From Agromyces archimandritae (GTDB taxonomy: Bacteria; Actinomycetota; Actinomycetes; Actinomycetales; Microbacteriaceae): a DNA stretch of 64,000 nucleotides. The notes under the pieces were generated by a model. It saw nothing but the letters and a program-made list of their open reading frames with translations, did not search any database and was not told the origin of the DNA. Positions 1-64,000 of the stretch are shown piece by piece. Position 1 is the first letter of the stretch; each line of letters starts with the position of its first letter. The stretch covers positions 1,116,001-1,180,000 of the forward strand of contig NZ_CP071696.1 of assembly GCF_018024495.1 (NCBI RefSeq). The letters run 5' to 3'. Both the position numbers and the translations under genes were made by a program.

Positions 1-8
1 GGAACGTC

Positions 9-791
9 ATGACCCGCAGCTATCTCGTCACCGGAGCCGCAAGCGGCATCGGCCGCGCGACCCGCGATCTGCTGCTCGAACGCGGCCACCGCGTGATCGG
101 CGTCGACCTGCGCAACGCCGACATCGAAGTCGACCTGACGACCGCATCCGGCCGCGACGACGTCATCGGCCGGGCCACGGAGCTCTCCGGCGGTGTGCTC
201 GACGGCGTCGTCGCCGTCGCCGGGCTGTCGGCGCCCATCGCCGCGACGGTCGCCGTCAACTACTACGGCGCCGTCGCCACCCTCGAGGGGCTGCGGCCGC
301 TGCTGGCGAAATCGGATGCGCCGCGGGCGGCCACGGTCGCCTCGATGACCTCGATCGGCCCGTTCGACGAACGCCTGCTGAACGCGATCGAGTCGGGCAC
401 CGAGGCCGAGGCGCTCGGCCGCGGCAAGGAGCTCGAGGACTCCGGGCCCGAGATCGGCTACCTGAACTATCCGACCTCCAAGCGCGCCCTGGCCCGCTGG
501 CTCCGCCGGCAGGCGCCCACCGAGGCGTGGGCCGGCGCGGGCATCCCGCTGAACGCGATCGCGCCGGGCATCGTGCTGACGCCCATGACCGAGCCGCTCA
601 TGGCGACCCCGGAAGGCCGCGAGCAGGTGCTGCAGTCGGTGCCGATGCCGCTGAACGGCCCCATGGGGCCCGCCGCGCCGGCCGAGCTGCTGGTCTGGCT
701 CACGAGCGAGGTCAACACGCACGTGACCGGGCAGGTCGTCTTCATCGACGGCGGCTTCGACGCGGTCACGCGCGGCGACTCGACCTGGTGA
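9..791 (+). CDS. SDR family NAD(P)-dependent oxidoreductase
   Basis: Short-chain dehydrogenase of 260 residues, the usual length of the family. The Rossmann glycine motif TGAASGIG lies at residues 8-15 and the catalytic Tyr/Lys pair is in YPTSK at about 154-158; a Ser-rich strand near 113 supplies the third catalytic residue. The C-terminal part (VTGQVVFIDGG) is the typical SDR end. The sequence resembles 3-alpha-hydroxysteroid dehydrogenase-like SDRs, because the region between the cofactor strands is short, but the substrate cannot be told. The first ATG in the window is the start; only eight bases precede it, so its upstream context is unseen. An EamA exporter follows 32 bp later on the same strand. 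Confidence 0.9.
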   Translation: MTRSYLVTGAASGIGRATRDLLLERGHRVIGVDLRNADIEVDLTTASGRDDVIGRATELSGGVLDGVVAVAGLSAPIAATVAVNYYGAVATLEGLRPLLAKSDAPRAATVASMTSIGPFDERLLNAIESGTEAEALGRGKELEDSGPEIGYLNYPTSKRALARWLRRQAPTEAWAGAGIPLNAIAPGIVLTPMTEPLMATPEGREQVLQSVPMPLNGPMGPAAPAELLVWLTSEVNTHVTGQVVFIDGGFDAVTRGDSTW

Positions 792-823
792 GACGGCGGC
801 GCACGGCGTGGAACAATGACGCC

Positions 824-1858
824 GTGCGCCCCATCGTCTTCGTCCTGCTCGCCGCCGTCTGCTTCGGCACGACCGGCACCGCACAGGCTCTCGGTCCGGC
901 GGCCGACCCGCTCTCGGTCGGTGCGGCGCGCGTGCTCATCGGCGGGGCGGCGCTCGCGACGATCGCCGGGGTGCTGCGGTTCCGGCGGCGGCGTTCGGCC
1001 GGCCGGGCGCTCGGCGCGGCATCCACCCGACCCGGCTCCCCCGGCCTCCTCGGCCGGACGCCCGCATGGCTGCTCGTCGGCATCGGCGCGGCCGGCGTGT
1101 TCGCCTACCAGCCCGCATTCTTCGCCGGAACCGCCGCGAACGGCGTCGCCGTCGGCACCGTCGTCGCCCTCGGCTCGGCGCCCGTCATCACCGGAGCCCT
1201 CGACTGGGCCGTCACCGGCCGCCGCCCCGGCGGGCTCTGGCTCCTGGCGACCGCCATCGCCACCGCGGGCATCGCGATGCTCGCCTTCGCCGGCGACGGC
1301 AACGGGGCCGCCGCCGATCCGGCCGGCCTCGCGGCATCCATCGGCGGCGGCGCCTCGTACGCCGTCTACACCGTGACCAGCAAGGGGCTCCTCGAACGCG
1401 GCTGGAGCCCGGCCGGCACGATGGGCGCCGTCTTCGGCCTGGCCGCGCTCGCCTCGCTTCCCGTGCTGCTCGGCGGCGATACCGCCTGGCTCGCCCGGCC
1501 AGGCGGGCTCGCGATGGCCCTCTGGCTCGGCCTCGTGACGACGACCCTCGCCTACCTGCTCTACGCCGCCGGGCTGCGCTCGCTCCGCCCGCCCGTCGTG
1601 TCGACGCTCGTGCTCGCCGAACCGCTGACGGCGAGCCTGCTCGGCCTCCTGCTCCTGCACGAGACGCTCGTGCCCGGCGCCTGGGCGGGGATCGGGATGC
1701 TCGCCGCCGGCCTCGCCGTGCTCGCGATATCGGCGACCCTCGGTTCGCGGGGTGCACGCCCCGCGACGCCCCGAGTGGATGCCGCGAGCGCCGCATCCAC
1801 CGCAGACACCCGTGCCGCTCGCTATGCTGAGGCCGACGAGGCGAGGGAGCGGCCATGA
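824..1858 (+). CDS. EamA/DMT family transporter
   Basis: Integral membrane exporter of the drug/metabolite transporter superfamily, about 344 residues with roughly ten hydrophobic segments forming two EamA repeats. The open frame extends further upstream, but that part is arginine-rich shadow sequence of the SDR gene. The GTG at 824 begins directly with a hydrophobic segment (RPIVFVLLAAVCFG) and is chosen as start. A Gly/Ala/Arg-rich cytoplasmic loop around residues 50-80 and a tail with VDAASAAST carry the GGATGCC/GCATCC motif common in this genome. The stop overlaps the next ATG by four bases, so the two are probably cotranslated. Substrate unknown. Confidence 0.85.
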   Translation: MRPIVFVLLAAVCFGTTGTAQALGPAADPLSVGAARVLIGGAALATIAGVLRFRRRRSAGRALGAASTRPGSPGLLGRTPAWLLVGIGAAGVFAYQPAFFAGTAANGVAVGTVVALGSAPVITGALDWAVTGRRPGGLWLLATAIATAGIAMLAFAGDGNGAAADPAGLAASIGGGASYAVYTVTSKGLLERGWSPAGTMGAVFGLAALASLPVLLGGDTAWLARPGGLAMALWLGLVTTTLAYLLYAAGLRSLRPPVVSTLVLAEPLTASLLGLLLLHETLVPGAWAGIGMLAAGLAVLAISATLGSRGARPATPRVDAASAASTADTRAARYAEADEARERP

Positions 1859-2130
1859 CGGACGACATCGGTCGGCAGAGTACGCCCGGTTCGCCGCCGA
1901 ACCGGTTCCTGGAATGGCTGAAACAGCGCTGGGTCGCGATCCTGCTGATCGTGCTCGCCGTCGTGTTCATCATCCAGAACGGCATCGCCTGGCAGACGAC
2001 GACGATGTCGCTGTTGTGGATCACCGTGACCGTGCCGCTGTGGCTCGTCGCCCTCATCGTCTTCGCCGCCGGCTGCGCGGTCGGCTACGTCTTCGCCAAA
2101 CGGCGCGCCGCCCGCCGCGAGCAACGCTGA
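1855..2130 (+). CDS. LapA-domain (DUF1049-like) small membrane protein
   Basis: A 91-residue protein with two transmembrane segments (about 25-45 and 55-80), a short polar N terminus and a basic tail (AKRRAARREQR). The pattern FIIQN in the first helix and the Gly/Ala/Cys-rich second helix fit the LapA/DUF1049 family of small envelope proteins. It overlaps the stop of the EamA gene by four bases, which implies translational coupling. Its role in actinobacteria, which lack lipopolysaccharide, is not known. Confidence 0.8.
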   Translation: MTDDIGRQSTPGSPPNRFLEWLKQRWVAILLIVLAVVFIIQNGIAWQTTTMSLLWITVTVPLWLVALIVFAAGCAVGYVFAKRRAARREQR

Positions 2131-2156
2131 GGCCGGGGCGCCCGGGCATCCACCGG

Positions 2157-3047
2157 CTACAGGCCGCCGGCCGGCACCGAGAAGGTATCGCACGCCGCCG
2201 CACCCCGCTCGTAGCCGGCGGTGAACCAGCGCTGACGCTGCTCGCTCGTGCCGTGCGTGAAGGTGTGCGGGGAGACCTCGCCCTGCGCGGCCTGCTGGAT
2301 GCGGTCGTCGCCGACCGCGGCGGCCGCGCTCAGGGCATCCGCCACCTGCGCCTCGGTGACCGGCTCGAGCAGCGGCGTGCCGCCCACCTCGCGCGGGTCG
2401 GATGCGTCGCCCGCCCACGCGCCGGCGAAGCAGTCGGCCTGCAGCTCCGTGCGCACCGCGTTCGAATCGGCGCCGGTCAGCCCGTCGCGAGTCGCGTCGA
2501 GGATGCCGGCGAGGTTCTGGACGTGATGGCCCCACTCGTGCGCGACGACGTACATCTCCGCGAGCGGCCCGCCGCTCGACCCGAAGCGGGTGCGGAGTTC
2601 CCCGAAGAAATCGACGTCCATGTAGATCGTCTCGTCGGGCGGGCAGTAGAACGGGCCCGTCGCCGCGCTCGCCGCCCCGCACCCCGTCGAGACCTGATCC
2701 TCGAACAGCACGACGTTCTGCGGCGAGGCGTAGGCGATGCCGACCTCGGGGGCCGCGGCCGCCCAGTACTGGTCGAGGGAGGCCGCCGCGCCCTTCATCC
2801 GGCACTCGACGCTCGCATTCGCGTCGGCGCCGGTGCGGCACTCCTCCAGGGCGATCTCCTCGCCGCCCGTCGCCCCGCCGCCGGCCTGGCCTCCGCCGAC
2901 GAAGGCGCTGAGATCCACCCCGAACAGCTGCGAGAGCAGGAAGATCACGACGACGCCGATGCCGCCGCCGGCCGCCGTGATTCCGGCCGTGCGGCCGCGC
3001 CTGGAGACCCGCCCCCGGCTGATGTCGGCGTTCGGATCGAACGTCAT
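2157..3047 (-). CDS. Neutral zinc metallopeptidase (YpfJ/KPN_02809 type)
   Basis: Membrane-anchored putative zinc peptidase of about 296 residues. It has a short Arg-rich cytoplasmic N terminus, one transmembrane helix near residues 30-48, then an extracytoplasmic domain containing HEWGHH (HExxH-type zinc site) and, about 35 residues later, ELQADCFAG, the downstream Glu/Asp-containing motif of this family. The ATG at 3047 is preferred over the in-frame start six codons upstream because family members begin MTFxPxA. Physiological substrate unknown. The gene converges with the LapA-like gene, with only 26 bp between their stops. Confidence 0.88.
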   Translation of the reverse strand: MTFDPNADISRGRVSRRGRTAGITAAGGGIGVVVIFLLSQLFGVDLSAFVGGGQAGGGATGGEEIALEECRTGADANASVECRMKGAAASLDQYWAAAAPEVGIAYASPQNVVLFEDQVSTGCGAASAATGPFYCPPDETIYMDVDFFGELRTRFGSSGGPLAEMYVVAHEWGHHVQNLAGILDATRDGLTGADSNAVRTELQADCFAGAWAGDASDPREVGGTPLLEPVTEAQVADALSAAAAVGDDRIQQAAQGEVSPHTFTHGTSEQRQRWFTAGYERGAAACDTFSVPAGGL

Positions 3048-3077
3048 GGCCGGCCGCCTCAGCACCCCCGGGCCGCG

Positions 3078-3275
3078 TCAGCGATCGTCGTCATCACGGT
3101 CGTCATCGTCATCGTCATCTTCGTCTTCGTCGTCTTCGTCGTCTTCGTCGGGGTCGAGGTCGTCCTCGCGCTCGCCTTCGTCGTCGTCATCCGGGTCGAC
3201 GTCGTCCTCGCGCTCCTCCTCGTCCGCCTCCTCGTCCGCGTCCTCGTCAACGTCCTCGTCCGCATCCTCGTCCGC
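3078..3275 (-). repeat. Asp/Glu codon repeat (acidic tail)
   Basis: About 200 bp of degenerate GAY/GAR triplets; on the + strand this reads as runs of GTC, ATC and TTC. It encodes the acidic tail of the proline iminopeptidase. It looks like triplet expansion that has since diverged. Confidence 0.85.
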
Positions 3276-4244
3276 CATCGCCGCTCCCTCGCCCGCGAAG
3301 CGGTCCGTCGCCGCGATCAGCGCAGCCAGGATGCCCGGCTCGTCGTACGCATGCCCCGCATCGGCGATGACCTCGAACCGCGCCTCGGGCCAGGCCAGGT
3401 GCAGATCCCAGGCCGTCATCATCGGCGTGCACATGTCGTAGCGGCCCTGCACGATGACCGCGGGGATGTGGCGGATGCGATCCACATCGCGGATCAGCTG
3501 CCCCTCCTCCCACCACCCGCCGTGGCGGAAGTAGTGGTTCTCGATGCGCGCGAACGCCGTCGCATACTCAGGCGCCGTGAAGCGGGCGACCGTCTCGATC
3601 TGCGGCAGCAGGGTGATCGTCGACGACTCCCATCTGGCCCACGCGATCGCCGCACCCTGGTGCACCGAAGGGTCGGGGTCGGTCAGCAGCCGCGCGTACG
3701 CGTCGATGAGATGGGCGCGATCCACCGGCGGCACCGGCGCCAGGAAGTCCTCCCACAGGTCCGGGTACACCGCCGACGCCCCGCCCTCGTAGAACCAGTC
3801 GAGCTCCTCGCGCCGCAGCGTGAAGATGCCGCGCAGCACGAGCTCGGTCACCCGCTCCGGATGCGTCTCGGCATAGGCGAGCGCGAGCGAGCTGCCCCAC
3901 GACCCGCCGAAGACCTGCCAGCGGTCGATGCTGAGATGCTCGCGCAACCGCTCCATGTCGGCCACGAGATGCCACGTCGTGTTCGTCGACAGATCCGCGC
4001 CCGGCTCGCTCGCATGCGGAATGCTGAGGCCGCAGCCGCGCTGGTCGAAGAGGACGATCCGGTAGCGTTCCGGATCGAACAGGCGCCGGTGCGCAGGCGC
4101 TGTGCCCGCCCCCGGGCCGCCGTGCAGGAAGACGACCGGCTTGCCGTCGCGGTTGCCGGACACTTCCCAATAGATGTGCTGTCCGTCCCCCACGTCGAGC
4201 ATGCCGGTCTCGAGAGGCTCGATCTCCGGATACATGTCTCGCAT
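3078..4244 (-). CDS. pip: Proline iminopeptidase with long acidic C-terminal tail
   Basis: Alpha/beta-hydrolase that removes N-terminal proline from peptides in the cytoplasm. The family motif HGGPG (41-45) forms the oxyanion hole. The nucleophile is Ser115 in GGSWGSS, with Asp270 (GRYDMCTP) and His298 (DAGHAYDEPG) completing the triad. The enzyme proper ends near residue 322, the usual length. From about 324 to 388 there is an almost pure Asp/Glu tail of about 65 residues, encoded at 3078-3275 by GAC/GAT/GAG triplets. I have not seen such a tail described in this family. The frame stays open to a normal stop, so the tail is part of the predicted protein. Confidence 0.9.
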   Translation of the reverse strand: MRDMYPEIEPLETGMLDVGDGQHIYWEVSGNRDGKPVVFLHGGPGAGTAPAHRRLFDPERYRIVLFDQRGCGLSIPHASEPGADLSTNTTWHLVADMERLREHLSIDRWQVFGGSWGSSLALAYAETHPERVTELVLRGIFTLRREELDWFYEGGASAVYPDLWEDFLAPVPPVDRAHLIDAYARLLTDPDPSVHQGAAIAWARWESSTITLLPQIETVARFTAPEYATAFARIENHYFRHGGWWEEGQLIRDVDRIRHIPAVIVQGRYDMCTPMMTAWDLHLAWPEARFEVIADAGHAYDEPGILAALIAATDRFAGEGAAMADEDADEDVDEDADEEADEEEREDDVDPDDDDEGEREDDLDPDEDDEDDEDEDDDDDDDRDDDDR

Positions 4245-4387
4245 AGGCTCACGCTACCGAGCGGGGTGGATGCGGGGAAGAGCCGCGCCGCCGGGGCCGC
4301 GCCGTTCCGCGGGCACCGCCGTCGGGGCTGCGGCGTTCCGCGACCCCGGTGCCGTGCGCGGTTCCCCGCCAGGGCCGCCCGGCGTAG

Positions 4388-5401
<1,014 letters not shown>

Positions 5402-5502
5402 GTCCGCGAGTGGATGCCGCGGAGCACTGAGCCCGGCCCCGCACTCCGCGGCGCAGGCCGCGCCCGGCGACCCGCCCGGGATGCGGCACGTAGGCTTGTG
5501 GC

Positions 5503-5682
5503 ATGGCATCTTCGCAGCCCGACCCGGCGGCGCGCCGCCGTCAGATCATCGCCGGCGTCGTCGTGGGCGCGATCGTCGGCGTCGTCATCAGCCTCGTCAC
5601 CCAGTTCTGGCTCTGGCTGCCCGCCGGCCTCGCCGTCGGCCTCGCGGCCGGCGCCATCATGAAGCCGCCCGCCCAGGACTGA
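5503..5682 (+). CDS. Small two-helix membrane protein, hypothetical
   Basis: A 59-residue open frame starting at an ATG. Residues 1-13 are polar and end in RRR; two hydrophobic stretches follow, at about 14-33 and 37-53, the second rich in Gly and Ala. It ends KPPAQD. It resembles small actinobacterial membrane proteins next to mdh, but I do not recognise a named family. It reads in a plausible reading frame with GC-rich third positions. Confidence 0.6.
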   Translation: MASSQPDPAARRRQIIAGVVVGAIVGVVISLVTQFWLWLPAGLAVGLAAGAIMKPPAQD

Positions 5683-5690
5683 GCGCGCCG

Positions 5691-5776
5691 GGGCATCCGC
5701 ACCCCGCCACGTCGCGGCGACCCAGGGCATCCGCACCCCGCCGGTCGCGGCGACCCCCGGCATCCGCACCCCGCGG
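5691..5776. repeat. 33-34 bp tandem repeat, three units
   Basis: Three imperfect units begin at 5691, 5725 and about 5758. Each starts with GGCATCCGCACCCCGC and continues into a GTCGCGGCGACCC segment in the first two. It lies between the small membrane gene and the acyl-CoA oxidase terminator. No coding potential is evident. Confidence 0.75.
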
Positions 5777-5793
5777 CACCCGCCGCACGACGA

Positions 5794-5824
5794 AGCGGCC
5801 CGCCCCCTGAGAGAGCGGGCCGCT
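5794..5824 (-). terminator. Hairpin terminator of acyl-CoA oxidase gene
   Basis: Perfect 10-bp stem AGCGGCCCGC / GCGGGCCGCT with an 11-base loop, 11 bp past the stop of the minus-strand gene. No U-run follows, as is common for GC-rich actinobacterial terminators. Confidence 0.7.
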
Positions 5825-5834
5825 GTCTCGAGCG

Positions 5835-7931
5835 TTACTTCTTCTTGGCCTTCTTGACGAGGGTCTTCTCGTCGATCGGGGCGGTGCCGTTCGCACGCTG
5901 CTCGGCGTAGTAGGCGCGCGCCTCGTCCTGGCGCTCCTGCTCGGCGCCCGAGGAGATCTTCGCCCGCAGGTGCTCCGGCGAGTAGCCGAACGCGTCGACC
6001 AGGTCGAGGGAGTACGGGCGCAGGCGCTCCAGCAGACGGTTGATGTACGCCGTCACGGACTGCGCGCGCTGCGCCGAGAGGCGGCCGTTGATGAGGTACC
6101 AGGCGGCGTGCTTCTCGATGAGGCCGAGGCCGAAGAGGTCGCGGAGCCACGTGAGCACCTGCTTGGTGCCGGCATCCTTCGTCTCTGCGAGGCCGCGCGT
6201 GAACGCCTCCCACTGCAGGAGCTCGCCGTGGGCGCGGGCGGCCTCGATGAGCTCGTCCTGGTTGCGGTTGAACGCGGCGGCCGCAGCGGCCGGCGACATC
6301 TTGTTCGTGTTGCGCAGGCGACCGGCGATGCCGGCGATCATCGTCTCGACCCGGTCGGTGAGCAGCTCCCGCTGCATCTCGGGGTCGCGCAGCTCCTTGA
6401 CGGAACGGCCGGTCGAGCCGAAGTCCGAGACCGACTGGCCGAGGCGGCGCAGGCCCGAGCCGTGGTAGGCCTTCTCGGCGGTCTGGGCGATGACCATGCG
6501 GGCGAGCGCCCCGGCATCCGCCTTCGCGAACTTCTTCGAGTAGTCGGTCAGCAGGCGCTTGGCGACCAGCTGCAGGAGCACGTTGTTGTCGCCCTCGAAG
6601 GTCACATAGATGTCGAGGTCCTGACGGAGGCCGACGATGCGGTTCTCGGCGAGGAAGCCGGCGCCGCCCGTGGCCTCGCGGGCCTCCTGCAGCGTCTCGA
6701 GCGCGTGCCACGTCGACAGCGGCTTCAGGGCCGCGGCGACCGTCTCGAGGTCCTGCCGGTCGGCGTCCGTGTCGGCCTTGCCGCTGAAGACGGCATCGAA
6801 CTTCTGCAGGAACTCGTCGTGCGCGAAGGTCTGCGCATACGTCGTCGCGAGCTTCGGCAGCAGGCGGCGCTGGTGGCGCTGGTAGTCGAGCAGCACCTCT
6901 TCGTCGGTCTCGCTCGCGGCATTGAACTGGCGGCGCTGCGTCGCATACGTGATCGCGATCGTGAGGGCCATCGCCGACGCGGCGGTGGATGCGCCGTCGA
7001 GCGAGACGCGACCCTGCACGAGCGTGCCGAGCATCGTGAAGAAGCGGCGGCCGGGGCTCGCGATGGGGCTCGAATACGTGCCGTCGGGGGCGACGTCGCC
7101 GTAACGGTTCAGGAGGTTCTCGCGCGGGATGCGGACGCCCGTGAAGTGCAGGCGACCGTTGTCGATGCCGTTCAGTCCGCCCTTCAGCCCGTCGTCCTCG
7201 CCGCCGACGCCCTTCTTGAAGTTGCCGTTCGCGGTACGGATCGGCACGAAGAAGCAGTGCACGCCGTGGTTGACGCCCTTCGTGATGAGCTGGGCGAACA
7301 CGGTCGCGGCCTGCCCGTGCAGGGCGGCGTTGCCGAGGTAGTCCTTCCACGCCCCGCGGAACGGGGTGTCGATGACGAACTCCTGCGTCTCCTCGTCGTA
7401 GGTCGCGGTCGTGCCGATCGCGGCGACGTCGGAGCCGTGACCGGTCTCGGTCATCGCGAACGCGCCCGGCAGCTTCAGGCTCATGATGTCGGGCAGCCAC
7501 TTCTTATGGTGCTTCTCGGTGCCGAGGTGCAGCACCGCGGCCCCGAACAGGCCCCACTGCACGCCCGCCTTGATCTGCAGGCTCGGGTCGGCGATGACGA
7601 GCTCTTCGAACTGGGCGATGTTGCCGCCGTGGTCGTCTTCGCCGCCGAGCTCCTTCGGGTAGGCGCGGCTGATGGCGCCCATGTCGACGAGGATCTGCAG
7701 CTGGGCGAGCACGCGCTCGCGGTGCTCCTCCATGCTCTGGCCCTCGATGCGCTGCAGTTCGGGCATCGCGGCCCGCTCGCGTGAGGCGAGGCGGATGTCG
7801 GCCCACGTGCCGAGCAGCTGCCGGCCGAGCGCCTCGACGTCGACCTTCGGGCCGGGCCGGGAGCCCTTCGCCGGGGTCGTGGATGCCGTGGCGCCCTGGG
7901 CGCCGGTGGGACGTGAGGCCGTGTCAACCAT
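5835..7931 (-). CDS. Acyl-CoA oxidase/dehydrogenase family flavoenzyme
   Basis: Large (698 residues) acyl-CoA oxidase-like protein for the first, flavin-dependent step of fatty-acid beta-oxidation. The FAD-binding middle-domain motif FAMTETGHGSD is present near residue 158. A helical domain with RRQF and the two C-terminal ACOX domains follow. The C-terminal conserved block (GGAGFLAENRIVGLRQD, then TFEGDNNVLLQLVAKRL) is characteristic of acyl-CoA oxidases, and the length also fits oxidases rather than 380-residue dehydrogenases. Whether electrons go to O2 or a flavoprotein cannot be told from sequence. Start ATG at 7931; an Ala/Thr-rich N-terminal leader of about 30 residues is probably disordered. 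Confidence 0.88.
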   Translation of the reverse strand: MVDTASRPTGAQGATASTTPAKGSRPGPKVDVEALGRQLLGTWADIRLASRERAAMPELQRIEGQSMEEHRERVLAQLQILVDMGAISRAYPKELGGEDDHGGNIAQFEELVIADPSLQIKAGVQWGLFGAAVLHLGTEKHHKKWLPDIMSLKLPGAFAMTETGHGSDVAAIGTTATYDEETQEFVIDTPFRGAWKDYLGNAALHGQAATVFAQLITKGVNHGVHCFFVPIRTANGNFKKGVGGEDDGLKGGLNGIDNGRLHFTGVRIPRENLLNRYGDVAPDGTYSSPIASPGRRFFTMLGTLVQGRVSLDGASTAASAMALTIAITYATQRRQFNAASETDEEVLLDYQRHQRRLLPKLATTYAQTFAHDEFLQKFDAVFSGKADTDADRQDLETVAAALKPLSTWHALETLQEAREATGGAGFLAENRIVGLRQDLDIYVTFEGDNNVLLQLVAKRLLTDYSKKFAKADAGALARMVIAQTAEKAYHGSGLRRLGQSVSDFGSTGRSVKELRDPEMQRELLTDRVETMIAGIAGRLRNTNKMSPAAAAAAFNRNQDELIEAARAHGELLQWEAFTRGLAETKDAGTKQVLTWLRDLFGLGLIEKHAAWYLINGRLSAQRAQSVTAYINRLLERLRPYSLDLVDAFGYSPEHLRAKISSGAEQERQDEARAYYAEQRANGTAPIDEKTLVKKAKKK

Positions 7932-8158
7932 CGTCGGTGTCTGCCCTTCGTTGAGATCTGGAGGAGGTCATTCCACGCTATGCCCGGTGTTTCGGAGGCG
8001 GTAGCGAACGGTGCGGCGGCGACAAACGGGCGGCGGAACGCCTCGCACAGCGTTGAGGATCCGCACAAGTCGAGGCCGCCGCGCTGTCATGTCATCGACA
8101 AGGCGGGTGGATGCCGAGGCGCCCTGTCGCCGAGCCCGCGTCTGCGTCTGCGTCTGCG

Positions 8159-8602
8159 TCACCGCAGCTTCGGATCGTCCGGCTCGTCGGGGGCGAGCTG
8201 GCGGAACCAGCGGCCGGCATCCCCGACCCAGAGCAGCCCGACGATCGCGATCGCGATGAGGATGCTCACGAGCTCGCTCCACACCGCGTTCGGGTCGATC
8301 GCGAAATGCCACACCGAGATCCCGATCGAGAACAGTTCGAGCACCGTGATCGCGAGCCGGGCGACCGGGTTGCCGGCCAGCAGCCCGAACCCCACGATGA
8401 ACGCGGCGACGCCGAAGAGGATCGACGCGATCGCCAGCGAGACGAGCCCGCCGGTGCCGCCGTATTCCTCGGCGAGCTCGGGCGCACCGAGGAGCGCGAA
8501 GACGAGGATGCCGGCGACGACGTCCATGACGGCGCCGATCCAGACGAGTGCGGCCACGACCGTGACCCCGATCGGCCGCGTCGGCCCGAGTATCCCGCTC
8601 AT
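8159..8602 (-). CDS. Four-helix membrane protein, paralog of 59817-60170
   Basis: A 147-residue integral membrane protein with four predicted helices. The start (ATG at 8602) is placed where the N terminus aligns with the gene at 59817: both begin with RP(I/V)GVT(V/I)VA and a helix containing W-I. The tail is acidic (APDEPDDPKLR). It looks like a small family of actinobacterial membrane proteins of unknown function. A short GTCTGC hexamer repeat (8140-8160) touches its stop codon. Nothing else recognisable lies between it and the acyl-CoA oxidase start (7932-8158). Confidence 0.7.
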   Translation of the reverse strand: MSGILGPTRPIGVTVVAALVWIGAVMDVVAGILVFALLGAPELAEEYGGTGGLVSLAIASILFGVAAFIVGFGLLAGNPVARLAITVLELFSIGISVWHFAIDPNAVWSELVSILIAIAIVGLLWVGDAGRWFRQLAPDEPDDPKLR

Positions 8603-8721
8603 CGATCCCCCCGATCGCCTGCGTTGCTCCCGATCGTATCGCGAGTGGATGCCGCGGGCATCCGATCCGGCAGCGCACCCGCCGCCGCGGCGGTGCTCTG
8701 CGGCGCCCGCCGCGATGGTGG

Positions 8722-8739
8722 GGCGCCGCCTGCGGCGCC
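8722..8739 (-). terminator. Hairpin downstream of recQ
   Basis: Perfect stem GGCGCCGC / GCGGCGCC with a two-base loop, 12 bp past the recQ stop on the minus strand. Confidence 0.55.
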
Positions 8740-8750
8740 GGGGCGGAGCG

Positions 8751-10784
8751 TCAGGCGTGCCCGGCGACCGTGTCGACGAGCGCCTGGCCGTAGGCCTCGA
8801 GCTTCTTCGCACCGATGCCGGTGATGCCGTCGAGTTCGGCGAGGCTCGCCGGCTTCGCGACGGCGACCGCGCGCAGCGTCGCATCCCCGAAGACGATGTA
8901 CGCCGGCACGCCCTGTTCGCGCGCCTCGCCGGCCCGCCAGGCGCGCAGCGCTTCGAAGAGCTCCAGCTGAGCGGGTTCGAGATCCACCGCGGCCGGCGCC
9001 TTGCGCCGCTCGGACCGGACCTGCCGCTCGGGCTCGGTGCGCAGCGACACCTGCCGTTCGCCGGCGAGCACGGGCGTCGCATCGGGCGTGATCTCCAGCA
9101 CGCCGTACTCGCCCTTCGCCTGCAGCAGCCCCTGCGCGAGGAGCTGCCGGACGACGCTGCGCCACTGCGAATCCGACAGGTCGCCGCCGATCGACCACGT
9201 CGACAGGGCATCGTGCCCGTACTGCTCGACGCGCGCCGTGCGCTTGCCGCGGAGGATGTCGATGAGGTGGCCGGCGCCGAACCGCTGCCCGCGCTCGCGC
9301 TGCAGGCGCACGACGGTCGACAGGAGCTTCTGCGCGGGGATCGTGCCGTCCCACGACGCGGGCGGCTCGAGGCAGGTGTCGCAGTTGCCGCACGGTTCGG
9401 AACGCTGACCGAAATAGGCCAGCAGGTTCTGCCTGCGGCAGCTCACCGTCTCGCACAGGGCGAGCATCGTATCGAGATGCGACTGCAGACGGCGCCGGTA
9501 CGCGAGGTCGCCCGGGCTCTGGTCGATCATGCGGCGCTGCTGGACGACGTCCTGCAGCCCGTAGGCCAGCCATGCCGTCGCCGGCGCACCGTCGCGGCCG
9601 GCGCGACCCGTCTCCTGGTAGTAGCCCTCGACCGACTTCGGCAGATCCACATGCGCGACGAAGCGCACATCGGGTTTGTCGATGCCCATGCCGAACGCGA
9701 TCGTCGCGACGATCACGACGCCGTCCTCGCGGAGGAAGCGATCCTGTGTGCGGCGCCTCGTCTCGGCGTCGAGGCCCGCGTGGTACGGCATCGCATCGAC
9801 GCCGTGCTGGGCGAGGTAGCCCGCGAACTTCTCCGTGCTCGCCCGCGAGAGCGCGTAGACGATGCCCGAAACCGGGTTGCCGTCGGCGTCGCGCCCCTCG
9901 CTGCGCACGAAATCGAGCAGCTGCTTGCGCACCTCCGCCTTCGGCGCGATGCGGTACTGGATGTTCGGCCGGTCGAAGCTCGCCACGAAATGCCTCGCGT
10001 CGCCGAGGGCGAGCCGCTCGGTGATCTCGCGGTGCGTCGCCTCCGTCGCCGTCGCCGTCAGCGCGATGCGCGGCACGTCCGGCCAGCGTTCGGCGAGCTC
10101 GCCGAGCGCGAGGTAGTCGGGCCGGAAATCGTGGCCCCACTGCGACACGCAGTGCGCCTCGTCGATCGCGAACAGCGCGACGCGCCCCCGCGACAGCAGC
10201 GACTTCGCCCCCTCGGTGTTCAGTCGCTCGGGCGCGATGTAGAGCAGATCCAGCTCGCCCGCGAGGAACGCCCGCTCGACCTCGGCTCGATCGCCCGGGT
10301 GCTGGCTCGAGTTCAGGTACGCGGCGCGCACGCCGTTGCGCGTGAGCGCCTCGACCTGATCGTGCATGAGCGCGATGAGGGGCGACACGACGACGCCCGT
10401 GCCCTCGCGCAGCAGCGCCGGGATCTGGTAGCAGAGGCTCTTGCCGCCGCCCGTCGGCATGAGCACGACGGCGTCGCCGCCACCGGCCAGCTGAGCGATG
10501 ATCTCGGCCTGCTCGCCGCGGAACGACTCGTACCCGAAGACCGTGTGCAGCGCCTCGAGGGCGGTGCCGAAGCGGGCGGGGGCCGCCCGGCCCGGGCTTC
10601 GGCCTCCCGCAGCGGATGCCGCGCCGCCGGCCCCCGGACCGCCGCCCGGCCCTGCGGCGACCGTGTCGAACCGGTCGTCGGGCGGGGGCGGCGCGTCCCA
10701 GTCGTCGGGCGGCGGCGCGAACTCGTCCTCCGGGGGCGCGAACGCATCCGGGTCCCAGGGCTCGGGCAGGGGGATCGAAGTCAC
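8751..10784 (-). CDS. recQ: ATP-dependent DNA helicase RecQ
   Basis: 3'-5' DNA helicase for repair and recombination, 677 residues. Motif I PTGGGKS (110-116), DEAH box (208-211), motif III TATAT, and the RecQ helicase C-terminal region ([10 protein letters not shown]) are all visible. The zinc-binding Cys cluster (CRRQNLL...CGNCDTC) and winged-helix region precede a C-terminal HRDC domain (about 595-677, with [12 protein letters not shown]). The first 70 residues are a Pro/Asp- then Gly/Ala-rich low-complexity extension not needed for the fold. Start is GTG at 10784; 9 bp separate it from the stop of the CopC gene, which could make it the last gene of that transcript. Confidence 0.95.
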
Positions 10785-10793
10785 CCCCCGAGC

Positions 10794-11708
10794 CTAACCA
10801 TCACCGCCGACACGCCGGCGGGCGAGCATCCACGTCACCCCGCCGGCGACGACGACGGCGAGCACGGTGCCGCCGATCCACCAGACCTCGCCGGGGATGC
10901 CGGCCGAGTCGGCCGAGTCGCCGGCATCCGCCGCGTCACCGGCATCCACCGCGTCATCGGCGCCGCCGTCGCCCGCACCGCCGTCGCCCGCACCGTCGCG
11001 CAGGACCTCGCACGCCGGCTCCGTCGAACCCTCGGCGAGCTCCACGCCCGCCGCCGGCCGCCAGTCGAAGGCGAACTCGCCCGAGATCGGATGCCCGTCG
11101 GCCGAGACCACGCGCCACTTCACCGTGTACTCCCCCGGCTCGCCGAGCGCCGCAGCCGCCTCGACGGTCGGCCCGTCGATCACGGCGCACTCCGTCGCAT
11201 AGTGGAGGCCCGCGGCATCCACCACGTCGATGCCCGCTCCCCCGTCGCCGAGGTCGAGGAGCACATCGCTCGTCGTCAGGCTCACCGTGCCCGGCTGCGC
11301 CGTGACCGTCGAGCCCTCGGCCGGCGACGACGATACCGGGGAATTGTGGGCGAGGGCCGGCATCGCCGCGATCGCCAGGCCCGCCGCGGCCACGACCGCG
11401 CCGAGCAGCAGGCCCGCGGTCAGCGACCGCCAGGCGGTATGCATCACGGCGCCGCCCCGCGGCGGGCCGGCCGGAGCATGGTTCGCCGGGTCGCGGTCGG
11501 CCCGGGTGGGGTTCGCTGCGTGGCGGTTCGCCGAGTCGTGGTTCGCCGAGTCGTGGTTCACCGGGTCGCCGTCCGCCGAGTCGCCGTTCGCCGCGTCGTG
11601 GTTGACCGGGTCACCATTCGCCGTGCGGCGGTTCGCGCGGGCACGCCCCGCGGGCGCGCGCATGCCGCGCGGCTTCGCACCGGCGAACCGACGGGCCCCG
11701 CCGCTCAC
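10794..11708 (-). CDS. CopC-domain copper-resistance protein
   Basis: Secreted or membrane-anchored CopC fold. A signal sequence ending ALAH is followed by a mature N-terminal His (HNSPVSSSPAEG), the Cu-ligating His typical of CopC, then a beta domain (VVSADGHPISGEF holds a second His), an Asp/Ala/Gly-rich linker and a C-terminal transmembrane helix with RRR. Two starts are possible: GTG at 11708, which overlaps the ycnI stop by four bases (GTGA), or ATG at 11444, which places the signal peptide at the very N terminus. From the upstream start the protein carries 88 extra residues made of five-residue repeats. The coupling overlap favours 11708; the signal peptide favours 11444. Confidence 0.82.
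   Translation of the reverse strand: MSGGARRFAGAKPRGMRAPAGRARANRRTANGDPVNHDAANGDSADGDPVNHDSANHDSANRHAANPTRADRDPANHAPAGPPRGGAVMHTAWRSLTAGLLLGAVVAAAGLAIAAMPALAHNSPVSSSPAEGSTVTAQPGTVSLTTSDVLLDLGDGGAGIDVVDAAGLHYATECAVIDGPTVEAAAALGEPGEYTVKWRVVSADGHPISGEFAFDWRPAAGVELAEGSTEPACEVLRDGAGDGGAGDGGADDAVDAGDAADAGDSADSAGIPGEVWWIGGTVLAVVVAGGVTWMLARRRVGGDG
11500..11650 (-). repeat. 15-bp tandem repeat encoding A-N-x-x-x pentapeptides
   Basis: On the + strand the unit reads GTTCGCCGAGTCGTG with drift. In the frame of the CopC gene it gives about eleven five-residue units such as NHDSA, NGDSA, DGDPV and NRHAA. Period 15 bp, so the frame is kept. Confidence 0.75.
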
Positions 11709-12397
11709 AAGGCCGCCCCGCGGCGGCGTGAAGTCAGCGCCACGACGAGCGCGACGACCCCGAGCACGAGGCCGCCGATCCCGGCGACGCGGGCGAAGAC
11801 ATCCACCGGCGTCTCGTCCGCCGCCTCGCTCGTGCCGGCCGTCGCCTCATCCGTGCTGCCGGCACCCGCCGCACCGTGGCCGCCGTGCGGGTCGGCCACC
11901 GCCTCGGTCACGTGCACGACCGGCGCCGGCGACGCGGGCTCGGCGCCGTCGCCCGACGGCTCGTTCCAGTTCGTCTCGCCCTCGGTGCACTCCTGCAGCA
12001 CCGGGAACTCGAGCGTCTCGCCCGCCGCGTCCTCCGGCAGGCGCACCTGCACCGAAACCGTGTCGCGGAAGCCGTCTTCGAGGGGCGTCACGGCCCGGTA
12101 CACGACCTGGCGGACGGCGTCGCCGTCGGCGACCTTCTCGACGGTCCAGTTCGGGTTCATCTGCGGGGTCACCGACTCAATGCCCTCGGGGATGTCGATC
12201 GTGAGCGTCGTCGTCGGCGACCCCTCGCAGCCGTGGCCGAGCGAGAAATCGAGCACGGCGTAGCCGCCCGCCGCGGTGCTCGACGGGTCGACGGTGACAT
12301 GCGCGCTCGCGGCGAGCGGCGTGCCGAGGGCGAGGAGGGCGCCCGCGCCGAGCGCTGCGGCGCCGAGCGGAAGGGTACGGCGAAGGGAGATGTGCAT
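11705..12397 (-). CDS. ycnI: YcnI-family (DUF1775) copper-binding protein
   Basis: Extracytoplasmic protein of 230 residues. The signal peptide runs to ASA, leaving His at the mature N terminus (HVTVDPSS); in the YcnI family this His takes part in Cu(II) binding. The immunoglobulin-like DUF1775 domain is followed by an Ala/Gly/Thr linker with HGGHG and a C-terminal transmembrane helix ending in SRRRG. The ATG at 12397 is chosen because it starts a standard signal peptide; the frame is open further upstream but without signal features. It sits upstream of the CopC gene, the usual partnership. Confidence 0.9.
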   Translation of the reverse strand: MHISLRRTLPLGAAALGAGALLALGTPLAASAHVTVDPSSTAAGGYAVLDFSLGHGCEGSPTTTLTIDIPEGIESVTPQMNPNWTVEKVADGDAVRQVVYRAVTPLEDGFRDTVSVQVRLPEDAAGETLEFPVLQECTEGETNWNEPSGDGAEPASPAPVVHVTEAVADPHGGHGAAGAGSTDEATAGTSEAADETPVDVFARVAGIGGLVLGVVALVVALTSRRRGAAL

Positions 12398-12530
12398 GGG
12401 TGTGTCCTTAGATCTGTCCGGAATCGGGTGCCGTCGGCTTGCACACGGGTGCCGAGCCGCCGGTCGAGTGGTCGTCTCGCGCTGCGGCACGAGCGGCCGC
12501 TCCCCGTTCACGGGTGCGGATCGGCTCGCG

Positions 12531-13220
12531 TCAGTGCGCGGGGACGAACGCCGGCGGCCCCCGATGCGGATGAGCGGACAGGATGACGAGGGAGTGCGCG
12601 CGACGGGGCGCGGCGGGCGATGCGGCGCGCGGGGCCGCCTGCGGAGGCGGCGCGAGCACCGGACGCGCGCGGGCGACGACAGCCCGGAGGGCGCCGGCCG
12701 CGGCATCGAGTGCGGCATCCACCCGCAGGAGGACGACGACCGCGAGGACCGCGGCGCCCGCGTGGGCCAGGAGCATGAGCGCGCCCGCCGCCGACACGGA
12801 CGGTGCGGCGCCGCCGATTGCGTCGAGGCCCGCGAGCGGGTCGTGCACGTGTGCGGATGCCGCGGGCGCCCCGAGCGTGGCCGCACCGAGCTCGGCGGTG
12901 GTGCCCGCGCCTCCGCTGCCGCTGCTTCTGCTACCGCCGCTGCCGCCGCCGCCGCCGCCGCCGAGCGAGTAGAGGGTGTGCAGGGCCGCTTGCGCGAGGA
13001 GCGCCGCGACGACGGTGCGCCGACGCCGCGCCGGGCGGCCGGGGCGGGCGAGCAGCATCGCGATCGGCACCGCCGCGGCCAGCGTCAGGGCGATGACGAC
13101 GAGGCCCGGGGCACGGCCGCCGCCGAGCGTGTGCGCGACCGAGGCGAAGACGACCGCCGCACCGGCGACGAAGAGCCCGCGGAGCGCTCGGCGCGCCCGG
13201 GTGTTCGTCGACTGCGGCAT
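12531..13220 (-). CDS. Membrane protein of the copper cluster, hypothetical
   Basis: 229 residues with four to five hydrophobic segments. A run of eight glycines (around residue 90, encoded by a GCC repeat on the + strand at about 12941-12963) is followed by a Ser/Gly linker. Two His residues (HVHDP) lie in a loop and the C terminus has HPHRGP. It precedes ycnI and copC on the same strand with a 133-bp gap, so it may be the first gene of a copper-handling unit. I do not recognise a named family. Confidence 0.65.
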   Translation of the reverse strand: MPQSTNTRARRALRGLFVAGAAVVFASVAHTLGGGRAPGLVVIALTLAAAVPIAMLLARPGRPARRRRTVVAALLAQAALHTLYSLGGGGGGGSGGSRSSGSGGAGTTAELGAATLGAPAASAHVHDPLAGLDAIGGAAPSVSAAGALMLLAHAGAAVLAVVVLLRVDAALDAAAGALRAVVARARPVLAPPPQAAPRAASPAAPRRAHSLVILSAHPHRGPPAFVPAH

Positions 13221-13813
13221 GCCTCCAGCCTAGGCGCTCACATGCCCACGTCGCCGCGCGTCCCGTCCGCACGCCGCCGGGCACAGGAGTGCCGTTGGGG
13301 AGGCGCGAAGAGCGACGCGCCGCGGCGCAGGAGTGCCGATTTCCCGCTGGAGTGCCGGAATGTCGGCACTCCCGCGGGAGATCGGCACTCCAAGGGCGCG
13401 CCGTCCGGGAGATCGGCACTCCCACGGGAGATCGGCACTCCAAGGGCGCGCTACGCGGGAGATCGGCACTCCAAGGGCGCGCCGTCCGAGAGATCGGCAC
13501 TCCGGTGGGAGACCAGCACTCCAAGGGCGCGCTGTCCGGGAGATCGGCACTCCAAGGGCGCGCTGCGCGAGAGATTCGTATTCCGACGGGAGACCGGGAC
13601 TCCTGAGGTGCGCCATTCGGCAGACGCCCGATCCGGCGAGAAACGGGCACTCCTCGCGGTGCGTCGGGTCTGGCGAGAGCGCTGCCGCGCCGCGCCGGCG
13701 CGCTGGCCCCACGAAGGAGGTCGACCCTCCCTATGGAGCACGGGAGTCCGCGCCCCTCTCACGGGAGAGCCGACCTCCAACGTGGACACGGGGCGCAGCC
13801 CGGGGACGACGAC
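13221..13813. other. Gene-free region holding a palindromic repeat array
   Basis: No gene is supported between the copper-cluster start and the nuclease terminator. Open frames here are simple readings of the repeats in several frames. The region holds one 62-bp palindrome (13330-13391) extended into a lattice of GGCACTCC boxes to 13653. After that comes about 160 bp of unremarkable GC-rich sequence that must contain any promoter of the nuclease-side transcript end or copper genes; no clear -10/-35 was seen. Confidence 0.7.
13330..13653. repeat. 62-bp palindrome extended into a 19/31-bp modular array
   Basis: Octamer boxes GGAGTGCC at 13330 and 13349 face GGCACTCC boxes at 13365 and 13384, giving a symmetric 62-bp element. 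Further boxes follow at 13415, 13434, 13465, 13496, 13515, 13546, 13577, 13596, 13627 and 13646; those at 13577, 13596 and 13627 (and 13515 by one base) are degenerate but in register. Steps are only 19 or 31 bp. The short module is a CGGGAGATC-type spacer plus the box; the long one adds AAGGGCGCGC. Confidence 0.88.
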
Positions 13814-13840
13814 GAAGCGCCGCCGGGACGGCGGCGCTTC
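13814..13840 (-). terminator. Second hairpin beyond the nuclease gene
   Basis: Perfect 11-bp stem GAAGCGCCGCC / GGCGGCGCTTC with loop GGGAC. It lies just past the first terminator, forming a tandem pair. Confidence 0.6.
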
Positions 13841-13853
13841 GGGAGGGGCGAGT

Positions 13854-13893
13854 GCAGGTGCGAGCCCGGGCGGAGGCCCGGGCTCGCACCTGC
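13854..13893 (-). terminator. Terminator of the nuclease/nucleotidase gene
   Basis: Perfect 18-bp stem (arms 13854-13871 and 13876-13893) with a GGAG tetraloop, starting three bases past the stop codon. One of the strongest hairpins in the window. Confidence 0.85.
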
Positions 13894-13895
13894 GG

Positions 13896-16800
13896 TCAGC
13901 GGCGGGCGGGGCGACGGCGGGCGGCGAAGGCCGTGCCGAAGCCGAGGGCGAGGAGGGCGACGAAGGCCGCCCACCCGAGCTCGACGCCCGTGGAGGCGAG
14001 GCCCGCGCCCGATCCGGTGCCGGCCGTGCCGGGGCCGGCCGGGCCGGCCGGGTCCGTCGGGTCGACCGGGGCGAGGGCCTCGACCACGAGGGTCGCCGAG
14101 GCGACGGCGATGCCGTCGACGAAGGCGTACACGGTGTGGGTGCCGGCGGCGACGTCGAGCGGCACGGTCGCGGTCAGCGACAGGGTACCGTCGGCGGCGG
14201 CCGTGGCGGTGCCGAGGGCGACCGGCGTGCTGTGCAGTTCGACGCCGACCTCCGTGCCCGGGGCGAAGCCCGCGCCGGAGATCGTGATCGGCTCGCCCGG
14301 CTTCACCGAGTCGACGTCGATCGAGATCGTCGGGGCGGCCGGATCGGCGGGGGCGAGGGTGATCGGCAGCGCGGCGCGGCTGCCGGTCGGGGCGACCTGC
14401 ACCTCGAGAAGCTGCTCGCCGGCGAGCGCGGGCGGGATGACGCCGGTCACGGTCGCCCGGCCGACCTCGTCCGAGGCGGGGACGAGTTCGCTGTCGACCT
14501 CGGCCGAACCGATCTCCACGCCGCCGATCGTCACCGACACGGAGTCGGCGTGCAGTTCGGTCGTCGAGAAGTCGAGCGAGGAGAGGTCGACCGTGATCGG
14601 GTCGCCCGGCCGGAAGCCGCCAGCGGGAGCCTCGGAGACGGCGATGCCGACCGAGCGCTGCCGCAGATCGGGCGAGGCCGGCGCATCGGCGTGCGCATCG
14701 AACCAGTCGACCATCGACTGCAGGTCGACGAGGCCGCTGTCGGCGCGGTTCGCACCCTCGGCGAAGGTGCCGAAGTTGTCGCCGCCGGCCGCGAGGAAGG
14801 AGTTCACGACCACCGAGTACGACCGGGATGCATCGAGCGGTTCGCCGTTCAGGCGCACCGAGGTGATGTGCGAGCCGGCCGCCGCGGCCGGGTCGTAGAC
14901 GACCTCGAGGCCCTCGCTCACGCCGAGCTTCAGGAACGGGCGGCTCGCCTCGGCGGGCTGCCACTGCTCCTCCAGCACCTGCACGATCTGCGCACCCGTC
15001 AGCTCCATGACGGTCAGGGTGTTCGCGAACGGCTGCACGTTCGCAGCCTCCCGGTAGCTGACGTTGCCGTCGGCGTCGCCCTCGCCGCTGCCGGCGAACT
15101 TCAGATCGGTGCGGATGCCGCCCGGGTTCATGAACGCCACGTCGACATCGCGGGTCTGCTCGGCCGCCCACAGCTGCACATCGGCGACGAAGTTGCCGAT
15201 GGTCGACTCCCCGCCGCGGTTCTCGACGAGAGTCGGGTTGCCCTGCTGATCGGTGCCCGGCTGCAGCGCCCGGTTGAAGTCGGCGGTGATGTCGCCGACC
15301 TTCTCGGCACCGAGCACATCGGCCACCGCCTTCGCCTCGGCGACGATGCCGGCGACCTCCTGGTCGGCCTGATAGAGCGGCGCCCCTCCGGCATCCAGCA
15401 GCGGCTTGATCTCGTTCGAGATCGACAGCAGTTCCTTCGTGCCGGGGTCGACCGAGAGCCGCATGACGCCGAAGCGCTCGCCGTACTGCCCCGCCGAGAC
15501 GACCGGGCGGCCGTCGATGACGTGGTTGTAGGCCAGGTGCGTGTGCGCCGAGACGATCGCGTCGACCTCGGGCGTGACGCCGGAGACGATGCGGCCGAGC
15601 GGGGTGTCGCCGAGGGCCGAGTCGATCGCCGTGGTCGCCGCGCCCTCGTGCACGAGGAGGATGAGGACATCGGCCTCGCCGTTCGCGTCGTCGCCGTCGG
15701 TGAGGTCGGCGGCGGCGGCGTTCACGGAGTCGACGATGTCGCGCACCTCGAGTTCGGCGATGCCGGCCGGGCTGACGAGCGAGGGCAGCTCCTCGGTGAC
15801 GGCTCCGATGAAGCCGACGGTCACGTCGTCGAGCGTCTTCGTCCAGTACGGGGCGAGGGCGGTCTCGTCGGTGCCGTCGAGGAAGACGTTCGAAGAGATG
15901 TAATCGAAGTCGGCCAGGCCCTGCACGCGGTCGCGGAGGTCGGCCCAGCCCTGGTCGAACTCGTGGTTGCCGGCCGCGCTCACCTCGAGCCCGGCGGCGT
16001 TCAGCGCCTCGATCGTGGGCTCGTCGTGCTGGATGAACGAGGTGAACGTCGAGGCGCCGATGAGGTCGCCGGCGGCCGCGAAGATCGTGTTCGGGTTCGC
16101 CGCGCGGATCGACTCGACGGCCCCGGCGAGCACCGCGGCGCCGGCCGACGGAGCGGACTGCTCGATGCGGCCGTGGAAGTCGTTGATCGTCACGACGTCG
16201 ATGTCGACGGCGCCGGCCGGTTCGCCCGAGGGGCCGCCCACGCCGACGAGGATCGGGTCGTGGTCGCTCGAGCGGAACGGGTTCGACGCATCGGCGGCGC
16301 CGTAGGCGTAGCCGCGGTCGCTCCACTCGGGCGAGTTGATGTTCCAGACATCCACCCCACGGACCTGCTCGGCGGCCGAGGGGCTCGCGATCACGTGGTC
16401 GAGCGAGCCGAGCTCGCCGTCGAAGGTGTACGTGAACTCGTCGGTGCGCTCGGGCACGAGGTCGACCCAGCCGGCATCCGCGAACACCTGGATCGGGTCT
16501 TCGTTCGCGTAGGAGTTGAAGTCGCCGATGAGGAAGATGCGGTCGCTTCCGGCGGCCTCGGCGACGTCGTCGGTGAAGCCGAGGAGCGATTCGGCCTGCG
16601 CGACGCGCTCGGCGTTGAAGTGGCCCTGGCCGTCGGCCGGCTCATCGCCGTCGCCGCCCTTCGACTTGAAGTGGTTCGCGACGACGGAGAAGATCTCGCC
16701 GTCGGGTCCTTCGAAGGCCTGCGCGATGGGTTCGCGGGCGATGTCCCACACCGTCTCGTCGACGAGGGCGAGGCTGTCGCCGACGGGGGCGACCCGGTCG

Positions 16801-18038
16801 GCGCGGTAGATGATCGCGCTCGTGATGTAGTCGGTGATCGCCGCATCGTCGAGGACGGCGGGGGTGGGCACGTACGCCCATTCCTCGTCGCCGGTCTCGT
16901 TCAGGTGGGCGACGAGCGCGGCGAGGGCCGAGTCGATCGGCTTGCCGAGCTTGACCGAGTTCTCGATCTCCTGCAGGGCGACGACGTCGGCGCCGAGACC
17001 GTGGATGGCCCGGCCGATCTTCTCCTGCTGGATCGCGAACTGGGCGGCGTTCGCGGCGCCGCGGGCGTTCGAATCCTCGTCGCGGAAGGTCGTGAAGTAG
17101 TTGTAGACGTTGAACGCGCCGACCTCGACGGCGCCGCCCACGTCCTCGGGCGCATCGGTGCGCGGGTTCAGCGACTCGAAGCCGGGCTTCAGCGACTCGT
17201 CGCTCTCGCTGTCGACCGGCAGCAACGGCTGGAGGCGCCACTCGTCGAAGCCGTAGGAGAGCACGTAGGGGGCGTCGGGGAAGTCGACGCGGTCGCCGTT
17301 CCGCACCACGGTGCCCTCGGTGAAGTAGGGCTGGTCGTTCGGGTGGGCCGCGTTGTCGACCCGGATCGACCAGCCGTCGTCGAGCAGGATGCGCGACGCC
17401 CGGTTCGCGGCGGCCACGGCATCCGCTTCGGGGCCGGGCCGGAAGGCCTCGGTGCTCTTGACCGGCAACTCCTCGCCCGGGTCGAGCCAGAGCTCGCCGA
17501 AGCTGAAGAGGTTGTGGCTCGACGCGAGGCGGTACTCGCCGGCGGGTTCGACGAGCATGCCCTCGAGCAGTTCGCGGGCGTCGCCGACGACGTCTTCGGG
17601 CAGCGGGGTCGGCACGGGCTGCTCGGCGTCGGAGGAGACGACTTCGGAGGACGTCAGGGAGATCTGCGTGAGCCCGTTGTACTCGGTCGCGGTGCCCGTG
17701 ACGCGCACCAGGTCGCCCGGGTCGGCGTCGAGCGTGCGCGAGCCGAGGAAGACGAAGATGCCGTCGGAGGCGGTGCGGGAGGCATCCACCCCGCCCGAAC
17801 CGGCGGTCTGCAGGTAGACGCCCCGGTACCCGCCCGTGCGGAAGTCGGCGGTGACGACGCCTTCGACGGTGACGGTCTGCCCGGCCAGCGGGGTCGCGTC
17901 GCCGGTGCCCTGGACCTCGGCGATCGTATGGGTCGGTTCGGCCGCGAAGGCCGGTGGCGCCCCGAGCAGGCCGGTGGCGAGGGCACCGGCGGCGATGACC
18001 GCGGCGACGGACGAACGACGGATGCTGCGCTGCTCCAT
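13896..18038 (-). CDS. Wall-anchored extracellular nuclease/5'-nucleotidase fusion
   Basis: A 1380-residue surface enzyme likely to degrade extracellular nucleic acid and then dephosphorylate nucleotides. Order: signal peptide ending AFAA; OB-fold/lamin-like N-terminal region; ExeM/NucH-type endonuclease/exonuclease/phosphatase domain (FNVYNYF, ALQEIEN, ANHFKSKGGD, GDFNSYA, SDHDPI); metallophosphatase 5'-nucleotidase domain (TINDFHGR, AGDLIGAS, GNHEFDQGW, SAHTH) with its C-terminal nucleotide domain (NPGGIRTDL, AAGGDNFGTF); two Ig-like repeats; a Pro/Gly linker; and LASTG, a hydrophobic helix and a basic tail, a LAxTG-type sortase (class E) sorting signal. ATG at 18038 is chosen because AGGAG lies at good spacing upstream and a signal peptide follows; 33 more in-frame codons upstream are less likely. 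Confidence 0.92.
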   Translation of the reverse strand: MEQRSIRRSSVAAVIAAGALATGLLGAPPAFAAEPTHTIAEVQGTGDATPLAGQTVTVEGVVTADFRTGGYRGVYLQTAGSGGVDASRTASDGIFVFLGSRTLDADPGDLVRVTGTATEYNGLTQISLTSSEVVSSDAEQPVPTPLPEDVVGDARELLEGMLVEPAGEYRLASSHNLFSFGELWLDPGEELPVKSTEAFRPGPEADAVAAANRASRILLDDGWSIRVDNAAHPNDQPYFTEGTVVRNGDRVDFPDAPYVLSYGFDEWRLQPLLPVDSESDESLKPGFESLNPRTDAPEDVGGAVEVGAFNVYNYFTTFRDEDSNARGAANAAQFAIQQEKIGRAIHGLGADVVALQEIENSVKLGKPIDSALAALVAHLNETGDEEWAYVPTPAVLDDAAITDYITSAIIYRADRVAPVGDSLALVDETVWDIAREPIAQAFEGPDGEIFSVVANHFKSKGGDGDEPADGQGHFNAERVAQAESLLGFTDDVAEAAGSDRIFLIGDFNSYANEDPIQVFADAGWVDLVPERTDEFTYTFDGELGSLDHVIASPSAAEQVRGVDVWNINSPEWSDRGYAYGAADASNPFRSSDHDPILVGVGGPSGEPAGAVDIDVVTINDFHGRIEQSAPSAGAAVLAGAVESIRAANPNTIFAAAGDLIGASTFTSFIQHDEPTIEALNAAGLEVSAAGNHEFDQGWADLRDRVQGLADFDYISSNVFLDGTDETALAPYWTKTLDDVTVGFIGAVTEELPSLVSPAGIAELEVRDIVDSVNAAAADLTDGDDANGEADVLILLVHEGAATTAIDSALGDTPLGRIVSGVTPEVDAIVSAHTHLAYNHVIDGRPVVSAGQYGERFGVMRLSVDPGTKELLSISNEIKPLLDAGGAPLYQADQEVAGIVAEAKAVADVLGAEKVGDITADFNRALQPGTDQQGNPTLVENRGGESTIGNFVADVQLWAAEQTRDVDVAFMNPGGIRTDLKFAGSGEGDADGNVSYREAANVQPFANTLTVMELTGAQIVQVLEEQWQPAEASRPFLKLGVSEGLEVVYDPAAAAGSHITSVRLNGEPLDASRSYSVVVNSFLAAGGDNFGTFAEGANRADSGLVDLQSMVDWFDAHADAPASPDLRQRSVGIAVSEAPAGGFRPGDPITVDLSSLDFSTTELHADSVSVTIGGVEIGSAEVDSELVPASDEVGRATVTGVIPPALAGEQLLEVQVAPTGSRAALPITLAPADPAAPTISIDVDSVKPGEPITISGAGFAPGTEVGVELHSTPVALGTATAAADGTLSLTATVPLDVAAGTHTVYAFVDGIAVASATLVVEALAPVDPTDPAGPAGPGTAGTGSGAGLASTGVELGWAAFVALLALGFGTAFAARRRPARR

Positions 18039-18312
18039 TGGGGATCTCCTCGGGAGTTCGGGTCGGCCGCCCCTCGCGCGCCGGGTGCACGCGCGGTGAG
18101 GGGACGCTGACCGTAGCCTATGAGGGGCCTCCGACACTGCGGAAGGGGGTCGGGCCGGATTTCACGCCCCGTTCACGTGCTTCCACGCATGAGCAGTCGC
18201 GCACTGGGCTGCTGCGCAGATGAGCAGCGGGGCGAGTGGATGCCGCGAGCACCGCAACCGGTGGATGCCGCGGCGGCGCCCCACGGCATCCGCACCCGCA
18301 GCCGGGCGCCCC

Positions 18313-20904
18313 TCACAACCGCACGAACGCCTCCGTGCGCACGACCGCCGCGCCGGCCTCCTCCGACGCCGGCAGGTCGACGACCGCCCGCAGCCGCCAG
18401 TCGTGATCCCCGGCCGGGTCGGCGATGGTCTGCTCGACGCGCCAGACGCCGTCGGCGGCATCCGCGTCGTCGATCGCGACGAGGGCCGCCGATCGCGCCG
18501 CCGCGTCGATGCCGATCCCGTCGTGCTCGGCGTAGTAGCGGTCGAGGGCGCCCGGCCAGTCGAAGTCGGGGTCGAGCCCTGCGAGCTCCTCCTCCCGCTC
18601 GAACGCGGCCGCCTGCACGCGCCGGAACAGCTCGTTCCGCACGAGCACCGTGAACGCGCGCCGGTTGCCGACGACCGAGGGCGGCGCTGGCGGCACGACG
18701 ACGCCGCCCGCATCCACATGCCGGGACGGGTCGACGAGCTCGGCCCACTCGTCGACGAGGGAGGAGTCGACCTGCCGGACGAGCTCGCCGAGCCACTCGA
18801 TGACGTCGTGCAGCTCCTCGGTCTTGGCCTCCTCCGGCACCGTCTGCCGGATCGCGCGGAACGCATCGGAGAGGTACCTGAGCACCAGGCCTTCGCTCCG
18901 GGCCAGCTGGTAGAAGGAGACGAACTCCGTGAACGACATCGCCCGCTCGAACATGTCGCGCACGACCGACTTCGGGCTGAGCTCGAAGTCGCGCACCCAC
19001 GGCTGGCCGCCCGCGAAGGTCTCGAAGGCCTGCTCGAGCAGTTCGGCGAGGGGCTTCGGGTACGTGACCTCCTCGAGGCGTTCCATGCGTTCGTCGTACT
19101 CGATGCCGTCGCGTTTCATCGCCGCGACCGCCTCGCCGCGCGCCCGGAACTCCTGCTTCGACAGGATCGCGCGCGGGTCGTCGAGGGTCGATTCGATGAC
19201 GCTGACGACGTCGAGCGCGTAGTGGCCGGTGCCGACCCCGCCGGGTTCGGGTGCGGATGCCCCGGCCCGCTCCTCCGGGTCGAGCAGCGAGATCGCGGCG
19301 AGCGCGAACGGCGACAGCGGCTGGTTGAGCGCGAAGTCGGCCTGCAGGTCGACGGTGAGGCGGACGCCGATGCCCAGGCCGGGTGCGGGCTCGTCGGCGG
19401 GGGCCCCGGCATCCGCTCGGGGCACGAACTCGACCACGCCCGCCGTCTTCAAGGTACGGAAGATCTCGATCGCCCGCCGCGCGAGCGCGAACTTCCGGGC
19501 CCGCGGTTCGTGGTTGTCGAAGACGAGGCGGCGGATGTTTCCGAGCGCGTCGCCGCCGCGCGCGATGACGTTGATGAGCATCGCCGCCGTCATCGTCAGC
19601 TGCGGCTGCAGGGGCTCGGGGTCGGCATCCACGAGGCGGTCGAACGACGCCTCCGTCCAGGTGACCTGCCCGGCCGGGGCCTTCTTGCGGACGAGCTTCT
19701 TCAGCTTCTTCGGGTCGTCGCCGGCCTTCTTGCGGGCGTGCTCGTTCTCGATCTCGTGCTCGGGGGCGAGCACGACGACGGTGCCGGCGGTGTCGAACCC
19801 GGCGCGGCCGGCACGCCCGGCGATCTGATGGAACTCGCGCGCCGAGAGCTGCCGCATCCGCTGCCCGTCGTACTTCACGAGGGCGGTGATGAGGGCCGTG
19901 CGGATCGGCACGTTGATGCCGACGCCCAGGGTGTCGGTGCCGCAGATGACGCGGAGCAGGCCGCGCTGGGCGAGGGTCTCGACGAGCCGACGGTAGCGCG
20001 GCAGCATGCCCGCGTGGTGGATGCCGATGCCCGCCCGTACCAGCCGCGACAGCGTCTTGCCGAACCCGGTCGTGAACCGGAAGTCGCCGATCGCGGCGGC
20101 GATCTCGTCGCGCTGCTCGCGGGTGGCGACCCGGATCGAGGAGAGCGCCTGCGCGCGTTCGAGGGCGGCGGCCTGCGAGAAGTGCACGATGTAGATCGGC
20201 GCCTGCCGGGTCTCCAGGAGCTCCTCGACGGTCTCCTGCGCGGCCGTCTTCGCGTACGAGAAATGCAGCGGCACCGGCCGTTCGACGCCCGTGACCTCGG
20301 CGGTGGCCCGGCCCGTGCGGCGCTCGAGGTCCTCGGCGATGGCCGTCGTGTCGCCGAGCGTGGCCGACATGAGCACGAACTGCACATGCGACAGCGTGAT
20401 GAGCGGCACCTGCCACGCCCAGCCGCGCTCCGGGTCGCCGTAATAGTGGAACTCGTCCATCACGACCTGGTCGACGGGGGCGTGCTCGCCCTGCCGCAGG
20501 GCGAGGTTCGCGAGGATCTCGGCGGTGCAGCACACGATCGGCGCATCCGCGTTCACGGAACTGTCGCCGGTGACCATGCCGACGTTCGCGGCGCCGAAGA
20601 TCTCGACGAGCTGGAAGAACTTCTCGCTGACGAGCGCCTTGATCGGCGCCGTGTAATAGGACCGCCCGCCCCGGGCGACGGCCGTGGCGTGCGCGGCGAC
20701 GGCCACGAGCGACTTGCCGGTGCCCGTCGGGGTCGACAGGATCACGTTCGAGCCGCCGACGATCTCCATCACGGCCTCGTCCTGCGCGGGATAGAGGGCG
20801 AACCCGCGCGACTCGGCCCACTCCACGAACGCGTCGTACATCGCGTCGGCGTCGTACGGGTGCGGCGCGCGATCCAGGAGTTCCATCGTTCGAGTCTGCC
20901 GCAT
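18313..20904 (-). CDS. DEAD/DEAH-box helicase with DUF3516 C-terminal domain
   Basis: Ski2-like RNA/DNA helicase of 863 residues. Walker A is TPTGTGKS (about 58-65), the Walker B box is DEFH, motif III is SAT, and motif VI region is QIAGRAGRAGFD. The C-terminal half (QLTMTAAMLINVI onward) is the DUF3516 domain found with this helicase type in actinobacteria, probably in RNA metabolism. A GAGG sequence sits eight bases upstream of the ATG at 20904; an alternative ATG is six codons in. Low-complexity Gly/Pro inserts near 560-590 carry the GGATGCC motif. The AEC carrier ends 10 bp upstream on the same strand. Confidence 0.92.
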   Translation of the reverse strand: MRQTRTMELLDRAPHPYDADAMYDAFVEWAESRGFALYPAQDEAVMEIVGGSNVILSTPTGTGKSLVAVAAHATAVARGGRSYYTAPIKALVSEKFFQLVEIFGAANVGMVTGDSSVNADAPIVCCTAEILANLALRQGEHAPVDQVVMDEFHYYGDPERGWAWQVPLITLSHVQFVLMSATLGDTTAIAEDLERRTGRATAEVTGVERPVPLHFSYAKTAAQETVEELLETRQAPIYIVHFSQAAALERAQALSSIRVATREQRDEIAAAIGDFRFTTGFGKTLSRLVRAGIGIHHAGMLPRYRRLVETLAQRGLLRVICGTDTLGVGINVPIRTALITALVKYDGQRMRQLSAREFHQIAGRAGRAGFDTAGTVVVLAPEHEIENEHARKKAGDDPKKLKKLVRKKAPAGQVTWTEASFDRLVDADPEPLQPQLTMTAAMLINVIARGGDALGNIRRLVFDNHEPRARKFALARRAIEIFRTLKTAGVVEFVPRADAGAPADEPAPGLGIGVRLTVDLQADFALNQPLSPFALAAISLLDPEERAGASAPEPGGVGTGHYALDVVSVIESTLDDPRAILSKQEFRARGEAVAAMKRDGIEYDERMERLEEVTYPKPLAELLEQAFETFAGGQPWVRDFELSPKSVVRDMFERAMSFTEFVSFYQLARSEGLVLRYLSDAFRAIRQTVPEEAKTEELHDVIEWLGELVRQVDSSLVDEWAELVDPSRHVDAGGVVVPPAPPSVVGNRRAFTVLVRNELFRRVQAAAFEREEELAGLDPDFDWPGALDRYYAEHDGIGIDAAARSAALVAIDDADAADGVWRVEQTIADPAGDHDWRLRAVVDLPASEEAGAAVVRTEAFVRL

Positions 20905-20914
20905 GGATGCCGCC

Positions 20915-21838
20915 TCAGGCGGCGAAGAGCAGGCCGATCACGAACAGCACGGGCAGCGAGCCGATCGTGGTGATGAAGACGGTATCGCGGGCGACGACCT
21001 CGTTCGTCTCGTAACGCTGGGCGAAGTTGAAGACGTTCTGCGCCGTCGGCAGGGCGGCCAGCACCGTCACCGCGTACAGCGCATGGTGGTCGAGGCCGAA
21101 CACGAAGCGGCCGACGAGGTAGGCGACGACGGGCATCGCGAAGAGCTTCAGGGCGCTCGCGAAGAGCACGTCGCGGCGCCCGGTCCCGGGCTCCAGCAGC
21201 CGCTGCCCGGTGAGGGACATGCCGAAGGAGATGAGGATGACCGGCACCGCCGCATGCCCGATCAGTTCGATGGGGTCGAGGACGATCGCCGGCAGTTCGA
21301 GGCCCGAGAGGGCGACGATGAGGCCGGCGAGGGAGCCGACGATGATGGGGTTCGTGATCGTTCCGACGACGATCGCGCGCACCGAGGTGCGGCCGCGAAC
21401 GGTCGCGTCGAGCACGGCGAGGGTGACGGGGGCGAACAGGAGCAGCTGCAGCAGCACGATCGGCGCCGAATAGGCGGCGTCGCCCAGCATGTACACGGCG
21501 ATGGGGATGCCGAAGTTGTTGCCGTTGACGTAGCCGGCCGAGAGCGCGGAGATGAGCGCCTTCGGCAGCCCGCGGCGCCAGATCGCGAGCGAGACGAGCC
21601 CCGAGATCAGCATGATGACGATCGCGGTGATCGCCGAGACCGGCAGCAGGTTCGAGAACAGCGCGCCGACGTCGGCCGTCGCCAGCACCGAGAACAAGAG
21701 GAACGGTGCGAGGACGTTGAAGGTGAGCTTGGCGAGCACGGGTTTCGCGTGCGGGCCGAGGATGCCGCTGCGACCGGTGATGTAGCCGACGACGACGGAG
21801 AGGCCGATGACGGCGAAGCCCGTGAGGATGCCGATCAT
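20915..21838 (-). CDS. AEC family transporter
   Basis: Auxin-efflux-carrier type permease of 307 residues with about ten transmembrane segments. Family features include the N-terminal VGYITGRSG, the mid-chain YVNGNNFGIP with a helix-breaking motif, and the second-half TNPIIVGSLAG and SFGMSLTG. ATG at 21838 begins directly with a membrane helix; the longer frame upstream lies over the promoter of the divergent phosphoketolase gene. Substrate is unknown; such carriers often move dicarboxylates or amino acids. Confidence 0.85.
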   Translation of the reverse strand: MIGILTGFAVIGLSVVVGYITGRSGILGPHAKPVLAKLTFNVLAPFLLFSVLATADVGALFSNLLPVSAITAIVIMLISGLVSLAIWRRGLPKALISALSAGYVNGNNFGIPIAVYMLGDAAYSAPIVLLQLLLFAPVTLAVLDATVRGRTSVRAIVVGTITNPIIVGSLAGLIVALSGLELPAIVLDPIELIGHAAVPVILISFGMSLTGQRLLEPGTGRRDVLFASALKLFAMPVVAYLVGRFVFGLDHHALYAVTVLAALPTAQNVFNFAQRYETNEVVARDTVFITTIGSLPVLFVIGLLFAA

Positions 21839-21926
21839 GCGGCGGAGGGGGTGGGGGCTGACATCGCCTTCGAGCGTAACCGTTTCGGCGGGTGCGACCG
21901 ACCCGATGCGCACGTAGGCTCGGAAC

Positions 21927-24368
21927 GTGGGGACGACGGGGGAAGCACTCGCGACGGTCGACGCCTGGTGGCGTGCGGCGAACTATCTGAGCGTCGGGCA
22001 GATCTACCTGCGCGGCAATGCGCTGCTCGGGCATCCGCTCGAGCCCGGCGACATCAAACCGCGCCTGCTCGGCCACTGGGGCACGAGCCCCGGCCTGAAC
22101 CTGGTGTGGGCGCATCTGAACCGGGTCATCGCCGAGCGCGGCACGCCGACGCTGTTCGTGTGCGGGCCGGGCCACGGCGGCCCCGCGGTGGTCGCGAACG
22201 CCTGGCTCGACGGCACGTACTCGGAGCTGTACCCCGAGGTGTCGCAGGATGCGAGCGGCATCCACCGCCTGTTCCGGCAGTTCTCGACGCCCGGCGGCAT
22301 CCCCTCCCATGCGGCCCCCGAGACGCCCGGGTCGATCAACGAGGGCGGCGAACTCGGCTACTCGCTCATGCACGCCTACGGTGCGGCGCTCGACAACCCG
22401 GGGCTCGTCGTCGCCTGCGTCATCGGCGACGGCGAGGCCGAGACGGGCCCGCTGGCGGCCAGCTGGCGGGCCAACGCGTTCCTCAGCCCGGAACGCGACG
22501 GCGCGGTGCTGCCGATCCTGCACCTGAACGGTTTCAAGATCGCCAACCCGACGATCCTCGCGCGCATCCCCGAGGACGAGCTCGTGCAGTTCATCCGCGG
22601 TTCGGGGTACGAGCCGATCCTCGTCACGGGCGGGTTCGACGGCGAGGAGCCGGCGCGGGTGCACGAGCGCATGGCGGCCGCGGTGGATGCCGCGTACGAC
22701 CGCATCCAGGAGGCGTGGGCGGATGCCCGGGGCGGTGCATCCGGTGCATCCGCCGGCACTGAGGGCGACCGGCCGCCGCGCCGGCCGATGATCGTGCTGC
22801 GCACGCCGAAGGGGTGGACGGGGCCGCGGATCGTCGACGGCGTGCAGGTCGAGGGCACCTTCCATTCCCATCAGGTGCCGCTCGCGGGCGTGCGCGAGAA
22901 CCCGGAGCATCTGCGGATGCTCGACGCGTGGATGCGTTCGTACCGCCCCGAGGAACTGTTCGGCTCGGACGGGCGGCCGGTCGCCTCGCTCGGCGGCATC
23001 CGCCCCCACGGAGGTTTGCGGATGAGCGCGAGCCCGCACGCCAACGCGGGCCTCGGCGAACCCCTCGCGCTTCCGCCGGTCGACGACGACGCCGTCGCGG
23101 TCGACCGCGATGACCGCGGCGGCCGCGGCGAAGCCACCCGTGTGTTCGGCGACTGGCTGTCCCGGGTCATCCGCGGCAACCCCGACACGTTCCGCCTCTT
23201 CGGCCCCGACGAGGTGCTCTCGAACCGGCTCGGCGGCGTCTTCGCCGTCACCGAACGCGTGTGGCGCGAGGAGCTCGTGCCCCTCGACGAGCACCTCGCC
23301 CGCGAGGGCCGCGTCATCGAGGCCCTCAGCGAGCACCTCATGCAGGGGCTGCTCGAGGGGTACCTGCTGAGCGGCCGGCACGGGCTGCTGACGAGCTACG
23401 AGGCCTTCATCCACATCGTCGACTCGATGTTCAACCAGCATGCGAAGTGGATCGAGCAGGCCGCCGGCGTCGACTGGCGCGGCGACATCGCCTCGCTGAA
23501 CTACCTGCTGTCGTCGCATGTGTGGCGGCAGGACCACAACGGCTTCACCCACCAGGACCCGGGGTTCCTGAACGTCGTCGTGAACAAGAGCGCCGAGGTC
23601 GTGCGGGTGTATCTGCCGCCGGACGCGAATACGCTGCTCGTCACGATGCGGCACGTCTTCGGCACCCGCAACCGCGTGAACGTCGTCGTCGCCGGCAAGC
23701 AGCCCCAGCCGCAGTGGCTGAGCCTCGACGAGGCGCGCGAGCACTGCGCGGCCGGCGTCGGGGTGTGGGAGTGGGCCGGGACGGAGGGCCGGGCCGCTTC
23801 GGGCGCCCCGAGCATCCACCCGGTGGATGCCGCGGCGCCCCCCGACCCGGGCCGCTCCCCCGACGTCGTGCTCGCCTGCGCCGGCGACGTGCCCACGATC
23901 GAGACGATCGCGGCCGCCCGGCTGCTCGCCGACCGCGTGCCGGGGCTCCGCGTGCGCGTCGTGAACGTCGTCGACCTCATGCGGCTGCAGGATCCGCGCC
24001 ACCACCCGCACGGCCTGTCGGACGAGGCGTACGACCGCATCTTCACCGCCGACCGGCCGGTGGTCTTCGCCTTCCACGGGTACCCGTCGCTCATCCACCA
24101 GTTGACCTATCGGCGGCACGGGCACGACGAGCTGCACGTGCACGGCTACGCCGAACGCGGCACGACGACGACCCCGTTCGACATGCTCCTCATGAACGGC
24201 CTCGACCGGTACCGGCTCGCCCTCGACGCCCTCGAACGCACGGGCCTGAGCGACGAGGACGGCGGGGCCCTGGCCGCCGAGTGGCAGCAGGCCCGCGAGG
24301 ACGCGCGGGCGTACGCCATCGAGCACGGCGAAGACCCGGAGTGGATCACCGCGTTCCCGCGCGCGTAG
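21927..24368 (+). CDS. xfp: Phosphoketolase
   Basis: Thiamine-diphosphate enzyme cleaving xylulose-5-P or fructose-6-P to acetyl-P plus a sugar phosphate. The 813-residue length is normal. Motifs: GHWGTSPGLN near the N terminus, GPGHGGPA, the cofactor motif GDGEAETGP, TPKGWTGP, SHQVP, and the C-terminal half ending HGEDPEWI. GTG at 21927 is the start, since YLSVGQIYL follows at the family position. Two low-complexity inserts (around residues 270-290 and 620-645) carry GTGGATGCC-type sequence and lie in surface positions. It is divergent from the AEC carrier with an 88-bp gap. Confidence 0.95.
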   Translation: MGTTGEALATVDAWWRAANYLSVGQIYLRGNALLGHPLEPGDIKPRLLGHWGTSPGLNLVWAHLNRVIAERGTPTLFVCGPGHGGPAVVANAWLDGTYSELYPEVSQDASGIHRLFRQFSTPGGIPSHAAPETPGSINEGGELGYSLMHAYGAALDNPGLVVACVIGDGEAETGPLAASWRANAFLSPERDGAVLPILHLNGFKIANPTILARIPEDELVQFIRGSGYEPILVTGGFDGEEPARVHERMAAAVDAAYDRIQEAWADARGGASGASAGTEGDRPPRRPMIVLRTPKGWTGPRIVDGVQVEGTFHSHQVPLAGVRENPEHLRMLDAWMRSYRPEELFGSDGRPVASLGGIRPHGGLRMSASPHANAGLGEPLALPPVDDDAVAVDRDDRGGRGEATRVFGDWLSRVIRGNPDTFRLFGPDEVLSNRLGGVFAVTERVWREELVPLDEHLAREGRVIEALSEHLMQGLLEGYLLSGRHGLLTSYEAFIHIVDSMFNQHAKWIEQAAGVDWRGDIASLNYLLSSHVWRQDHNGFTHQDPGFLNVVVNKSAEVVRVYLPPDANTLLVTMRHVFGTRNRVNVVVAGKQPQPQWLSLDEAREHCAAGVGVWEWAGTEGRAASGAPSIHPVDAAAPPDPGRSPDVVLACAGDVPTIETIAAARLLADRVPGLRVRVVNVVDLMRLQDPRHHPHGLSDEAYDRIFTADRPVVFAFHGYPSLIHQLTYRRHGHDELHVHGYAERGTTTTPFDMLLMNGLDRYRLALDALERTGLSDEDGGALAAEWQQAREDARAYAIEHGEDPEWITAFPRA

Positions 24369-24422
24369 CGGTGGCGGTATTCGGCCGGGTGGGGGTCTCG
24401 GCAGCCACTACGCTCGGGATCG

Positions 24423-24958
24423 ATGCCCGAGAACCCCGAGGCCCGCCAGGCCGCCCGCGCCCGCTGGGCCCTGGTGACCCAGTTCACGATGTTCGGCCTG
24501 GTCGTCGCTTCGTGGACGAGCCGGATGCCCTCGATCCGCGCCGATCTGGATGTGACGGCGTGCTGCGGCTCGTGCTGCTCGTGCCGGCGACCGAACCGAC
24601 CGCCGGCGAGCACGGCGGCCGGGTCAGCGGCCGCACCGCGCTGCGCACGGCGTTCTCGGCGTGGATCGAACCCCGCACCCTGCTGCTCGGCCTCGTGCTC
24701 GTGGCCGCATCCCTCTCGGAGGGCACCGCGAACACCTGGCTCTCGCTCGCCGTCGTCGACGGCTTCGCCGCCGAAGAGGCCACCGGCGCGCTCGCTTTCG
24801 GGTCGTTCGTCGCGGCGATGACCGTGATCCGCTTCTTCGGAACCCGGCTCGTGGATCGCTTCGGCCGGGTGAGCGTGCTCCGCGCCTCGGGCATCGCGGT
24901 GCTCGCCGGCGTCGCGCTCTTCGTGTTCGCGCCCTCGCTGACCGGGGCTCAGGGGTGA
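24423..24958 (+). pseudogene. MFS transporter, N-terminal and middle remnants
   Basis: Decayed major-facilitator gene. It starts with a good MFS N terminus (frame of 24423: ALVTQFTMFGLVVASWTSRMPSIRADLDV) to about 24555, then the family-like sequence resumes in another frame (VLRLVLLVPATEP, LGLVLVAASLSEG, TRLVDRFGRVSVLR) up to FAPSLTG, where it stops abruptly at 24958. Helices 2-5 or so are missing at the frame change and the last third is gone. The hipBA module begins immediately after. Confidence 0.75.
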
Positions 24959-24968
24959 CGCGGATGCG

Positions 24969-24986
24969 TGTACGACTTGACGTACA
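24969..24986. promoter_or_regulatory. hipBA operator site 1
   Basis: TGTACG-N6-CGTACA, an 18-bp inverted repeat. It overlaps a TTGACG that could be a -35 element. First of three sites at 28-bp spacing. Confidence 0.75.
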
Positions 24987-24996
24987 CCGCACCCGA

Positions 24997-25014
24997 TGTC
25001 AGAGTATTCGTACA
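24997..25014. promoter_or_regulatory. hipBA operator site 2
   Basis: TGTCAGA-N4-TCGTACA; the right arm is intact and the left arm diverged. It starts exactly 28 bp after site 1. Confidence 0.65.
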
Positions 25015-25024
25015 TGATCGGATG

Positions 25025-25042
25025 TGTACGAGTCGTCGTACA
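25025..25042. promoter_or_regulatory. hipBA operator site 3
   Basis: TGTACGA-N4-TCGTACA, a perfect 18-bp palindrome, starting exactly 28 bp after site 2 and 19 bp before the hipB start codon. Confidence 0.78.
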
Positions 25043-25060
25043 CTCGCATCGGGGGTGAAG

Positions 25061-25336
25061 ATGTTCGTCAACACGCCACGCGACTGGGGCAATATCGTGC
25101 GCGACCGGCGCATCGATCTCGGAATGACCCAGAGCGACCTCGCCGAACGCATCGGCAAGGCACGCCAGTGGGTGGTGCGCTTCGAATCCGGGCACGCCGG
25201 CAGCTCGAACCTCGACAGTCTCGTCAAGCTGCTCGACGTCCTCGAGCTCGAAGTGGACCTCGCTGTCGCCGACGATTCCGCCGACCCCGATCCCCTCTTC
25301 ACGGACGCACCCTCAGCGGGCGGGGTCGAACGATGA
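25061..25336 (+). CDS. hipB: HipB-type antitoxin, XRE family regulator
   Basis: A 91-residue DNA-binding antitoxin. A helix-turn-helix of XRE type covers about residues 15-65 (MTQSDLAERIG, then QWVVRFESGHAG as recognition region). It ends with a short acidic tail. The ATG at 25061 with GGGGGTG upstream is preferred; the longer open frame covers the operators. It should repress its own operon from the three upstream palindromes and neutralise HipA, whose start overlaps its stop by four bases. Confidence 0.9.
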   Translation: MFVNTPRDWGNIVRDRRIDLGMTQSDLAERIGKARQWVVRFESGHAGSSNLDSLVKLLDVLELEVDLAVADDSADPDPLFTDAPSAGGVER

Positions 25337-26640
25337 GACTCACCGCATATCTGAACGGGCACCGTGCCGGTTGGTTCGAGCTGCCGAACGGCGGCGAGAT
25401 CACGCTCGAATACGATCGGGCGTGGCAGGCCGGCGCCGGGCGCCTGGAATTGTCGTGGTCGATGCCGAAGAGCCGCCGACGCCACGGCGGCGGCGCTCCG
25501 GGCAACTATCTGTGGAATCTCCTTCCCGACAACAGCGACGTCCTCGAACGTTGGTCTCGCCGATTCGGTGTCTCGTCCCGCCAGCCGATGGGCCTCCTGG
25601 CGAACGTCGGCTTGGATGCCGCCGGTGCGGTCCAGCTGCTCGACAGCGACGAATACGACCGGCCCGAACTCACCGAAGACGGCGGCATCGAACCGATCAG
25701 CGACGAACAGATCGGCGTGCATCTGCGCGAACTCCGGAGGGACCCGACGGCATGGGTGGCACCCGGCCAAGACGCCGGATACTTCTCCCTCGCCGGCGCT
25801 CAGTCGAAGTTCACCCTCGTGCGCACGCACACGGGGTGGGGCATCGCCACGGGCCGCACCGCGTCGACCCACATCGTCAAGCCCGGCATCACCGGGCTCG
25901 CGCGGAGCGACCTGAACGAGCATCTGACCATGCGCGCGGCACACGTCCTCGGACTGCGGGTGGCCGAGAGCCGGGTGATGCGGTTCGGCACGGAAACTGC
26001 GATCGTCGTCACCCGCTTCGATCGTGACCGCGCGCCTGCCGGCGACTCGGTCGTGCGACGCCACCAGGAGGACTTCGCCCAGGCCACCGGAGTGCATCCG
26101 GCTTCGAAATACCAGAATGAGGGCGGGCCGGGTATCGCCGCGATCGGAGCCGCGATGAACGAGCACCTCGGCTCGGCGGCCAACGCAGAGGTCGCACGAT
26201 TCTTCGAAGCGACCATGTTCAACTGGGCGGCACTCGGCACCGACGCACATGCCAAGAACTACGCGCTGGTGCATCCTGTCTCAGGAAGGCGGCGGCCCAT
26301 GCTCGCGCCGCTCTACGATCTGGGCTCGGCACTGGCCTATCCGGAGATCAACACCCGCAAGGCGAAACTCGCGATGTCATACGCGGGGCACTACCGGGCG
26401 TACGAAATCGAACCGCGGCACATCGTGCAGGAGGCCGCCGGTCTCGCACTCCCCGAGGAATGGGTCATCGACCGCGCACGCCATCTCGTCGGTCGGCTCC
26501 CGGATGCATTCAGCGCAGCCGCCGAGGAAGCGCAGCTGCACGGCGACGACGCCGCTTTCGCCGCAACACTCATCGACCGCGCCGCGGAGCGTGCGCAGAC
26601 GCTCGCCCGCCAATTGGGCGGGATCGCACGAGCAGACTGA
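25333..26640 (+). CDS. hipA: HipA-type Ser/Thr kinase toxin
   Basis: 435-residue HipA-like kinase. The N-terminal couple-HipA domain (residues 1-100) is followed by the kinase core: SLAGAQSKF, the HIVKP nucleotide strand, the catalytic TDAHAKN near 304-310 and the metal-binding YDLGSA near 328-332. In Escherichia coli HipA phosphorylates glutamyl-tRNA synthetase and causes persistence; the target here is unknown. All catalytic residues appear present, so the toxin could be active. Third-position GC is lower than in the neighbours, which with its position inside an MFS gene suggests transfer. Confidence 0.92.
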   Translation: MRLTAYLNGHRAGWFELPNGGEITLEYDRAWQAGAGRLELSWSMPKSRRRHGGGAPGNYLWNLLPDNSDVLERWSRRFGVSSRQPMGLLANVGLDAAGAVQLLDSDEYDRPELTEDGGIEPISDEQIGVHLRELRRDPTAWVAPGQDAGYFSLAGAQSKFTLVRTHTGWGIATGRTASTHIVKPGITGLARSDLNEHLTMRAAHVLGLRVAESRVMRFGTETAIVVTRFDRDRAPAGDSVVRRHQEDFAQATGVHPASKYQNEGGPGIAAIGAAMNEHLGSAANAEVARFFEATMFNWAALGTDAHAKNYALVHPVSGRRRPMLAPLYDLGSALAYPEINTRKAKLAMSYAGHYRAYEIEPRHIVQEAAGLALPEEWVIDRARHLVGRLPDAFSAAAEEAQLHGDDAAFAATLIDRAAERAQTLARQLGGIARAD

Positions 26641-26656
26641 TCGAGGAACCCCTCAT

Positions 26657-26749
26657 CGCGCCGGCGCGCGGCCCGCGATGCTCGTCGTCGCCGCCTTCGC
26701 CCTCGTGAGCCTCGCGGTCGCGGGTGTCGCGCGGCGGCGGTTTTCCTAG
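26657..26749 (+). pseudogene. MFS transporter, C-terminal remnant
   Basis: In the frame of the middle MFS remnant, one hydrophobic helix (MLVVAAFALVSLAVAGVA) followed by RRRF and a stop looks like the last helix and basic tail of the MFS protein broken at 24958. There is no start or gene of its own. Assignment to the same former gene is inference. Confidence 0.5.
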
Positions 26750-27960
26750 TCCCCTATCCGACTTTCCAAGTCCCCTATCCGACGCCGGATGAAATCGGCC
26801 ATGCCAGGAACGGTGAACGCCACGAATCCGCGATCGACCGCGTAGATGTGGCCGGACTTGATCAGCTCCTTGCGCGACACCGACAAATCGCTAGTGCGTG
26901 ACTTCCCGAGCCGGATGACGAGATCTTGGATTGCAGACGGCCGGTCGTCATCCTCGGCCATCGCCTTCATCATGGCCCGCTGTGCCTGCGTTGCTCGATC
27001 CCATCGCGACATGTAGAGACCGCGATCGACCTCGTCACGAGCCTTCTGGATCCCGATCAGGGTGTCGGGGCGTGTGATCGTGGTGCCGGTGCTGACGTCC
27101 CAGACATGCTTCCCGCACGCCTGCGTGAAGTACGGATAACCGCCCACGCTCTGCAGAGCTTCGTCGAGCGCCGCCGGCTCCCAGACGATTCCGCGACGCT
27201 CGACCGGATGCGCGAGTGCATCCCGCGCCTCCGCATCCTCGAGCAAGCCGATCGTGCGATAGTCGTACAACCGCTCGGCGTAACTCGTCGCATCCGAGAG
27301 CACGGACGGCAGTGACGGCAGCCCCGTCCCGATGAAGCTCACCGGCACCGGGCGAGGATCCTGCCCGAGATTGTGCAGGGCCACGTTCAGGGCGTTGAGA
27401 TCTGACTTCGGAGCGCTCTGCAACTCATCGATGGCGAGCAGGACCCCCATGCCGAGATCGCGAGCGGTGCGACCGAGCTGGTCGAGCAGATCGAAGACGT
27501 CCTGTTGGAAATCACCGGTATCGGCAATACCCGGTACGGGTTCGACGTCGAACCCGAAGGCGTACGTGCCAGACGGGTCGACCTTCACCTGGAACGACTT
27601 GAATGCGGCGAGCGCTCGCATGAGTTTCTCTCTTGCGACCTCGCCTGTCGTCATCAGGCTGCGGAGTTCCTGGTGGATGGCACGCGCGAGAGGAAGCTGC
27701 AAGCTGTTGCCGGCGACGGCCTCGAGCTTGATCGCGATCCAGCGCTTCGAGTCCTGTGCCGTGCGGACGAACTCGTTGAGGAGCACCGTCTTTCCGACGC
27801 CGCGAAGCCCGGAGATGATGACCGGGCGGCCACCTTCGCCTTCGTGCACGACCTCGTCGAGCGAAGTCTGCACCTCTGAGACCAGGGCGTCGCGGCCCGC
27901 GAGTTCGGGCGGCACTCGCCCGGCGCCCGGGCGGAACGGGTTGGGAGTCGGAAGCGCCAT
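26746..27960 (-). CDS. AAA-type ATPase with C-terminal winged helix
   Basis: 404-residue P-loop ATPase. Walker A is GLRGVGKT (about 50-57) and Walker B is LLAIDELQ near residue 180; a FIGTGLPSLP sensor-like strand and a Tyr/Phe-rich GGYPYFTQA segment follow. The C-terminal 80 residues look like a winged helix (IQDLVIRLG, SRKELIKSGHIY). It resembles STAND/Orc-like ATPases often found as single genes in mobile regions; the function is unknown. The last residues contain a duplicated IGDLESR, from a 21-bp direct repeat near 26752-26790. Base composition is less GC-rich than its surroundings. Confidence 0.75.
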   Translation of the reverse strand: MALPTPNPFRPGAGRVPPELAGRDALVSEVQTSLDEVVHEGEGGRPVIISGLRGVGKTVLLNEFVRTAQDSKRWIAIKLEAVAGNSLQLPLARAIHQELRSLMTTGEVAREKLMRALAAFKSFQVKVDPSGTYAFGFDVEPVPGIADTGDFQQDVFDLLDQLGRTARDLGMGVLLAIDELQSAPKSDLNALNVALHNLGQDPRPVPVSFIGTGLPSLPSVLSDATSYAERLYDYRTIGLLEDAEARDALAHPVERRGIVWEPAALDEALQSVGGYPYFTQACGKHVWDVSTGTTITRPDTLIGIQKARDEVDRGLYMSRWDRATQAQRAMMKAMAEDDDRPSAIQDLVIRLGKSRTSDLSVSRKELIKSGHIYAVDRGFVAFTVPGMADFIRRRIGDLESRIGD

Positions 27961-27977
27961 ATAACACTCTCTAAGGT

Positions 27978-27997
27978 CGTATAAAAATCCTTATACG
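27978..27997. promoter_or_regulatory. Palindrome upstream of the AAA ATPase
   Basis: CGTATAA-N6-TTATACG, a perfect inverted repeat 17 bp before the start codon in a strikingly AT-rich patch that probably includes the -10 region. A likely operator, perhaps autoregulatory. Confidence 0.6.
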
Positions 27998-28091
27998 CGA
28001 TGATACTCCGTTACATTTGCCGACCGAGTACCGGAGCGGGCCTGCACGACGCCGGTCGAAAGCGGCCCGCGGTCCTGCGGCATTGCTTCCC

Positions 28092-29078
28092 CTACCACCG
28101 CCCGTGGACGTCGGCGCGGATGCGGCGGTCGTAGAGGTCGCGGACGGCGTCGGCGAAGCCGGGCGGCAGCTCGACGGAGCCGGCGGCGGCGTTCGCGCGA
28201 GCCTGGTCGGGGGTGCGGGCGCCGGGGATGACGGCCGAGACGCCGCGCTGGGCGGCGACCCAGGCGAGGGCGGCCTGGGCGGGGCTCGCGCCCGGCACGG
28301 CGGCGGCGAGCCCGGTGAACTCGGCTGCGGCGGCGATGCCGGTGTCGTAGTCGACGCCGGAGAAGGTCTCGCCGACGTCGAAGGCTTCGCCGTGCCGGTT
28401 GAAGGTGCGGTGGTCGTCGGCGGCGAAGACGGTGTCGGCGGTGAAGCGGCCCGACAGCAGCCCGCTTGCCAAGGGCACGCGGGCGATGATGCCGACGCCG
28501 GCGGCGGCCGCCGACGGCAGGACGAGTTCGAGGGGCCGCAGCCGGAACGCGTTCAGGATGATCTGCACGGTCGCGACGTGCGGGCGGGTGATGGCGGCCA
28601 GCGCCTCCTCGACGCGTTCGACGCTGACCCCGTATGCGGCGATCGCCCCCTCGTCGACGAGGGTGTCGAGGGCGTCGTAGACGGCGTCGTCGCCGTAGAC
28701 GGTCGTCGGCGGGCAGTGCAGTTGCACGAGGTCGAGGGTGTCGACACCGAGGTTCTTCCGCGACCGATCCGTCCAGGCGCGGAAGTGTTCGAGGGTGTAG
28801 TTGGCGTGCAGTTGCGGCATCCGCCGGCCCATTTTCGTGGCGACGGTCACACCCGAGTCGGGGTTGGCGCGCATCCACTGCCCGATGAGCGTTTCGCTGC
28901 GCCCGTCGCCGTAGACGTCGGCGGTGTCGAAGAAGGTGACGCCGGCCCCGCGTGCGGCGTCGAGCACGGCGAGGGCGTCGGCGGGGTCGACGTCGCCCCA
29001 GTCGGCGCCGAGCTGCCAGGTGCCGAGGCCGATGACGGAGACGTCGCGGCCGGTGCGGCCGAGGGTTCGCTGCTGCAT
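28092..29078 (-). CDS. Aldo/keto reductase
   Basis: NADPH-dependent oxidoreductase of the aldo-keto reductase superfamily, 328 residues. It opens with LGRTGRDVSVIGLGTWQLG; the tetrad Asp/Tyr is in FFDTADVYGDG, Lys in TKMGRR, and His in LVQLHCPP. The C-terminal cofactor region is AVIPGARTPDQARANA. ATG at 29078 matches the family start; upstream in-frame codons are junk-like. Substrate not predictable. Confidence 0.92.
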   Translation of the reverse strand: MQQRTLGRTGRDVSVIGLGTWQLGADWGDVDPADALAVLDAARGAGVTFFDTADVYGDGRSETLIGQWMRANPDSGVTVATKMGRRMPQLHANYTLEHFRAWTDRSRKNLGVDTLDLVQLHCPPTTVYGDDAVYDALDTLVDEGAIAAYGVSVERVEEALAAITRPHVATVQIILNAFRLRPLELVLPSAAAAGVGIIARVPLASGLLSGRFTADTVFAADDHRTFNRHGEAFDVGETFSGVDYDTGIAAAAEFTGLAAAVPGASPAQAALAWVAAQRGVSAVIPGARTPDQARANAAAGSVELPPGFADAVRDLYDRRIRADVHGRW

Positions 29079-29190
29079 GGCACCGAGCGTAGTCGCCGGG
29101 CGGCGGCGCAGGGTCGCGAGTGGATGCCGCGGGGCGGCCGGCCCGGCGGGGCTGCGCCCGGGCATCCGCTCGCGCTGGCAGCATGGCCGC

Positions 29191-29811
29191 ATGGGCGAGG
29201 CGGCGTTCGACGCGACGAAGGATCTGCGGGAGTTCTACACGGCCCGGGCCGGACGGTTCGACCTGGTCGTGGTGCCGGAGCTGCCGTTCCTCATGCTCGA
29301 CGGTCACGGCGACCCGAACACGGAGCCGGCGTATGCGGCGGCCGTGCAGGGCCTGTACGCGCTTTCGTACCGGCTGAAGTTCACGGTGAAGCGCGAGCTC
29401 GGTCGGGATGCGAAGGTCGCCCCGCTCGAGGGGCTGTGGTCGGCCGCCGATCCGCGCGCGTTCGCCGCCCGCGACACGTCGGCGTGGGACTGGACGCTGA
29501 TGATCCTGCAGCCGCCGTGGATCACCGCCGAGCTCGTGGATGCCGCGCGTCCGGCCGCCGCCGAGAAGGCGCCGGCTGCGGCGTCCGCCCGTTTCGAGAC
29601 GCTGACGGAGGGCCTCAGCGTGCAGACCCTGCACCGCGGCCCGTACGACGAGGAGGGGCCGGTGCTCGCGGAGCTGCACGAGGAGTTCATGCCCGAGCAC
29701 GGCCTCGCCTTCAACGGCCCGCACCACGAGATCTACTTCGGCGACCCCCGCCGGCAGGCGCCGGAGCGGATGCGGACCATCCTCCGGCAGCCGGTCGCGC
29801 GCACGGCGTGA
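29191..29811 (+). CDS. GyrI-like small-molecule-binding protein
   Basis: 206 residues of the GyrI/SOUL-like single-domain type. Recognisable pieces are the N-terminal VVVPELPFLMLDGHGDPN strand region, and the second repeat QTLHRGPYDEEGPVLAELHEEFMPEHG followed by HHEIYFGDPRR. Such proteins bind hydrophobic small molecules; no DNA-binding domain is attached here. The ATG at 29191 follows an ATG eight bases upstream in another frame. It converges with the SRPBCC gene across a shared hairpin terminator. Confidence 0.82.
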   Translation: MGEAAFDATKDLREFYTARAGRFDLVVVPELPFLMLDGHGDPNTEPAYAAAVQGLYALSYRLKFTVKRELGRDAKVAPLEGLWSAADPRAFAARDTSAWDWTLMILQPPWITAELVDAARPAAAEKAPAAASARFETLTEGLSVQTLHRGPYDEEGPVLAELHEEFMPEHGLAFNGPHHEIYFGDPRRQAPERMRTILRQPVARTA

Positions 29812-29832
29812 GCCGCGCACCGGGCACGCGGA

Positions 29833-29867
29833 GCGGGTGGATGCCGGGAGCTCCGGCATCCACCCGC
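29833..29867. terminator. Bidirectional hairpin terminator
   Basis: Perfect 15-bp stem GCGGGTGGATGCCGG / CCGGCATCCACCCGC with a five-base loop, placed between convergent genes. The stem is built from the GTGGATGCC motif. Confidence 0.8.
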
Positions 29868-29875
29868 GAACCGCC

Positions 29876-30346
29876 TCAGGCTGCCAGCAGCGCGTCGAGC
29901 CGCGCGTAGCCTTCGGTCAGCCCGGTCTCCATGCCCGACTGCACCATGCCGTCGCGTGCCTCGACGCTCGGGTAGGTGGAGTGGATGACGAGCCTGGAGC
30001 GGCCCTCGCCGAGGTCTTCGAAGGCCATCGTCTCGATGGCGACGACGTCGGGGTAGCCCTCGAATTCGAAGGTCTGCACCGCGAAGTCGGGCCGCACCGA
30101 GTGGAAGGTGCCGTTGAAGGCCCAGTCGTTGCCGTCGGGGTCGGTGTGGATGTAGCGGTAGCCGCCCTGGGGCACGAAGTCCCAGCGCTCGACCTTCATC
30201 TCGTAGCCGTTCGGCCCGAGCCACTGCGTGACGAGCTCCGGGTCCTCATGGGCTCTGAAGAGCGCTTCGACGGGGGCGTCGAACTCGCGGGTGGTCTCGA
30301 TGAAGGGCAGCCCCTCGGGGGCGGTGATGGTGACGGGATTGCTCAT
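29876..30346 (-). CDS. SRPBCC/AHSA1-family protein
   Basis: 156-residue START-like domain protein with the AHSA1 signature: FDAPVEALFRAHEDPELVTQWLGP near the N terminus and a C-terminal helix beginning GMVQSGMETGLTEGYARLD. It binds hydrophobic ligands; function unknown. It overlaps the ArsR regulator by four bases (ATGA). This ArsR-AHSA1 pairing is very common in actinobacteria and implies regulation of the pair by the upstream gene. Confidence 0.88.
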   Translation of the reverse strand: MSNPVTITAPEGLPFIETTREFDAPVEALFRAHEDPELVTQWLGPNGYEMKVERWDFVPQGGYRYIHTDPDGNDWAFNGTFHSVRPDFAVQTFEFEGYPDVVAIETMAFEDLGEGRSRLVIHSTYPSVEARDGMVQSGMETGLTEGYARLDALLAA

Positions 30347-30753
30347 GATCCTGCGTCTTCCGTGCGGGCGACGATGATCGTGTCGTCGCGAGTGGATGCG
30401 GCACCTTCGGTGCCTTCGGTGCCTTCGGTGGCGAGCAGCGCATCGAGCGAACGGTACTGCTGCTCGTGGATCAGCCGGTGGCGGTCGATCCATGCGGTGA
30501 GCGATTCGAGCCTCGCCGGGTCGAGGTGCACGGGGCGTCGCTGGGCGTCGCGGCTTCGCGTGACGAGCCCGGCGTGTTCGAGCACCTGGATGTGCCGGGA
30601 GACCGCCTGCTTGGAGATCTCGAACGGTTCGGCGAGTTCGTTGACCGTGGCCGGCCCGCGGCTCAGGCGGGCGATGATCCGGCGGCGGACGGGGTCGGCG
30701 AGGGCGAGGAACGCCCGGTCGAGCCGCTCGTCTTCCGTCGGGTCTACGATCAT
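30343..30753 (-). CDS. ArsR-family transcriptional regulator
   Basis: Winged-helix repressor of 136 residues. The core DPVRRRIIARL, GPATVNELAEPFEISKQAVSRHIQVLEHAGLV, then RRPVHLDPA is the ArsR DNA-binding fold without obvious metal-binding cysteines. A TEGTEGTEG run near the C terminus comes from 9-bp repeats. The ATG at 30753 is chosen; a TTG three codons upstream is possible. It is the first gene of a two-gene operon with an AHSA1 protein and likely represses it. Confidence 0.88.
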   Translation of the reverse strand: MIVDPTEDERLDRAFLALADPVRRRIIARLSRGPATVNELAEPFEISKQAVSRHIQVLEHAGLVTRSRDAQRRPVHLDPARLESLTAWIDRHRLIHEQQYRSLDALLATEGTEGTEGAASTRDDTIIVARTEDAGS

Positions 30754-30773
30754 AATAATCAACTCATTCGTTT

Positions 30774-30791
30774 ATCAACTTATGTGTTGAT
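30774..30791. promoter_or_regulatory. Candidate ArsR operator
   Basis: ATCAAC-N6-GTTGAT, an 18-bp inverted repeat 20 bp upstream of the regulator start, in an AT-rich stretch; extra ATCAAC half-sites lie just downstream. Confidence 0.6.
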
Positions 30792-31022
30792 TACACGCTA
30801 CGCCTGCGAACGGATGCCGTCAACCCCCTCATCGGCCGCGCACCGGCATCCACACGCGACACCCCCCGCGAACCCTCGCGATGGTCCGCCGTTCGGCGCA
30901 GGAACACCCCCGTTCGACCGCCCGTCGCAGATTTCCTACCGCTCGTCGCGAGCGTGACCGGTGCGTGACCTGCCTTCCCTATGATCGGCCTCGCAAAGAT
31001 GCAGCCGCCCGAAGGAGATGGA

Positions 31023-33307
<2,285 letters not shown>

Positions 33308-33308
<1 letters not shown>

Positions 33309-33628
33309 TGCCTCGCACCTCCATGCCGGGTTCCGCCCCGTCCCCCATCGGGGCGGAGCCCGCCGCACCGCACACGCCGGGAACGTCCCACCCGGCGGGC
33401 GAGGCGGACCCCGGCCTCGGCGGAACCGCCCGCTTCGGCGAGCGGCTCCGCCGGGCCGGCAGCGGCATCCGCTGGTACGTCACGAACCTCATGGGCGACA
33501 CCGCCTACCGCACGTACCTCGAGCACCACACCAGGCACCACCCCGGTGAGCCCCCGCTCACCGAGCGCGAGTTCTGGCGCGAGAAGATGGACGAACAGGA
33601 CCGCAACCCCGGCGCACGCTGCTGCTGA
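33308..33628 (+). CDS. ybdD: YbdD/YjiX family (DUF466) CstA partner
   Basis: Small CstA-associated protein, 106 residues. The conserved part occupies the last 60 residues: WYVTNLMGDTAYRTYLEHH, then EREFWREKMDEQDRNPGARCC, the family end. The first 40 residues are Pro/Gly/Ala-rich and extra relative to the usual 65-residue protein. It overlaps the cstA stop by one base, so the pair is cotranslated. Confidence 0.9.
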
Positions 33629-33638
33629 GGGATTGAGA

Positions 33639-33670
33639 ACGGCCGCCCGGGTGGATGCCCGGGCGGCCGT
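33639..33670. terminator. Bidirectional hairpin terminator
   Basis: Perfect 13-bp stem ACGGCCGCCCGGG / CCCGGGCGGCCGT with loop TGGATG, followed by TTCC, between the convergent ybdD and zinc-ribbon genes. Confidence 0.85.
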
Positions 33671-33690
33671 TTCCGTGTGCCGCGCTGCAC

Positions 33691-33972
33691 TCAGTCGAAG
33701 AGCTCGGAGAGCCAGCTCTCCTTGCGCTTGCGCGGGTAGCCGCGGTCGCCGTACGCGCGGTCGTACTTCGGGCGCTCCTCGTAGCGGGGGCGCTCCTCAT
33801 AGCGCGGGGCCGCGCCGCGGGGCGCCGGGCCCGGCTGCTCGGCCGACCGCTCGATGATCTTGTCGAGCTCGCCGCGATCGAGCCACACACCGCGACACGT
33901 CGGGCAATAGTCGATCTCGATTCCGCTCCGCTCGCTCATCACGAGCACGGTTCCGTCGGTGGGGCACTGCAT
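33691..33972 (-). CDS. TFIIB-type zinc-ribbon protein
   Basis: 93 residues. The N terminus holds a zinc ribbon: MQCPTDGT (one Cys here), then CPTCRGVWLDRGELDKI, the zf-TFIIB family signature. The middle has an YEERPRYEERPKYD repeat and the tail ends KRKESWLSELFD, a conserved C-terminal motif of this family. Function unknown, probably nucleic acid or protein binding. Confidence 0.85.
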   Translation of the reverse strand: MQCPTDGTVLVMSERSGIEIDYCPTCRGVWLDRGELDKIIERSAEQPGPAPRGAAPRYEERPRYEERPKYDRAYGDRGYPRKRKESWLSELFD

Positions 33973-34075
33973 CAGGGGGCCTCCCAGGCGTCGATCCATC
34001 GGTCGCCGCGAGCCTAGCGAGGCCCGCCTCGGGATCCGCCGAGAGCCCGCACCGGTGCGCAGCGGCATCCGCCAC

Positions 34076-34123
34076 GCACCCGCACCCGCACCCGCACCCG
34101 CACCCGCACCCGCACCCGCACCC
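34076..34123. repeat. (GCACCC)8 hexanucleotide repeat
   Basis: Eight perfect head-to-tail copies of GCACCC, directly beside the first 70-bp palindrome. Slippage-prone microsatellite. Confidence 0.9.
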
Positions 34124-34132
34124 GGCCTATCG

Positions 34133-34202
34133 TTCCGGGGGTCGAATCCTGCCATCCTGAAGCGGAAAACCGCATGCGCGTGGCAGGAAATGACCCCCGC
34201 AA
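34133..34202. repeat. 70-bp palindromic element, copy 1
   Basis: Begins TTCCGGGGGTCGAATCCTGCCA and is mirrored by TGGCAGGAAATGACCCCCGC. The right end is somewhat degenerate. A central AGCGG / CCGC inner stem is kept. Intergenic. Confidence 0.82.
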
Positions 34203-34307
34203 GTGCTTTTCGAACGAGAACCTTGCGTGAAGGGGGCAGCGCGCTCCGGCATCCGCACCCGGGATCACGCACCCGCTGCGCGCCGCATCCCACCCGCTCC
34301 TTTCCCG

Positions 34308-34377
34308 TTCCGGGGGTCGTTTCCTGCCATTTTCAGGCGGAGCTCCGCGTGAAGGTGGCAGGAAACGACCCCGGGAA
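34308..34377. repeat. 70-bp palindromic element, copy 2
   Basis: Outer arms TTCCGGGGGTCGTTTCCTG and CAGGAAACGACCCCGGGAA with one mismatch across 22 bp; inner stem around GGCGGAGCTCCGC. Both arms share GTTTCC where copy 1 and copy 3 have GAATCC/GGATCC, a compensatory change. Confidence 0.88.
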
Positions 34378-34530
34378 GCAGTGCGGGGTCGGAAGCGGAA
34401 CGGTTGCGGCCGCCGAGCGCAGCGCATAGGGTGCGGGTGGCAACAGCTCGTGGGCGAGGGGCGCCCGCGATGAGAGCGGAAACACGAGTCGGTCGCCCAG
34501 GGGGGTGCGCGGCTCGCACGGTGGATCAGC

Positions 34531-35490
34531 ATGAGCGAAGAGCCGACGACGTCACCCGAGACCACGCCCGGCGGCAGCCGAACGCGGCTGCGATTCCGCC
34601 GGAAGGCCGCGCCGGACGGGGACGCGCCCGCGGGGCGCAGTCGGCGGGGGTGGCGATCCACCGTCGCGATCGGCGCGGCGATCGTGCTCGCGGCGACCGC
34701 CGGCACCGGGGTGCTCGTGCAGACCGCCGTCGGCCTGCAGCAGGCGAGCCTCGCCGAGACCCGGGAGCTCGCCGCCGTCGGCCGTCCCGAAGCGGCCAAG
34801 CTCGGCGTCTACGACACGGTGCTCGAGGTGCAGGCGTCCAAGGAGGCCGCCGCGACCATCGAGGACGCCGACCGGCTGATCCGCGAGGCGCGCGGCAAGT
34901 CCGACGCGTCGAAGCTCGCGAGCACGACCGCGGCCCTGCGCGGCTTCGGCAAGCTCGGCTCGGACCGCGTGCTCGAGCTCGTGGATGCCGCACGGGCCCA
35001 CATGAGCGGGCTCCGCCGTTCCATCGCCGATTTCGACCGGCGTGCGGCCGAGCAGGCGGCGGCCGAACGCGCCGCCGCAGAACGCGCCGCGGCCGAGGCG
35101 GCCGCAGCAGAGCAGGCCGCGGCCGAAGAAGCCGCCGAGGCCGCTCCGGCACCGCCGCCCGCAGCCGCCCCGGCACCGCCGGCGAGCCCGAGCGATGCGC
35201 AGATCATCGCCCGCGACATGTCGGCCGCCCGCTACGGCTGGGGGCAGGACCAGTTCGGCTGCCTCGTCGCCGTCTGGGATTACGAGTCGGGGTGGAACGT
35301 CACGGCCGGAACCCCCGACGGCGCCTACGGCATCCCGCAGGCGCTGCCGGGCACGAAGATGGCCTCGGCCGGCGCCGACTGGCAGACCAGCGCCGCCACG
35401 CAGATCAGCTGGGGGCTCGACTACATCGCCGGCCGCTACGGCAACCCGTGCGCGGCCTGGGCGCACATCGAGGCCGAAGGGTGGTACTGA
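34531..35490 (+). CDS. Secreted/anchored lytic transglycosylase-like protein
   Basis: 319 residues. An N-terminal cytoplasmic part rich in Thr/Arg is followed by one transmembrane helix (about 45-68), a helical coiled-coil region with Ala/Glu repeats (AAAERAAAERAAAE, near 172-205), a Pro/Ala linker and a C-terminal lysozyme-like domain (FGCLVAVWDYESGWNVTAG, AYGIPQALPGTKMA, GLDYIAGRYGNPCAAW) of the Rpf/SLT-related type. It probably cleaves or binds peptidoglycan. ATG at 34531 is used. A hairpin follows the stop. Confidence 0.85.
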   Translation: MSEEPTTSPETTPGGSRTRLRFRRKAAPDGDAPAGRSRRGWRSTVAIGAAIVLAATAGTGVLVQTAVGLQQASLAETRELAAVGRPEAAKLGVYDTVLEVQASKEAAATIEDADRLIREARGKSDASKLASTTAALRGFGKLGSDRVLELVDAARAHMSGLRRSIADFDRRAAEQAAAERAAAERAAAEAAAAEQAAAEEAAEAAPAPPPAAAPAPPASPSDAQIIARDMSAARYGWGQDQFGCLVAVWDYESGWNVTAGTPDGAYGIPQALPGTKMASAGADWQTSAATQISWGLDYIAGRYGNPCAAWAHIEAEGWY

Positions 35491-35491
35491 T

Positions 35492-35529
35492 GCGGATGCC
35501 GGGCCGCGGCGAGGCGATCCGGCATCCGC
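35492..35529 (+). terminator. Hairpin terminator after the muralytic gene
   Basis: Stem GCGGATGCCGG / CCGGCATCCGC, 11 bp perfect, 16-base loop, starting two bases after the stop. Built from the GGATGCC motif. Confidence 0.65.
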
Positions 35530-35589
35530 TCAGGGAATATCGTTGCGCGGCGAGGACGACGCAGCGCGTGCGGAGTTCCGCACCCGGCC

Positions 35590-36234
35590 TCAGTAGCCGA
35601 CGGTGAAGCGGGCCCGACGGTGCGCGGGCTTCTCGATCTCGTCGAGCACGGCAAGGGCGAGGTCGGCGCCCGAGAGCGAGGAGGTGCCGTCGGCCTCGGC
35701 CACGAGCACGTCGCCGTCGGTGCGGTACGTGCCGCGGCTCTCGACGCTCACGAAGGACCCGTAGGTCGCCGCAGGGCTCACGAGGAACCAGTCGAGCGAC
35801 TCGGGCGAGCGGCGCAGGTCGTCGAGCACCTCGCCCATCGCCGTCGCCTCGGGCTTGACCGCATCGGGGAACTCGGGGGTGTCTTTCAGCAGCGGCCCGC
35901 CCTCGGCCACGAACGAGGACCCCGCGCCCCCGATGACGCCGAATCGCACGCCGGCCTCGGCGGCCTCCTTCGAGAACGCCGCGATCGCCGGGCGCACCGC
36001 ATCGGTCATGTCGCCGCGGGGCGAGATCGCAACGATGACGTCGTCGGCGTCGCGGAGGGCGCGGGCGCGGTCGGCCGCGTCGGTGATCGAGCCGATCTCG
36101 TAGACCGCACCGTCGACCGGGTCCTGCGGCAGGGAGCGGCTCACCGACGTGACGTCGTGGCCGCGCTTGACGGCCTCCCGCAGGATGTGTCCCCCTGAAT
36201 AGCCGGTGCCCCCGATGATGACGATGCGCGCCAC
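35590..36234 (-). CDS. NAD(P)-binding atypical SDR (NAD(P)H-binding) oxidoreductase
   Basis: 214 residues beginning with the Rossmann motif IVIIGGTGYSGGHI (GxxGxxG at 8-14), followed by Arg33 (SVSRSLPQ) that would favour NADP. It belongs to the NmrA/NAD(P)H-binding group of extended-like SDRs, which lack a reliable YxxxK. Start is GTG at 36234, with GAAGGA about seven bases upstream. Substrate unknown. Confidence 0.85.
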   Translation of the reverse strand: MARIVIIGGTGYSGGHILREAVKRGHDVTSVSRSLPQDPVDGAVYEIGSITDAADRARALRDADDVIVAISPRGDMTDAVRPAIAAFSKEAAEAGVRFGVIGGAGSSFVAEGGPLLKDTPEFPDAVKPEATAMGEVLDDLRRSPESLDWFLVSPAATYGSFVSVESRGTYRTDGDVLVAEADGTSSLSGADLALAVLDEIEKPAHRRARFTVGY

Positions 36235-36412
36235 GTTGTGTCCTTCCCTCGGATAGACCGCCCCTCATCGGACGGCCTGTATATCCTTTCACGAGGCGCC
36301 TTCGCGCGCCCCCGTTCGGGGGATGCCGCGGGGTGCCGCGGGGCGGGTGCGAGCCGGCATCCACTCGCCGCAGCCGGCGGTGCGGCCCGGCATCCGCACC
36401 CGGAGACGCGAA

Positions 36413-36438
36413 CAGGGGCCCGGCGAACCGGACCCCTG
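36413..36438 (-). terminator. Cold-shock gene terminator
   Basis: Stem CAGGGGCCCGG / CCGGACCCCTG with one mismatch and CGAA loop, 16 bp past the stop of the minus-strand csp gene. Confidence 0.75.
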
Positions 36439-36453
36439 CGACTCACGCGTACG

Positions 36454-36657
36454 TCAGAGCACGCGGATGTTCTCGGCCTGCAGCCCCTTGGGGCCGCGGG
36501 CGACCTCGAACTCGACCTTCTGGTTCTCTTCGAGCGAGCGGTAGCCGCTGCCGGTGATCGCGCTGAAGTGCGCGAACACGTCGGCGGAGCCGTCGTCGGG
36601 GGCGATGAAGCCGAAGCCCTTGTCGGCGTTGAACCACTTGACGGTTCCGGTTGCCAT
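36454..36657 (-). CDS. cspA: Cold-shock protein (CspA family)
   Basis: 67-residue RNA chaperone. RNP1 KGFGFIAPD and RNP2 VFAHFSAI are intact, and the start [14 protein letters not shown] is the standard actinobacterial one. Cold-shock mRNAs usually carry long structured leaders; the roughly 450 bp free of genes upstream leaves room for this. Confidence 0.95.
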
Positions 36658-37111
36658 ATCTGTTCCTTCTGTATTCGTCTGCGCCGCCTGGCGGCGCATT
36701 GCGCCTGCCCCCAATGGGCCTGCGCGGCATCCGCGGCGCCTGCCGCGATGATGCGTTCCGCGCGACTCGCGTCGTGCGGCTCGACGGGCGGACGCGATGT
36801 GGATCGCATGCCCGAAGATGGATGCCGGGAGCTCGCTCCCGCTGCCCCGGCGTTGGGTGCGGGCGGCGAACGGACCGAGGGACTCGGCCATGCCGGCGGT
36901 GAAAACGGTATTGAAGTGGAAGAGCCGGCCTGCCGCCACACGGACTCGGCGTACTCGCCGGAGCGGGTAGCGACCCGGGAACACCCGGGCTGGACCCTTC
37001 GAGACTACCGGCACGTTGCTGTGCGGACGATTCGCGTGACGGAGCGTGTCCGGATCGTGACGTGCGATCGGCGTGCGGTCGGCGTGAGATCGGCGTGCGG
37101 TCGGCGGCCGG
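36658..37111. other. Gene-free region upstream of csp
   Basis: Likely 5' leader and promoter region of csp (minus strand). A 20-bp direct repeat GATCGGCGTGCGGTCGGCGT occurs at 37066 and, with one change, at 37088. No gene, RNA or clear promoter box could be assigned. Confidence 0.5.
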
Positions 37112-37495
37112 TCAGCCCTCGACGCGGTCGGCGGCGTGCGGGATGGGTCCGCACATCGTCACCATGACGCGCGCCCGTTCGGTCGCGACGACCGTGTGCG
37201 GCAGGTCCGCCGGCACGTACAGGATGCCGCCGGCGCCGAGCTCGTGGGCGGCCGGCTCGTCGCCGGCGACCTCGACCGTGACCCGCCCCTCGACGGGCTG
37301 GACGAGGATCGGCACCGTCACCCGGTGCTCGCTCATCACCTGCCCCGCATCGAAGGCGAGCAGCATGACGCGCACGCTCGCACCGCCGAACAGGCGCGCC
37401 GGCGCGACCCGCCCCTCGACGTACGGGCGCGAGGCGAGCAGCGTTTCGGCGTCGGCGGCGAGCAGCGCGGCCTTCTCCACATCCCCCATGACCAT
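37112..37495 (-). CDS. Cupin-domain protein
   Basis: 127 residues forming a single cupin beta-barrel. The two motifs are recognisable: [20 protein letters not shown] (motif 1 with an early His but without the full G(X)5HXH) and [16 protein letters not shown] (motif 2, PxxxPH). Metal binding may be altered because motif 1 lacks the second His. Function unknown. Two alternative starts lie two codons apart. Confidence 0.8.
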
Positions 37496-37554
37496 GGCGC
37501 CAGCCTACGCGCGGACCGTGCGCGAGGGGCGGCTTCCACGGCAGAATCGGAAGC

Positions 37555-38235
37555 ATGGAACCGCTTCGCATCCCCGTCGGCGACGGCAGCGTGCCGGCGT
37601 CGTTCACGCCGGCCGGGGCGGGCGCCGCGGCATCCACCGCGGGCGAGGCCTCGGCCCTGCTCGTGCTCGCGCCCGGCGCGGGAGCCGGCCGCGACCACCC
37701 CTTCATGCTCGGCCTGTCGGAGGCCCTCGCCGGGCTCGGCATCGCGACCCTCCGCTTCGACTTCCCGTACCGCGAGGCGGGCCGCAGGTTCCCCGACCGG
37801 GCGCCGGCCGCGATCGCGACGTGGCGTGCCGCGGTGGATGCCGCGGGCGAGCTCGCCGGCGGATCCCCTATCTGGGCCGGCGGCAAATCGTTCGGCGGGC
37901 GCATGGCCTCGATGGCCGTCGCGGACGGCATGCCGGCGGCCGGCCTCATCCTCATCGGCTACCCCCTGCATCCACCGGGCGAACCCGAGCGCATGCGCAC
38001 CGAGCACCTGCCCGAGGTGCACGTGCCGACCCTCTTCCTGCAGGGCACGAAGGACCCGTTCGCGACGCCGAACGCCGATCTCGACGCCGTCGTCGCCAAG
38101 ATGCCGACGGCTCGCCTCGAGTGGATGCCGGGCGGCGGCCACTCCTTCGACGTCGCCGGGCGGAAGCGCGCCCCCGCCGAGGTCGGCGCCTCGCTCGCGT
38201 CGAGGGTGGCGGCGTTCGTCGCGGAGGCGCGGTAG
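37555..38235 (+). CDS. KANL3/Tex30-type alpha/beta hydrolase
   Basis: 226-residue alpha/beta-fold protein. LAPGAGAGRDHPFM near 40-54 and GGKSFGGRMAS (Ser in the nucleophile elbow, near 118) are typical of the KANL3/Tex30-like family; LFLQGTKDPFATP carries the Asp and GGGHSFDV the His of the triad. Activity unknown. It is divergent from the cupin gene with a 59-bp gap. Confidence 0.86.
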   Translation: MEPLRIPVGDGSVPASFTPAGAGAAASTAGEASALLVLAPGAGAGRDHPFMLGLSEALAGLGIATLRFDFPYREAGRRFPDRAPAAIATWRAAVDAAGELAGGSPIWAGGKSFGGRMASMAVADGMPAAGLILIGYPLHPPGEPERMRTEHLPEVHVPTLFLQGTKDPFATPNADLDAVVAKMPTARLEWMPGGGHSFDVAGRKRAPAEVGASLASRVAAFVAEAR

Positions 38236-38238
38236 GCG

Positions 38239-39150
38239 CTACTCGGTGGCGACGAAGACGTCGTCGGCCAGGAACCCGGGGCGGATCATCACGAGTCCGC
38301 CGTCATCGTCGACGGGCACGAGGAAGGCCATATCGCCGGTGGCGCCGCCGCCGGGCAGCAGGTCCTGGGGCTCCAGCTCGCCCCCGAAGGTCATGAAGAT
38401 CTCCTCGTCGATCACGTTCCCGGCACCGGTGGCGTACCTCACGCGCACACTGGAGGTGCTCCCGGATTCATCGCCGGTGTACGTCACGGTCAGGTTCACG
38501 AGCACGTACCGGCTGCCTTCGGCCGGCTCTTCGTTGAACGTGTTCTCGGCGACGATCTCGTCGCTGCGGCTCCGATCCACCCCGTTGACGACGACGTCGT
38601 AGTCGTCACCGCTGATGGTCGCACCGAGCGGGACCGGATTGTCGCGCGTCCCGGCCTGGGCCGACGATCCGTCTTCGGCGTCGTGCGTCTCATGTGCGCT
38701 CGCCGGCGGGGTCACGGTGACGTCGCCTCCCCCGAAGGAATCGTCGAACGACGATGCGGCGGACGAGACGAACACGATGAAGCCGACGATGGTCCCGACG
38801 ACGGCGAGGATGAGCGCGACGATCGCGGGCCACTTCTTCCCCTTCAGGAAGAATGCGACGATCGCGAGGATGAACGCGACCGGCAGCAGAACCCACCCGA
38901 CGATGAGCGCACCGGGCATGCAGGCGAAGATGAAGCCGACGACCGCGAACCCGAGCGCGACGAATGCGAGGACGTTCCATTTCGGACCCGAGTCCCCCGA
39001 CCGCCCCGTGCTCGGCGGCGCGTACGGCGGAACCGGCGCCCCGGCATCGGCGAAGCGATCCGTCCACTGCGCGCCGTCCCAGTACCGCTGACGGCCGCTG
39101 CCGTCGTCGTACCAGCCAGCGGGCGTGCCTGTATTCGTGTTCTCCCCCAT
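38239..39150 (-). CDS. DUF2510-domain membrane protein with DUF4352-like C terminus
   Basis: 303 residues. The N-terminal DUF2510 motif AGWYDDGSGRQRYWDGAQWTDR sits at 11-31, followed by a Pro-rich linker, three hydrophobic helices (about 58-125) and an extracytoplasmic domain whose LVNLTVTYTGDE segment resembles DUF4352 (telokin-like). ATG at 39150. Function unknown; DUF2510 proteins are typical of Microbacteriaceae and relatives. It converges on the KANL3-like gene, with 3 bp between stops. Confidence 0.85.
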   Translation of the reverse strand: MGENTNTGTPAGWYDDGSGRQRYWDGAQWTDRFADAGAPVPPYAPPSTGRSGDSGPKWNVLAFVALGFAVVGFIFACMPGALIVGWVLLPVAFILAIVAFFLKGKKWPAIVALILAVVGTIVGFIVFVSSAASSFDDSFGGGDVTVTPPASAHETHDAEDGSSAQAGTRDNPVPLGATISGDDYDVVVNGVDRSRSDEIVAENTFNEEPAEGSRYVLVNLTVTYTGDESGSTSSVRVRYATGAGNVIDEEIFMTFGGELEPQDLLPGGGATGDMAFLVPVDDDGGLVMIRPGFLADDVFVATE

Positions 39151-39220
39151 ACGGCCGAGTCTGGCACATTCACGATGATTGCTCACCTCTCGCCGGTCGG
39201 GGCCGGGGCGGCGGTGCGCG

Positions 39221-40234
39221 CTACCCCGCCGCCCAGACGAGGGCGGGGCGGGCGGCGATCGAACCGGCGGCGGTGCGGCGGGCGAGTTCGAGGGCGCCGT
39301 CGAGCGGGTCGCCGGCTGCGGCGACTCGGGTGAGGCGCGCGGGCAGGGACACGTCGAATGCGGCGCATACCTGCGGGATCGCCGCGATGCCGCCGGTGAG
39401 CGCGACGCGGGGGTGGATGCCGGGGCGCGCCGCGGCGCCCGCGCTCGCGGCGAGTTCGGCGCCGGCATCGGCGAGGATCGCGGCGGCGCACGCATCGCCG
39501 GCGTCTGCGACGCGTGCGACGTCGGCGGTGAAGGCGGCCAGCAGGCCGGCGCGATCGGCGCGCGGGTAGAGGAGCGCCGGCCAGGCCTCGGGCTCCCCGA
39601 AGTGGGCGCGGGCTGCGGCCAGCAGGGCGAGGCCCGCGGCATCCACCCCGTCGAAAGCGCGCATCGCCGCCCGCAGGCCGGCCATGCCGATGCGGGCTCC
39701 CCCGCCCCGGTCGCCCAGCAGGTGCCCCCAGCCGTCGACGCGCACCCACTGCTCGGCGAGATCGGTGCCGAGGACGACGACGCCGGTGCCGGCGGCGACC
39801 ACGATGCCCGGGGCGCCGCCGAGGGCGCCCAGGTGGGCCGTGACCGCGTCGGCGGCGAGCGCGACGGGCGCGCCGGCCCGTTCGGCGAGGGATGCCGCGA
39901 GCGCACCCGGATCGGCGACGAGCGAGGGCACCCCCGTCGAGCCGATGCCGACGGCGGCGATGCGCGGTCGGCCGGCCGGCGCGCCTGCGAGGTCGGTCTG
40001 CGCGCTCTCGGTACCGGCCGGTGCGCTCTCGGTGTCGGCCGGCGCGCCTGCGAGGGCGGCGAGGGCGCGGTCGATGAGCGCGGCGACGACCTCGGGAACG
40101 GTCGTGCCGTGCGCCTCGACGGCGGGCCGCGGGCCGGCGAACTCGGCGGGCTCGCCGCCGGGGCGGACGAGGCGTGCGCGCGAACCGGTGCCACCGATGT
40201 CGATCGCGAGCAGCGCACCGGCGCGTTCGGTCAC
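39221..40234 (-). CDS. nagK: N-acetylglucosamine kinase (BadF/BcrA ATPase family)
   Basis: 337-residue sugar kinase of the ASKHA fold. Phosphate-1 motif AIDIGGTGSRARLV lies at 10-23, the mid-motif VAAGTGVVVLG and the WGHLLGDRGGGARIG loop are the BadF/BcrA and NAGK hallmark, and the adenosine motif is VALTGGIAAIPQV. An insert near 62-90 with repeated GAPA-TESA units is low complexity. GTG start overlaps the murQ stop by four bases, so it is the second gene of a murQ-nagK operon that turns recycled wall sugars into GlcNAc-6-P. Confidence 0.85.
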   Translation of the reverse strand: MTERAGALLAIDIGGTGSRARLVRPGGEPAEFAGPRPAVEAHGTTVPEVVAALIDRALAALAGAPADTESAPAGTESAQTDLAGAPAGRPRIAAVGIGSTGVPSLVADPGALAASLAERAGAPVALAADAVTAHLGALGGAPGIVVAAGTGVVVLGTDLAEQWVRVDGWGHLLGDRGGGARIGMAGLRAAMRAFDGVDAAGLALLAAARAHFGEPEAWPALLYPRADRAGLLAAFTADVARVADAGDACAAAILADAGAELAASAGAAARPGIHPRVALTGGIAAIPQVCAAFDVSLPARLTRVAAAGDPLDGALELARRTAAGSIAARPALVWAAG

Positions 40235-41166
40235 GAGCGCTCCCCCGCGGTGCGCAGCGCATCGCGCACCGATCCGGCGGAGCCGGCGAGGAGGGCGCGT
40301 GCGGCATCCGCACCCGAGGCCGTCAGGTGGGCGACGACGGCGGTCTTCAGCTCGCCGTCGGCCGCGTCGAGGAGGTCCTTCGCAGCGGCCTCGTCGAGCC
40401 CGGTCGCCTCGCGGAGGATGCGCACGGTGCGGTCGCGGAGCTTCGCGTTGGTGGCGACGACCGAGACCATGAGGTTCGACCAGGTGCGGCCGAGGGCGAC
40501 CATGAGCGCGGTGGAGAAGCCGTTCAGCACGAGTTTCTGGGCGGTCGCGGCCTTCAGCCGGGTCGAACCGGTGACGACCTCGGCGCCCGTATCGAGCACG
40601 AGATTCACGTCCACCTCGCCGGCGAATGCGGCGTGCGGGTTGCTCGAGATCAGCACCGTGCAGGCGCCGGCGGCCCGCGCCGCGGCGAGCGCAGCACCGA
40701 CGTAGGGCGTGTTGCCGCTGGCGGCCAGGCCGATCGCCACGTCGGCCGCTCCGAGCCCGGAAGCAGCGGCGGCGCCGGCTTCGGTCGAGTCCTCGGCGTC
40801 TTCGACGGCGCTCTGGATGGCGTCGTCGCCGCCGGCGATGTGCGCGACGATGCGGCCGGGTTCGAGGTTGAACGTCGGCAGCAGCTCGGCGGCATCGAGC
40901 ACCGCGAGCCGGCCGGAGGTGCCGGCGCCGAAGTAGTGCACGGCGCCTCCGCGCCGCATACGCTCGGCCGCGACGTCGACCAGTTCGGCGAGGGCCGGGA
41001 GCACGGCGCCCACGGCATCCACCGCGACCCGGTCTTCGGCGTTCAGGAGGCGGAGCACGCCGAGGCTGCCGAGCTCATCGAGGCGCGCGGATGCCGCAAG
41101 GCGCCGCTCGGTGGGCGGCACCCCCGCGTCCGCGGGGTCTTCAGGAGTGGGAGTGGTCGCGGCCAT
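40231..41166 (-). CDS. murQ: N-acetylmuramic acid 6-phosphate etherase
   Basis: Cleaves the lactyl ether of MurNAc-6-P to give GlcNAc-6-P and D-lactate. The 311-residue protein has the SIS fold and MurQ motifs: GAVHYFGAGTSGRLAVLDAAELLPTF in the sugar-phosphate site (split here at about residues 67-92), AHIAGGDDAIQSAVEDAEDS with the acidic catalytic region, IGLAASGNTPYV, STRLKAATAQKLVLN, and a C-terminal UBA-like helix set. ATG at 41166 is chosen; the upstream extension overlaps the promoter. It is divergent from the MurR-type regulator. Confidence 0.95.
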   Translation of the reverse strand: MAATTPTPEDPADAGVPPTERRLAASARLDELGSLGVLRLLNAEDRVAVDAVGAVLPALAELVDVAAERMRRGGAVHYFGAGTSGRLAVLDAAELLPTFNLEPGRIVAHIAGGDDAIQSAVEDAEDSTEAGAAAASGLGAADVAIGLAASGNTPYVGAALAAARAAGACTVLISSNPHAAFAGEVDVNLVLDTGAEVVTGSTRLKAATAQKLVLNGFSTALMVALGRTWSNLMVSVVATNAKLRDRTVRILREATGLDEAAAKDLLDAADGELKTAVVAHLTASGADAARALLAGSAGSVRDALRTAGERS

Positions 41167-41230
41167 GCGGCTCGATCCTTCGCATCGTGAGCACGTTCCC
41201 CGCCAGTATGTACAAAAGTGTCGCGGTTGG

Positions 41231-41242
41231 CGAAGCGTTTCG
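41231..41242. promoter_or_regulatory. Candidate MurR operator
   Basis: CGAAGCGTTTCG, a 12-bp near-palindrome (CGAARCGYTTCG) in the 122-bp divergent space between murQ and the RpiR-family gene, next to an AT-rich patch (GATATTTTTTTCATAT) that probably holds promoter elements. Confidence 0.5.
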
Positions 41243-41288
41243 GATATTTTTTTCATATGGATGCCTCAACGACCCTCCGGTCCCGCGC

Positions 41289-42152
41289 ATGACCGACGTG
41301 TTCGTCGCCCTGCGCCAGCGGATGCCCGGCCTCAGCAAGTCCGAACGGCACATCGCCGAGATCGTCATGGACGATCCGCAGATCGTCGTCGACTCGACGA
41401 TCACCCAGCTCGCCGAACGCTGCGACACCTCGCAGGCGAGCGTCGCCCGCTTCTGCCGGGCGGCCGGCTTCGCCGGATACAAGGAGTTCCGCATCGCGAT
41501 CGCCGCCGCCAACAGCCGCGAGGAGGCCGCACGCGAACTCTTCCGCGTCGCCGACGCCGAGATCGACCCGGACGACTCGGCCGCCGACGTCGTCGCCAAA
41601 GTCGCCTACCAGGAGGCGCGCGCGATCGAGGAGACCGCCCGCGCCCTCGACCTGGGCGCCCTCGACGCCGTCGTCGCCGCCCTCCGCACCGCCCCCCGCA
41701 TCGACATCTACGGCGCCGGCTCCAGCGGGCTCACCGCCGCCGACCTGCAGCTGAAACTGCACCGCATCGGCATCGTCGCCTTCAGCTGGGCCGACGCGCA
41801 CCTCGCCCTCACCTCCTTCGCGCTCACCGGGCCCGGCTCGGTCGCGATCGGCATCTCGGACTCCGGGCTCACCGTCGAGACCAACCAGATGCTCGACCTC
41901 GCCCGCTCGCGCGGCGCGACCACGGTCGCGATCACGAACTACCCCGACTCGCCGCTCGGCGCCGCCGCCGACCACGTCCTCACCACGAGCGCCCGCGAAT
42001 CCCGCTACCGCACCGGCGCGATGGCCAGCCGCCTCGCACAGATGGCCGTCGTCGACTTCGTCGTCGTCCGCCTCCTGCAGGGCGACTTCGACCGCGCGAG
42101 CGAACTGCTGCGCCGCACCTACGACGCCGTGCAGGAGCACCGGCTGGGGTGA
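41289..42152 (+). CDS. murR: MurR/RpiR-family transcriptional regulator
   Basis: 287 residues. The N-terminal HTH_6 domain (about 1-75: MPGLSKSERHIAEIVMDDP, STITQLAERCDTSQASVARFCRAAGF) is followed by a SIS sugar-phosphate-binding domain (about 110-250: IDIYGAGSSGLTAADL, GISDSGLTVETNQM). MurR proteins sense MurNAc-6-P; the adjacent divergent murQ supports that role. ATG at 41289 matches the family start, although no strong ribosome site was seen. Confidence 0.9.
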   Translation: MTDVFVALRQRMPGLSKSERHIAEIVMDDPQIVVDSTITQLAERCDTSQASVARFCRAAGFAGYKEFRIAIAAANSREEAARELFRVADAEIDPDDSAADVVAKVAYQEARAIEETARALDLGALDAVVAALRTAPRIDIYGAGSSGLTAADLQLKLHRIGIVAFSWADAHLALTSFALTGPGSVAIGISDSGLTVETNQMLDLARSRGATTVAITNYPDSPLGAAADHVLTTSARESRYRTGAMASRLAQMAVVDFVVVRLLQGDFDRASELLRRTYDAVQEHRLG

Positions 42153-42160
42153 GGCCGCGG

Positions 42161-42493
42161 CTATCGTCCCGACTGCCGGAGACGCTGCACCGCGGCGGCA
42201 AGACGCGGGATGTCGGTGCGTGCCGTGTTCATGACGAGGGCGTGCACCGTGTCGAAGTAGCGGTGCGTCAAGTGGTCGCGCATGCGCGCGATCTCACCCC
42301 ACGGAATCGTCGGCTCGCCGACGAGCACCTCCGGCGGGATGTCCTTGACGGCCTCGCCGATCTCGACGAGGCGAATGCGGACGGCGTCGAAGACGAGGTC
42401 TTCCGGAGCCTCATCCGCACGGCGCATGTGCTCGGCGATCGCAGCGCAGGCGACCTCGATGTCGAGCAGTCGATTCGGCAGCGGGCGGATCAC
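42161..42493 (-). CDS. hepT: HepT-like toxin (HEPN ribonuclease)
   Basis: 110-residue HEPN-domain protein. The catalytic R-x4-H-x-Y motif is RDHLTHRY at 72-79, and IRLVEIGEAVKDIP is the typical HepT helix. Start is GTG at 42493, overlapping the antitoxin stop by four bases. HepT-MntA systems are toxin-antitoxin pairs in which MntA adds nucleotides to a HepT Tyr and so inactivates it; both the target Tyr79 and the RNase residues are present, so the toxin appears complete. Confidence 0.88.
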   Translation of the reverse strand: MIRPLPNRLLDIEVACAAIAEHMRRADEAPEDLVFDAVRIRLVEIGEAVKDIPPEVLVGEPTIPWGEIARMRDHLTHRYFDTVHALVMNTARTDIPRLAAAVQRLRQSGR

Positions 42494-42987
42494 AGGGCGA
42501 CCGCTTCGGCGTGGATGCCTGGCGCGGCGTCGTCTTTGAGCCCGCTCGACGGGATGACGTCGACCGGGTACCCGAGGAGACCTTCGGCGAAGGTCTGCAT
42601 GTCGGCAAGGTCGAAGAGCGAGACGCTCGGGTCGATGTCGACCAACAGGTCGATATCGGAATCCTCGCCCGCCTCGCCGCGGGCGACGCTGCCGAAGACG
42701 CGGACGTTTCGGCCGCCCCGCAGCTCGATGCCGTCGATGAGCTCGCGCGCGTGCTCACGCACGAGGCCGAGGCTCGGGGCATCCCGGAGCGGCACGAGCG
42801 AGACGTCGAGACGCTGGCCTGCGGCCGCGACGAGCTTCTGCAGCGTGTCGAGGCTCGGGTCGCGGCGACCGCGCTCGTAGGCGCTGACGACGCTCTGCGT
42901 GATTCCCGCACGTTCGGCCAACTGCACCTGCGTCAGATGCGAGGCGAGACGGGCGGTGCGGATGAGACTCGGAGCGGCGACGGTCAT
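42490..42987 (-). CDS. mntA: XRE-MntA fusion antitoxin (nucleotidyltransferase)
   Basis: 165 residues with two domains. An XRE-type helix-turn-helix (about 6-60: LTQVQLAERAGITQSVVSAYERGRRDPS) is fused to a minimal nucleotidyltransferase (GSVARGEAGEDSDIDLLVD, GS at 99-100 and Asp111/Asp113). The fusion means one protein could both modify HepT and bind its own promoter. ATG at 42987. The pair sits on the minus strand between the MurR-type regulator and the sugar ABC operon. Confidence 0.9.
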   Translation of the reverse strand: MTVAAPSLIRTARLASHLTQVQLAERAGITQSVVSAYERGRRDPSLDTLQKLVAAAGQRLDVSLVPLRDAPSLGLVREHARELIDGIELRGGRNVRVFGSVARGEAGEDSDIDLLVDIDPSVSLFDLADMQTFAEGLLGYPVDVIPSSGLKDDAAPGIHAEAVAL

Positions 42988-43084
42988 CCATCCACAATAG
43001 CCCGTTTCGTAACTATTGACGGAACGCTCTATTGCCGCACGCGTGACACGCGCGTTGCGGATGCCGCACAATTCTGGAAATTCC

Positions 43085-43113
43085 TTGCACTCGGCGGCGA
43101 CCTGCCGAATACT
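43085..43113 (+). promoter_or_regulatory. Promoter of the sugar ABC operon
   Basis: TTGCAC and AATACT separated by 17 bp, a good sigma-70-type promoter, 65 bp upstream of the binding-protein start. A GGAAATTCC palindrome lies just upstream. Confidence 0.65.
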
Positions 43114-43177
43114 ACTTTCAAACACACGGGATCCGGCGGGCCTGCACCACCGCCGGTGGCACAAGGGAGTCCAGATC

Positions 43178-44473
43178 ATGCAGAAGCGCTTGCTCACGCT
43201 CGCCGCACTCGGCACCGCCGCCGTGCTCGGGCTCGCCGGCTGCTCCAACGGGGGCGGCGACGACAAGAACGGCGGCACCGACGCCGAAGGCCAGACGCTC
43301 GACGTCTGGATCATGGAGGGCACGAACCCCGACGCGACGGCATTCTTCGACGAGGTCGGCGAAGCCTTCACCGAGGAGACCGGCGCCGAGCTCAACGTCG
43401 AGTTCGTGCAGTGGGCCGACGCCCACGACCGCTTCGTCACCTCCATCGCCGGCGGCACCACCCCCGACGTCGCCGAGACCGGCACGACGTGGACCACCGA
43501 GTTCGCCGACGCCGGCGCGCTCGCCCCCATCGACGATTACGTGGAAGCCGACGACCTCGGCAGCGACCTCGTCGAGGGCCTCGTCGAAGCCGGCACCTAC
43601 GACGAACAGCTCTACGGCATGCCCTGGTACGCGGGCGTGCGCGCCCTCGTCTACCGCGCCGACATCTTCGAGGAGCTCGGCCTGAAGGCCCCCACGAACT
43701 GGCAGGAGATCGTCGACGCCGGCAACGCCATCAAGGCCGCCCACCCCGAGATGATGGCCTTCGCCGTGCCCGGCGACGCCGAGTTCGGCGTCTACCCCTG
43801 GGTGTGGGGCGCCGGCGGCGAGGTCGCCGCCCAGGACGGCGACGAGTGGGTCTCGGGCCTGGCGAGCCCCGAATCGCAGAAGGGGATCTCGTTCTACACG
43901 GGCCTGGCCACCGAGCACGGCTTCTCCTCGGCGGGCGCGACCACGTGGAAGGAGACCGACGTGCTCGACAACTTCGTGCAGGGCAACGTCGCCATGGCGC
44001 TGCAGGGATCCTGGACCCCGGCGACGATCGTCGAGCAGGCCCCCGAGCTCGAGGGCAAGATCGCCGCGGCGACCATCCCCGGCGAGACCGGCGGCATCGC
44101 CCCGTCCGTGCTCGGCGGCTCGCACCTGTCCATGTTCGAGACGGCAGAGAACAAGGACCTCGCCTGGGCGTTCATCAAGCTCATGACCACGGGCGAGTTC
44201 GCCGAGAAGTGGGGCGGTCAGTCGGGCTACTTCCCCGGCCAGACCTCGCTGCTGGACGCGGCCATCGCCAGCGACGACCCGCTCGTCCAGCCGTTCGCGA
44301 AGCAGATGGTCGACGGCGGCGCATCCGTCCCCGTCACCCCGCAGTTCGGTGCCGTGCAGGCGAAGAAGACCACCAACACCGCCATCCAGGCCATCCTCTC
44401 CGGGCAGAAGAGCGTCGAACAGGCGATGCAGGATGCCGCGAAGGAGATGGACTCCATCCTCAACGAGAAGTAG
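43178..44473 (+). CDS. Extracellular sugar-binding lipoprotein of ABC importer
   Basis: 431-residue family-1 solute-binding protein. Lipobox LAGC places the lipidated Cys at 22; a Gly/Asp-rich linker follows. The fold segments LDVWIMEGTNPD, GGTTPDVAETGTTWTTEF, YGMPWYAGVRALVYRAD and GGSHLSMFETAENKDLAWAF are typical of carbohydrate-binding members. ATG at 43178 has AAGGGAG eight bases upstream. It heads an operon with two permeases and, by context, probably binds a wall-derived amino sugar or disaccharide. No ATPase gene is present in the cluster; a shared MsiK-type ATPase elsewhere would be needed. Confidence 0.93.
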   Translation: MQKRLLTLAALGTAAVLGLAGCSNGGGDDKNGGTDAEGQTLDVWIMEGTNPDATAFFDEVGEAFTEETGAELNVEFVQWADAHDRFVTSIAGGTTPDVAETGTTWTTEFADAGALAPIDDYVEADDLGSDLVEGLVEAGTYDEQLYGMPWYAGVRALVYRADIFEELGLKAPTNWQEIVDAGNAIKAAHPEMMAFAVPGDAEFGVYPWVWGAGGEVAAQDGDEWVSGLASPESQKGISFYTGLATEHGFSSAGATTWKETDVLDNFVQGNVAMALQGSWTPATIVEQAPELEGKIAAATIPGETGGIAPSVLGGSHLSMFETAENKDLAWAFIKLMTTGEFAEKWGGQSGYFPGQTSLLDAAIASDDPLVQPFAKQMVDGGASVPVTPQFGAVQAKKTTNTAIQAILSGQKSVEQAMQDAAKEMDSILNEK

Positions 44474-44476
44474 CAC

Positions 44477-45454
44477 GTGTCGACGATCCAGCTGCCGCCG
44501 GTCGCGCCGGAGACCCCCTCGGGGGCCCGCGCGGCCGGCGGCCCGGTTCTGCCGCGGAAGCGCCGCCGCCTCGCGCTCGCCCGCCCCTGGCTGCTGCTCG
44601 CACCGGCGCTCATCGTGCTGGCCGTGCTCATGCTGTGGCCGCTCGTGCGCGTCTTCCTCTTCTCGCTGCAGGACTACGGCCTGCGCGAGATCGTCTCGGG
44701 CGAACCCAACTGGAACGGCGTCGACAACTACGTCGAGGTCTTCACCACCCCCGAACTCTGGACGGTGGTGCTGCCGAACACCGTCGTCTTCGCCGTGATC
44801 TCGGTCGCCGGCACCGTCGCGTTCGGCACCGCCGTCGCAGTGCTCATGGCCTCCCTCGGCCCGTTCTGGCGCACCATCGTCGGCAGCGCCATCATGATCG
44901 CCTGGGCGATGCCGGCCGTGACCGGCACCTACGTGTGGGTGTGGATCTTCGACGCCGACCGCGGCGTCTTCAACCAGACGCTGCAGGCCCTCGGGCTGCA
45001 GGACGCTCCCGTGAACTGGTTCACCGACCGCTACACCTTCTACGCGATCGTGCTGCTGAACATCATCCACCACGGGTTCCCGTTCGTCGCGATCACCGTG
45101 CTCGCCGGCCTCCTCGGCGTGCCGAAGGAGATGCTGGAGGCCGCCGAGGTCGACGGTGCCGGCCCCTGGCGGCGCTTCTTCCAGGTGATCGTGCCGAACC
45201 TGCGGCAGGTGTTCGCGGTCGTCATCATCCTGTCGACCATCTGGGACTTCAAGATCTTCGCGCAGGTCTACCTCATGCCCGGCGGCGCCGGCACGAACCG
45301 CGAAGCACTGAACCTCGGCGTCTGGTCCTACGTCGAATCGTTCGGGCAGAACCGGTACGGCTTCGGCTCGGCGATCGCGGTGCTGCTGACCCTCGTGCTG
45401 CTGGCGATCACGGTCGTCTACGTGCGCACCATGCTGAAGGAGGAGGAGCTGTGA
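44477..45454 (+). CDS. Sugar ABC transporter permease 1
   Basis: MalF-type inner-membrane permease of 325 residues with six helices. The EAA loop AAEVDGAGPWRRFFQVIVP lies near 235-255. A 35-residue cytoplasmic N terminus ending in RKRRR precedes the first helix. GTG at 44477 starts three bases after the binding-protein stop. Confidence 0.93.
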   Translation: MSTIQLPPVAPETPSGARAAGGPVLPRKRRRLALARPWLLLAPALIVLAVLMLWPLVRVFLFSLQDYGLREIVSGEPNWNGVDNYVEVFTTPELWTVVLPNTVVFAVISVAGTVAFGTAVAVLMASLGPFWRTIVGSAIMIAWAMPAVTGTYVWVWIFDADRGVFNQTLQALGLQDAPVNWFTDRYTFYAIVLLNIIHHGFPFVAITVLAGLLGVPKEMLEAAEVDGAGPWRRFFQVIVPNLRQVFAVVIILSTIWDFKIFAQVYLMPGGAGTNREALNLGVWSYVESFGQNRYGFGSAIAVLLTLVLLAITVVYVRTMLKEEEL

Positions 45455-46362
45455 CCGTGCGCGAGGGCATCCACTCGGGGGTGGATGCCCCGAGCCCCCG
45501 AACCGTTCGCACGCCCCGTGCCCGGCCGCGCCGTTCGGCCCGCAAGACGCGCACCGCGGCCGGCAAGGCCGTGCTCGTCGTGCTGCTGCTGGCCTTCACC
45601 CTGTTCCCCGCGTTCTGGATGCTCTCGAGCGCGTTCGACGCACAGGCCGGCCGCGGCGGGCAGACGCTGCTGCCCCGCGAATGGTCGCTCGCGAACTTGG
45701 CATACGTCATCACCGACGGCGGCTTCGGCCTGTTCCTCAGGAACTCCGCGCTCGTCGCCGTCGTCGTCGTGCTCGCCTCCGCCGTGCTCGCCCTGCTCGC
45801 CTCGGTCGCCGTCGCACGCTTCCGCTTCAGCTTCCGCACCACGATCCTCCTCATGATCCTCGTCGTGCAGATGGTGCCGCTCGAAGCGCTCGTCATCCCC
45901 CTGTTCGTGCAAGTGCGCGACCTGCAACTGCTGAACACGCTGCTCGGGCTCATGATCGTCTACGTCGCCCTCTCGCTGCCGTTCGGCATCTGGATGCTGC
46001 GCGGCTTCGTCGCCGCCGTGCCCGTCGAACTCGAAGAAGCCGCCTACCTCGACGGAGCAAGCTGGAGCCGCATGTTCCGCTCGGTGCTGCTGCCGCTCGT
46101 CATGCCCGGGCTCGTGGCGACCTCCGTGTTCTCCTTCATCACCGCCTGGAACGAGTTCATCTTCGCCATGACGCTGCTCGGCGGCGCCACCGAGAACTAC
46201 ACCGTCGCCATCGGCCTGAAGCAGTTCTTCGGCGAGCACAGCAACGAATGGGGCTACATCATGGCCGCCTCCACGCTCATCACCGTGCCCGTGATGATCT
46301 TCTTCGTCATCGTGCAGCGCCGCCTGTCGAGCGGCCTCGTCGCCGGGGCCGTGAAGGGATGA
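45451..46362 (+). CDS. Sugar ABC transporter permease 2
   Basis: MalG-type permease, 303 residues, six helices. EAA loop EAAYLDGASWSRMFRSVLLP and FITAWNEFIFA are diagnostic. GTG at 45451 overlaps the preceding stop by four bases. The first 45 residues (including GVDAPSP from a GTGGATGCC copy) are a poorly conserved Arg-rich leader. Its stop overlaps the GH3 start (ATGA). Confidence 0.92.
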   Translation: MTVREGIHSGVDAPSPRTVRTPRARPRRSARKTRTAAGKAVLVVLLLAFTLFPAFWMLSSAFDAQAGRGGQTLLPREWSLANLAYVITDGGFGLFLRNSALVAVVVVLASAVLALLASVAVARFRFSFRTTILLMILVVQMVPLEALVIPLFVQVRDLQLLNTLLGLMIVYVALSLPFGIWMLRGFVAAVPVELEEAAYLDGASWSRMFRSVLLPLVMPGLVATSVFSFITAWNEFIFAMTLLGGATENYTVAIGLKQFFGEHSNEWGYIMAASTLITVPVMIFFVIVQRRLSSGLVAGAVKG

Positions 46363-48633
46363 GCCGGGCCGATCTCGAGCTCGCGAACCGCGTGCTCTGG
46401 CCGGGCGTGCTCGGGGTGTGGATGCCGGGGCGCGATGCCGGCGGAGGGCGCGGTGTCGGCGGGCGCGGTGCCGGCCGGCGCGGTGCCGGCGGGAGCGGTG
46501 CCGGCGGGCGCGGTGCCGGCCGGAGCGGTGCCGGCGGGAGCGGTGCCGGCCGCGGCGCCGACGGGAGCGGTGCCGGCCGCGGTGCCGGCGGGAGCGGTGC
46601 CGCGGCTCACGAGTGGATGCCGGGGCGCGGCCTCGACCGACCCGGCATGCCCGCCTGGCTCGGCCGCGAGGGGGCTCGCGGTCTGGCGGGAGTCGTGCTC
46701 TTCGGGCACAACCTCCCGGACGCCGGCCGGACCCTGCCCGCCGACGAAGGGGGCGACCGGGGTCCGGCCGGCATCGAAGCTTCCGGGGGTCGGATCCTGC
46801 CACATTCGGGCGGAACCGCCCGGGAACGTGGCAGGATTCGACCCCCGGAACGGAGTGGAGCGCGCGCGGCGGGCGCGGGCGGGGCGGGGCGGGGCGCACC
46901 GGCATCCACTGCTCATCGGGATCGACGAAGAGGGCGGCAACGTCACCCGCCTCGAAGCGGACGGCGGATCCACCCTGCCCGGAGCCCTGCAGCTCGGCAC
47001 CGTCGACGACCCGGAGCTCACCCGGTCCGTCGCGCGCGAACTCGGGCGGCGGGCGGCATCCATCGGCGCCAACGTCGTCGCCGCCCCCGTCGCCGACGTC
47101 AACACGAACCCGCTGAACCCCGTCATCGGCCCGCGCGCCTTCGGCGCCGACCCCGAACTCGTCGCCCGGCACGTCGCCGCCGCCGTGCGCGGATTCCTCG
47201 ACGCCGGCGTCGCCCCCTGCGTCAAGCACTTCCCCGGCCACGGCGACACCGTCACCGACTCGCACCTCGGGCTGCCCGTCGCGGGCGGGCGGCTCGCCGA
47301 CCACCTGCTGCCGTTCCGTGCCGCGGTGGATGCCGGGGCGCCGGCGATCATGACCGGCCACCTCGTCGTGCCCGACTGGGGCGAGGAACCCGCGACGCTG
47401 AATCCGCGCGCCCTCGCCGAACTGCGCACCCTCGGCTTCGACGGGGTGATCGTCAGCGACGCGCTCGACATGGCCGCCGTGCGCTCCCGGTACGGGGCGG
47501 GCGGCGCCGCCGTGCGGGCGCTGCTGGCCGGCTGCGATCTGCTGTGCATCGGGAACCCGGGGCTCGGCGGCGGGCCCGGGGGCATGGTTGCGCCCGACGA
47601 GGCGGATTTCCTCGAGGTCCGGGATGCCGTGGTCGCCGCCCTGGAAGACGGCACCCTGCCGCGCGCGCTCGTCGAGCGCGCCGCCGACCGTGTCGCCGCA
47701 CTCGCGGAGCGCTTCGGCGGCGATCGAGGGGCGGCGCCCCGCCCGAGTTCGGAGTGCCGACCTCCCGCGGGAGTACCGACTTCCCGGCACTCCGACGGGA
47801 AATCGGCACTCCTAGATGGCGAGCCCACCGACGGCGCGGCGCCCCGCCCGAGCCAGGAGTGCCGATCTCCCGCGGGAGTGCCGACCTCCCGGCACTCCGA
47901 CGGGAAACCGGCACTTCTCGGGGGCGAGCCCACCGACGGCGCGGCGCCCCGCCCGAGCCAGGAGTGCCGATCTCCCGCGGGAGTACCGACTTCCCGGCAC
48001 TCCGACGGGAAACCGGCACTTCTCGGGGGCGAGCCCACCGGCGGTACGGCGCCCCGCCCGACCCAGGAGTGCCGACCTCCCGCGGGAGTGCCGACCTCCC
48101 GGCACTCCGACGGGAAACCGGCACTCCTGCGGGGTGCGGGCGGGGTGGAGCCCGCACCCGGAGCGCGGGCGGATGCCGGGGCGGGCGACGCAGCAGGGGC
48201 GGGCGACGAACCGTGGGCGGGCGTCGCGCGGGCGGCGGCGAGCGCCGACGGGCGGGCGCCGGCGGTGCCTGCACCCCGCACGGTGATCGACGTGCGGCCG
48301 GCACCGACCATCGCGGTGGATGCCCGGGCGGAGACGGTTCCGCGCCTGATCGCCGAGGGCGGGGCGCTCGTTCGCGCCTCGGATGCGGGCGGGGCCGCCG
48401 TTGCCGCCCGGGATGCGGCGGGCGCGCCGGTCGTCGTCGTGGACCGGCTCGCCGACCCGGCGCAGCGTGCCGCCCTCGCGGCGGTCGCGGCGGTGCGCCC
48501 GGATGCCGTCGCCGTCGACCTCGGAGTGCCCGCCGGTGATCCACCGCTGATTCCGGTGCTGCACGTGCGGGCGGCCAGCCGCCTCGCGGCCGAGACGGCA
48601 GCGGGGATGCTCGCGGAAGGGTTCGGCGAATGA
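46359..48633 (+). CDS. nagZ: NagZ-like GH3 beta-N-acetylglucosaminidase, frame broken by a 70-bp palindrome
   Basis: The ATG at 46359 overlaps the permease stop and opens a GH3 N terminus (MPAWLGREGARGLAGVVLFGHN) in one frame. The rest (IGIDEEGGNVTRLEA, KHFPGHGDTVTDSH with the NagZ Asp/His catalytic pair, VSDALDM with the nucleophile Asp, and a C-terminal GH3 domain) continues in the +1 frame to 48633. The frame change falls at a 70-bp palindrome (46781-46850); deleting exactly those 70 bp joins the two parts into one open frame through HRHPLLIGIDEEGG. Three oddities: a Gly/Ala repeat insert bounded by 17-bp direct repeats (46418-46629), the 70-bp element, and four 105-bp in-frame repeats (47751-48128). 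Without correction, a shorter frame from 46435 keeps the catalytic motifs but lacks the first barrel strand. Predicted role is release of GlcNAc from muropeptides. The stop overlaps anmK. Confidence 0.8.
46418..46629 (+). repeat. Gly/Ala-coding repeat between 17-bp direct repeats
   Basis: The sequence GTGGATGCCGGGGCGCG occurs at 46418-46434 and again at 46613-46629. Between them lies a 15-bp-type tandem repeat (GCGGTGCCGGCGGGA and variants). The repeat starts are 195 bp apart, a multiple of three, so the insert keeps frame. Confidence 0.85.
46781..46850. repeat. 70-bp palindromic element, copy 3 (inside GH3)
   Basis: Arms 46781-46803 and 46828-46850, 23 bp each with one mismatch (starting TTCCGGGGGTCG, ending CGACCCCCGGAA); inner stem CGGGCGG / CCGCCCG. 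The same length as the two intergenic copies. No target duplication is evident at the edges. Confidence 0.92.
47751..48127. repeat. Four 62-bp palindromes in 105-bp tandem units (inside GH3)
   Basis: Palindromes at 47751-47812, 47856-47917, 47961-48022 and 48066-48127, each with GGAGTGCC-type boxes at offsets 0 and 19 and GGCACTCC-type boxes at 35 and 54, the same geometry as 13330-13391. A 43-bp coding spacer separates them; the 105-bp period is 35 codons. Confidence 0.92.
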
Positions 48634-50320
48634 GGGTGCTCTCGCTGCAGTCCGGGACGTCGGCGGATGCGATCGACGTCGCCGTCGTCGAGTTCGCCGT
48701 GCGTCACCCGTCACCGGGTGTCACCGCATCCGACGACGCCGCACGACCCGCACGCCGCGATGGACGCGATCCCGAACGCGTCGCCGACCCCGAGGCGCGC
48801 GCCAGGGCATCCACCGCCGCATACGACCTCGCAGCCGTCACCGACCGAAGGCGCGACCCCGAAGCCGGCGACCCCGAACGCGTCGCCGCCGCCGGAGCGC
48901 GCGCCGCGGCATCCACACCCGGAATCGTGCTCGAGCTCACGCCCGTCGCGACCCGCGAGGTCGCGTGGGAGCCGGGGCTCCGGCGCGACATCCTGCAGGC
49001 GGCCGCAGGGCTGCCGATGGATGCCGGCGCCTGGTGCCGCCTCGACACGCGACTCGGGCGGGCGTTCGCGGCGGCCGCGGCCGAAGTGCTCGCCGAGGCG
49101 CCGGCGGAGCTCGTCGTGTCGCACGGGCAGACGGTGTTCCACTGGGCCGAGCCCGACGGCCGGCGCGGCAGCCGGGCGCGCGGCACGCTGCAGCTCGGCG
49201 AGCCGGCGTGGATCGCCGAACGCACCGGGCTGCCGGTGGTCTCGCATGTGCGGGCGGCCGATATCGCCGCCGGCGGCGAAGGGGCGCCGCTGATGGGCGT
49301 GTTCGACCGGTTGTGGCTGGCCCCGCTCGCGCGGGCGGCGGGGCGGCCGGTCGCGACGGTGAACCTCGGCGGCATCGCGAACGTGCAGATCGTGGATGCC
49401 GCAGGCGGCGTGCTCGCCTTCGACACCGGCCCCGGCAACGGGCTCATCGATGCGGCCGTCGGGCGGGCGGCGGGCCTTCCGTATGATGTCGACGGGCGGT
49501 TCGCGGCGGCCGGGCGCATCGACGAGGAACTGCTCGGTGCACTGCTCGCGCATCCGTATTTCGCGGCGGCGCCGCCGAAGACGACCGGGCGGGAGACCTT
49601 CGACCTCGCCGTAGTGGATGCCGCGGTCGCCGCCGCGCACGGCGCCCTGACCGAGGTGCCGACCGCCGACCTCGCCGCGACGCTCACCGAGCTCACGGCG
49701 CGCACCGTCGTCGACGCCGTCGCGGCCGCGCGCCCGGGCGTGGGCGACGCGGGCGCGAGCGCGACCGCCGTCGAACCCGGCGAGGCACCGCCACGGATTC
49801 GGAGATCGCCACCGAATCGGATGGATGCCGCCGATTCCATCCGAATCCGTGGCGATCTCCGACATGGCGGCGCGGAAGTAGGGCGTGCGGGCAGGGCGAG
49901 CGCACGCGAGGACGCGGGTGGGGGCGCACGGACGGGCAGGGCGAGGAGTCCGCGGGCGGGCCGGGCGGCGCGGGCGGTGCGAGTGCCACCGAGCTGCTGT
50001 GCTCCGGCGGGGGTGCGCGCAACCCGGTGCTCATGGAGCGGATCGCGGCGCATGCGGCGCGCCGGGGCATCCGCACCCGGTCGACGGCGGAACTCGGCAT
50101 CGACCCGGGCGCGAAGGAGTCGCTGCTGTTCGCCCTCATCGGCTTCTGCACCTGGCACGGGGTTCCCCTAGCGATCGGGCCGACGCCGGCGCGCATCGCC
50201 GGCCGCATCACGCCCGCACCGGGCCGGCCGTTGCGGATGCCGGAACCGCTGCCCGGGATCGCCTCGCTCGAGGTCGCCGACGCGGCAGCCCCGGCCGCAG
50301 CCGCATCTGCCGCGAGCTGA
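48630..50320 (+). CDS. anmK: Anhydro-N-acetylmuramic acid kinase, frame broken by a 62-bp palindrome
   Basis: AnmK converts anhydro-MurNAc to MurNAc-6-P. Motifs in the first frame: SGTSADAIDVAVVEF (start), SHGQTVFHW, LQLGEPAWIAERTGLPVV, NLGGIANV, FDTGPGNGLIDA. The ending needed for substrate binding (ELLCSGGGARNPVLMERI, then STAELGIDPGAKESLLFALIGF) lies in a frame shifted by two. A 62-bp palindrome at 49800-49861 lies between; deleting exactly 62 bp gives one open frame to 50320. Unedited, the first frame stops at 50171 with a meaningless tail. A low-complexity insert (about 48711-48925) with a duplicated PERVA block separates the first strand from the rest. Its start overlaps the GH3 stop. 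Confidence 0.82.
49800..49861. repeat. 62-bp palindrome inside anmK
   Basis: Arms 49800-49825 and 49836-49861 (26 bp, two mismatches), beginning CGGAGATCGCCAC and ending GTGGCGATCTCCG, with loop TGCCGCCGAT. A second, offset inverted repeat CCACGGATTCGGA / TCCGAATCCGTGG (49791 and 49840) overlaps it. Sequence unrelated to the other two palindrome types. Confidence 0.9.
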
Positions 50321-50589
50321 GGGGCGGTGCGCCGGGCATCCACCGGCACCGCCGAACGGAACCGATGGCGAACACGCCGCCCCCTCGCCGCCGAGCCCGC
50401 CGTGTCATCCGGCGTCACATACGTCGGCGGTGCGCCGCGGCCCGCCGTTCCGGGCGACGGCGGATGCACGGGCGATGACGGGCGTGTTTCCGCGGGCGCG
50501 GTGTGGCCCCCGAACGGGGGCGGTACCGGTAGCGTGCCCCGCGATCGATCCGCCGATCGATCATCCGTCGATCCGCACAAGGGGAACGC

Positions 50590-51123
50590 ATGACCGACTC
50601 ATCCGCCGCCACGCCCGCCATGCCCGCCACGCCCGCCACGCCCGCCATGTCCGCCGCATTCGGGTCCGCCTCGCCGGCCTCGCCCGAGCTGTCCTCCGGC
50701 CGCCGCCGCGCCGCCCGCATCCTCGCCGTCGTCGTCATCGTGATCGGCGCGCTGTTCCTCATCGCCGGCGGCGCCGCCTGGCTCGGCGTCAGCGCGCAGC
50801 TGCGGGCCGAGAACGTGACCGTCTCGGACGAGGCCGCGTTCCTGCAGGGCAGCGACGTCGCCGACCCGCTGAGCGCCGCCGCGCAGGCGCACCTCATCAC
50901 CGAGGATGCCCTGGCGATGGCCGACGGCAAGACCTACGCCGAACTCGAACGCGATGACCCCATCCGCGACACCGTTGCCCAGGCGGCATCGCTGCGATCC
51001 TCGCTGTACACCTCGATGGTCTCGTTCGGCGTCGCCCTGTTCGCCGCCGGCGTCGGCGCCGTGTTCGTGCTGCTCGGCGCGATCGCCCTCATCGCCGTGC
51101 CCCGGCCGGTGCGGGCCGGGTAG
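50590..51123 (+). CDS. Membrane protein, hypothetical
   Basis: 177 residues. The N terminus repeats ATPAMP-type units, followed by an Arg-rich patch and a transmembrane helix (about 43-65), an extracytoplasmic helical region (VSDEAAFLQGSDVADPLSAAAQAHLITEDALAM) and a second helix (about 143-170). It resembles a family sometimes mislabelled LigA in actinobacterial genomes; real function unknown. The 269 bp upstream hold no feature I could name. Confidence 0.65.
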   Translation: MTDSSAATPAMPATPATPAMSAAFGSASPASPELSSGRRRAARILAVVVIVIGALFLIAGGAAWLGVSAQLRAENVTVSDEAAFLQGSDVADPLSAAAQAHLITEDALAMADGKTYAELERDDPIRDTVAQAASLRSSLYTSMVSFGVALFAAGVGAVFVLLGAIALIAVPRPVRAG

Positions 51124-51262
51124 GGTTCGCGGCGGCGGGGTGGATGCCGCAGCGCCCCGCCGCCGCCGGGGTCCGCGTTCGGGTGCCGCCCGGGCGGGTT
51201 ACCCTGTCTCAAGGCCCGCCGGCGTGCCGCACCCCCTGCATCCCCTGATCTTCCGAGGTACC

Positions 51263-52600
51263 GTGACGACCGCATCCACCGCCTGGCGCCCTTGGGCCGT
51301 GTGGGGCGTCGGCGTGCTCGCCTACGTGCTGTCGATCACGAACCGCACCTCGCTGTCGGCGGTCGGCGTCGATGCGGCGACCCGCTTCGAGGCCGACGCA
51401 TCCACCCTGTCGATGTTCGCCGTCATCCAGCTCGCGATCTACGGCGGCATGCAGATCCCGGTCGGGGTGCTGCTCGATCGCTTCGGCGCCCGCCCGCTCA
51501 TCACGGTCGGCATATTCGTCATGGCCGCCGGGCAGCTGCTGCTCGCGTTCGCGCCCGACGTCGGTTCGGCGATCACCGCGCGCGTGCTGCTCGGCGCGGG
51601 CGATGCGGCGGTGTTCCCGAGCGTGCTCAGGCTGATCGCAGTGTGGTTCCCGCCGCGGCAGGCGCCGGTGCTCGTGCAGCTGACCGGCATCTTCGGCCAG
51701 CTCGGCCAGCTGGTGTCGGTGCTGCCGCTCGCGGCCCTGCTGCATGCGACCGAGTGGAGCGTCGCGTTCGGTTCGCTCGCCGGCCTCGTCGGCCTGTTCG
51801 GGGTGCTCACGCTCGCGGTCATCCGCAATCATCCGCCGGGTGCGGATGCCGCGCCGACCCGCATCTCGGCGGCGGCTCTGCGCGGGGGCTTCCGCGACTC
51901 GTGGGCCCATCCGGCGACGCGGCTGGCGTTCTGGTCGCACTTCACGCCGCCCTTCGCCGGCACCGCGTTCATGCTGCTGTGGGGCTTCCCGTTCCTCACC
52001 GTCGGCGAGGGCCTGGCACCGGCGACGGCCTCGCTCGTGTTCACCGTGTACGTGCTGTTCGGGCTCCTCTCGGGGCCCGTGCTCGGTGCCGTGTCGGCCA
52101 GGCATCCGATGCGCCGCTCGACGCTGCTCGTGCTGCCGTCGGTCGGCCTGCAGGTCGTCGCGTGGGGTGCGGTGGTGCTGTGGCCGGGGCAGGTGCCCGT
52201 GTGGATGTTCTTCGTCCTCGCGTTCGCGCTCAGCACCGGCGGCCCGGCATCCATGGTCGCCTTCGACCACGCCCGCGCCTACAACCCCGCCGCCCGCCTC
52301 AGCACGGCGACCGGCATCGTGAACGTCGGCGGCTTCCTCGCCGGGCTCATCGCGATCCTCTTCATCGGCATCGCGATGGATGTGCAGGGCGCCGGCACGC
52401 CGGCCACCTACTCGCCGGAGGCGTTCCGCTGGGCGTTCGCGACGCAGGCGCTGATCTGGGCGACGGGGGTGACGATGATCCTCGTCGAGCGTCGCAAGAC
52501 CCGTCGGCTCATCGGAGTGGATGCCGAGGGGCGCCGCCGCCGAGCCTCGCGCCCGCCGACCGAGCCCACCCCCGTGGCAGCGGCCGGCCGCGAGGGATAG
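51263..52600 (+). CDS. MFS transporter
   Basis: 445-residue major facilitator with about 12 helices. It shows the loop 2-3 motif GVLLDRFGARPL, LLGAGDAAVFPSVLRLIAVWFPPRQ, and a mid-chain cytoplasmic loop with GADAAPTR. The NRTSLSAVG start resembles nitrate/sugar-phosphate type antiporters. GTG at 51263 has GAGG upstream; the longer open frame is Arg-rich shadow. Substrate unknown. Confidence 0.88.
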   Translation: MTTASTAWRPWAVWGVGVLAYVLSITNRTSLSAVGVDAATRFEADASTLSMFAVIQLAIYGGMQIPVGVLLDRFGARPLITVGIFVMAAGQLLLAFAPDVGSAITARVLLGAGDAAVFPSVLRLIAVWFPPRQAPVLVQLTGIFGQLGQLVSVLPLAALLHATEWSVAFGSLAGLVGLFGVLTLAVIRNHPPGADAAPTRISAAALRGGFRDSWAHPATRLAFWSHFTPPFAGTAFMLLWGFPFLTVGEGLAPATASLVFTVYVLFGLLSGPVLGAVSARHPMRRSTLLVLPSVGLQVVAWGAVVLWPGQVPVWMFFVLAFALSTGGPASMVAFDHARAYNPAARLSTATGIVNVGGFLAGLIAILFIGIAMDVQGAGTPATYSPEAFRWAFATQALIWATGVTMILVERRKTRRLIGVDAEGRRRRASRPPTEPTPVAAAGREG

Positions 52601-52609
52601 CCTTCCCGC

Positions 52610-53080
52610 ATGGGCGGGTTCGGAGACGGCTTCCTCCGGGTGCTCTCGCGCACCCTGAACCCGATCACGATGCGCGCTGCGCGGCGCGGGCGGGGCCCGT
52701 TCTCGCTCATCATCCACTCGGGGCGGAAGAGCGGCCGCCGCTACGAGACGCCCGTCATCCTCGCGCGCGTGCCCGAGGGCTTCGTCGCCGAGCTCACCTA
52801 CGGGCCCGAGGTCGACTGGTACCGCAACATCGTCGCCGCGGGTGGATGCCGCGTGCTCCGGCATGGCGAGGAGCACGTCATCGACGGCATCTCGGAGTTC
52901 GATTCCCGGGCCGGGCGGGCGGCGTTCGGGCCGCCGGCGTCGTGGCTGCTCGCGCTGCTCGGGCGCCACGAGTTCCGGCTGCTGCACGAGGCGGGCGGGG
53001 CATCGGGCGAGGCATCGGGCGGGGCATCGGGCGACGCCGGCCCGGAGCCGCGACCCGGGGCATCCACCCCCGAAAGCTGA
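52610..53080 (+). CDS. Deazaflavin-dependent nitroreductase-family protein
   Basis: 156 residues of the DDN/F420H2-dependent split-barrel family: LNPITMRAARRGRGPFSLIIHSGRKSGRRYETPVI is the family core with the cofactor-binding SGRKSGR, and VDWYRNIVAAGGCRV its second motif. The tail GEASGGASG is low complexity. It presumably reduces quinones or nitro-compounds with F420H2. It begins 9 bp after the MFS stop. Confidence 0.85.
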   Translation: MGGFGDGFLRVLSRTLNPITMRAARRGRGPFSLIIHSGRKSGRRYETPVILARVPEGFVAELTYGPEVDWYRNIVAAGGCRVLRHGEEHVIDGISEFDSRAGRAAFGPPASWLLALLGRHEFRLLHEAGGASGEASGGASGDAGPEPRPGASTPES

Positions 53081-53182
53081 ATGTTTCCTCAGATTCGCGA
53101 CGTAGCGTCTGAACGACTGACCACTCGGCCAGCCGTCCGACCGCCCGCGCGGTGCGCGGGCCCAGGCTAGGAGTCGTTTTCC

Positions 53183-53932
53183 ATGGGGAAGTTCTCGGGA
53201 AAAACCGCACTCGTCACCGGCGGGGCATCCGGCATCGGCAAGGCCGTCGCCCTGAAACTCGCCGCCGAGGGCGCCAACGTCGTCGTCGACGACCTGAACC
53301 TCGACGCGGCGCAGTCCGTCGTCGACGAGATCACGGGTAGCGGAGGGCACGCCGTCGCCGTCGCCGGAGACGTCGGCAAGCCGGACGACGTGAAGGCGGC
53401 CGTCGACAAGGCCGTCGGCGAATACGGCGGCCTCGACCTCGCGTTCAACAACGCCGGCATCGGCGGCCCGCAGGGCCTCATCGCCGACGTCGACATCGAG
53501 GGCTACCTGAAGCTCATGGACGTGAACCTCCACTCCGTGTTCTACGGCATGCACTACGAGATCCCCGCGATGCTGAAAGCCGGCGGCGGGGCGATCGTGA
53601 ACACCTCCTCGATCCTCGGCCTCGTCGGCGAAGCGACGGCCGTGCCGTACGTCACCGCCAAGCACGGCGTCGCCGGCATGACGAAGGCCACCGCGATCGG
53701 CTACGCCGCGCAGGGCATCCGCGTCAACAGCGTGCACCCGGGCTACATCGACACGCCGCTGCTGCAGGGCATGCCGAAAGAGGCGTACGACGCGCTCGTC
53801 TCGCTGCACCCGATCGGCCGACTCGGGCACGCCGAAGAGGTCGCGAACCTCGTCGTGTTCCTGCTGAGCGACGAGGCGAGCTTCATCACCGGCTCGCAGC
53901 ACGTCGTCGACGGCGCCTACACCGCCCGCTGA
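53183..53932 (+). CDS. SDR family oxidoreductase
   Basis: 249-residue classical SDR. TGGASGIG at 12-19, NNAG near 89-92, catalytic Ser in NTSSILG and Tyr/Lys in YVTAKH near 154-158; PGYIDTPLL completes the cofactor loop. Asp near 37-41 (VVVDDLN) favours NAD. The substrate is unknown; a 2,3-butanediol or glucose dehydrogenase-like role is possible. Confidence 0.92.
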   Translation: MGKFSGKTALVTGGASGIGKAVALKLAAEGANVVVDDLNLDAAQSVVDEITGSGGHAVAVAGDVGKPDDVKAAVDKAVGEYGGLDLAFNNAGIGGPQGLIADVDIEGYLKLMDVNLHSVFYGMHYEIPAMLKAGGGAIVNTSSILGLVGEATAVPYVTAKHGVAGMTKATAIGYAAQGIRVNSVHPGYIDTPLLQGMPKEAYDALVSLHPIGRLGHAEEVANLVVFLLSDEASFITGSQHVVDGAYTAR

Positions 53933-54471
53933 ACCGGCACCGGAACCGCCCCGCCCATCGCCGGCGGGGCGGTTTCGCGTGCGGGGGCGGATGCCGCGGG
54001 CCGGGCGGCCGGCGCGGCGGGCTCGGCGGCGCGTGCGGGGGTGGATGCCGCGAGCGCCGCATCCGCGGCGGCGCCCGAATCGGCCGCCGCGAGCGAGGCG
54101 AGGTATTCGGCGTGCCGCCGGTCGAGGCGCCCCACGGCATCCCGGACCCGGCTCAGCACCCCGTGCACCCGGCGGCCGTCGCCCGCGGCGAACAGCCCCG
54201 CGCCCGTGTACGCGGACGCCGCCCGCGCGAGCGCCTGCATGCGCCCCACGGTGTCGTCGCGCCACATGCGATAGGCGGTGTCGTCGCGCTCGGCGAGGCG
54301 GCGGAAGCGCGCGTCGATCACCGTGACGCGCGTCTCGAGGGTGCGGAGGTCGGTCTCGAAGCGATGCGCTGCGGTGCGCTCGCGCGAGGAGCGGGCGTAC
54401 GCCGCGAGCCGCCGCTCGAGGGTGGACGGGGCGGCGTTGACGTGGGCGGATGCGGGGGTCGGGTTCCACAT
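53917..54471 (-). CDS. Helical protein with disordered tail, hypothetical
   Basis: 184 residues on the minus strand. The first 125 residues are predicted helical and charged (LERRLAAYARSSRERTAAHRFETDLRTLETRV), possibly coiled coil, with periodic Arg/Asp. The rest is Ala/Pro-rich. GAGAGG lies upstream of the ATG at 54471. The last five codons overlap the 3' end of the convergent SDR gene. No family recognised. Confidence 0.55.
   Translation of the reverse strand: MWNPTPASAHVNAAPSTLERRLAAYARSSRERTAAHRFETDLRTLETRVTVIDARFRRLAERDDTAYRMWRDDTVGRMQALARAASAYTGAGLFAAGDGRRVHGVLSRVRDAVGRLDRRHAEYLASLAAADSGAAADAALAASTPARAAEPAAPAARPAASAPARETAPPAMGGAVPVPVQRAV
53944..53974 (+). terminator. Terminator after the SDR gene
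   Basis: Stem AACCGCCCCGCC / GGCGGGGCGGTT, 12 bp perfect, 7-base loop, followed by TTCG. It lies within the 3' part of the convergent hypothetical gene. Confidence 0.75.
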
Positions 54472-54713
54472 GTGCGTGACCTCTCATGACTCCGGTCGCC
54501 GACCGAAGATCACCACGTTAGGGGCCCCCTCCGACACTGCCGCGACGATCAGGCCGAACCCCCCTCGATCGCGCGCCCCTCGTCCGGGGGCCGACACACC
54601 GCCCGCCCAGCTCATGCTCAGCACGGATTCCCGCTACGGTCAGGGTGTTCTCGGTCAGTCAGAGCACGGGCGCCGGCGGCCGAACAGCAGTCGACGCCGC
54701 GACGAAGGGGTCC

Positions 54714-55724
54714 ATGGTGAAGGCGAAACAGAGCAAGCGGTTCGGGATGATCGGCGCGGCGGTCGGGGCGGTGATGATCGTCGCGCTCACGATTCCTGCG
54801 GGGGCCGCCAACGCGACCGGGTCGGATGCCGCAGGCACTGCGCAGGCGGCGACCGGGGCCGCGGTGGATGCCGCGAGCACCGCGACCGGCACCGACGCAC
54901 TCACGGCCGACGCCGCCCGCGCCGCCGTGCCGACCGGCGTCGTGACCCTCGGGGACTCGTTCTCCTCGGGCCTCGGCAGCGGCGGCTACTACAACGACTG
55001 CGACAACACGGCGAACGCGTGGGGCAACCTGATCTTCGGCTCGTCCGTCACGAACCGCTCGCTGATCGCCTGCTCGGGCGCGACGATGCCGACGGTGCGC
55101 GCGCAGCTCGCGAGCATCCCGACCGGATCGGGCCGCCTCATCACGGTGACCGTCGGCGGCAACGACATGGGCTTCGCGAACGAGCTGAAAGACTGCTTCC
55201 TGTCGAACTGCACCGACCGCGAGGCGACCCTCACGGCGAAGATCTCGGCCCTCGTCGGGCCGCTCACCCAGCTCTACCGCGAGATCCGCTCGGCGACGCC
55301 GAACGACCGCCTCATCGTCGGCGGCTACCCGCTGCTCGTGCCCGACCCGGGCGTGCAGTCCAGCTGCAGCGCGCTGACATTCCTGCTGACGAGCGCAGAA
55401 CGCCAGATGGTGCGACGCCTCGGAGTGCAGCTGAACGACGCGATCGACCGGGCCGCCGCCGCCGCCGGCGTGCCCGCCGTCACCACCGCGCTCGAAACCC
55501 GCTTCGCCGGTCACGAGGCGTGCAAGAACAGCACCTCGTGGATCAACGGTCTGAAGATCACGCTCTGGTCGTCGGTCGACGGCGTCGACCGGCTCACGAA
55601 CGAGGCCGAAGAGGTCTACATCGAGCCGCAGGCCGAGATCGTGGCCGGGTGGATCCGCGACTCCTTCCACCCGAACGGGCCCGGGCAGACGGCCTACGCG
55701 GCGGCGTTCCAAGCCGCGTACTGA
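54714..55724 (+). CDS. Secreted SGNH/GDSL hydrolase
   Basis: 336-residue exported esterase/lipase. A Lys-rich N terminus and signal peptide (cleavage near AANA) precede an Ala/Thr-rich linker of about 45 residues. Then block I GDSFSSGLG (nucleophile Ser), block III VGGNDMGF and block V DSFHPNGPG with the Asp/His pair. Cysteines (CDN, CSG, CFLSNC, CSAL, C-KN) suggest disulfides. ATG at 54714 with AAGGGG upstream. Confidence 0.9.
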   Translation: MVKAKQSKRFGMIGAAVGAVMIVALTIPAGAANATGSDAAGTAQAATGAAVDAASTATGTDALTADAARAAVPTGVVTLGDSFSSGLGSGGYYNDCDNTANAWGNLIFGSSVTNRSLIACSGATMPTVRAQLASIPTGSGRLITVTVGGNDMGFANELKDCFLSNCTDREATLTAKISALVGPLTQLYREIRSATPNDRLIVGGYPLLVPDPGVQSSCSALTFLLTSAERQMVRRLGVQLNDAIDRAAAAAGVPAVTTALETRFAGHEACKNSTSWINGLKITLWSSVDGVDRLTNEAEEVYIEPQAEIVAGWIRDSFHPNGPGQTAYAAAFQAAY

Positions 55725-55746
55725 GCGCCGAGGGGCACGGCGCGGC

Positions 55747-55776
55747 ACGCGCGCAGGGCGGGGGCCCTGCGCGCGT
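55747..55776 (+). terminator. Terminator after the GDSL hydrolase
   Basis: Perfect 13-bp stem ACGCGCGCAGGGC / GCCCTGCGCGCGT with a GGGG loop, 23 bp past the stop. Confidence 0.85.
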
Positions 55777-55900
55777 TGCTGTGCGCGGAGGGGCCGCGGG
55801 TCCACCCAGCGCAGCGCCCGCGGCATCCGCACCCGATGAAGACGGCGACTCGGCGGCGTGCACCCTCCCGCGGACGGCGCGGGCGGCGTAACGTCGGAAC

Positions 55901-56716
55901 ATGACGGCTACGTACGACTTCGCGCCGCGCCGCGCCATCGTCACCGCATCGGATTCCGGGATCGGCCGCGCCACCGCCCTCGCCCTCGCCGATGCGGGGC
56001 TCGACGTCGGCGTCACCTGGTACTCCGACGAGGCCGGCGCCGAACGCACCGCCGAGCTCGTGCGCTCGCGCGGGCGGCGGGCGGCCGTGACCCGCTTCGA
56101 CGCGACGGATCTCGGCCGCGTCGCGGGGGTCGTCGACGGCCTCGCCGACGAGCTCGGCGGGCTGGACGTGTTCGTGAACAACGCTGGCGGCGGCACCGGC
56201 GGGCCGTTCCTCGACGTCGACCTCGAGACCTGGCGCTGGATCGTCGGCCTGAACCTCGACGGCGCGTTCGTCGGCATGCAGGCGGCCGCGCGGCGCATGG
56301 TCGACGCGGGCGAAGGCGGGCGCATCATCGCCGTCACGAGCGTGCACGAGCATCAGCCGCGGGTCGGATCCGCCCCCTACGTCGCCGCGAAGCACGGCCT
56401 CGGCGGCCTCGTGCAGACCATGGCGCAGGAACTCGGCCGGCACGGGATCACCGTGAACTCGGTCGCTCCGGGCGAGATCGCGACGCCCATCAACGACATG
56501 GTCGCGGCGGATGCCGAACGCATCCACCGCCCCGGGATCCCCCTCGCCCGGCCCGGCCGCCCCGACGAGGTCGCCGCGGTCGTCGCGTTCCTCGCCTCGC
56601 CCGCGGGCAGCTACGTCACCGGCGCGAGCTGGACCGTCGACGGCGGGATGCTGCAGATGGGCCCGCAGGCCGGCTCGCACCTGCACGACGACGCCTGGCG
56701 CGACGACGGCGCGTAG
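55901..56716 (+). CDS. SDR family oxidoreductase
   Basis: 271-residue classical SDR. TASDSGIG replaces the usual TGxxxGIG at about 15-22 (Ser/Asp instead of Gly is tolerated in some members). NNAGGG, VTSVHEH with Ser, YVAAKHG with the Tyr/Lys pair and PGEIATPIND are present. It resembles sugar or polyol dehydrogenases. Ends nine bases before the convergent beta-lactamase-fold gene. Confidence 0.9.
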   Translation: MTATYDFAPRRAIVTASDSGIGRATALALADAGLDVGVTWYSDEAGAERTAELVRSRGRRAAVTRFDATDLGRVAGVVDGLADELGGLDVFVNNAGGGTGGPFLDVDLETWRWIVGLNLDGAFVGMQAAARRMVDAGEGGRIIAVTSVHEHQPRVGSAPYVAAKHGLGGLVQTMAQELGRHGITVNSVAPGEIATPINDMVAADAERIHRPGIPLARPGRPDEVAAVVAFLASPAGSYVTGASWTVDGGMLQMGPQAGSHLHDDAWRDDGA

Positions 56717-56724
56717 GGAGTCGG

Positions 56725-58308
56725 TCAGCGCGGGCCCGCGGGCTCCACGCGGAAGCGCTGGATGCGCGCCTCGGCGATCGGGGCGAGCAGGATGTCGCAG
56801 CGGAGTTCGCCGCGCGCGGCGGGCACGCGCCACGAGAGGTGCGCGGGCGAGTCGGAATCGCCGATCGGAACCGCGTCGAGCGCGCCCGCCTCGAGCGGGC
56901 CGACCTCTGCCAGCAGGGCCGCGATCGCGTCGGCGCGCTCGGCGTACGGCGTGTCGAGGGCGACGTTCGGGGTGAAGATCTCATCGGCGAGAGCGTCGTT
57001 CCATGCGGCGAGCAGCTGCTGCGCACGGCCGGCGAGCCGCACCGTGTCGGGCCAGGGGTCGATGCGCCACGGAGTGGATGCCGGGGCGCCGCCGCCGGCG
57101 GGCGCCGTCGCAGGGGTGTGCGCCATGGCATCCACACCCGAGAAGTGCTCGATGAGGCGGTCGAGGGCGCGCACGACTTCCTCGCCGACGCCGGCGTAGG
57201 TGGCGTTCTCGAAGGCGACGACGCCGATGCCGCTCGCCGGGTGCCAGCGCATGTTCGCGCTGAAGCCGGGATATCCGCCGGAGTGGTGGACGACCATTCC
57301 GTGCGCGGCGTCTTCGCGGATGTTGAGGCCGTACCCGTATCCCGAGACCGTTCCGGTGCGCCACGCGGTCGGGTCGGCGCGGCGCGAGCCGGCGGGCCGC
57401 TGCACGCGGTGCATCTGCTGCATCTCGCGGCGGCTCGCACGGCTGAGCGGTCCGGCATCCGCTCCCCCGTCATGGAACGCGTCGGCGAGCCAGCCGCCCC
57501 AGCGGGCGAGGTCGGCGACGGTCGAGAACAGCCCGCCGATCGGCGAGAACGCGCCCGGCCCCGAGAACGGCAGCGGCACCCAGGCGTCACCGGAACGCCG
57601 ATACCCGGTCGCGACCGGGCCCGGCACGGCGTCGACGCTGAACCCGGTGCCGGAGAGGCTGAGCGGTTCGAGCAGTTCCCGTTCGACGAAGGCGCGGTAC
57701 GGCTCGCCGGCGGCGTGTTCGATGACGCGGCCGAGCAGCGCATAGCCGAGGTTCGAGTACTCGTATTCCGTTCCGGGTATGGATGCCAGCCGCACCCCCG
57801 CCGCGATGACCTCCGTGAACTCGTCGCGCCCGAGGGACTCCTGCCGGTCGGCCCACGGGTCGTCGGTGGGCAGCCCGCCCGACATGCTCGCGAGCATCCG
57901 CACGGTCGGCGTGCCCTGCGCCCCGCCCGGCAGCGCCCGGAACTCGGGCACCGCCTCGGTGATCGGCGCGTCGAGGTCTACGAGCCCGCGATCGCGGAGC
58001 AGCAGCAGTGCGGCGGCGGTGAATGACTTCGTGCAGGAGGCGATGCGGAACGCCGTGGTGGATGCCGGATGCGCCGACACCCGCCCCTCCGCGTCGAAGG
58101 CGGCCGCCCCGAACCCGCGGGCGGCGACGAGTCCACCGCGGTCGAACACCGCGACCGACGACCCGGGCGCCCGGGCGCCGGCGGGCGCGGCGCCGGAACC
58201 GCCGGACGGGGCAGCACCGGGGCCGTGCGTGCCAGGCTCGCCGAGGTCCGCACCGCCGATGCGGGCCTCGAACCCCGCGAAGACCTCGTCCAAGACGCTC
58301 TCGTGCAC
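56725..58308 (-). CDS. Serine hydrolase of the beta-lactamase/class C fold
   Basis: 527 residues. Catalytic SCTK (SxxK), YSN (YxN) and HSGG (HxG) motifs define the penicillin-recognising serine hydrolase family; after about residue 390 a C-terminal extension of beta-rich type follows. No signal peptide is visible from the GTG at 58308, so it is probably cytoplasmic, an esterase or D-aminopeptidase-like enzyme rather than a secreted beta-lactamase. AAGGGG upstream supports this start; the longer frame overlaps the divergent YchJ gene. Confidence 0.88.
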   Translation of the reverse strand: MHESVLDEVFAGFEARIGGADLGEPGTHGPGAAPSGGSGAAPAGARAPGSSVAVFDRGGLVAARGFGAAAFDAEGRVSAHPASTTAFRIASCTKSFTAAALLLLRDRGLVDLDAPITEAVPEFRALPGGAQGTPTVRMLASMSGGLPTDDPWADRQESLGRDEFTEVIAAGVRLASIPGTEYEYSNLGYALLGRVIEHAAGEPYRAFVERELLEPLSLSGTGFSVDAVPGPVATGYRRSGDAWVPLPFSGPGAFSPIGGLFSTVADLARWGGWLADAFHDGGADAGPLSRASRREMQQMHRVQRPAGSRRADPTAWRTGTVSGYGYGLNIREDAAHGMVVHHSGGYPGFSANMRWHPASGIGVVAFENATYAGVGEEVVRALDRLIEHFSGVDAMAHTPATAPAGGGAPASTPWRIDPWPDTVRLAGRAQQLLAAWNDALADEIFTPNVALDTPYAERADAIAALLAEVGPLEAGALDAVPIGDSDSPAHLSWRVPAARGELRCDILLAPIAEARIQRFRVEPAGPR

Positions 58309-58426
58309 GCATCCACCCCTTCCGGCCGCCGCCCCACGATACCGGCGCCGGGGGCGCACGGCCGCATCGACCACCGCATCCGTCGCGACCGGCCGCGGCC
58401 CTGCCGCGAAGGACCATACTGGGTTG

Positions 58427-58828
58427 ATGCCCCTCCCCGACGATGACGCCCGCTGTCCATGCCTGAGCGGTCTCACGTTCGGCGAGTGCTGCGGGCCGAT
58501 CCTCGACGGCGAACGGCCGGCCCCCACCGCCGAACGGCTCATGCGTTCGCGCTACAGCGCCTTCGCGACCGAGAACGCCGACTACCTGCTGGAGAGCTGG
58601 CATCCGTCGACGCGGCCGGCCGAGCTCGAGCTCGATCCGCGGCAGCGCTGGTACCGCCTCGACATCGTCAAACGCGAGCGCGGCCGTCCGCTCGATCTCG
58701 ACGGCATCGTCGAGTTCATCGCCTACTTCCGTTTCGACGGCGGCGCGGACTCGCTGCACGAGCGCAGCCGCTTCCGCTGGGAGGGCGGCCGCTGGTACTA
58801 CGTCGACGGGGCCGTGCTGGAGGCGTAG
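58427..58828 (+). CDS. YchJ-family (UPF0225) SEC-C-like protein
   Basis: 133 residues. The N-terminal CPCLSGLTFGECCGP is a SEC-C-type zinc motif, followed by RLMRSRYSAF and the NTF2-like YchJ middle domain (LLESWHPSTRP, RFRWEGGRWYYVDG). Function unknown. ATG at 58427, 118 bp from the divergent serine hydrolase. Confidence 0.9.
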   Translation: MPLPDDDARCPCLSGLTFGECCGPILDGERPAPTAERLMRSRYSAFATENADYLLESWHPSTRPAELELDPRQRWYRLDIVKRERGRPLDLDGIVEFIAYFRFDGGADSLHERSRFRWEGGRWYYVDGAVLEA

Positions 58829-58835
58829 GGCGCGA

Positions 58836-59558
58836 TCACATCGAGTCGTCGTCCTCCGTCGGGTCGCCGCGCTCGCCCTGCACGCTCACGCGTTCGACGC
58901 CCGGAAGCTCCATGAGCGGCGGGACGAGATCCCGCACCGGCTGGCGGCCGTGGAAGCGGATGTCCATCGCGACCGACGGGCCGTGCTCGCCGTCGATGCG
59001 GCGCGAGCGGGCGATCGAGGTCGCGAAGCCCATCGAGCTGGCCAGGCCGAGCACGCTCCGCAGCACCCCCTCGCCGTCGGCGTAGGTGATCTTCACCAGG
59101 CGTTTGCGGTCGGCCGTCGGCATGCGGCGCACGAGCGGGGCGACGAGGAAGAGCGTCACAAGGTGCAGCAGCGTCAGCACGACGCCGAGCGAGAGCATCC
59201 CGGCCCCGCACGCCATGCCGACGGCGGCGGCGACCCACACCGTCGCCGCGGTCGTGAGCCCCCGCACCACGTTGCGGCCTTTGAAGATGACGCCGGCGCC
59301 GAGGAAGCCGATGCCCGAGACGATCTGCGCGGCGATGCGCGAGGGGTCGAGGGCGACGTCGGGGCCGAGGACTGCGGCGAACCCGTAGCTCGAGACGAGC
59401 GTGAACGCGCACGAGCCGAGGCCGACGAGCACATGCGTGCGGTAGCCCGCACTCTTCTGCCGCACCTGCCGCTCGATGCCGATGAACGAGCACAGGATGA
59501 AGGTGGCGAGCATGAACTCGATCTCGATGCCCGTCGAATCGGTGAAGAAGTCCGTCAA
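58836..59558 (-). CDS. MgtC/SapB family membrane protein
   Basis: 240 residues with five helices in the first 150 (FMLATFILCSFIGIERQ, VLVGLGSCAFTL, IVSGIGFLGAGVIFKGRNVVRGLTTAATVW: the MgtC signature) and a C-terminal ACT-like domain. The start is taken as TTG at 59558 because GGAGGG lies just upstream and the first helix follows shortly; the longer frame upstream is Arg-rich. Family members help growth in low Mg2+ or inside hosts. Confidence 0.88.
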   Translation of the reverse strand: MTDFFTDSTGIEIEFMLATFILCSFIGIERQVRQKSAGYRTHVLVGLGSCAFTLVSSYGFAAVLGPDVALDPSRIAAQIVSGIGFLGAGVIFKGRNVVRGLTTAATVWVAAAVGMACGAGMLSLGVVLTLLHLVTLFLVAPLVRRMPTADRKRLVKITYADGEGVLRSVLGLASSMGFATSIARSRRIDGEHGPSVAMDIRFHGRQPVRDLVPPLMELPGVERVSVQGERGDPTEDDDSM

Positions 59559-59816
59559 CGCCCCTCCGCGATGCGATCGGCCGCGCCGCGAGCGGCCTTG
59601 ATGCGATCGGCCGCGCCGAGCGCACGTAGAGCTCGACGTTGCGGTCATCGCGGCTGCCCTCAGCGTACAACTCGACCGCGGGGAGCCCCGGCCGCGCCGT
59701 GCGGCGCGCCCCGGCATCCGCACCCCGTAGCGGCCCGCGCCCGGCCTCGCTACGGTTGAAGGAGGCCGCGAAGGCGGCCGGCTGGCCGCGGGGGCGGCCG
59801 AAAAGGGGGAATCGAC
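59559..59816. other. Intergenic region with a short direct repeat
   Basis: Divergent promoter region. ATGCGATCGGCCGCGCCG occurs twice, about 31 bp apart (near 59569 and 59600). Nothing else recognised. Confidence 0.5.
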
Positions 59817-60170
59817 ATGGCGGCAGTACGACCCGTCGGAGTCACGATCGTCGCAGTGATCGCCTGGATCTCGGGCGCACTGCAGATCCTCGGCGGCATC
59901 ATCCAACTCTTGCCGGGCGGCGGGAACTTCGGCTCCGGGCTGTGGGCGATCATCATCGGCGTGATCACGATCGTCGTGAGCGTCGGGCTGTTCCGCGGCT
60001 CGAACGCGGCGCGCATCATCGTCACCATCGTGTTCGCGGTGAACGCGATCTCCTCGTTCTTCCTGCTGTTCTCGCCGTTCACGTTCTGGTCGGCGCTGTT
60101 CTCGGGGCTCCTCGCGGTCGTCGGCATCATCCTGCTGTACACGAAGCCCGCGAACGAGTACTTCCGCTGA
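59817..60170 (+). CDS. Four-helix membrane protein, paralog of 8159-8602
   Basis: 117 residues with four helices and a short tail (YTKPANEYFR). The start RPVGVTIVAVIAWISG and spacing of helices match the gene at 8159-8602, with the later loop shorter here. AAAAGGGGGA lies just upstream of ATG 59817. Unknown function. Confidence 0.75.
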   Translation: MAAVRPVGVTIVAVIAWISGALQILGGIIQLLPGGGNFGSGLWAIIIGVITIVVSVGLFRGSNAARIIVTIVFAVNAISSFFLLFSPFTFWSALFSGLLAVVGIILLYTKPANEYFR

Positions 60171-60184
60171 GCGGCGCCGCGCGC

Positions 60185-61507
60185 CTACCGCGCGCCGGCG
60201 AGCAGCCACTCCATGCCGGCGGCGAGGTACTCCCGCATGTCGGCTTCGTCGTGGGGATGGCCGAGCGTGTGCGTCATCTCGAAGACGCCGTGGCGGACCG
60301 GGATGCCGGCGTCGGCGAGCCCGGCGGCCCATTGGGCGCTGCCGGCGGCGACCTCGTCGAACGCGGAGGTCACGACGACGGCGGGCGGGAAGGTCGCCGG
60401 CACGGGGTGCCGCGCAGGTGAGACCGTCGGCGCGCCGGCATCCACCGCCCCGGTGTAGGCGTCGAGCAGCGCCGCGCGCGCGGTCCGGCGTTCGGGGGTG
60501 CTCGAGTAGAAGGTGCCGAAGTCGGTCAGGTCGAGGGCGGGGGCGGTGAGCACGACGCCCGCGAGGGGCGGGACGCCTTCACGTTCGCCGTCGGCGATTG
60601 CGGCGGCGGTGGCGACGTTGCCGCCGGAGGAGGTTCCGGCCAGCAGGATGCGCCCGGCATCCACTCCCAGCGTCGCGGCGTTCGCACGCACCCAGTCGAT
60701 CGCGGCGATCGCGTCGAGGACGGGCGTCGGGTAGCCGTGCTCGGGCGTCAGGTGGTAGTCGACCGTGACGACGACGGCGCCGAGGCGGCCCGCGAGATAC
60801 CGCGCCGAGGGGTCGCCGAGAGCGCGCAGGCAGTCGCCGTCGCCCATCCAGAAGGCGCCGCCGTGCAGTTCGACGATCGCGGGGGCCGCGCCGGCCGCCG
60901 CCGGGCCGCCGACGCCGAGGTCGGGGCGCTGGATGCGGATCGACGTCGTCCAGGCAGCCGGGCACGCCCCGGCATCCACCGCGTCGACGATGTCGCCGGC
61001 GGCTCCGCCCGGCACGTCCCCGTCCGCAGCCCCGCTCGCTTCGCCGAACGAGCGCGTCAGGCGGATGGCGTCGACGTCGATCCGGATGTCTTCGGGGGCC
61101 GGCGGGTGGATGCCGGGCTCGAGCTCCCAGGCGAGGATGCCGCCGCCGGGCACGCCGAGCGCTTCGCGCCCCCGCTCCCGCACCGCCGACTGGAACGACA
61201 CCGCATAGGCGTTGTGCGCCGTGCGCGCTTCGGCGACCGCCGCGCGCCAGTCCGCATCGCTCTGCCCAGGCCGGGGCAGCATCGGCGGCAGCTCGGGCCC
61301 GGGAAGCGCCGAGCGCAGCCGTTCGACCAGGAGCAGGGCGTCGCCCAGTCGGCTGTTGCGGGTGATGCCCTCGGGCAGGGCGGCCGCCCTGGTGAGTTCG
61401 GTGAAGGCGGCATCCGCTTCCGCCTCGGCGGCAGCGACCCGGGCGAGTCGCTCGGCGGCCGCCTCGACGAGCGGAATCGGTGTTCCGTCGGCAGGCGCGT
61501 CGGTCAC
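60185..61507 (-). CDS. Alpha/beta-hydrolase esterase (HSL family)
   Basis: 440 residues. The last 250 form an HSL-type hydrolase: ELHGGAFWMGDGD oxyanion motif, GTSSGGN nucleophile elbow, SAFDEV Asp and the terminal His region (MTHTLGHPHDE). The first 110 residues are an extra helical domain, and a low-complexity insert (GDIVDAVDAGACP) precedes the hydrolase. GTG start overlaps the LacI stop by four bases, so it belongs to that operon and may process the imported substrate. Confidence 0.87.
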   Translation of the reverse strand: MTDAPADGTPIPLVEAAAERLARVAAAEAEADAAFTELTRAAALPEGITRNSRLGDALLLVERLRSALPGPELPPMLPRPGQSDADWRAAVAEARTAHNAYAVSFQSAVRERGREALGVPGGGILAWELEPGIHPPAPEDIRIDVDAIRLTRSFGEASGAADGDVPGGAAGDIVDAVDAGACPAAWTTSIRIQRPDLGVGGPAAAGAAPAIVELHGGAFWMGDGDCLRALGDPSARYLAGRLGAVVVTVDYHLTPEHGYPTPVLDAIAAIDWVRANAATLGVDAGRILLAGTSSGGNVATAAAIADGEREGVPPLAGVVLTAPALDLTDFGTFYSSTPERRTARAALLDAYTGAVDAGAPTVSPARHPVPATFPPAVVVTSAFDEVAAGSAQWAAGLADAGIPVRHGVFEMTHTLGHPHDEADMREYLAAGMEWLLAGAR

Positions 61508-62505
61508 GCGGTGGCTCCTTCGCTGAGTTCGACCCCGAGGGTCACGTGTTTGACGGGCGTCTCCGGGTCGCGCATGTGCTGGGCGAGCACTTCGGCCCCG
61601 GCCGTGCCGGATCGTGCGAGCGGCTGCACGATCGTGGTGAGCGCAGCCGCCTCGGCGACCGGGCCGCCGTCGAACCCGACGACGGCGAACTCGCCGGGAA
61701 CATCGCGACCCGCCGAACGGAGGCCGGCGACGAGGCCGGCGGCGATGCCGTCGTGGTGGGCGACGATGCCGGTGCCGGTGCCGGTCACCGTCGCCAGTGC
61801 GGCGCCGACCTTGCGGGCATCGGCCATCGTCGGACCGACGGCGACGTGGCGGAGGGTTTCGGGCGGCAGGCCCGCTTCGCCGAGCGCGCGGATCACGCCG
61901 TGCATGCGCCGCTGCCCCGGTGAGACGTAGCGGCGCGAGACCTGCCCTTCGGAGACGTAGAGGAACTCGCTCGCCCCGCGCTCGATGAGACGGCGGCCGG
62001 CGAGGTATCCGCCGCGCTCGTCGTCGACGACGATCGAGGAGAACTCGGGCCGGGCGCCGTCGACGAGCACCGTCGGGATGCGCCGGGCGAGCAGGCGTTC
62101 GGCGGTGTCGTCGTCGAGCGGGATGCCCATCACGATGAGCCCGTCGAGCTGGCCCGACACCGGCAGCATCGCAAGCCTCGGCGACGAGATCCGCGACACC
62201 GAGTCGTGGTCGTACACGAGGACCTCGTGGGCCGTGCCGGCGAACAGGCGCAGCACCCCCTGCAGGCGGGTGCCGAACGAGGCGTAGGAGGTGAACGGGG
62301 CGATGACGCCGACCCGGAGCGCCTTCGTGCGGGCACGGTGCACGGCGACGGCATGGGGTACGTAGCCGAGGCGGTCGATCTCGGCGAGCACCCGCTTCCG
62401 GGTCTCCTCGCCGACGCGGGCCGGCCGGTTCATGGTGTGCGAGACGGTCGCGATCGACACCCCGGCGGCGGATGCGACGTCGTAGATCGTGGGCCCGCCG
62501 TTCAT
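61504..62505 (-). CDS. LacI-family transcriptional regulator
   Basis: 333 residues. The HTH (IYDVASAAGVSIATVSHTMN, 6-26) and hinge RPARVGEETR begin a standard LacI protein, with a periplasmic-binding-type effector domain after residue 62 (LRVGVIAPF, DGLIVMGIPLDD, FAVVGFDGG). ATG at 62505 overlaps the ABC ATPase stop by four bases. It likely controls the ABC transporter and esterase around it. Confidence 0.92.
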   Translation of the reverse strand: MNGGPTIYDVASAAGVSIATVSHTMNRPARVGEETRKRVLAEIDRLGYVPHAVAVHRARTKALRVGVIAPFTSYASFGTRLQGVLRLFAGTAHEVLVYDHDSVSRISSPRLAMLPVSGQLDGLIVMGIPLDDDTAERLLARRIPTVLVDGARPEFSSIVVDDERGGYLAGRRLIERGASEFLYVSEGQVSRRYVSPGQRRMHGVIRALGEAGLPPETLRHVAVGPTMADARKVGAALATVTGTGTGIVAHHDGIAAGLVAGLRSAGRDVPGEFAVVGFDGGPVAEAAALTTIVQPLARSGTAGAEVLAQHMRDPETPVKHVTLGVELSEGATA

Positions 62506-64000
62506 GCGTGCGCCTCCGCACGGCGAGCGCGCTGCACCTCGGGGTCGGCGACCGGCGCCGCTTCGAGCAACGCGCGGGTGTACGGATCCTGCGGGTCGTC
62601 GCAGACCGCCGCGACCGGGCCGGCCTCGACGATGCGGCCGCCGTTCATCACGAGGACCTCGTCGCAGAAGCTGCGGACGACGGAGAGGTCGTGCGAGATG
62701 AAGATGTAGCTCAGGCCGAGTTCGCGCTGCAGTCGGGCGAGAAGCTCGAGGACCTGCTGCTGGATCGACAGGTCGAGCGCCGAGACGGGTTCGTCGCACA
62801 CGATGAGCTTCGGCTGCAGCACGACGGCGCGGGCGATCGCGATGCGCTGCCGTTGCCCGCCGGAGAACTGCGCCGGGTAGCGGTCGGCGGCGCCGGCATC
62901 GAGGCCGACGCGGGCGAGGGCGTCGGCGACGCGTTCACGTGCGGCGGCACGCGACATGCCGTGGCCGGCGACGAGGGGTTCGGCGAGGGTGCGGCCGATG
63001 GTCTTCACCGGGTTCAGCGAGCCGTAGGGGTCTTGGAAGATGACCTGGATATCGCGGGTGAGCGCCCGGCGTTCCCGGGCGCTCGCGCGGCTGATGTCGC
63101 GGCCGTCGAAGACGATCGTGCCCGAGGTGGCCTCGACCAGTCCGGCGACGACGTTGCCCGAGGTCGACTTGCCGGAGCCGGACTCGCCGACGATGCCGAG
63201 GGTGCGCCCGCGCGGCACGTCGAACGAGACGCCGTCGACGGCGCGGAAGACGCTCTTCTTGCCCGAGGCGGTGCGGATCGGGTAGTCCACGACGAGGTCG
63301 CGCACGCTCACGAGCGCGTCGACGGCTTCGGCGGCCGGGTCGGCCTGCCGGGGGCTCAGCGACGGATCGGCGGCGAGCATCCGCCGGGTGAACGGGTGTT
63401 TCGGCGCACGGAAGACCTCGTGCACGCCGGCGCGCTCCACGATCCGCCCCCGGTACATGACGGCGACGTCGTCGGCGAGGTCGGCGACGACGCCCCAGTT
63501 GTGGGTGATGAGCACGAGGGCCGTGCGCGAGCCGGCGAGGATGCGGTGCAGCAGCTCGAGGATGCCGGCCTGCACGGTGACGTCGAGGGCCGTCGTCGGT
63601 TCGTCGGCGATGATCACGTCGGGCTCGCCGGCGAGGGCCGCGGCGATCACGACGCGCTGCGCCATACCGCCCGACAGCTGGTGCGGGTATTTGCGCATGA
63701 CGGCCTCGGGGTCCCGCAGCTCGACGCTCGCGAGCAGCTCGACGGCCAGGCGGCGCGCGTCGGAGCGGGAACGGTCGGAGCGGATGCGGATGACCTTCAC
63801 CAGGAAGTCGCCGACCCGCATCGACGGGTCGAGCGAGCCCTGCGGGTCCTGCGTGATGTACGAGAACCGGCTCGCGCGCACCCGGCGGTAGGCCCGGTCG
63901 TCGAGCCCGGTGAGCTCCTGCCCGGCGATGCGGATGCTTCCGGCCGCGATGCGCGGCCCGCGGGTCAGGCCGAGGACGGCGAGGGCCGTGATCGACTTGC
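62502..64000 (-). CDS. Dipeptide/oligopeptide-type ABC ATPase with two NBDs (partial)
   Basis: A fused two-domain ATPase of the Dpp/Opp (DppD-DppF) type whose 5' end lies beyond the right edge. The first NBD starts in the window inside its Walker A (GK|S), then has LSGGMAQR and DEPTTALD. The second has GESGSGKST, the FSGGQRQR signature and DEPVSALD, and an oligopeptide-type C-terminal region (HPFTRRMLAADPSL for the first, DPYTRALLEAAP for the second). It would power uptake of peptides or nickel/glycan-type substrates; permeases should lie to the right. Confidence 0.92.
   Translation of the reverse strand, partial: KSITALAVLGLTRGPRIAAGSIRIAGQELTGLDDRAYRRVRASRFSYITQDPQGSLDPSMRVGDFLVKVIRIRSDRSRSDARRLAVELLASVELRDPEAVMRKYPHQLSGGMAQRVVIAAALAGEPDVIIADEPTTALDVTVQAGILELLHRILAGSRTALVLITHNWGVVADLADDVAVMYRGRIVERAGVHEVFRAPKHPFTRRMLAADPSLSPRQADPAAEAVDALVSVRDLVVDYPIRTASGKKSVFRAVDGVSFDVPRGRTLGIVGESGSGKSTSGNVVAGLVEATSGTIVFDGRDISRASARERRALTRDIQVIFQDPYGSLNPVKTIGRTLAEPLVAGHGMSRAAARERVADALARVGLDAGAADRYPAQFSGGQRQRIAIARAVVLQPKLIVCDEPVSALDLSIQQQVLELLARLQRELGLSYIFISHDLSVVRSFCDEVLVMNGGRIVEAGPVAAVCDDPQDPYTRALLEAAPVADPEVQRARRAEAHA

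Follow-up and report, generated by a model that had tools for sequence, protein, structure and literature searches.

The nagZ gene of the actinobacterium Agromyces archimandritae carries a copy of a 70-bp palindromic repeat that is dispersed over the chromosome, and the two halves of the gene lie in different reading frames. The account that we consider probable is that this REPIN- or MITE-like repeat, designated family 1, landed in a variable loop of nagZ and that the pair formed by nagZ and its neighbour anmK has decayed. NagZ and AnmK are presumably both enzymes of muropeptide recycling. The genome consists of one contig of 3,453,307 bp and is 99.8% complete; the whole stretch of DNA analysed, hereafter the window, covers 64,000 nucleotides (1116001–1180000), and feature coordinates refer to the window unless a genome position is given.

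The near-perfect palindrome at 46781–46850 (forward strand), identified by arm match, genome search, fold and copy alignment, is real. Its inverted arms (46781–46807 and 46824–46850) are 27 nt each, 93% complementary and 16 nt apart, and the predicted RNA fold reaches a minimum free energy of −63.3 kcal/mol, whereas shuffled versions average −29.8 (z −10.5) and 0 of 200 of them fold as well. Positions 46781 and 46850 are also the repeat ends common to the family 1 copies. The core pattern of the family occurs three times in the window, the nagZ copy included, against 0.00 expected; the second and third copies, at 34133–34202 and 34308–34377 (both forward), were recovered by genome search and core pattern and are intergenic according to a coding HMM. 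A scan of the whole window recorded seven long hairpins, three of them in nagZ and one in anmK. Rfam at gathering thresholds gave no match between 33500 and 48500.

The original prediction, that the GH3 N terminus and the catalytic part read in different frames, is borne out. The 5' part of nagZ (MSRADLELANRVLWPG...VVLFGHNL; 46359–46715, forward) starts with the ATG at 46359 and shows the motif order of orthologs; the GH3 (NagZ-like) catalytic part occupies the second frame at 46903–47727 (forward; PF00933, E 1.2e-56; 46910–47723 by the coding HMM). Between the end of the N-terminal part at 46715 and the GIDEEGG motif at 46918 there are 202 nt, which leave remainder 1 on division by three. The 5' piece 46359–46781 gives no Pfam match on its own, and no stop codon interrupts either half. 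Two repeat arrays enlarge the gene: a minisatellite with a 15-bp unit in 11.9 copies (46428–46602, forward; repeat analysis), which goes with a WPG to LFxxN interval of 100 aa as compared with 25–26 aa in all 19 orthologs, and 3.8 tandem 105-bp units of repeat family 2 (47731–48134, forward), in frame with equal frame on both sides, which go with a GIDEEGG-to-stop distance of 571 aa, as compared with 413–484 in the 18 orthologs that have a stop. The minisatellite itself holds possible starts for the catalytic frame, for example the ATG at 46435, from which a shortened NagZ-like protein might be made with no bypassing involved. This open frame (46435–48633, 732 aa) overlaps the start of anmK; however, the WPG...LFGHNL segment is absent from it, the GH3 profile is matched only from position 61 and a crude sigma-70 scan detected no promoter-like site, and such a start is improbable.

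Comparison with orthologs supports the proposal that the element inserted into a once-intact gene. In all 19 nagZ orthologs fetched, one of them (L059) cut at a contig end, a single frame is kept and joins WPG..LFxxN to G[IV]DEEGG. The linker between LFxxN and IDEEGG ranges from 15 to 72 aa and measures 22 aa in 10 of the orthologs. None of the 19 linkers contains the palindrome core, and the best hairpin score among them is 11.5, as against 22.0 in the A. archimandritae gene, where the inserted sequence belongs to a dispersed repeat. The same loop carries in-frame tandem peptide repeats in two other Agromyces (L047 and L051) and is thus a recurrent insertion site.

Recognizable ortholog homology stops at 46715 and restarts at about 46903. 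Codon statistics for 46716–46780 favour the N-terminal frame by 7.5 nats over the catalytic frame and by 5.0 over non-coding DNA, an antisense frame lying slightly above the N-terminal frame (6.4). From 46781 to 46902 all six frames fall below non-coding; this interval is made up of the palindrome and a G-rich tract (46851–46902, forward), defined by composition and codon statistics, that has no coding signal in any frame and offers an alternative break site. As 46716–46780 prefers the N-terminal to the catalytic frame and 46781–46902 is devoid of coding signal, the break most likely falls within 46781–46902, either in the palindrome itself or as an indel in its G-rich neighbour; it may also lie just left of the palindrome. 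That the palindrome sits exactly at the frame break could not be confirmed, the homology gap extending over 46716–46902 and an indel in 46851–46902 being another possibility. The further idea that its length explains the frameshift is sound in its arithmetic (70 = 3×23+1, leaving remainder 1, which fits) and unproven as to cause, since the right remainder is a one-in-three event. Insertion of the element is the probable cause of the break.

The main alternative for the nagZ frame is a sequencing or assembly indel in a G-rich tract near the palindrome, with a similar error in anmK, such that nagZ would be intact and the palindrome translated in frame. We regard it as unlikely. Followed back through the palindrome, the catalytic frame spells LPGVGSCH...VAGFDPRN, and the same peptide frame recurs in the copper ATPase discussed below (LPGAISRH...VAGFDPRN) and in the C terminus of a permease-like protein (named by eye); it is also the frame most often open across family 1, in 92 of 94 orientations. 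The G-rich low complexity of 46851–46902 points the same way. Against such an error stand the codon statistics at 46716–46780, where the N-terminal frame outscores the catalytic one, and an assembly that is a single contig at 99.8% completeness.

Family 1 is widespread in the A. archimandritae chromosome. A DNA search with the palindrome returned 76 rows at 42 places, and a covariance model added eight places, which brings the genome to at least 50, a lower bound; an arm search revealed two more arm pairs besides these. The length is exactly 70 bp in 41 of 42 aligned copies and 71 bp in the remaining one. Conserved 22-bp inverted arms near TTCCGGGGGTCRNWTCCYGCCA / TGGCRGGAWNYGACCCCCGGAA enclose a hypervariable 26-bp centre. 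Of 107 arms, the 100 listed include 43 facing pairs, every one of them at an offset of 46 nt. Given this shared offset and the hypervariable centre, the arms appear to be constrained and the centre to be constrained only in length. Among the same 100 of 107 arms, six lay outside known elements; these stray arms were unpaired at 0.2–6 kb, and no autonomous element with family 1 arms was found. Direct repeats of k=2–9 showed no excess around 47 copies, so no target-site duplication was apparent, and the arms within the A. archimandritae genome alone display no covariation above shuffles; both results count against the preferred reading. Family 1 may be mobile; transposition and selection by a protein that binds the arms are equally possible routes of its spread.

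Most copies lie outside genes, as judged by a home-made coding HMM on 47 of the 50 copies: convergent coding segments flank 18 of them, co-directional segments another 18 and divergent segments 11, the nagZ copy being counted in the last group since the HMM misread the nagZ 5' part as antisense. Copies with no flanking ORF running in number 41 of 47 by program and 40 of 47 after hand correction for nagZ, whose copy was wrongly among the 41 and absent from the six flagged with an ORF running in. The flanks of the 47 copies are skewed, with 48.5% C in the left 10 bp and 50.2% G in the right 10 bp; this bias fades over 200 bp, and the skew thus reverses locally where an element lies. A limited literature search found no published description of these Agromyces repeats.

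Searched for family 1 at the plain DNA level, 39 relatives gave no match; the covariance model gave matches in at least 11 of 59 other Agromyces genomes. Fifteen copies fetched from relatives measure 70 bp (12 copies) or 69 bp (three), and their arms differ between species. In a set of 18 sequences, made up of these 15 and three from A. archimandritae, pairing holds for 94.2% of arm cells, 16 of 22 arm pairs carry both-sided changes against a shuffled mean of 9.7, and the between-species covariation score is 0.454 against 0.150 for shuffles; none of 500 shuffles reaches any of the five measures. Because the A. archimandritae genome alone shows no excess, support for arm symmetry comes from between-species comparison, and the covariation would fit a protein-bound inverted site and a hairpin alike. 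The flanks of one copy from a relative (genome G050) align in three related genomes (G018, G013 and G046) with no element between them, in a test that covered one element and five related genomes; in the other two, G053 and G047, the flanks were not usable. At this empty site the sequence aligned between the flanks is too ragged to show a clean target duplication. Palindrome-free sites, which the original prediction had proposed to seek in relatives, thus exist both in the 19 nagZ linkers and at the site of another copy.

Outside Agromyces, a degenerate-pattern scan of genome contigs recovered 17 stretches, 16 from Arthrobacter or Pseudarthrobacter and one from a betaproteobacterial bin, with a core length of 48–51 bp as compared with 60 in family 1. 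Viral contigs yielded 0 matches to one exact degenerate pattern, and no Y1 gene was present among six ORFs scanned beside the betaproteobacterial copy.

The most informative copies for the fate of the element in a message are two that lie in a copper ATPase gene of the same genome (L033:1111-3918, minus strand; 936 aa), between the SEHP and TGDN motifs. The frame is identical before, between and after both copies, and the outer blocks on both sides match solved copper ATPases. The SEHP to TGDN distance is 296 aa. Both motifs were found in 105 of the 120 relatives listed, where the distance is 107–125 aa, with a median 187 aa below the A. archimandritae value; element-type peptide words occur in none of the 120 listed relatives. 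Family 1 copies in open frames may be translated. Skipping or excising 70 nt per copy would put the copper ATPase out of frame, and excision and bypass are disfavoured because this gene stays in frame only with both copies kept.

This result bears directly on the suggestion that nagZ is expressed through removal of the 70 nt from DNA or RNA, or through ribosomal bypassing of the hairpin. Remainder 1 and the strong hairpin agree with it, and translational bypassing of inserts has precedents in T4 gene 60 and Magnusiomyces mitochondria, to judge from the cases outlined in PMC5009743; nagZ resembles these in that an insert breaks the frame of the gene. The difference is that other family 1 copies must remain in the message for the frame of their host gene: copies elsewhere are not skipped, as the copper ATPase frame needs both to be read. 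Moreover, in the hand-corrected count, 40 of 47 copies have no flanking ORF running in, the anmK break holds a different element (family 3), and neither of the last two codons before the element, GAA and GCT, recurs in the catalytic frame within 46846–46902, where the synonymous GAG (46858) and GCG (46864) are present. Expression of nagZ by bypass or removal is therefore unsupported and very improbable.

The state of anmK argues for a simpler account. This gene is the sole PF03702 gene found in the genome, and its profile match is split over two frames: the 5' part (48630–49786, forward; PF03702 positions 39–285; Pfam profile and coding HMM) is followed in the other frame by the 3' part (49985–50320, forward; PF03702 positions 288/289–349; Pfam profile). 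The profile halves are about 250 bp apart, and the frame break between them, about 200 bp long (49786–49985), holds a 64-bp palindrome (49799–49862, forward; repeat search) of family 3, a third dispersed repeat family, for which the genome gave 78 rows. Two neighbouring genes of the same pathway thus appear to be broken, with three repeat families in them. A family 2 palindrome is also present elsewhere in the window (13330–13391; repeat search and hairpin scan). Family 2 and 3 repeats occur inside open frames at L136, L115 and L116, including ornithine-cyclodeaminase-like and methyltransferase-like genes (Pfam) and a third gene, part of which resembles a methyltransferase (named by eye).

In 19 of 181 neighbouring segments on the same strand, an open frame was flagged as running on over the following segment; the frame was the same in 15 and different in four, a ratio biased by the fact that out-of-frame runs reach stops sooner. 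The four different-frame breaks were encountered in 388,569 b examined (overlaps counted); the anmK break with its family 3 copy is one of them, and the other three are free of family 1–3 repeats at the break, a frequency that also favours an indel error. These three (L032, L116 and L131) affect CopD-CtaG-like, FAD-monooxygenase-like and P450-like genes (by eye). Because anmK is broken too and three other breaks lack these repeats, decay or sequence error is a simpler account of nagZ than bypass or removal.

Between these two, decay appears the better reading for nagZ. Several observations count against it: neither half contains a stop, the GH3 match is strong, and the minisatellite and the family 2 array are in frame, on which grounds the gene may recently have been, or may still be, functional. 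Furthermore, the identity of the catalytic part to orthologs (0.643, against 0.760 among the orthologs; n=19) is only somewhat below that of a NagZ-like paralog (0.729 to its orthologs, against 0.805 among them; n=10). The catalytic part thus seems only somewhat more diverged than expected, and decay, if real, is therefore recent. No same-species NagZ was present among the best 120 of 8000 proteins scored, the top identity being 71%. At 2537077 of the genome there is a second NagZ-like gene, whose frame is open.

Eleven parS-like sites, nine exact and two with one mismatch (control 0), are clustered at 1.721–1.725 Mb of the genome. On the assumption that the parS motif marks the origin, the latter is placed at 1.72 Mb. 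Among the matches listed, with loci merged within 3 kb, the chromosome half around these sites contains 32 of the 35 loci of family 1, all 31 of family 2 and 16 of the 20 of family 3; the accompanying binomial test assumed uniform placement and ignored intergenic density. Clustering at the terminus was considered and rejected, as the parS-like sites put the origin mid-cluster.

REPINs are REP doublets that form hairpins, their ends lying 71 bp (GI) or 110 bp (GII) apart; in those of Pseudomonas the inverted ends are conserved and the spacer is under tighter constraint in its length than in its sequence (Bertels and Rainey 2011; PMC3116915). So described, they resemble family 1, which likewise has inverted conserved ends, a length-fixed variable spacer, compensatory changes and a dispersed, mostly extragenic distribution (PMC3116915). 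The inverted arms with a length-conserved spacer were found in family 1, as was dispersal mainly outside genes (home-made coding HMM, 47 of 50 copies); compensatory changes at the ends were found between species, with no excess over shuffles within the A. archimandritae genome. The likeness is one of anatomy. The companion RAYT (Y1 transposase) was not detected: PF01797 at E <= 0.001 matched 0 of 60 Agromyces genomes, that of A. archimandritae included, and 5 of 14 known genomes in the control. Family 1 thus differs from REPINs in a host genus with no Y1 (RAYT) found in 60 of 60 genomes, and in a host that is an actinobacterium.

REPs with no dedicated transposase have also been described, as have terminal-inverted-repeat (TIR) repeats with the motif GGGGWSAS; some copies inside genes give 'REP-decorated' proteins (PMC3733652). 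Family 1 shares with them the form of palindromic dimers and the presence of some copies inside genes. By eye, the GGGGWSAS motif fits most Arthrobacter-type copies (GGGGTCAC) and the betaproteobacterial copy (GGGGTCAG). Family 1 in A. archimandritae differs: across its 42 aligned copies the motif fits just two left arms and no right arm, and no transposase gene was found. For MITEs, neither an autonomous element with the same ends nor a target-site duplication was found. Rickettsia palindromic elements, as summarized in PMC10969869, are palindromic repeats of about 150 bp read in frame inside unrelated proteins. Family 1 resembles them in having copies in frame within a protein gene, two of which sit in the open frame of the copper ATPase; it differs, in a comparison by description, in being 70 bp long, not a multiple of three, and mostly intergenic.

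The preferred reading, a landed repeat and a decayed gene pair, would run as follows. A 70-bp inverted-repeat family with two 22-bp arms and a centre of fixed length and free sequence would have been amplified in A. archimandritae, most copies settling between genes and a few in coding loops, where they would be translatable when the frame permits. One copy would have landed in the naturally variable nagZ loop between the VVLFxxN and IDEEGG strands. With the net frame broken, no full-length enzyme would be expected from nagZ as sequenced and, adjacent anmK being broken too, the outcome would be a decayed recycling pair, with the second NagZ-like gene open elsewhere. More tentatively, family 1 might be a REPIN-like population of fixed 70-bp length whose species-specific arms evolve in concert, which is maintained or moved by a non-Y1 enzyme, is concentrated on the origin side and is tolerated as translated loop inserts.

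In place of a striking claim, that a hairpin in a bacterial gene is bypassed or excised, the analysis puts a repeat family that can be tested. If family 1 spreads with no Y1 transposase, it would represent a second route by which bacterial hairpin repeat populations are maintained, and the in-frame copies of the copper ATPase may serve as a test case for how proteins absorb palindromic inserts.
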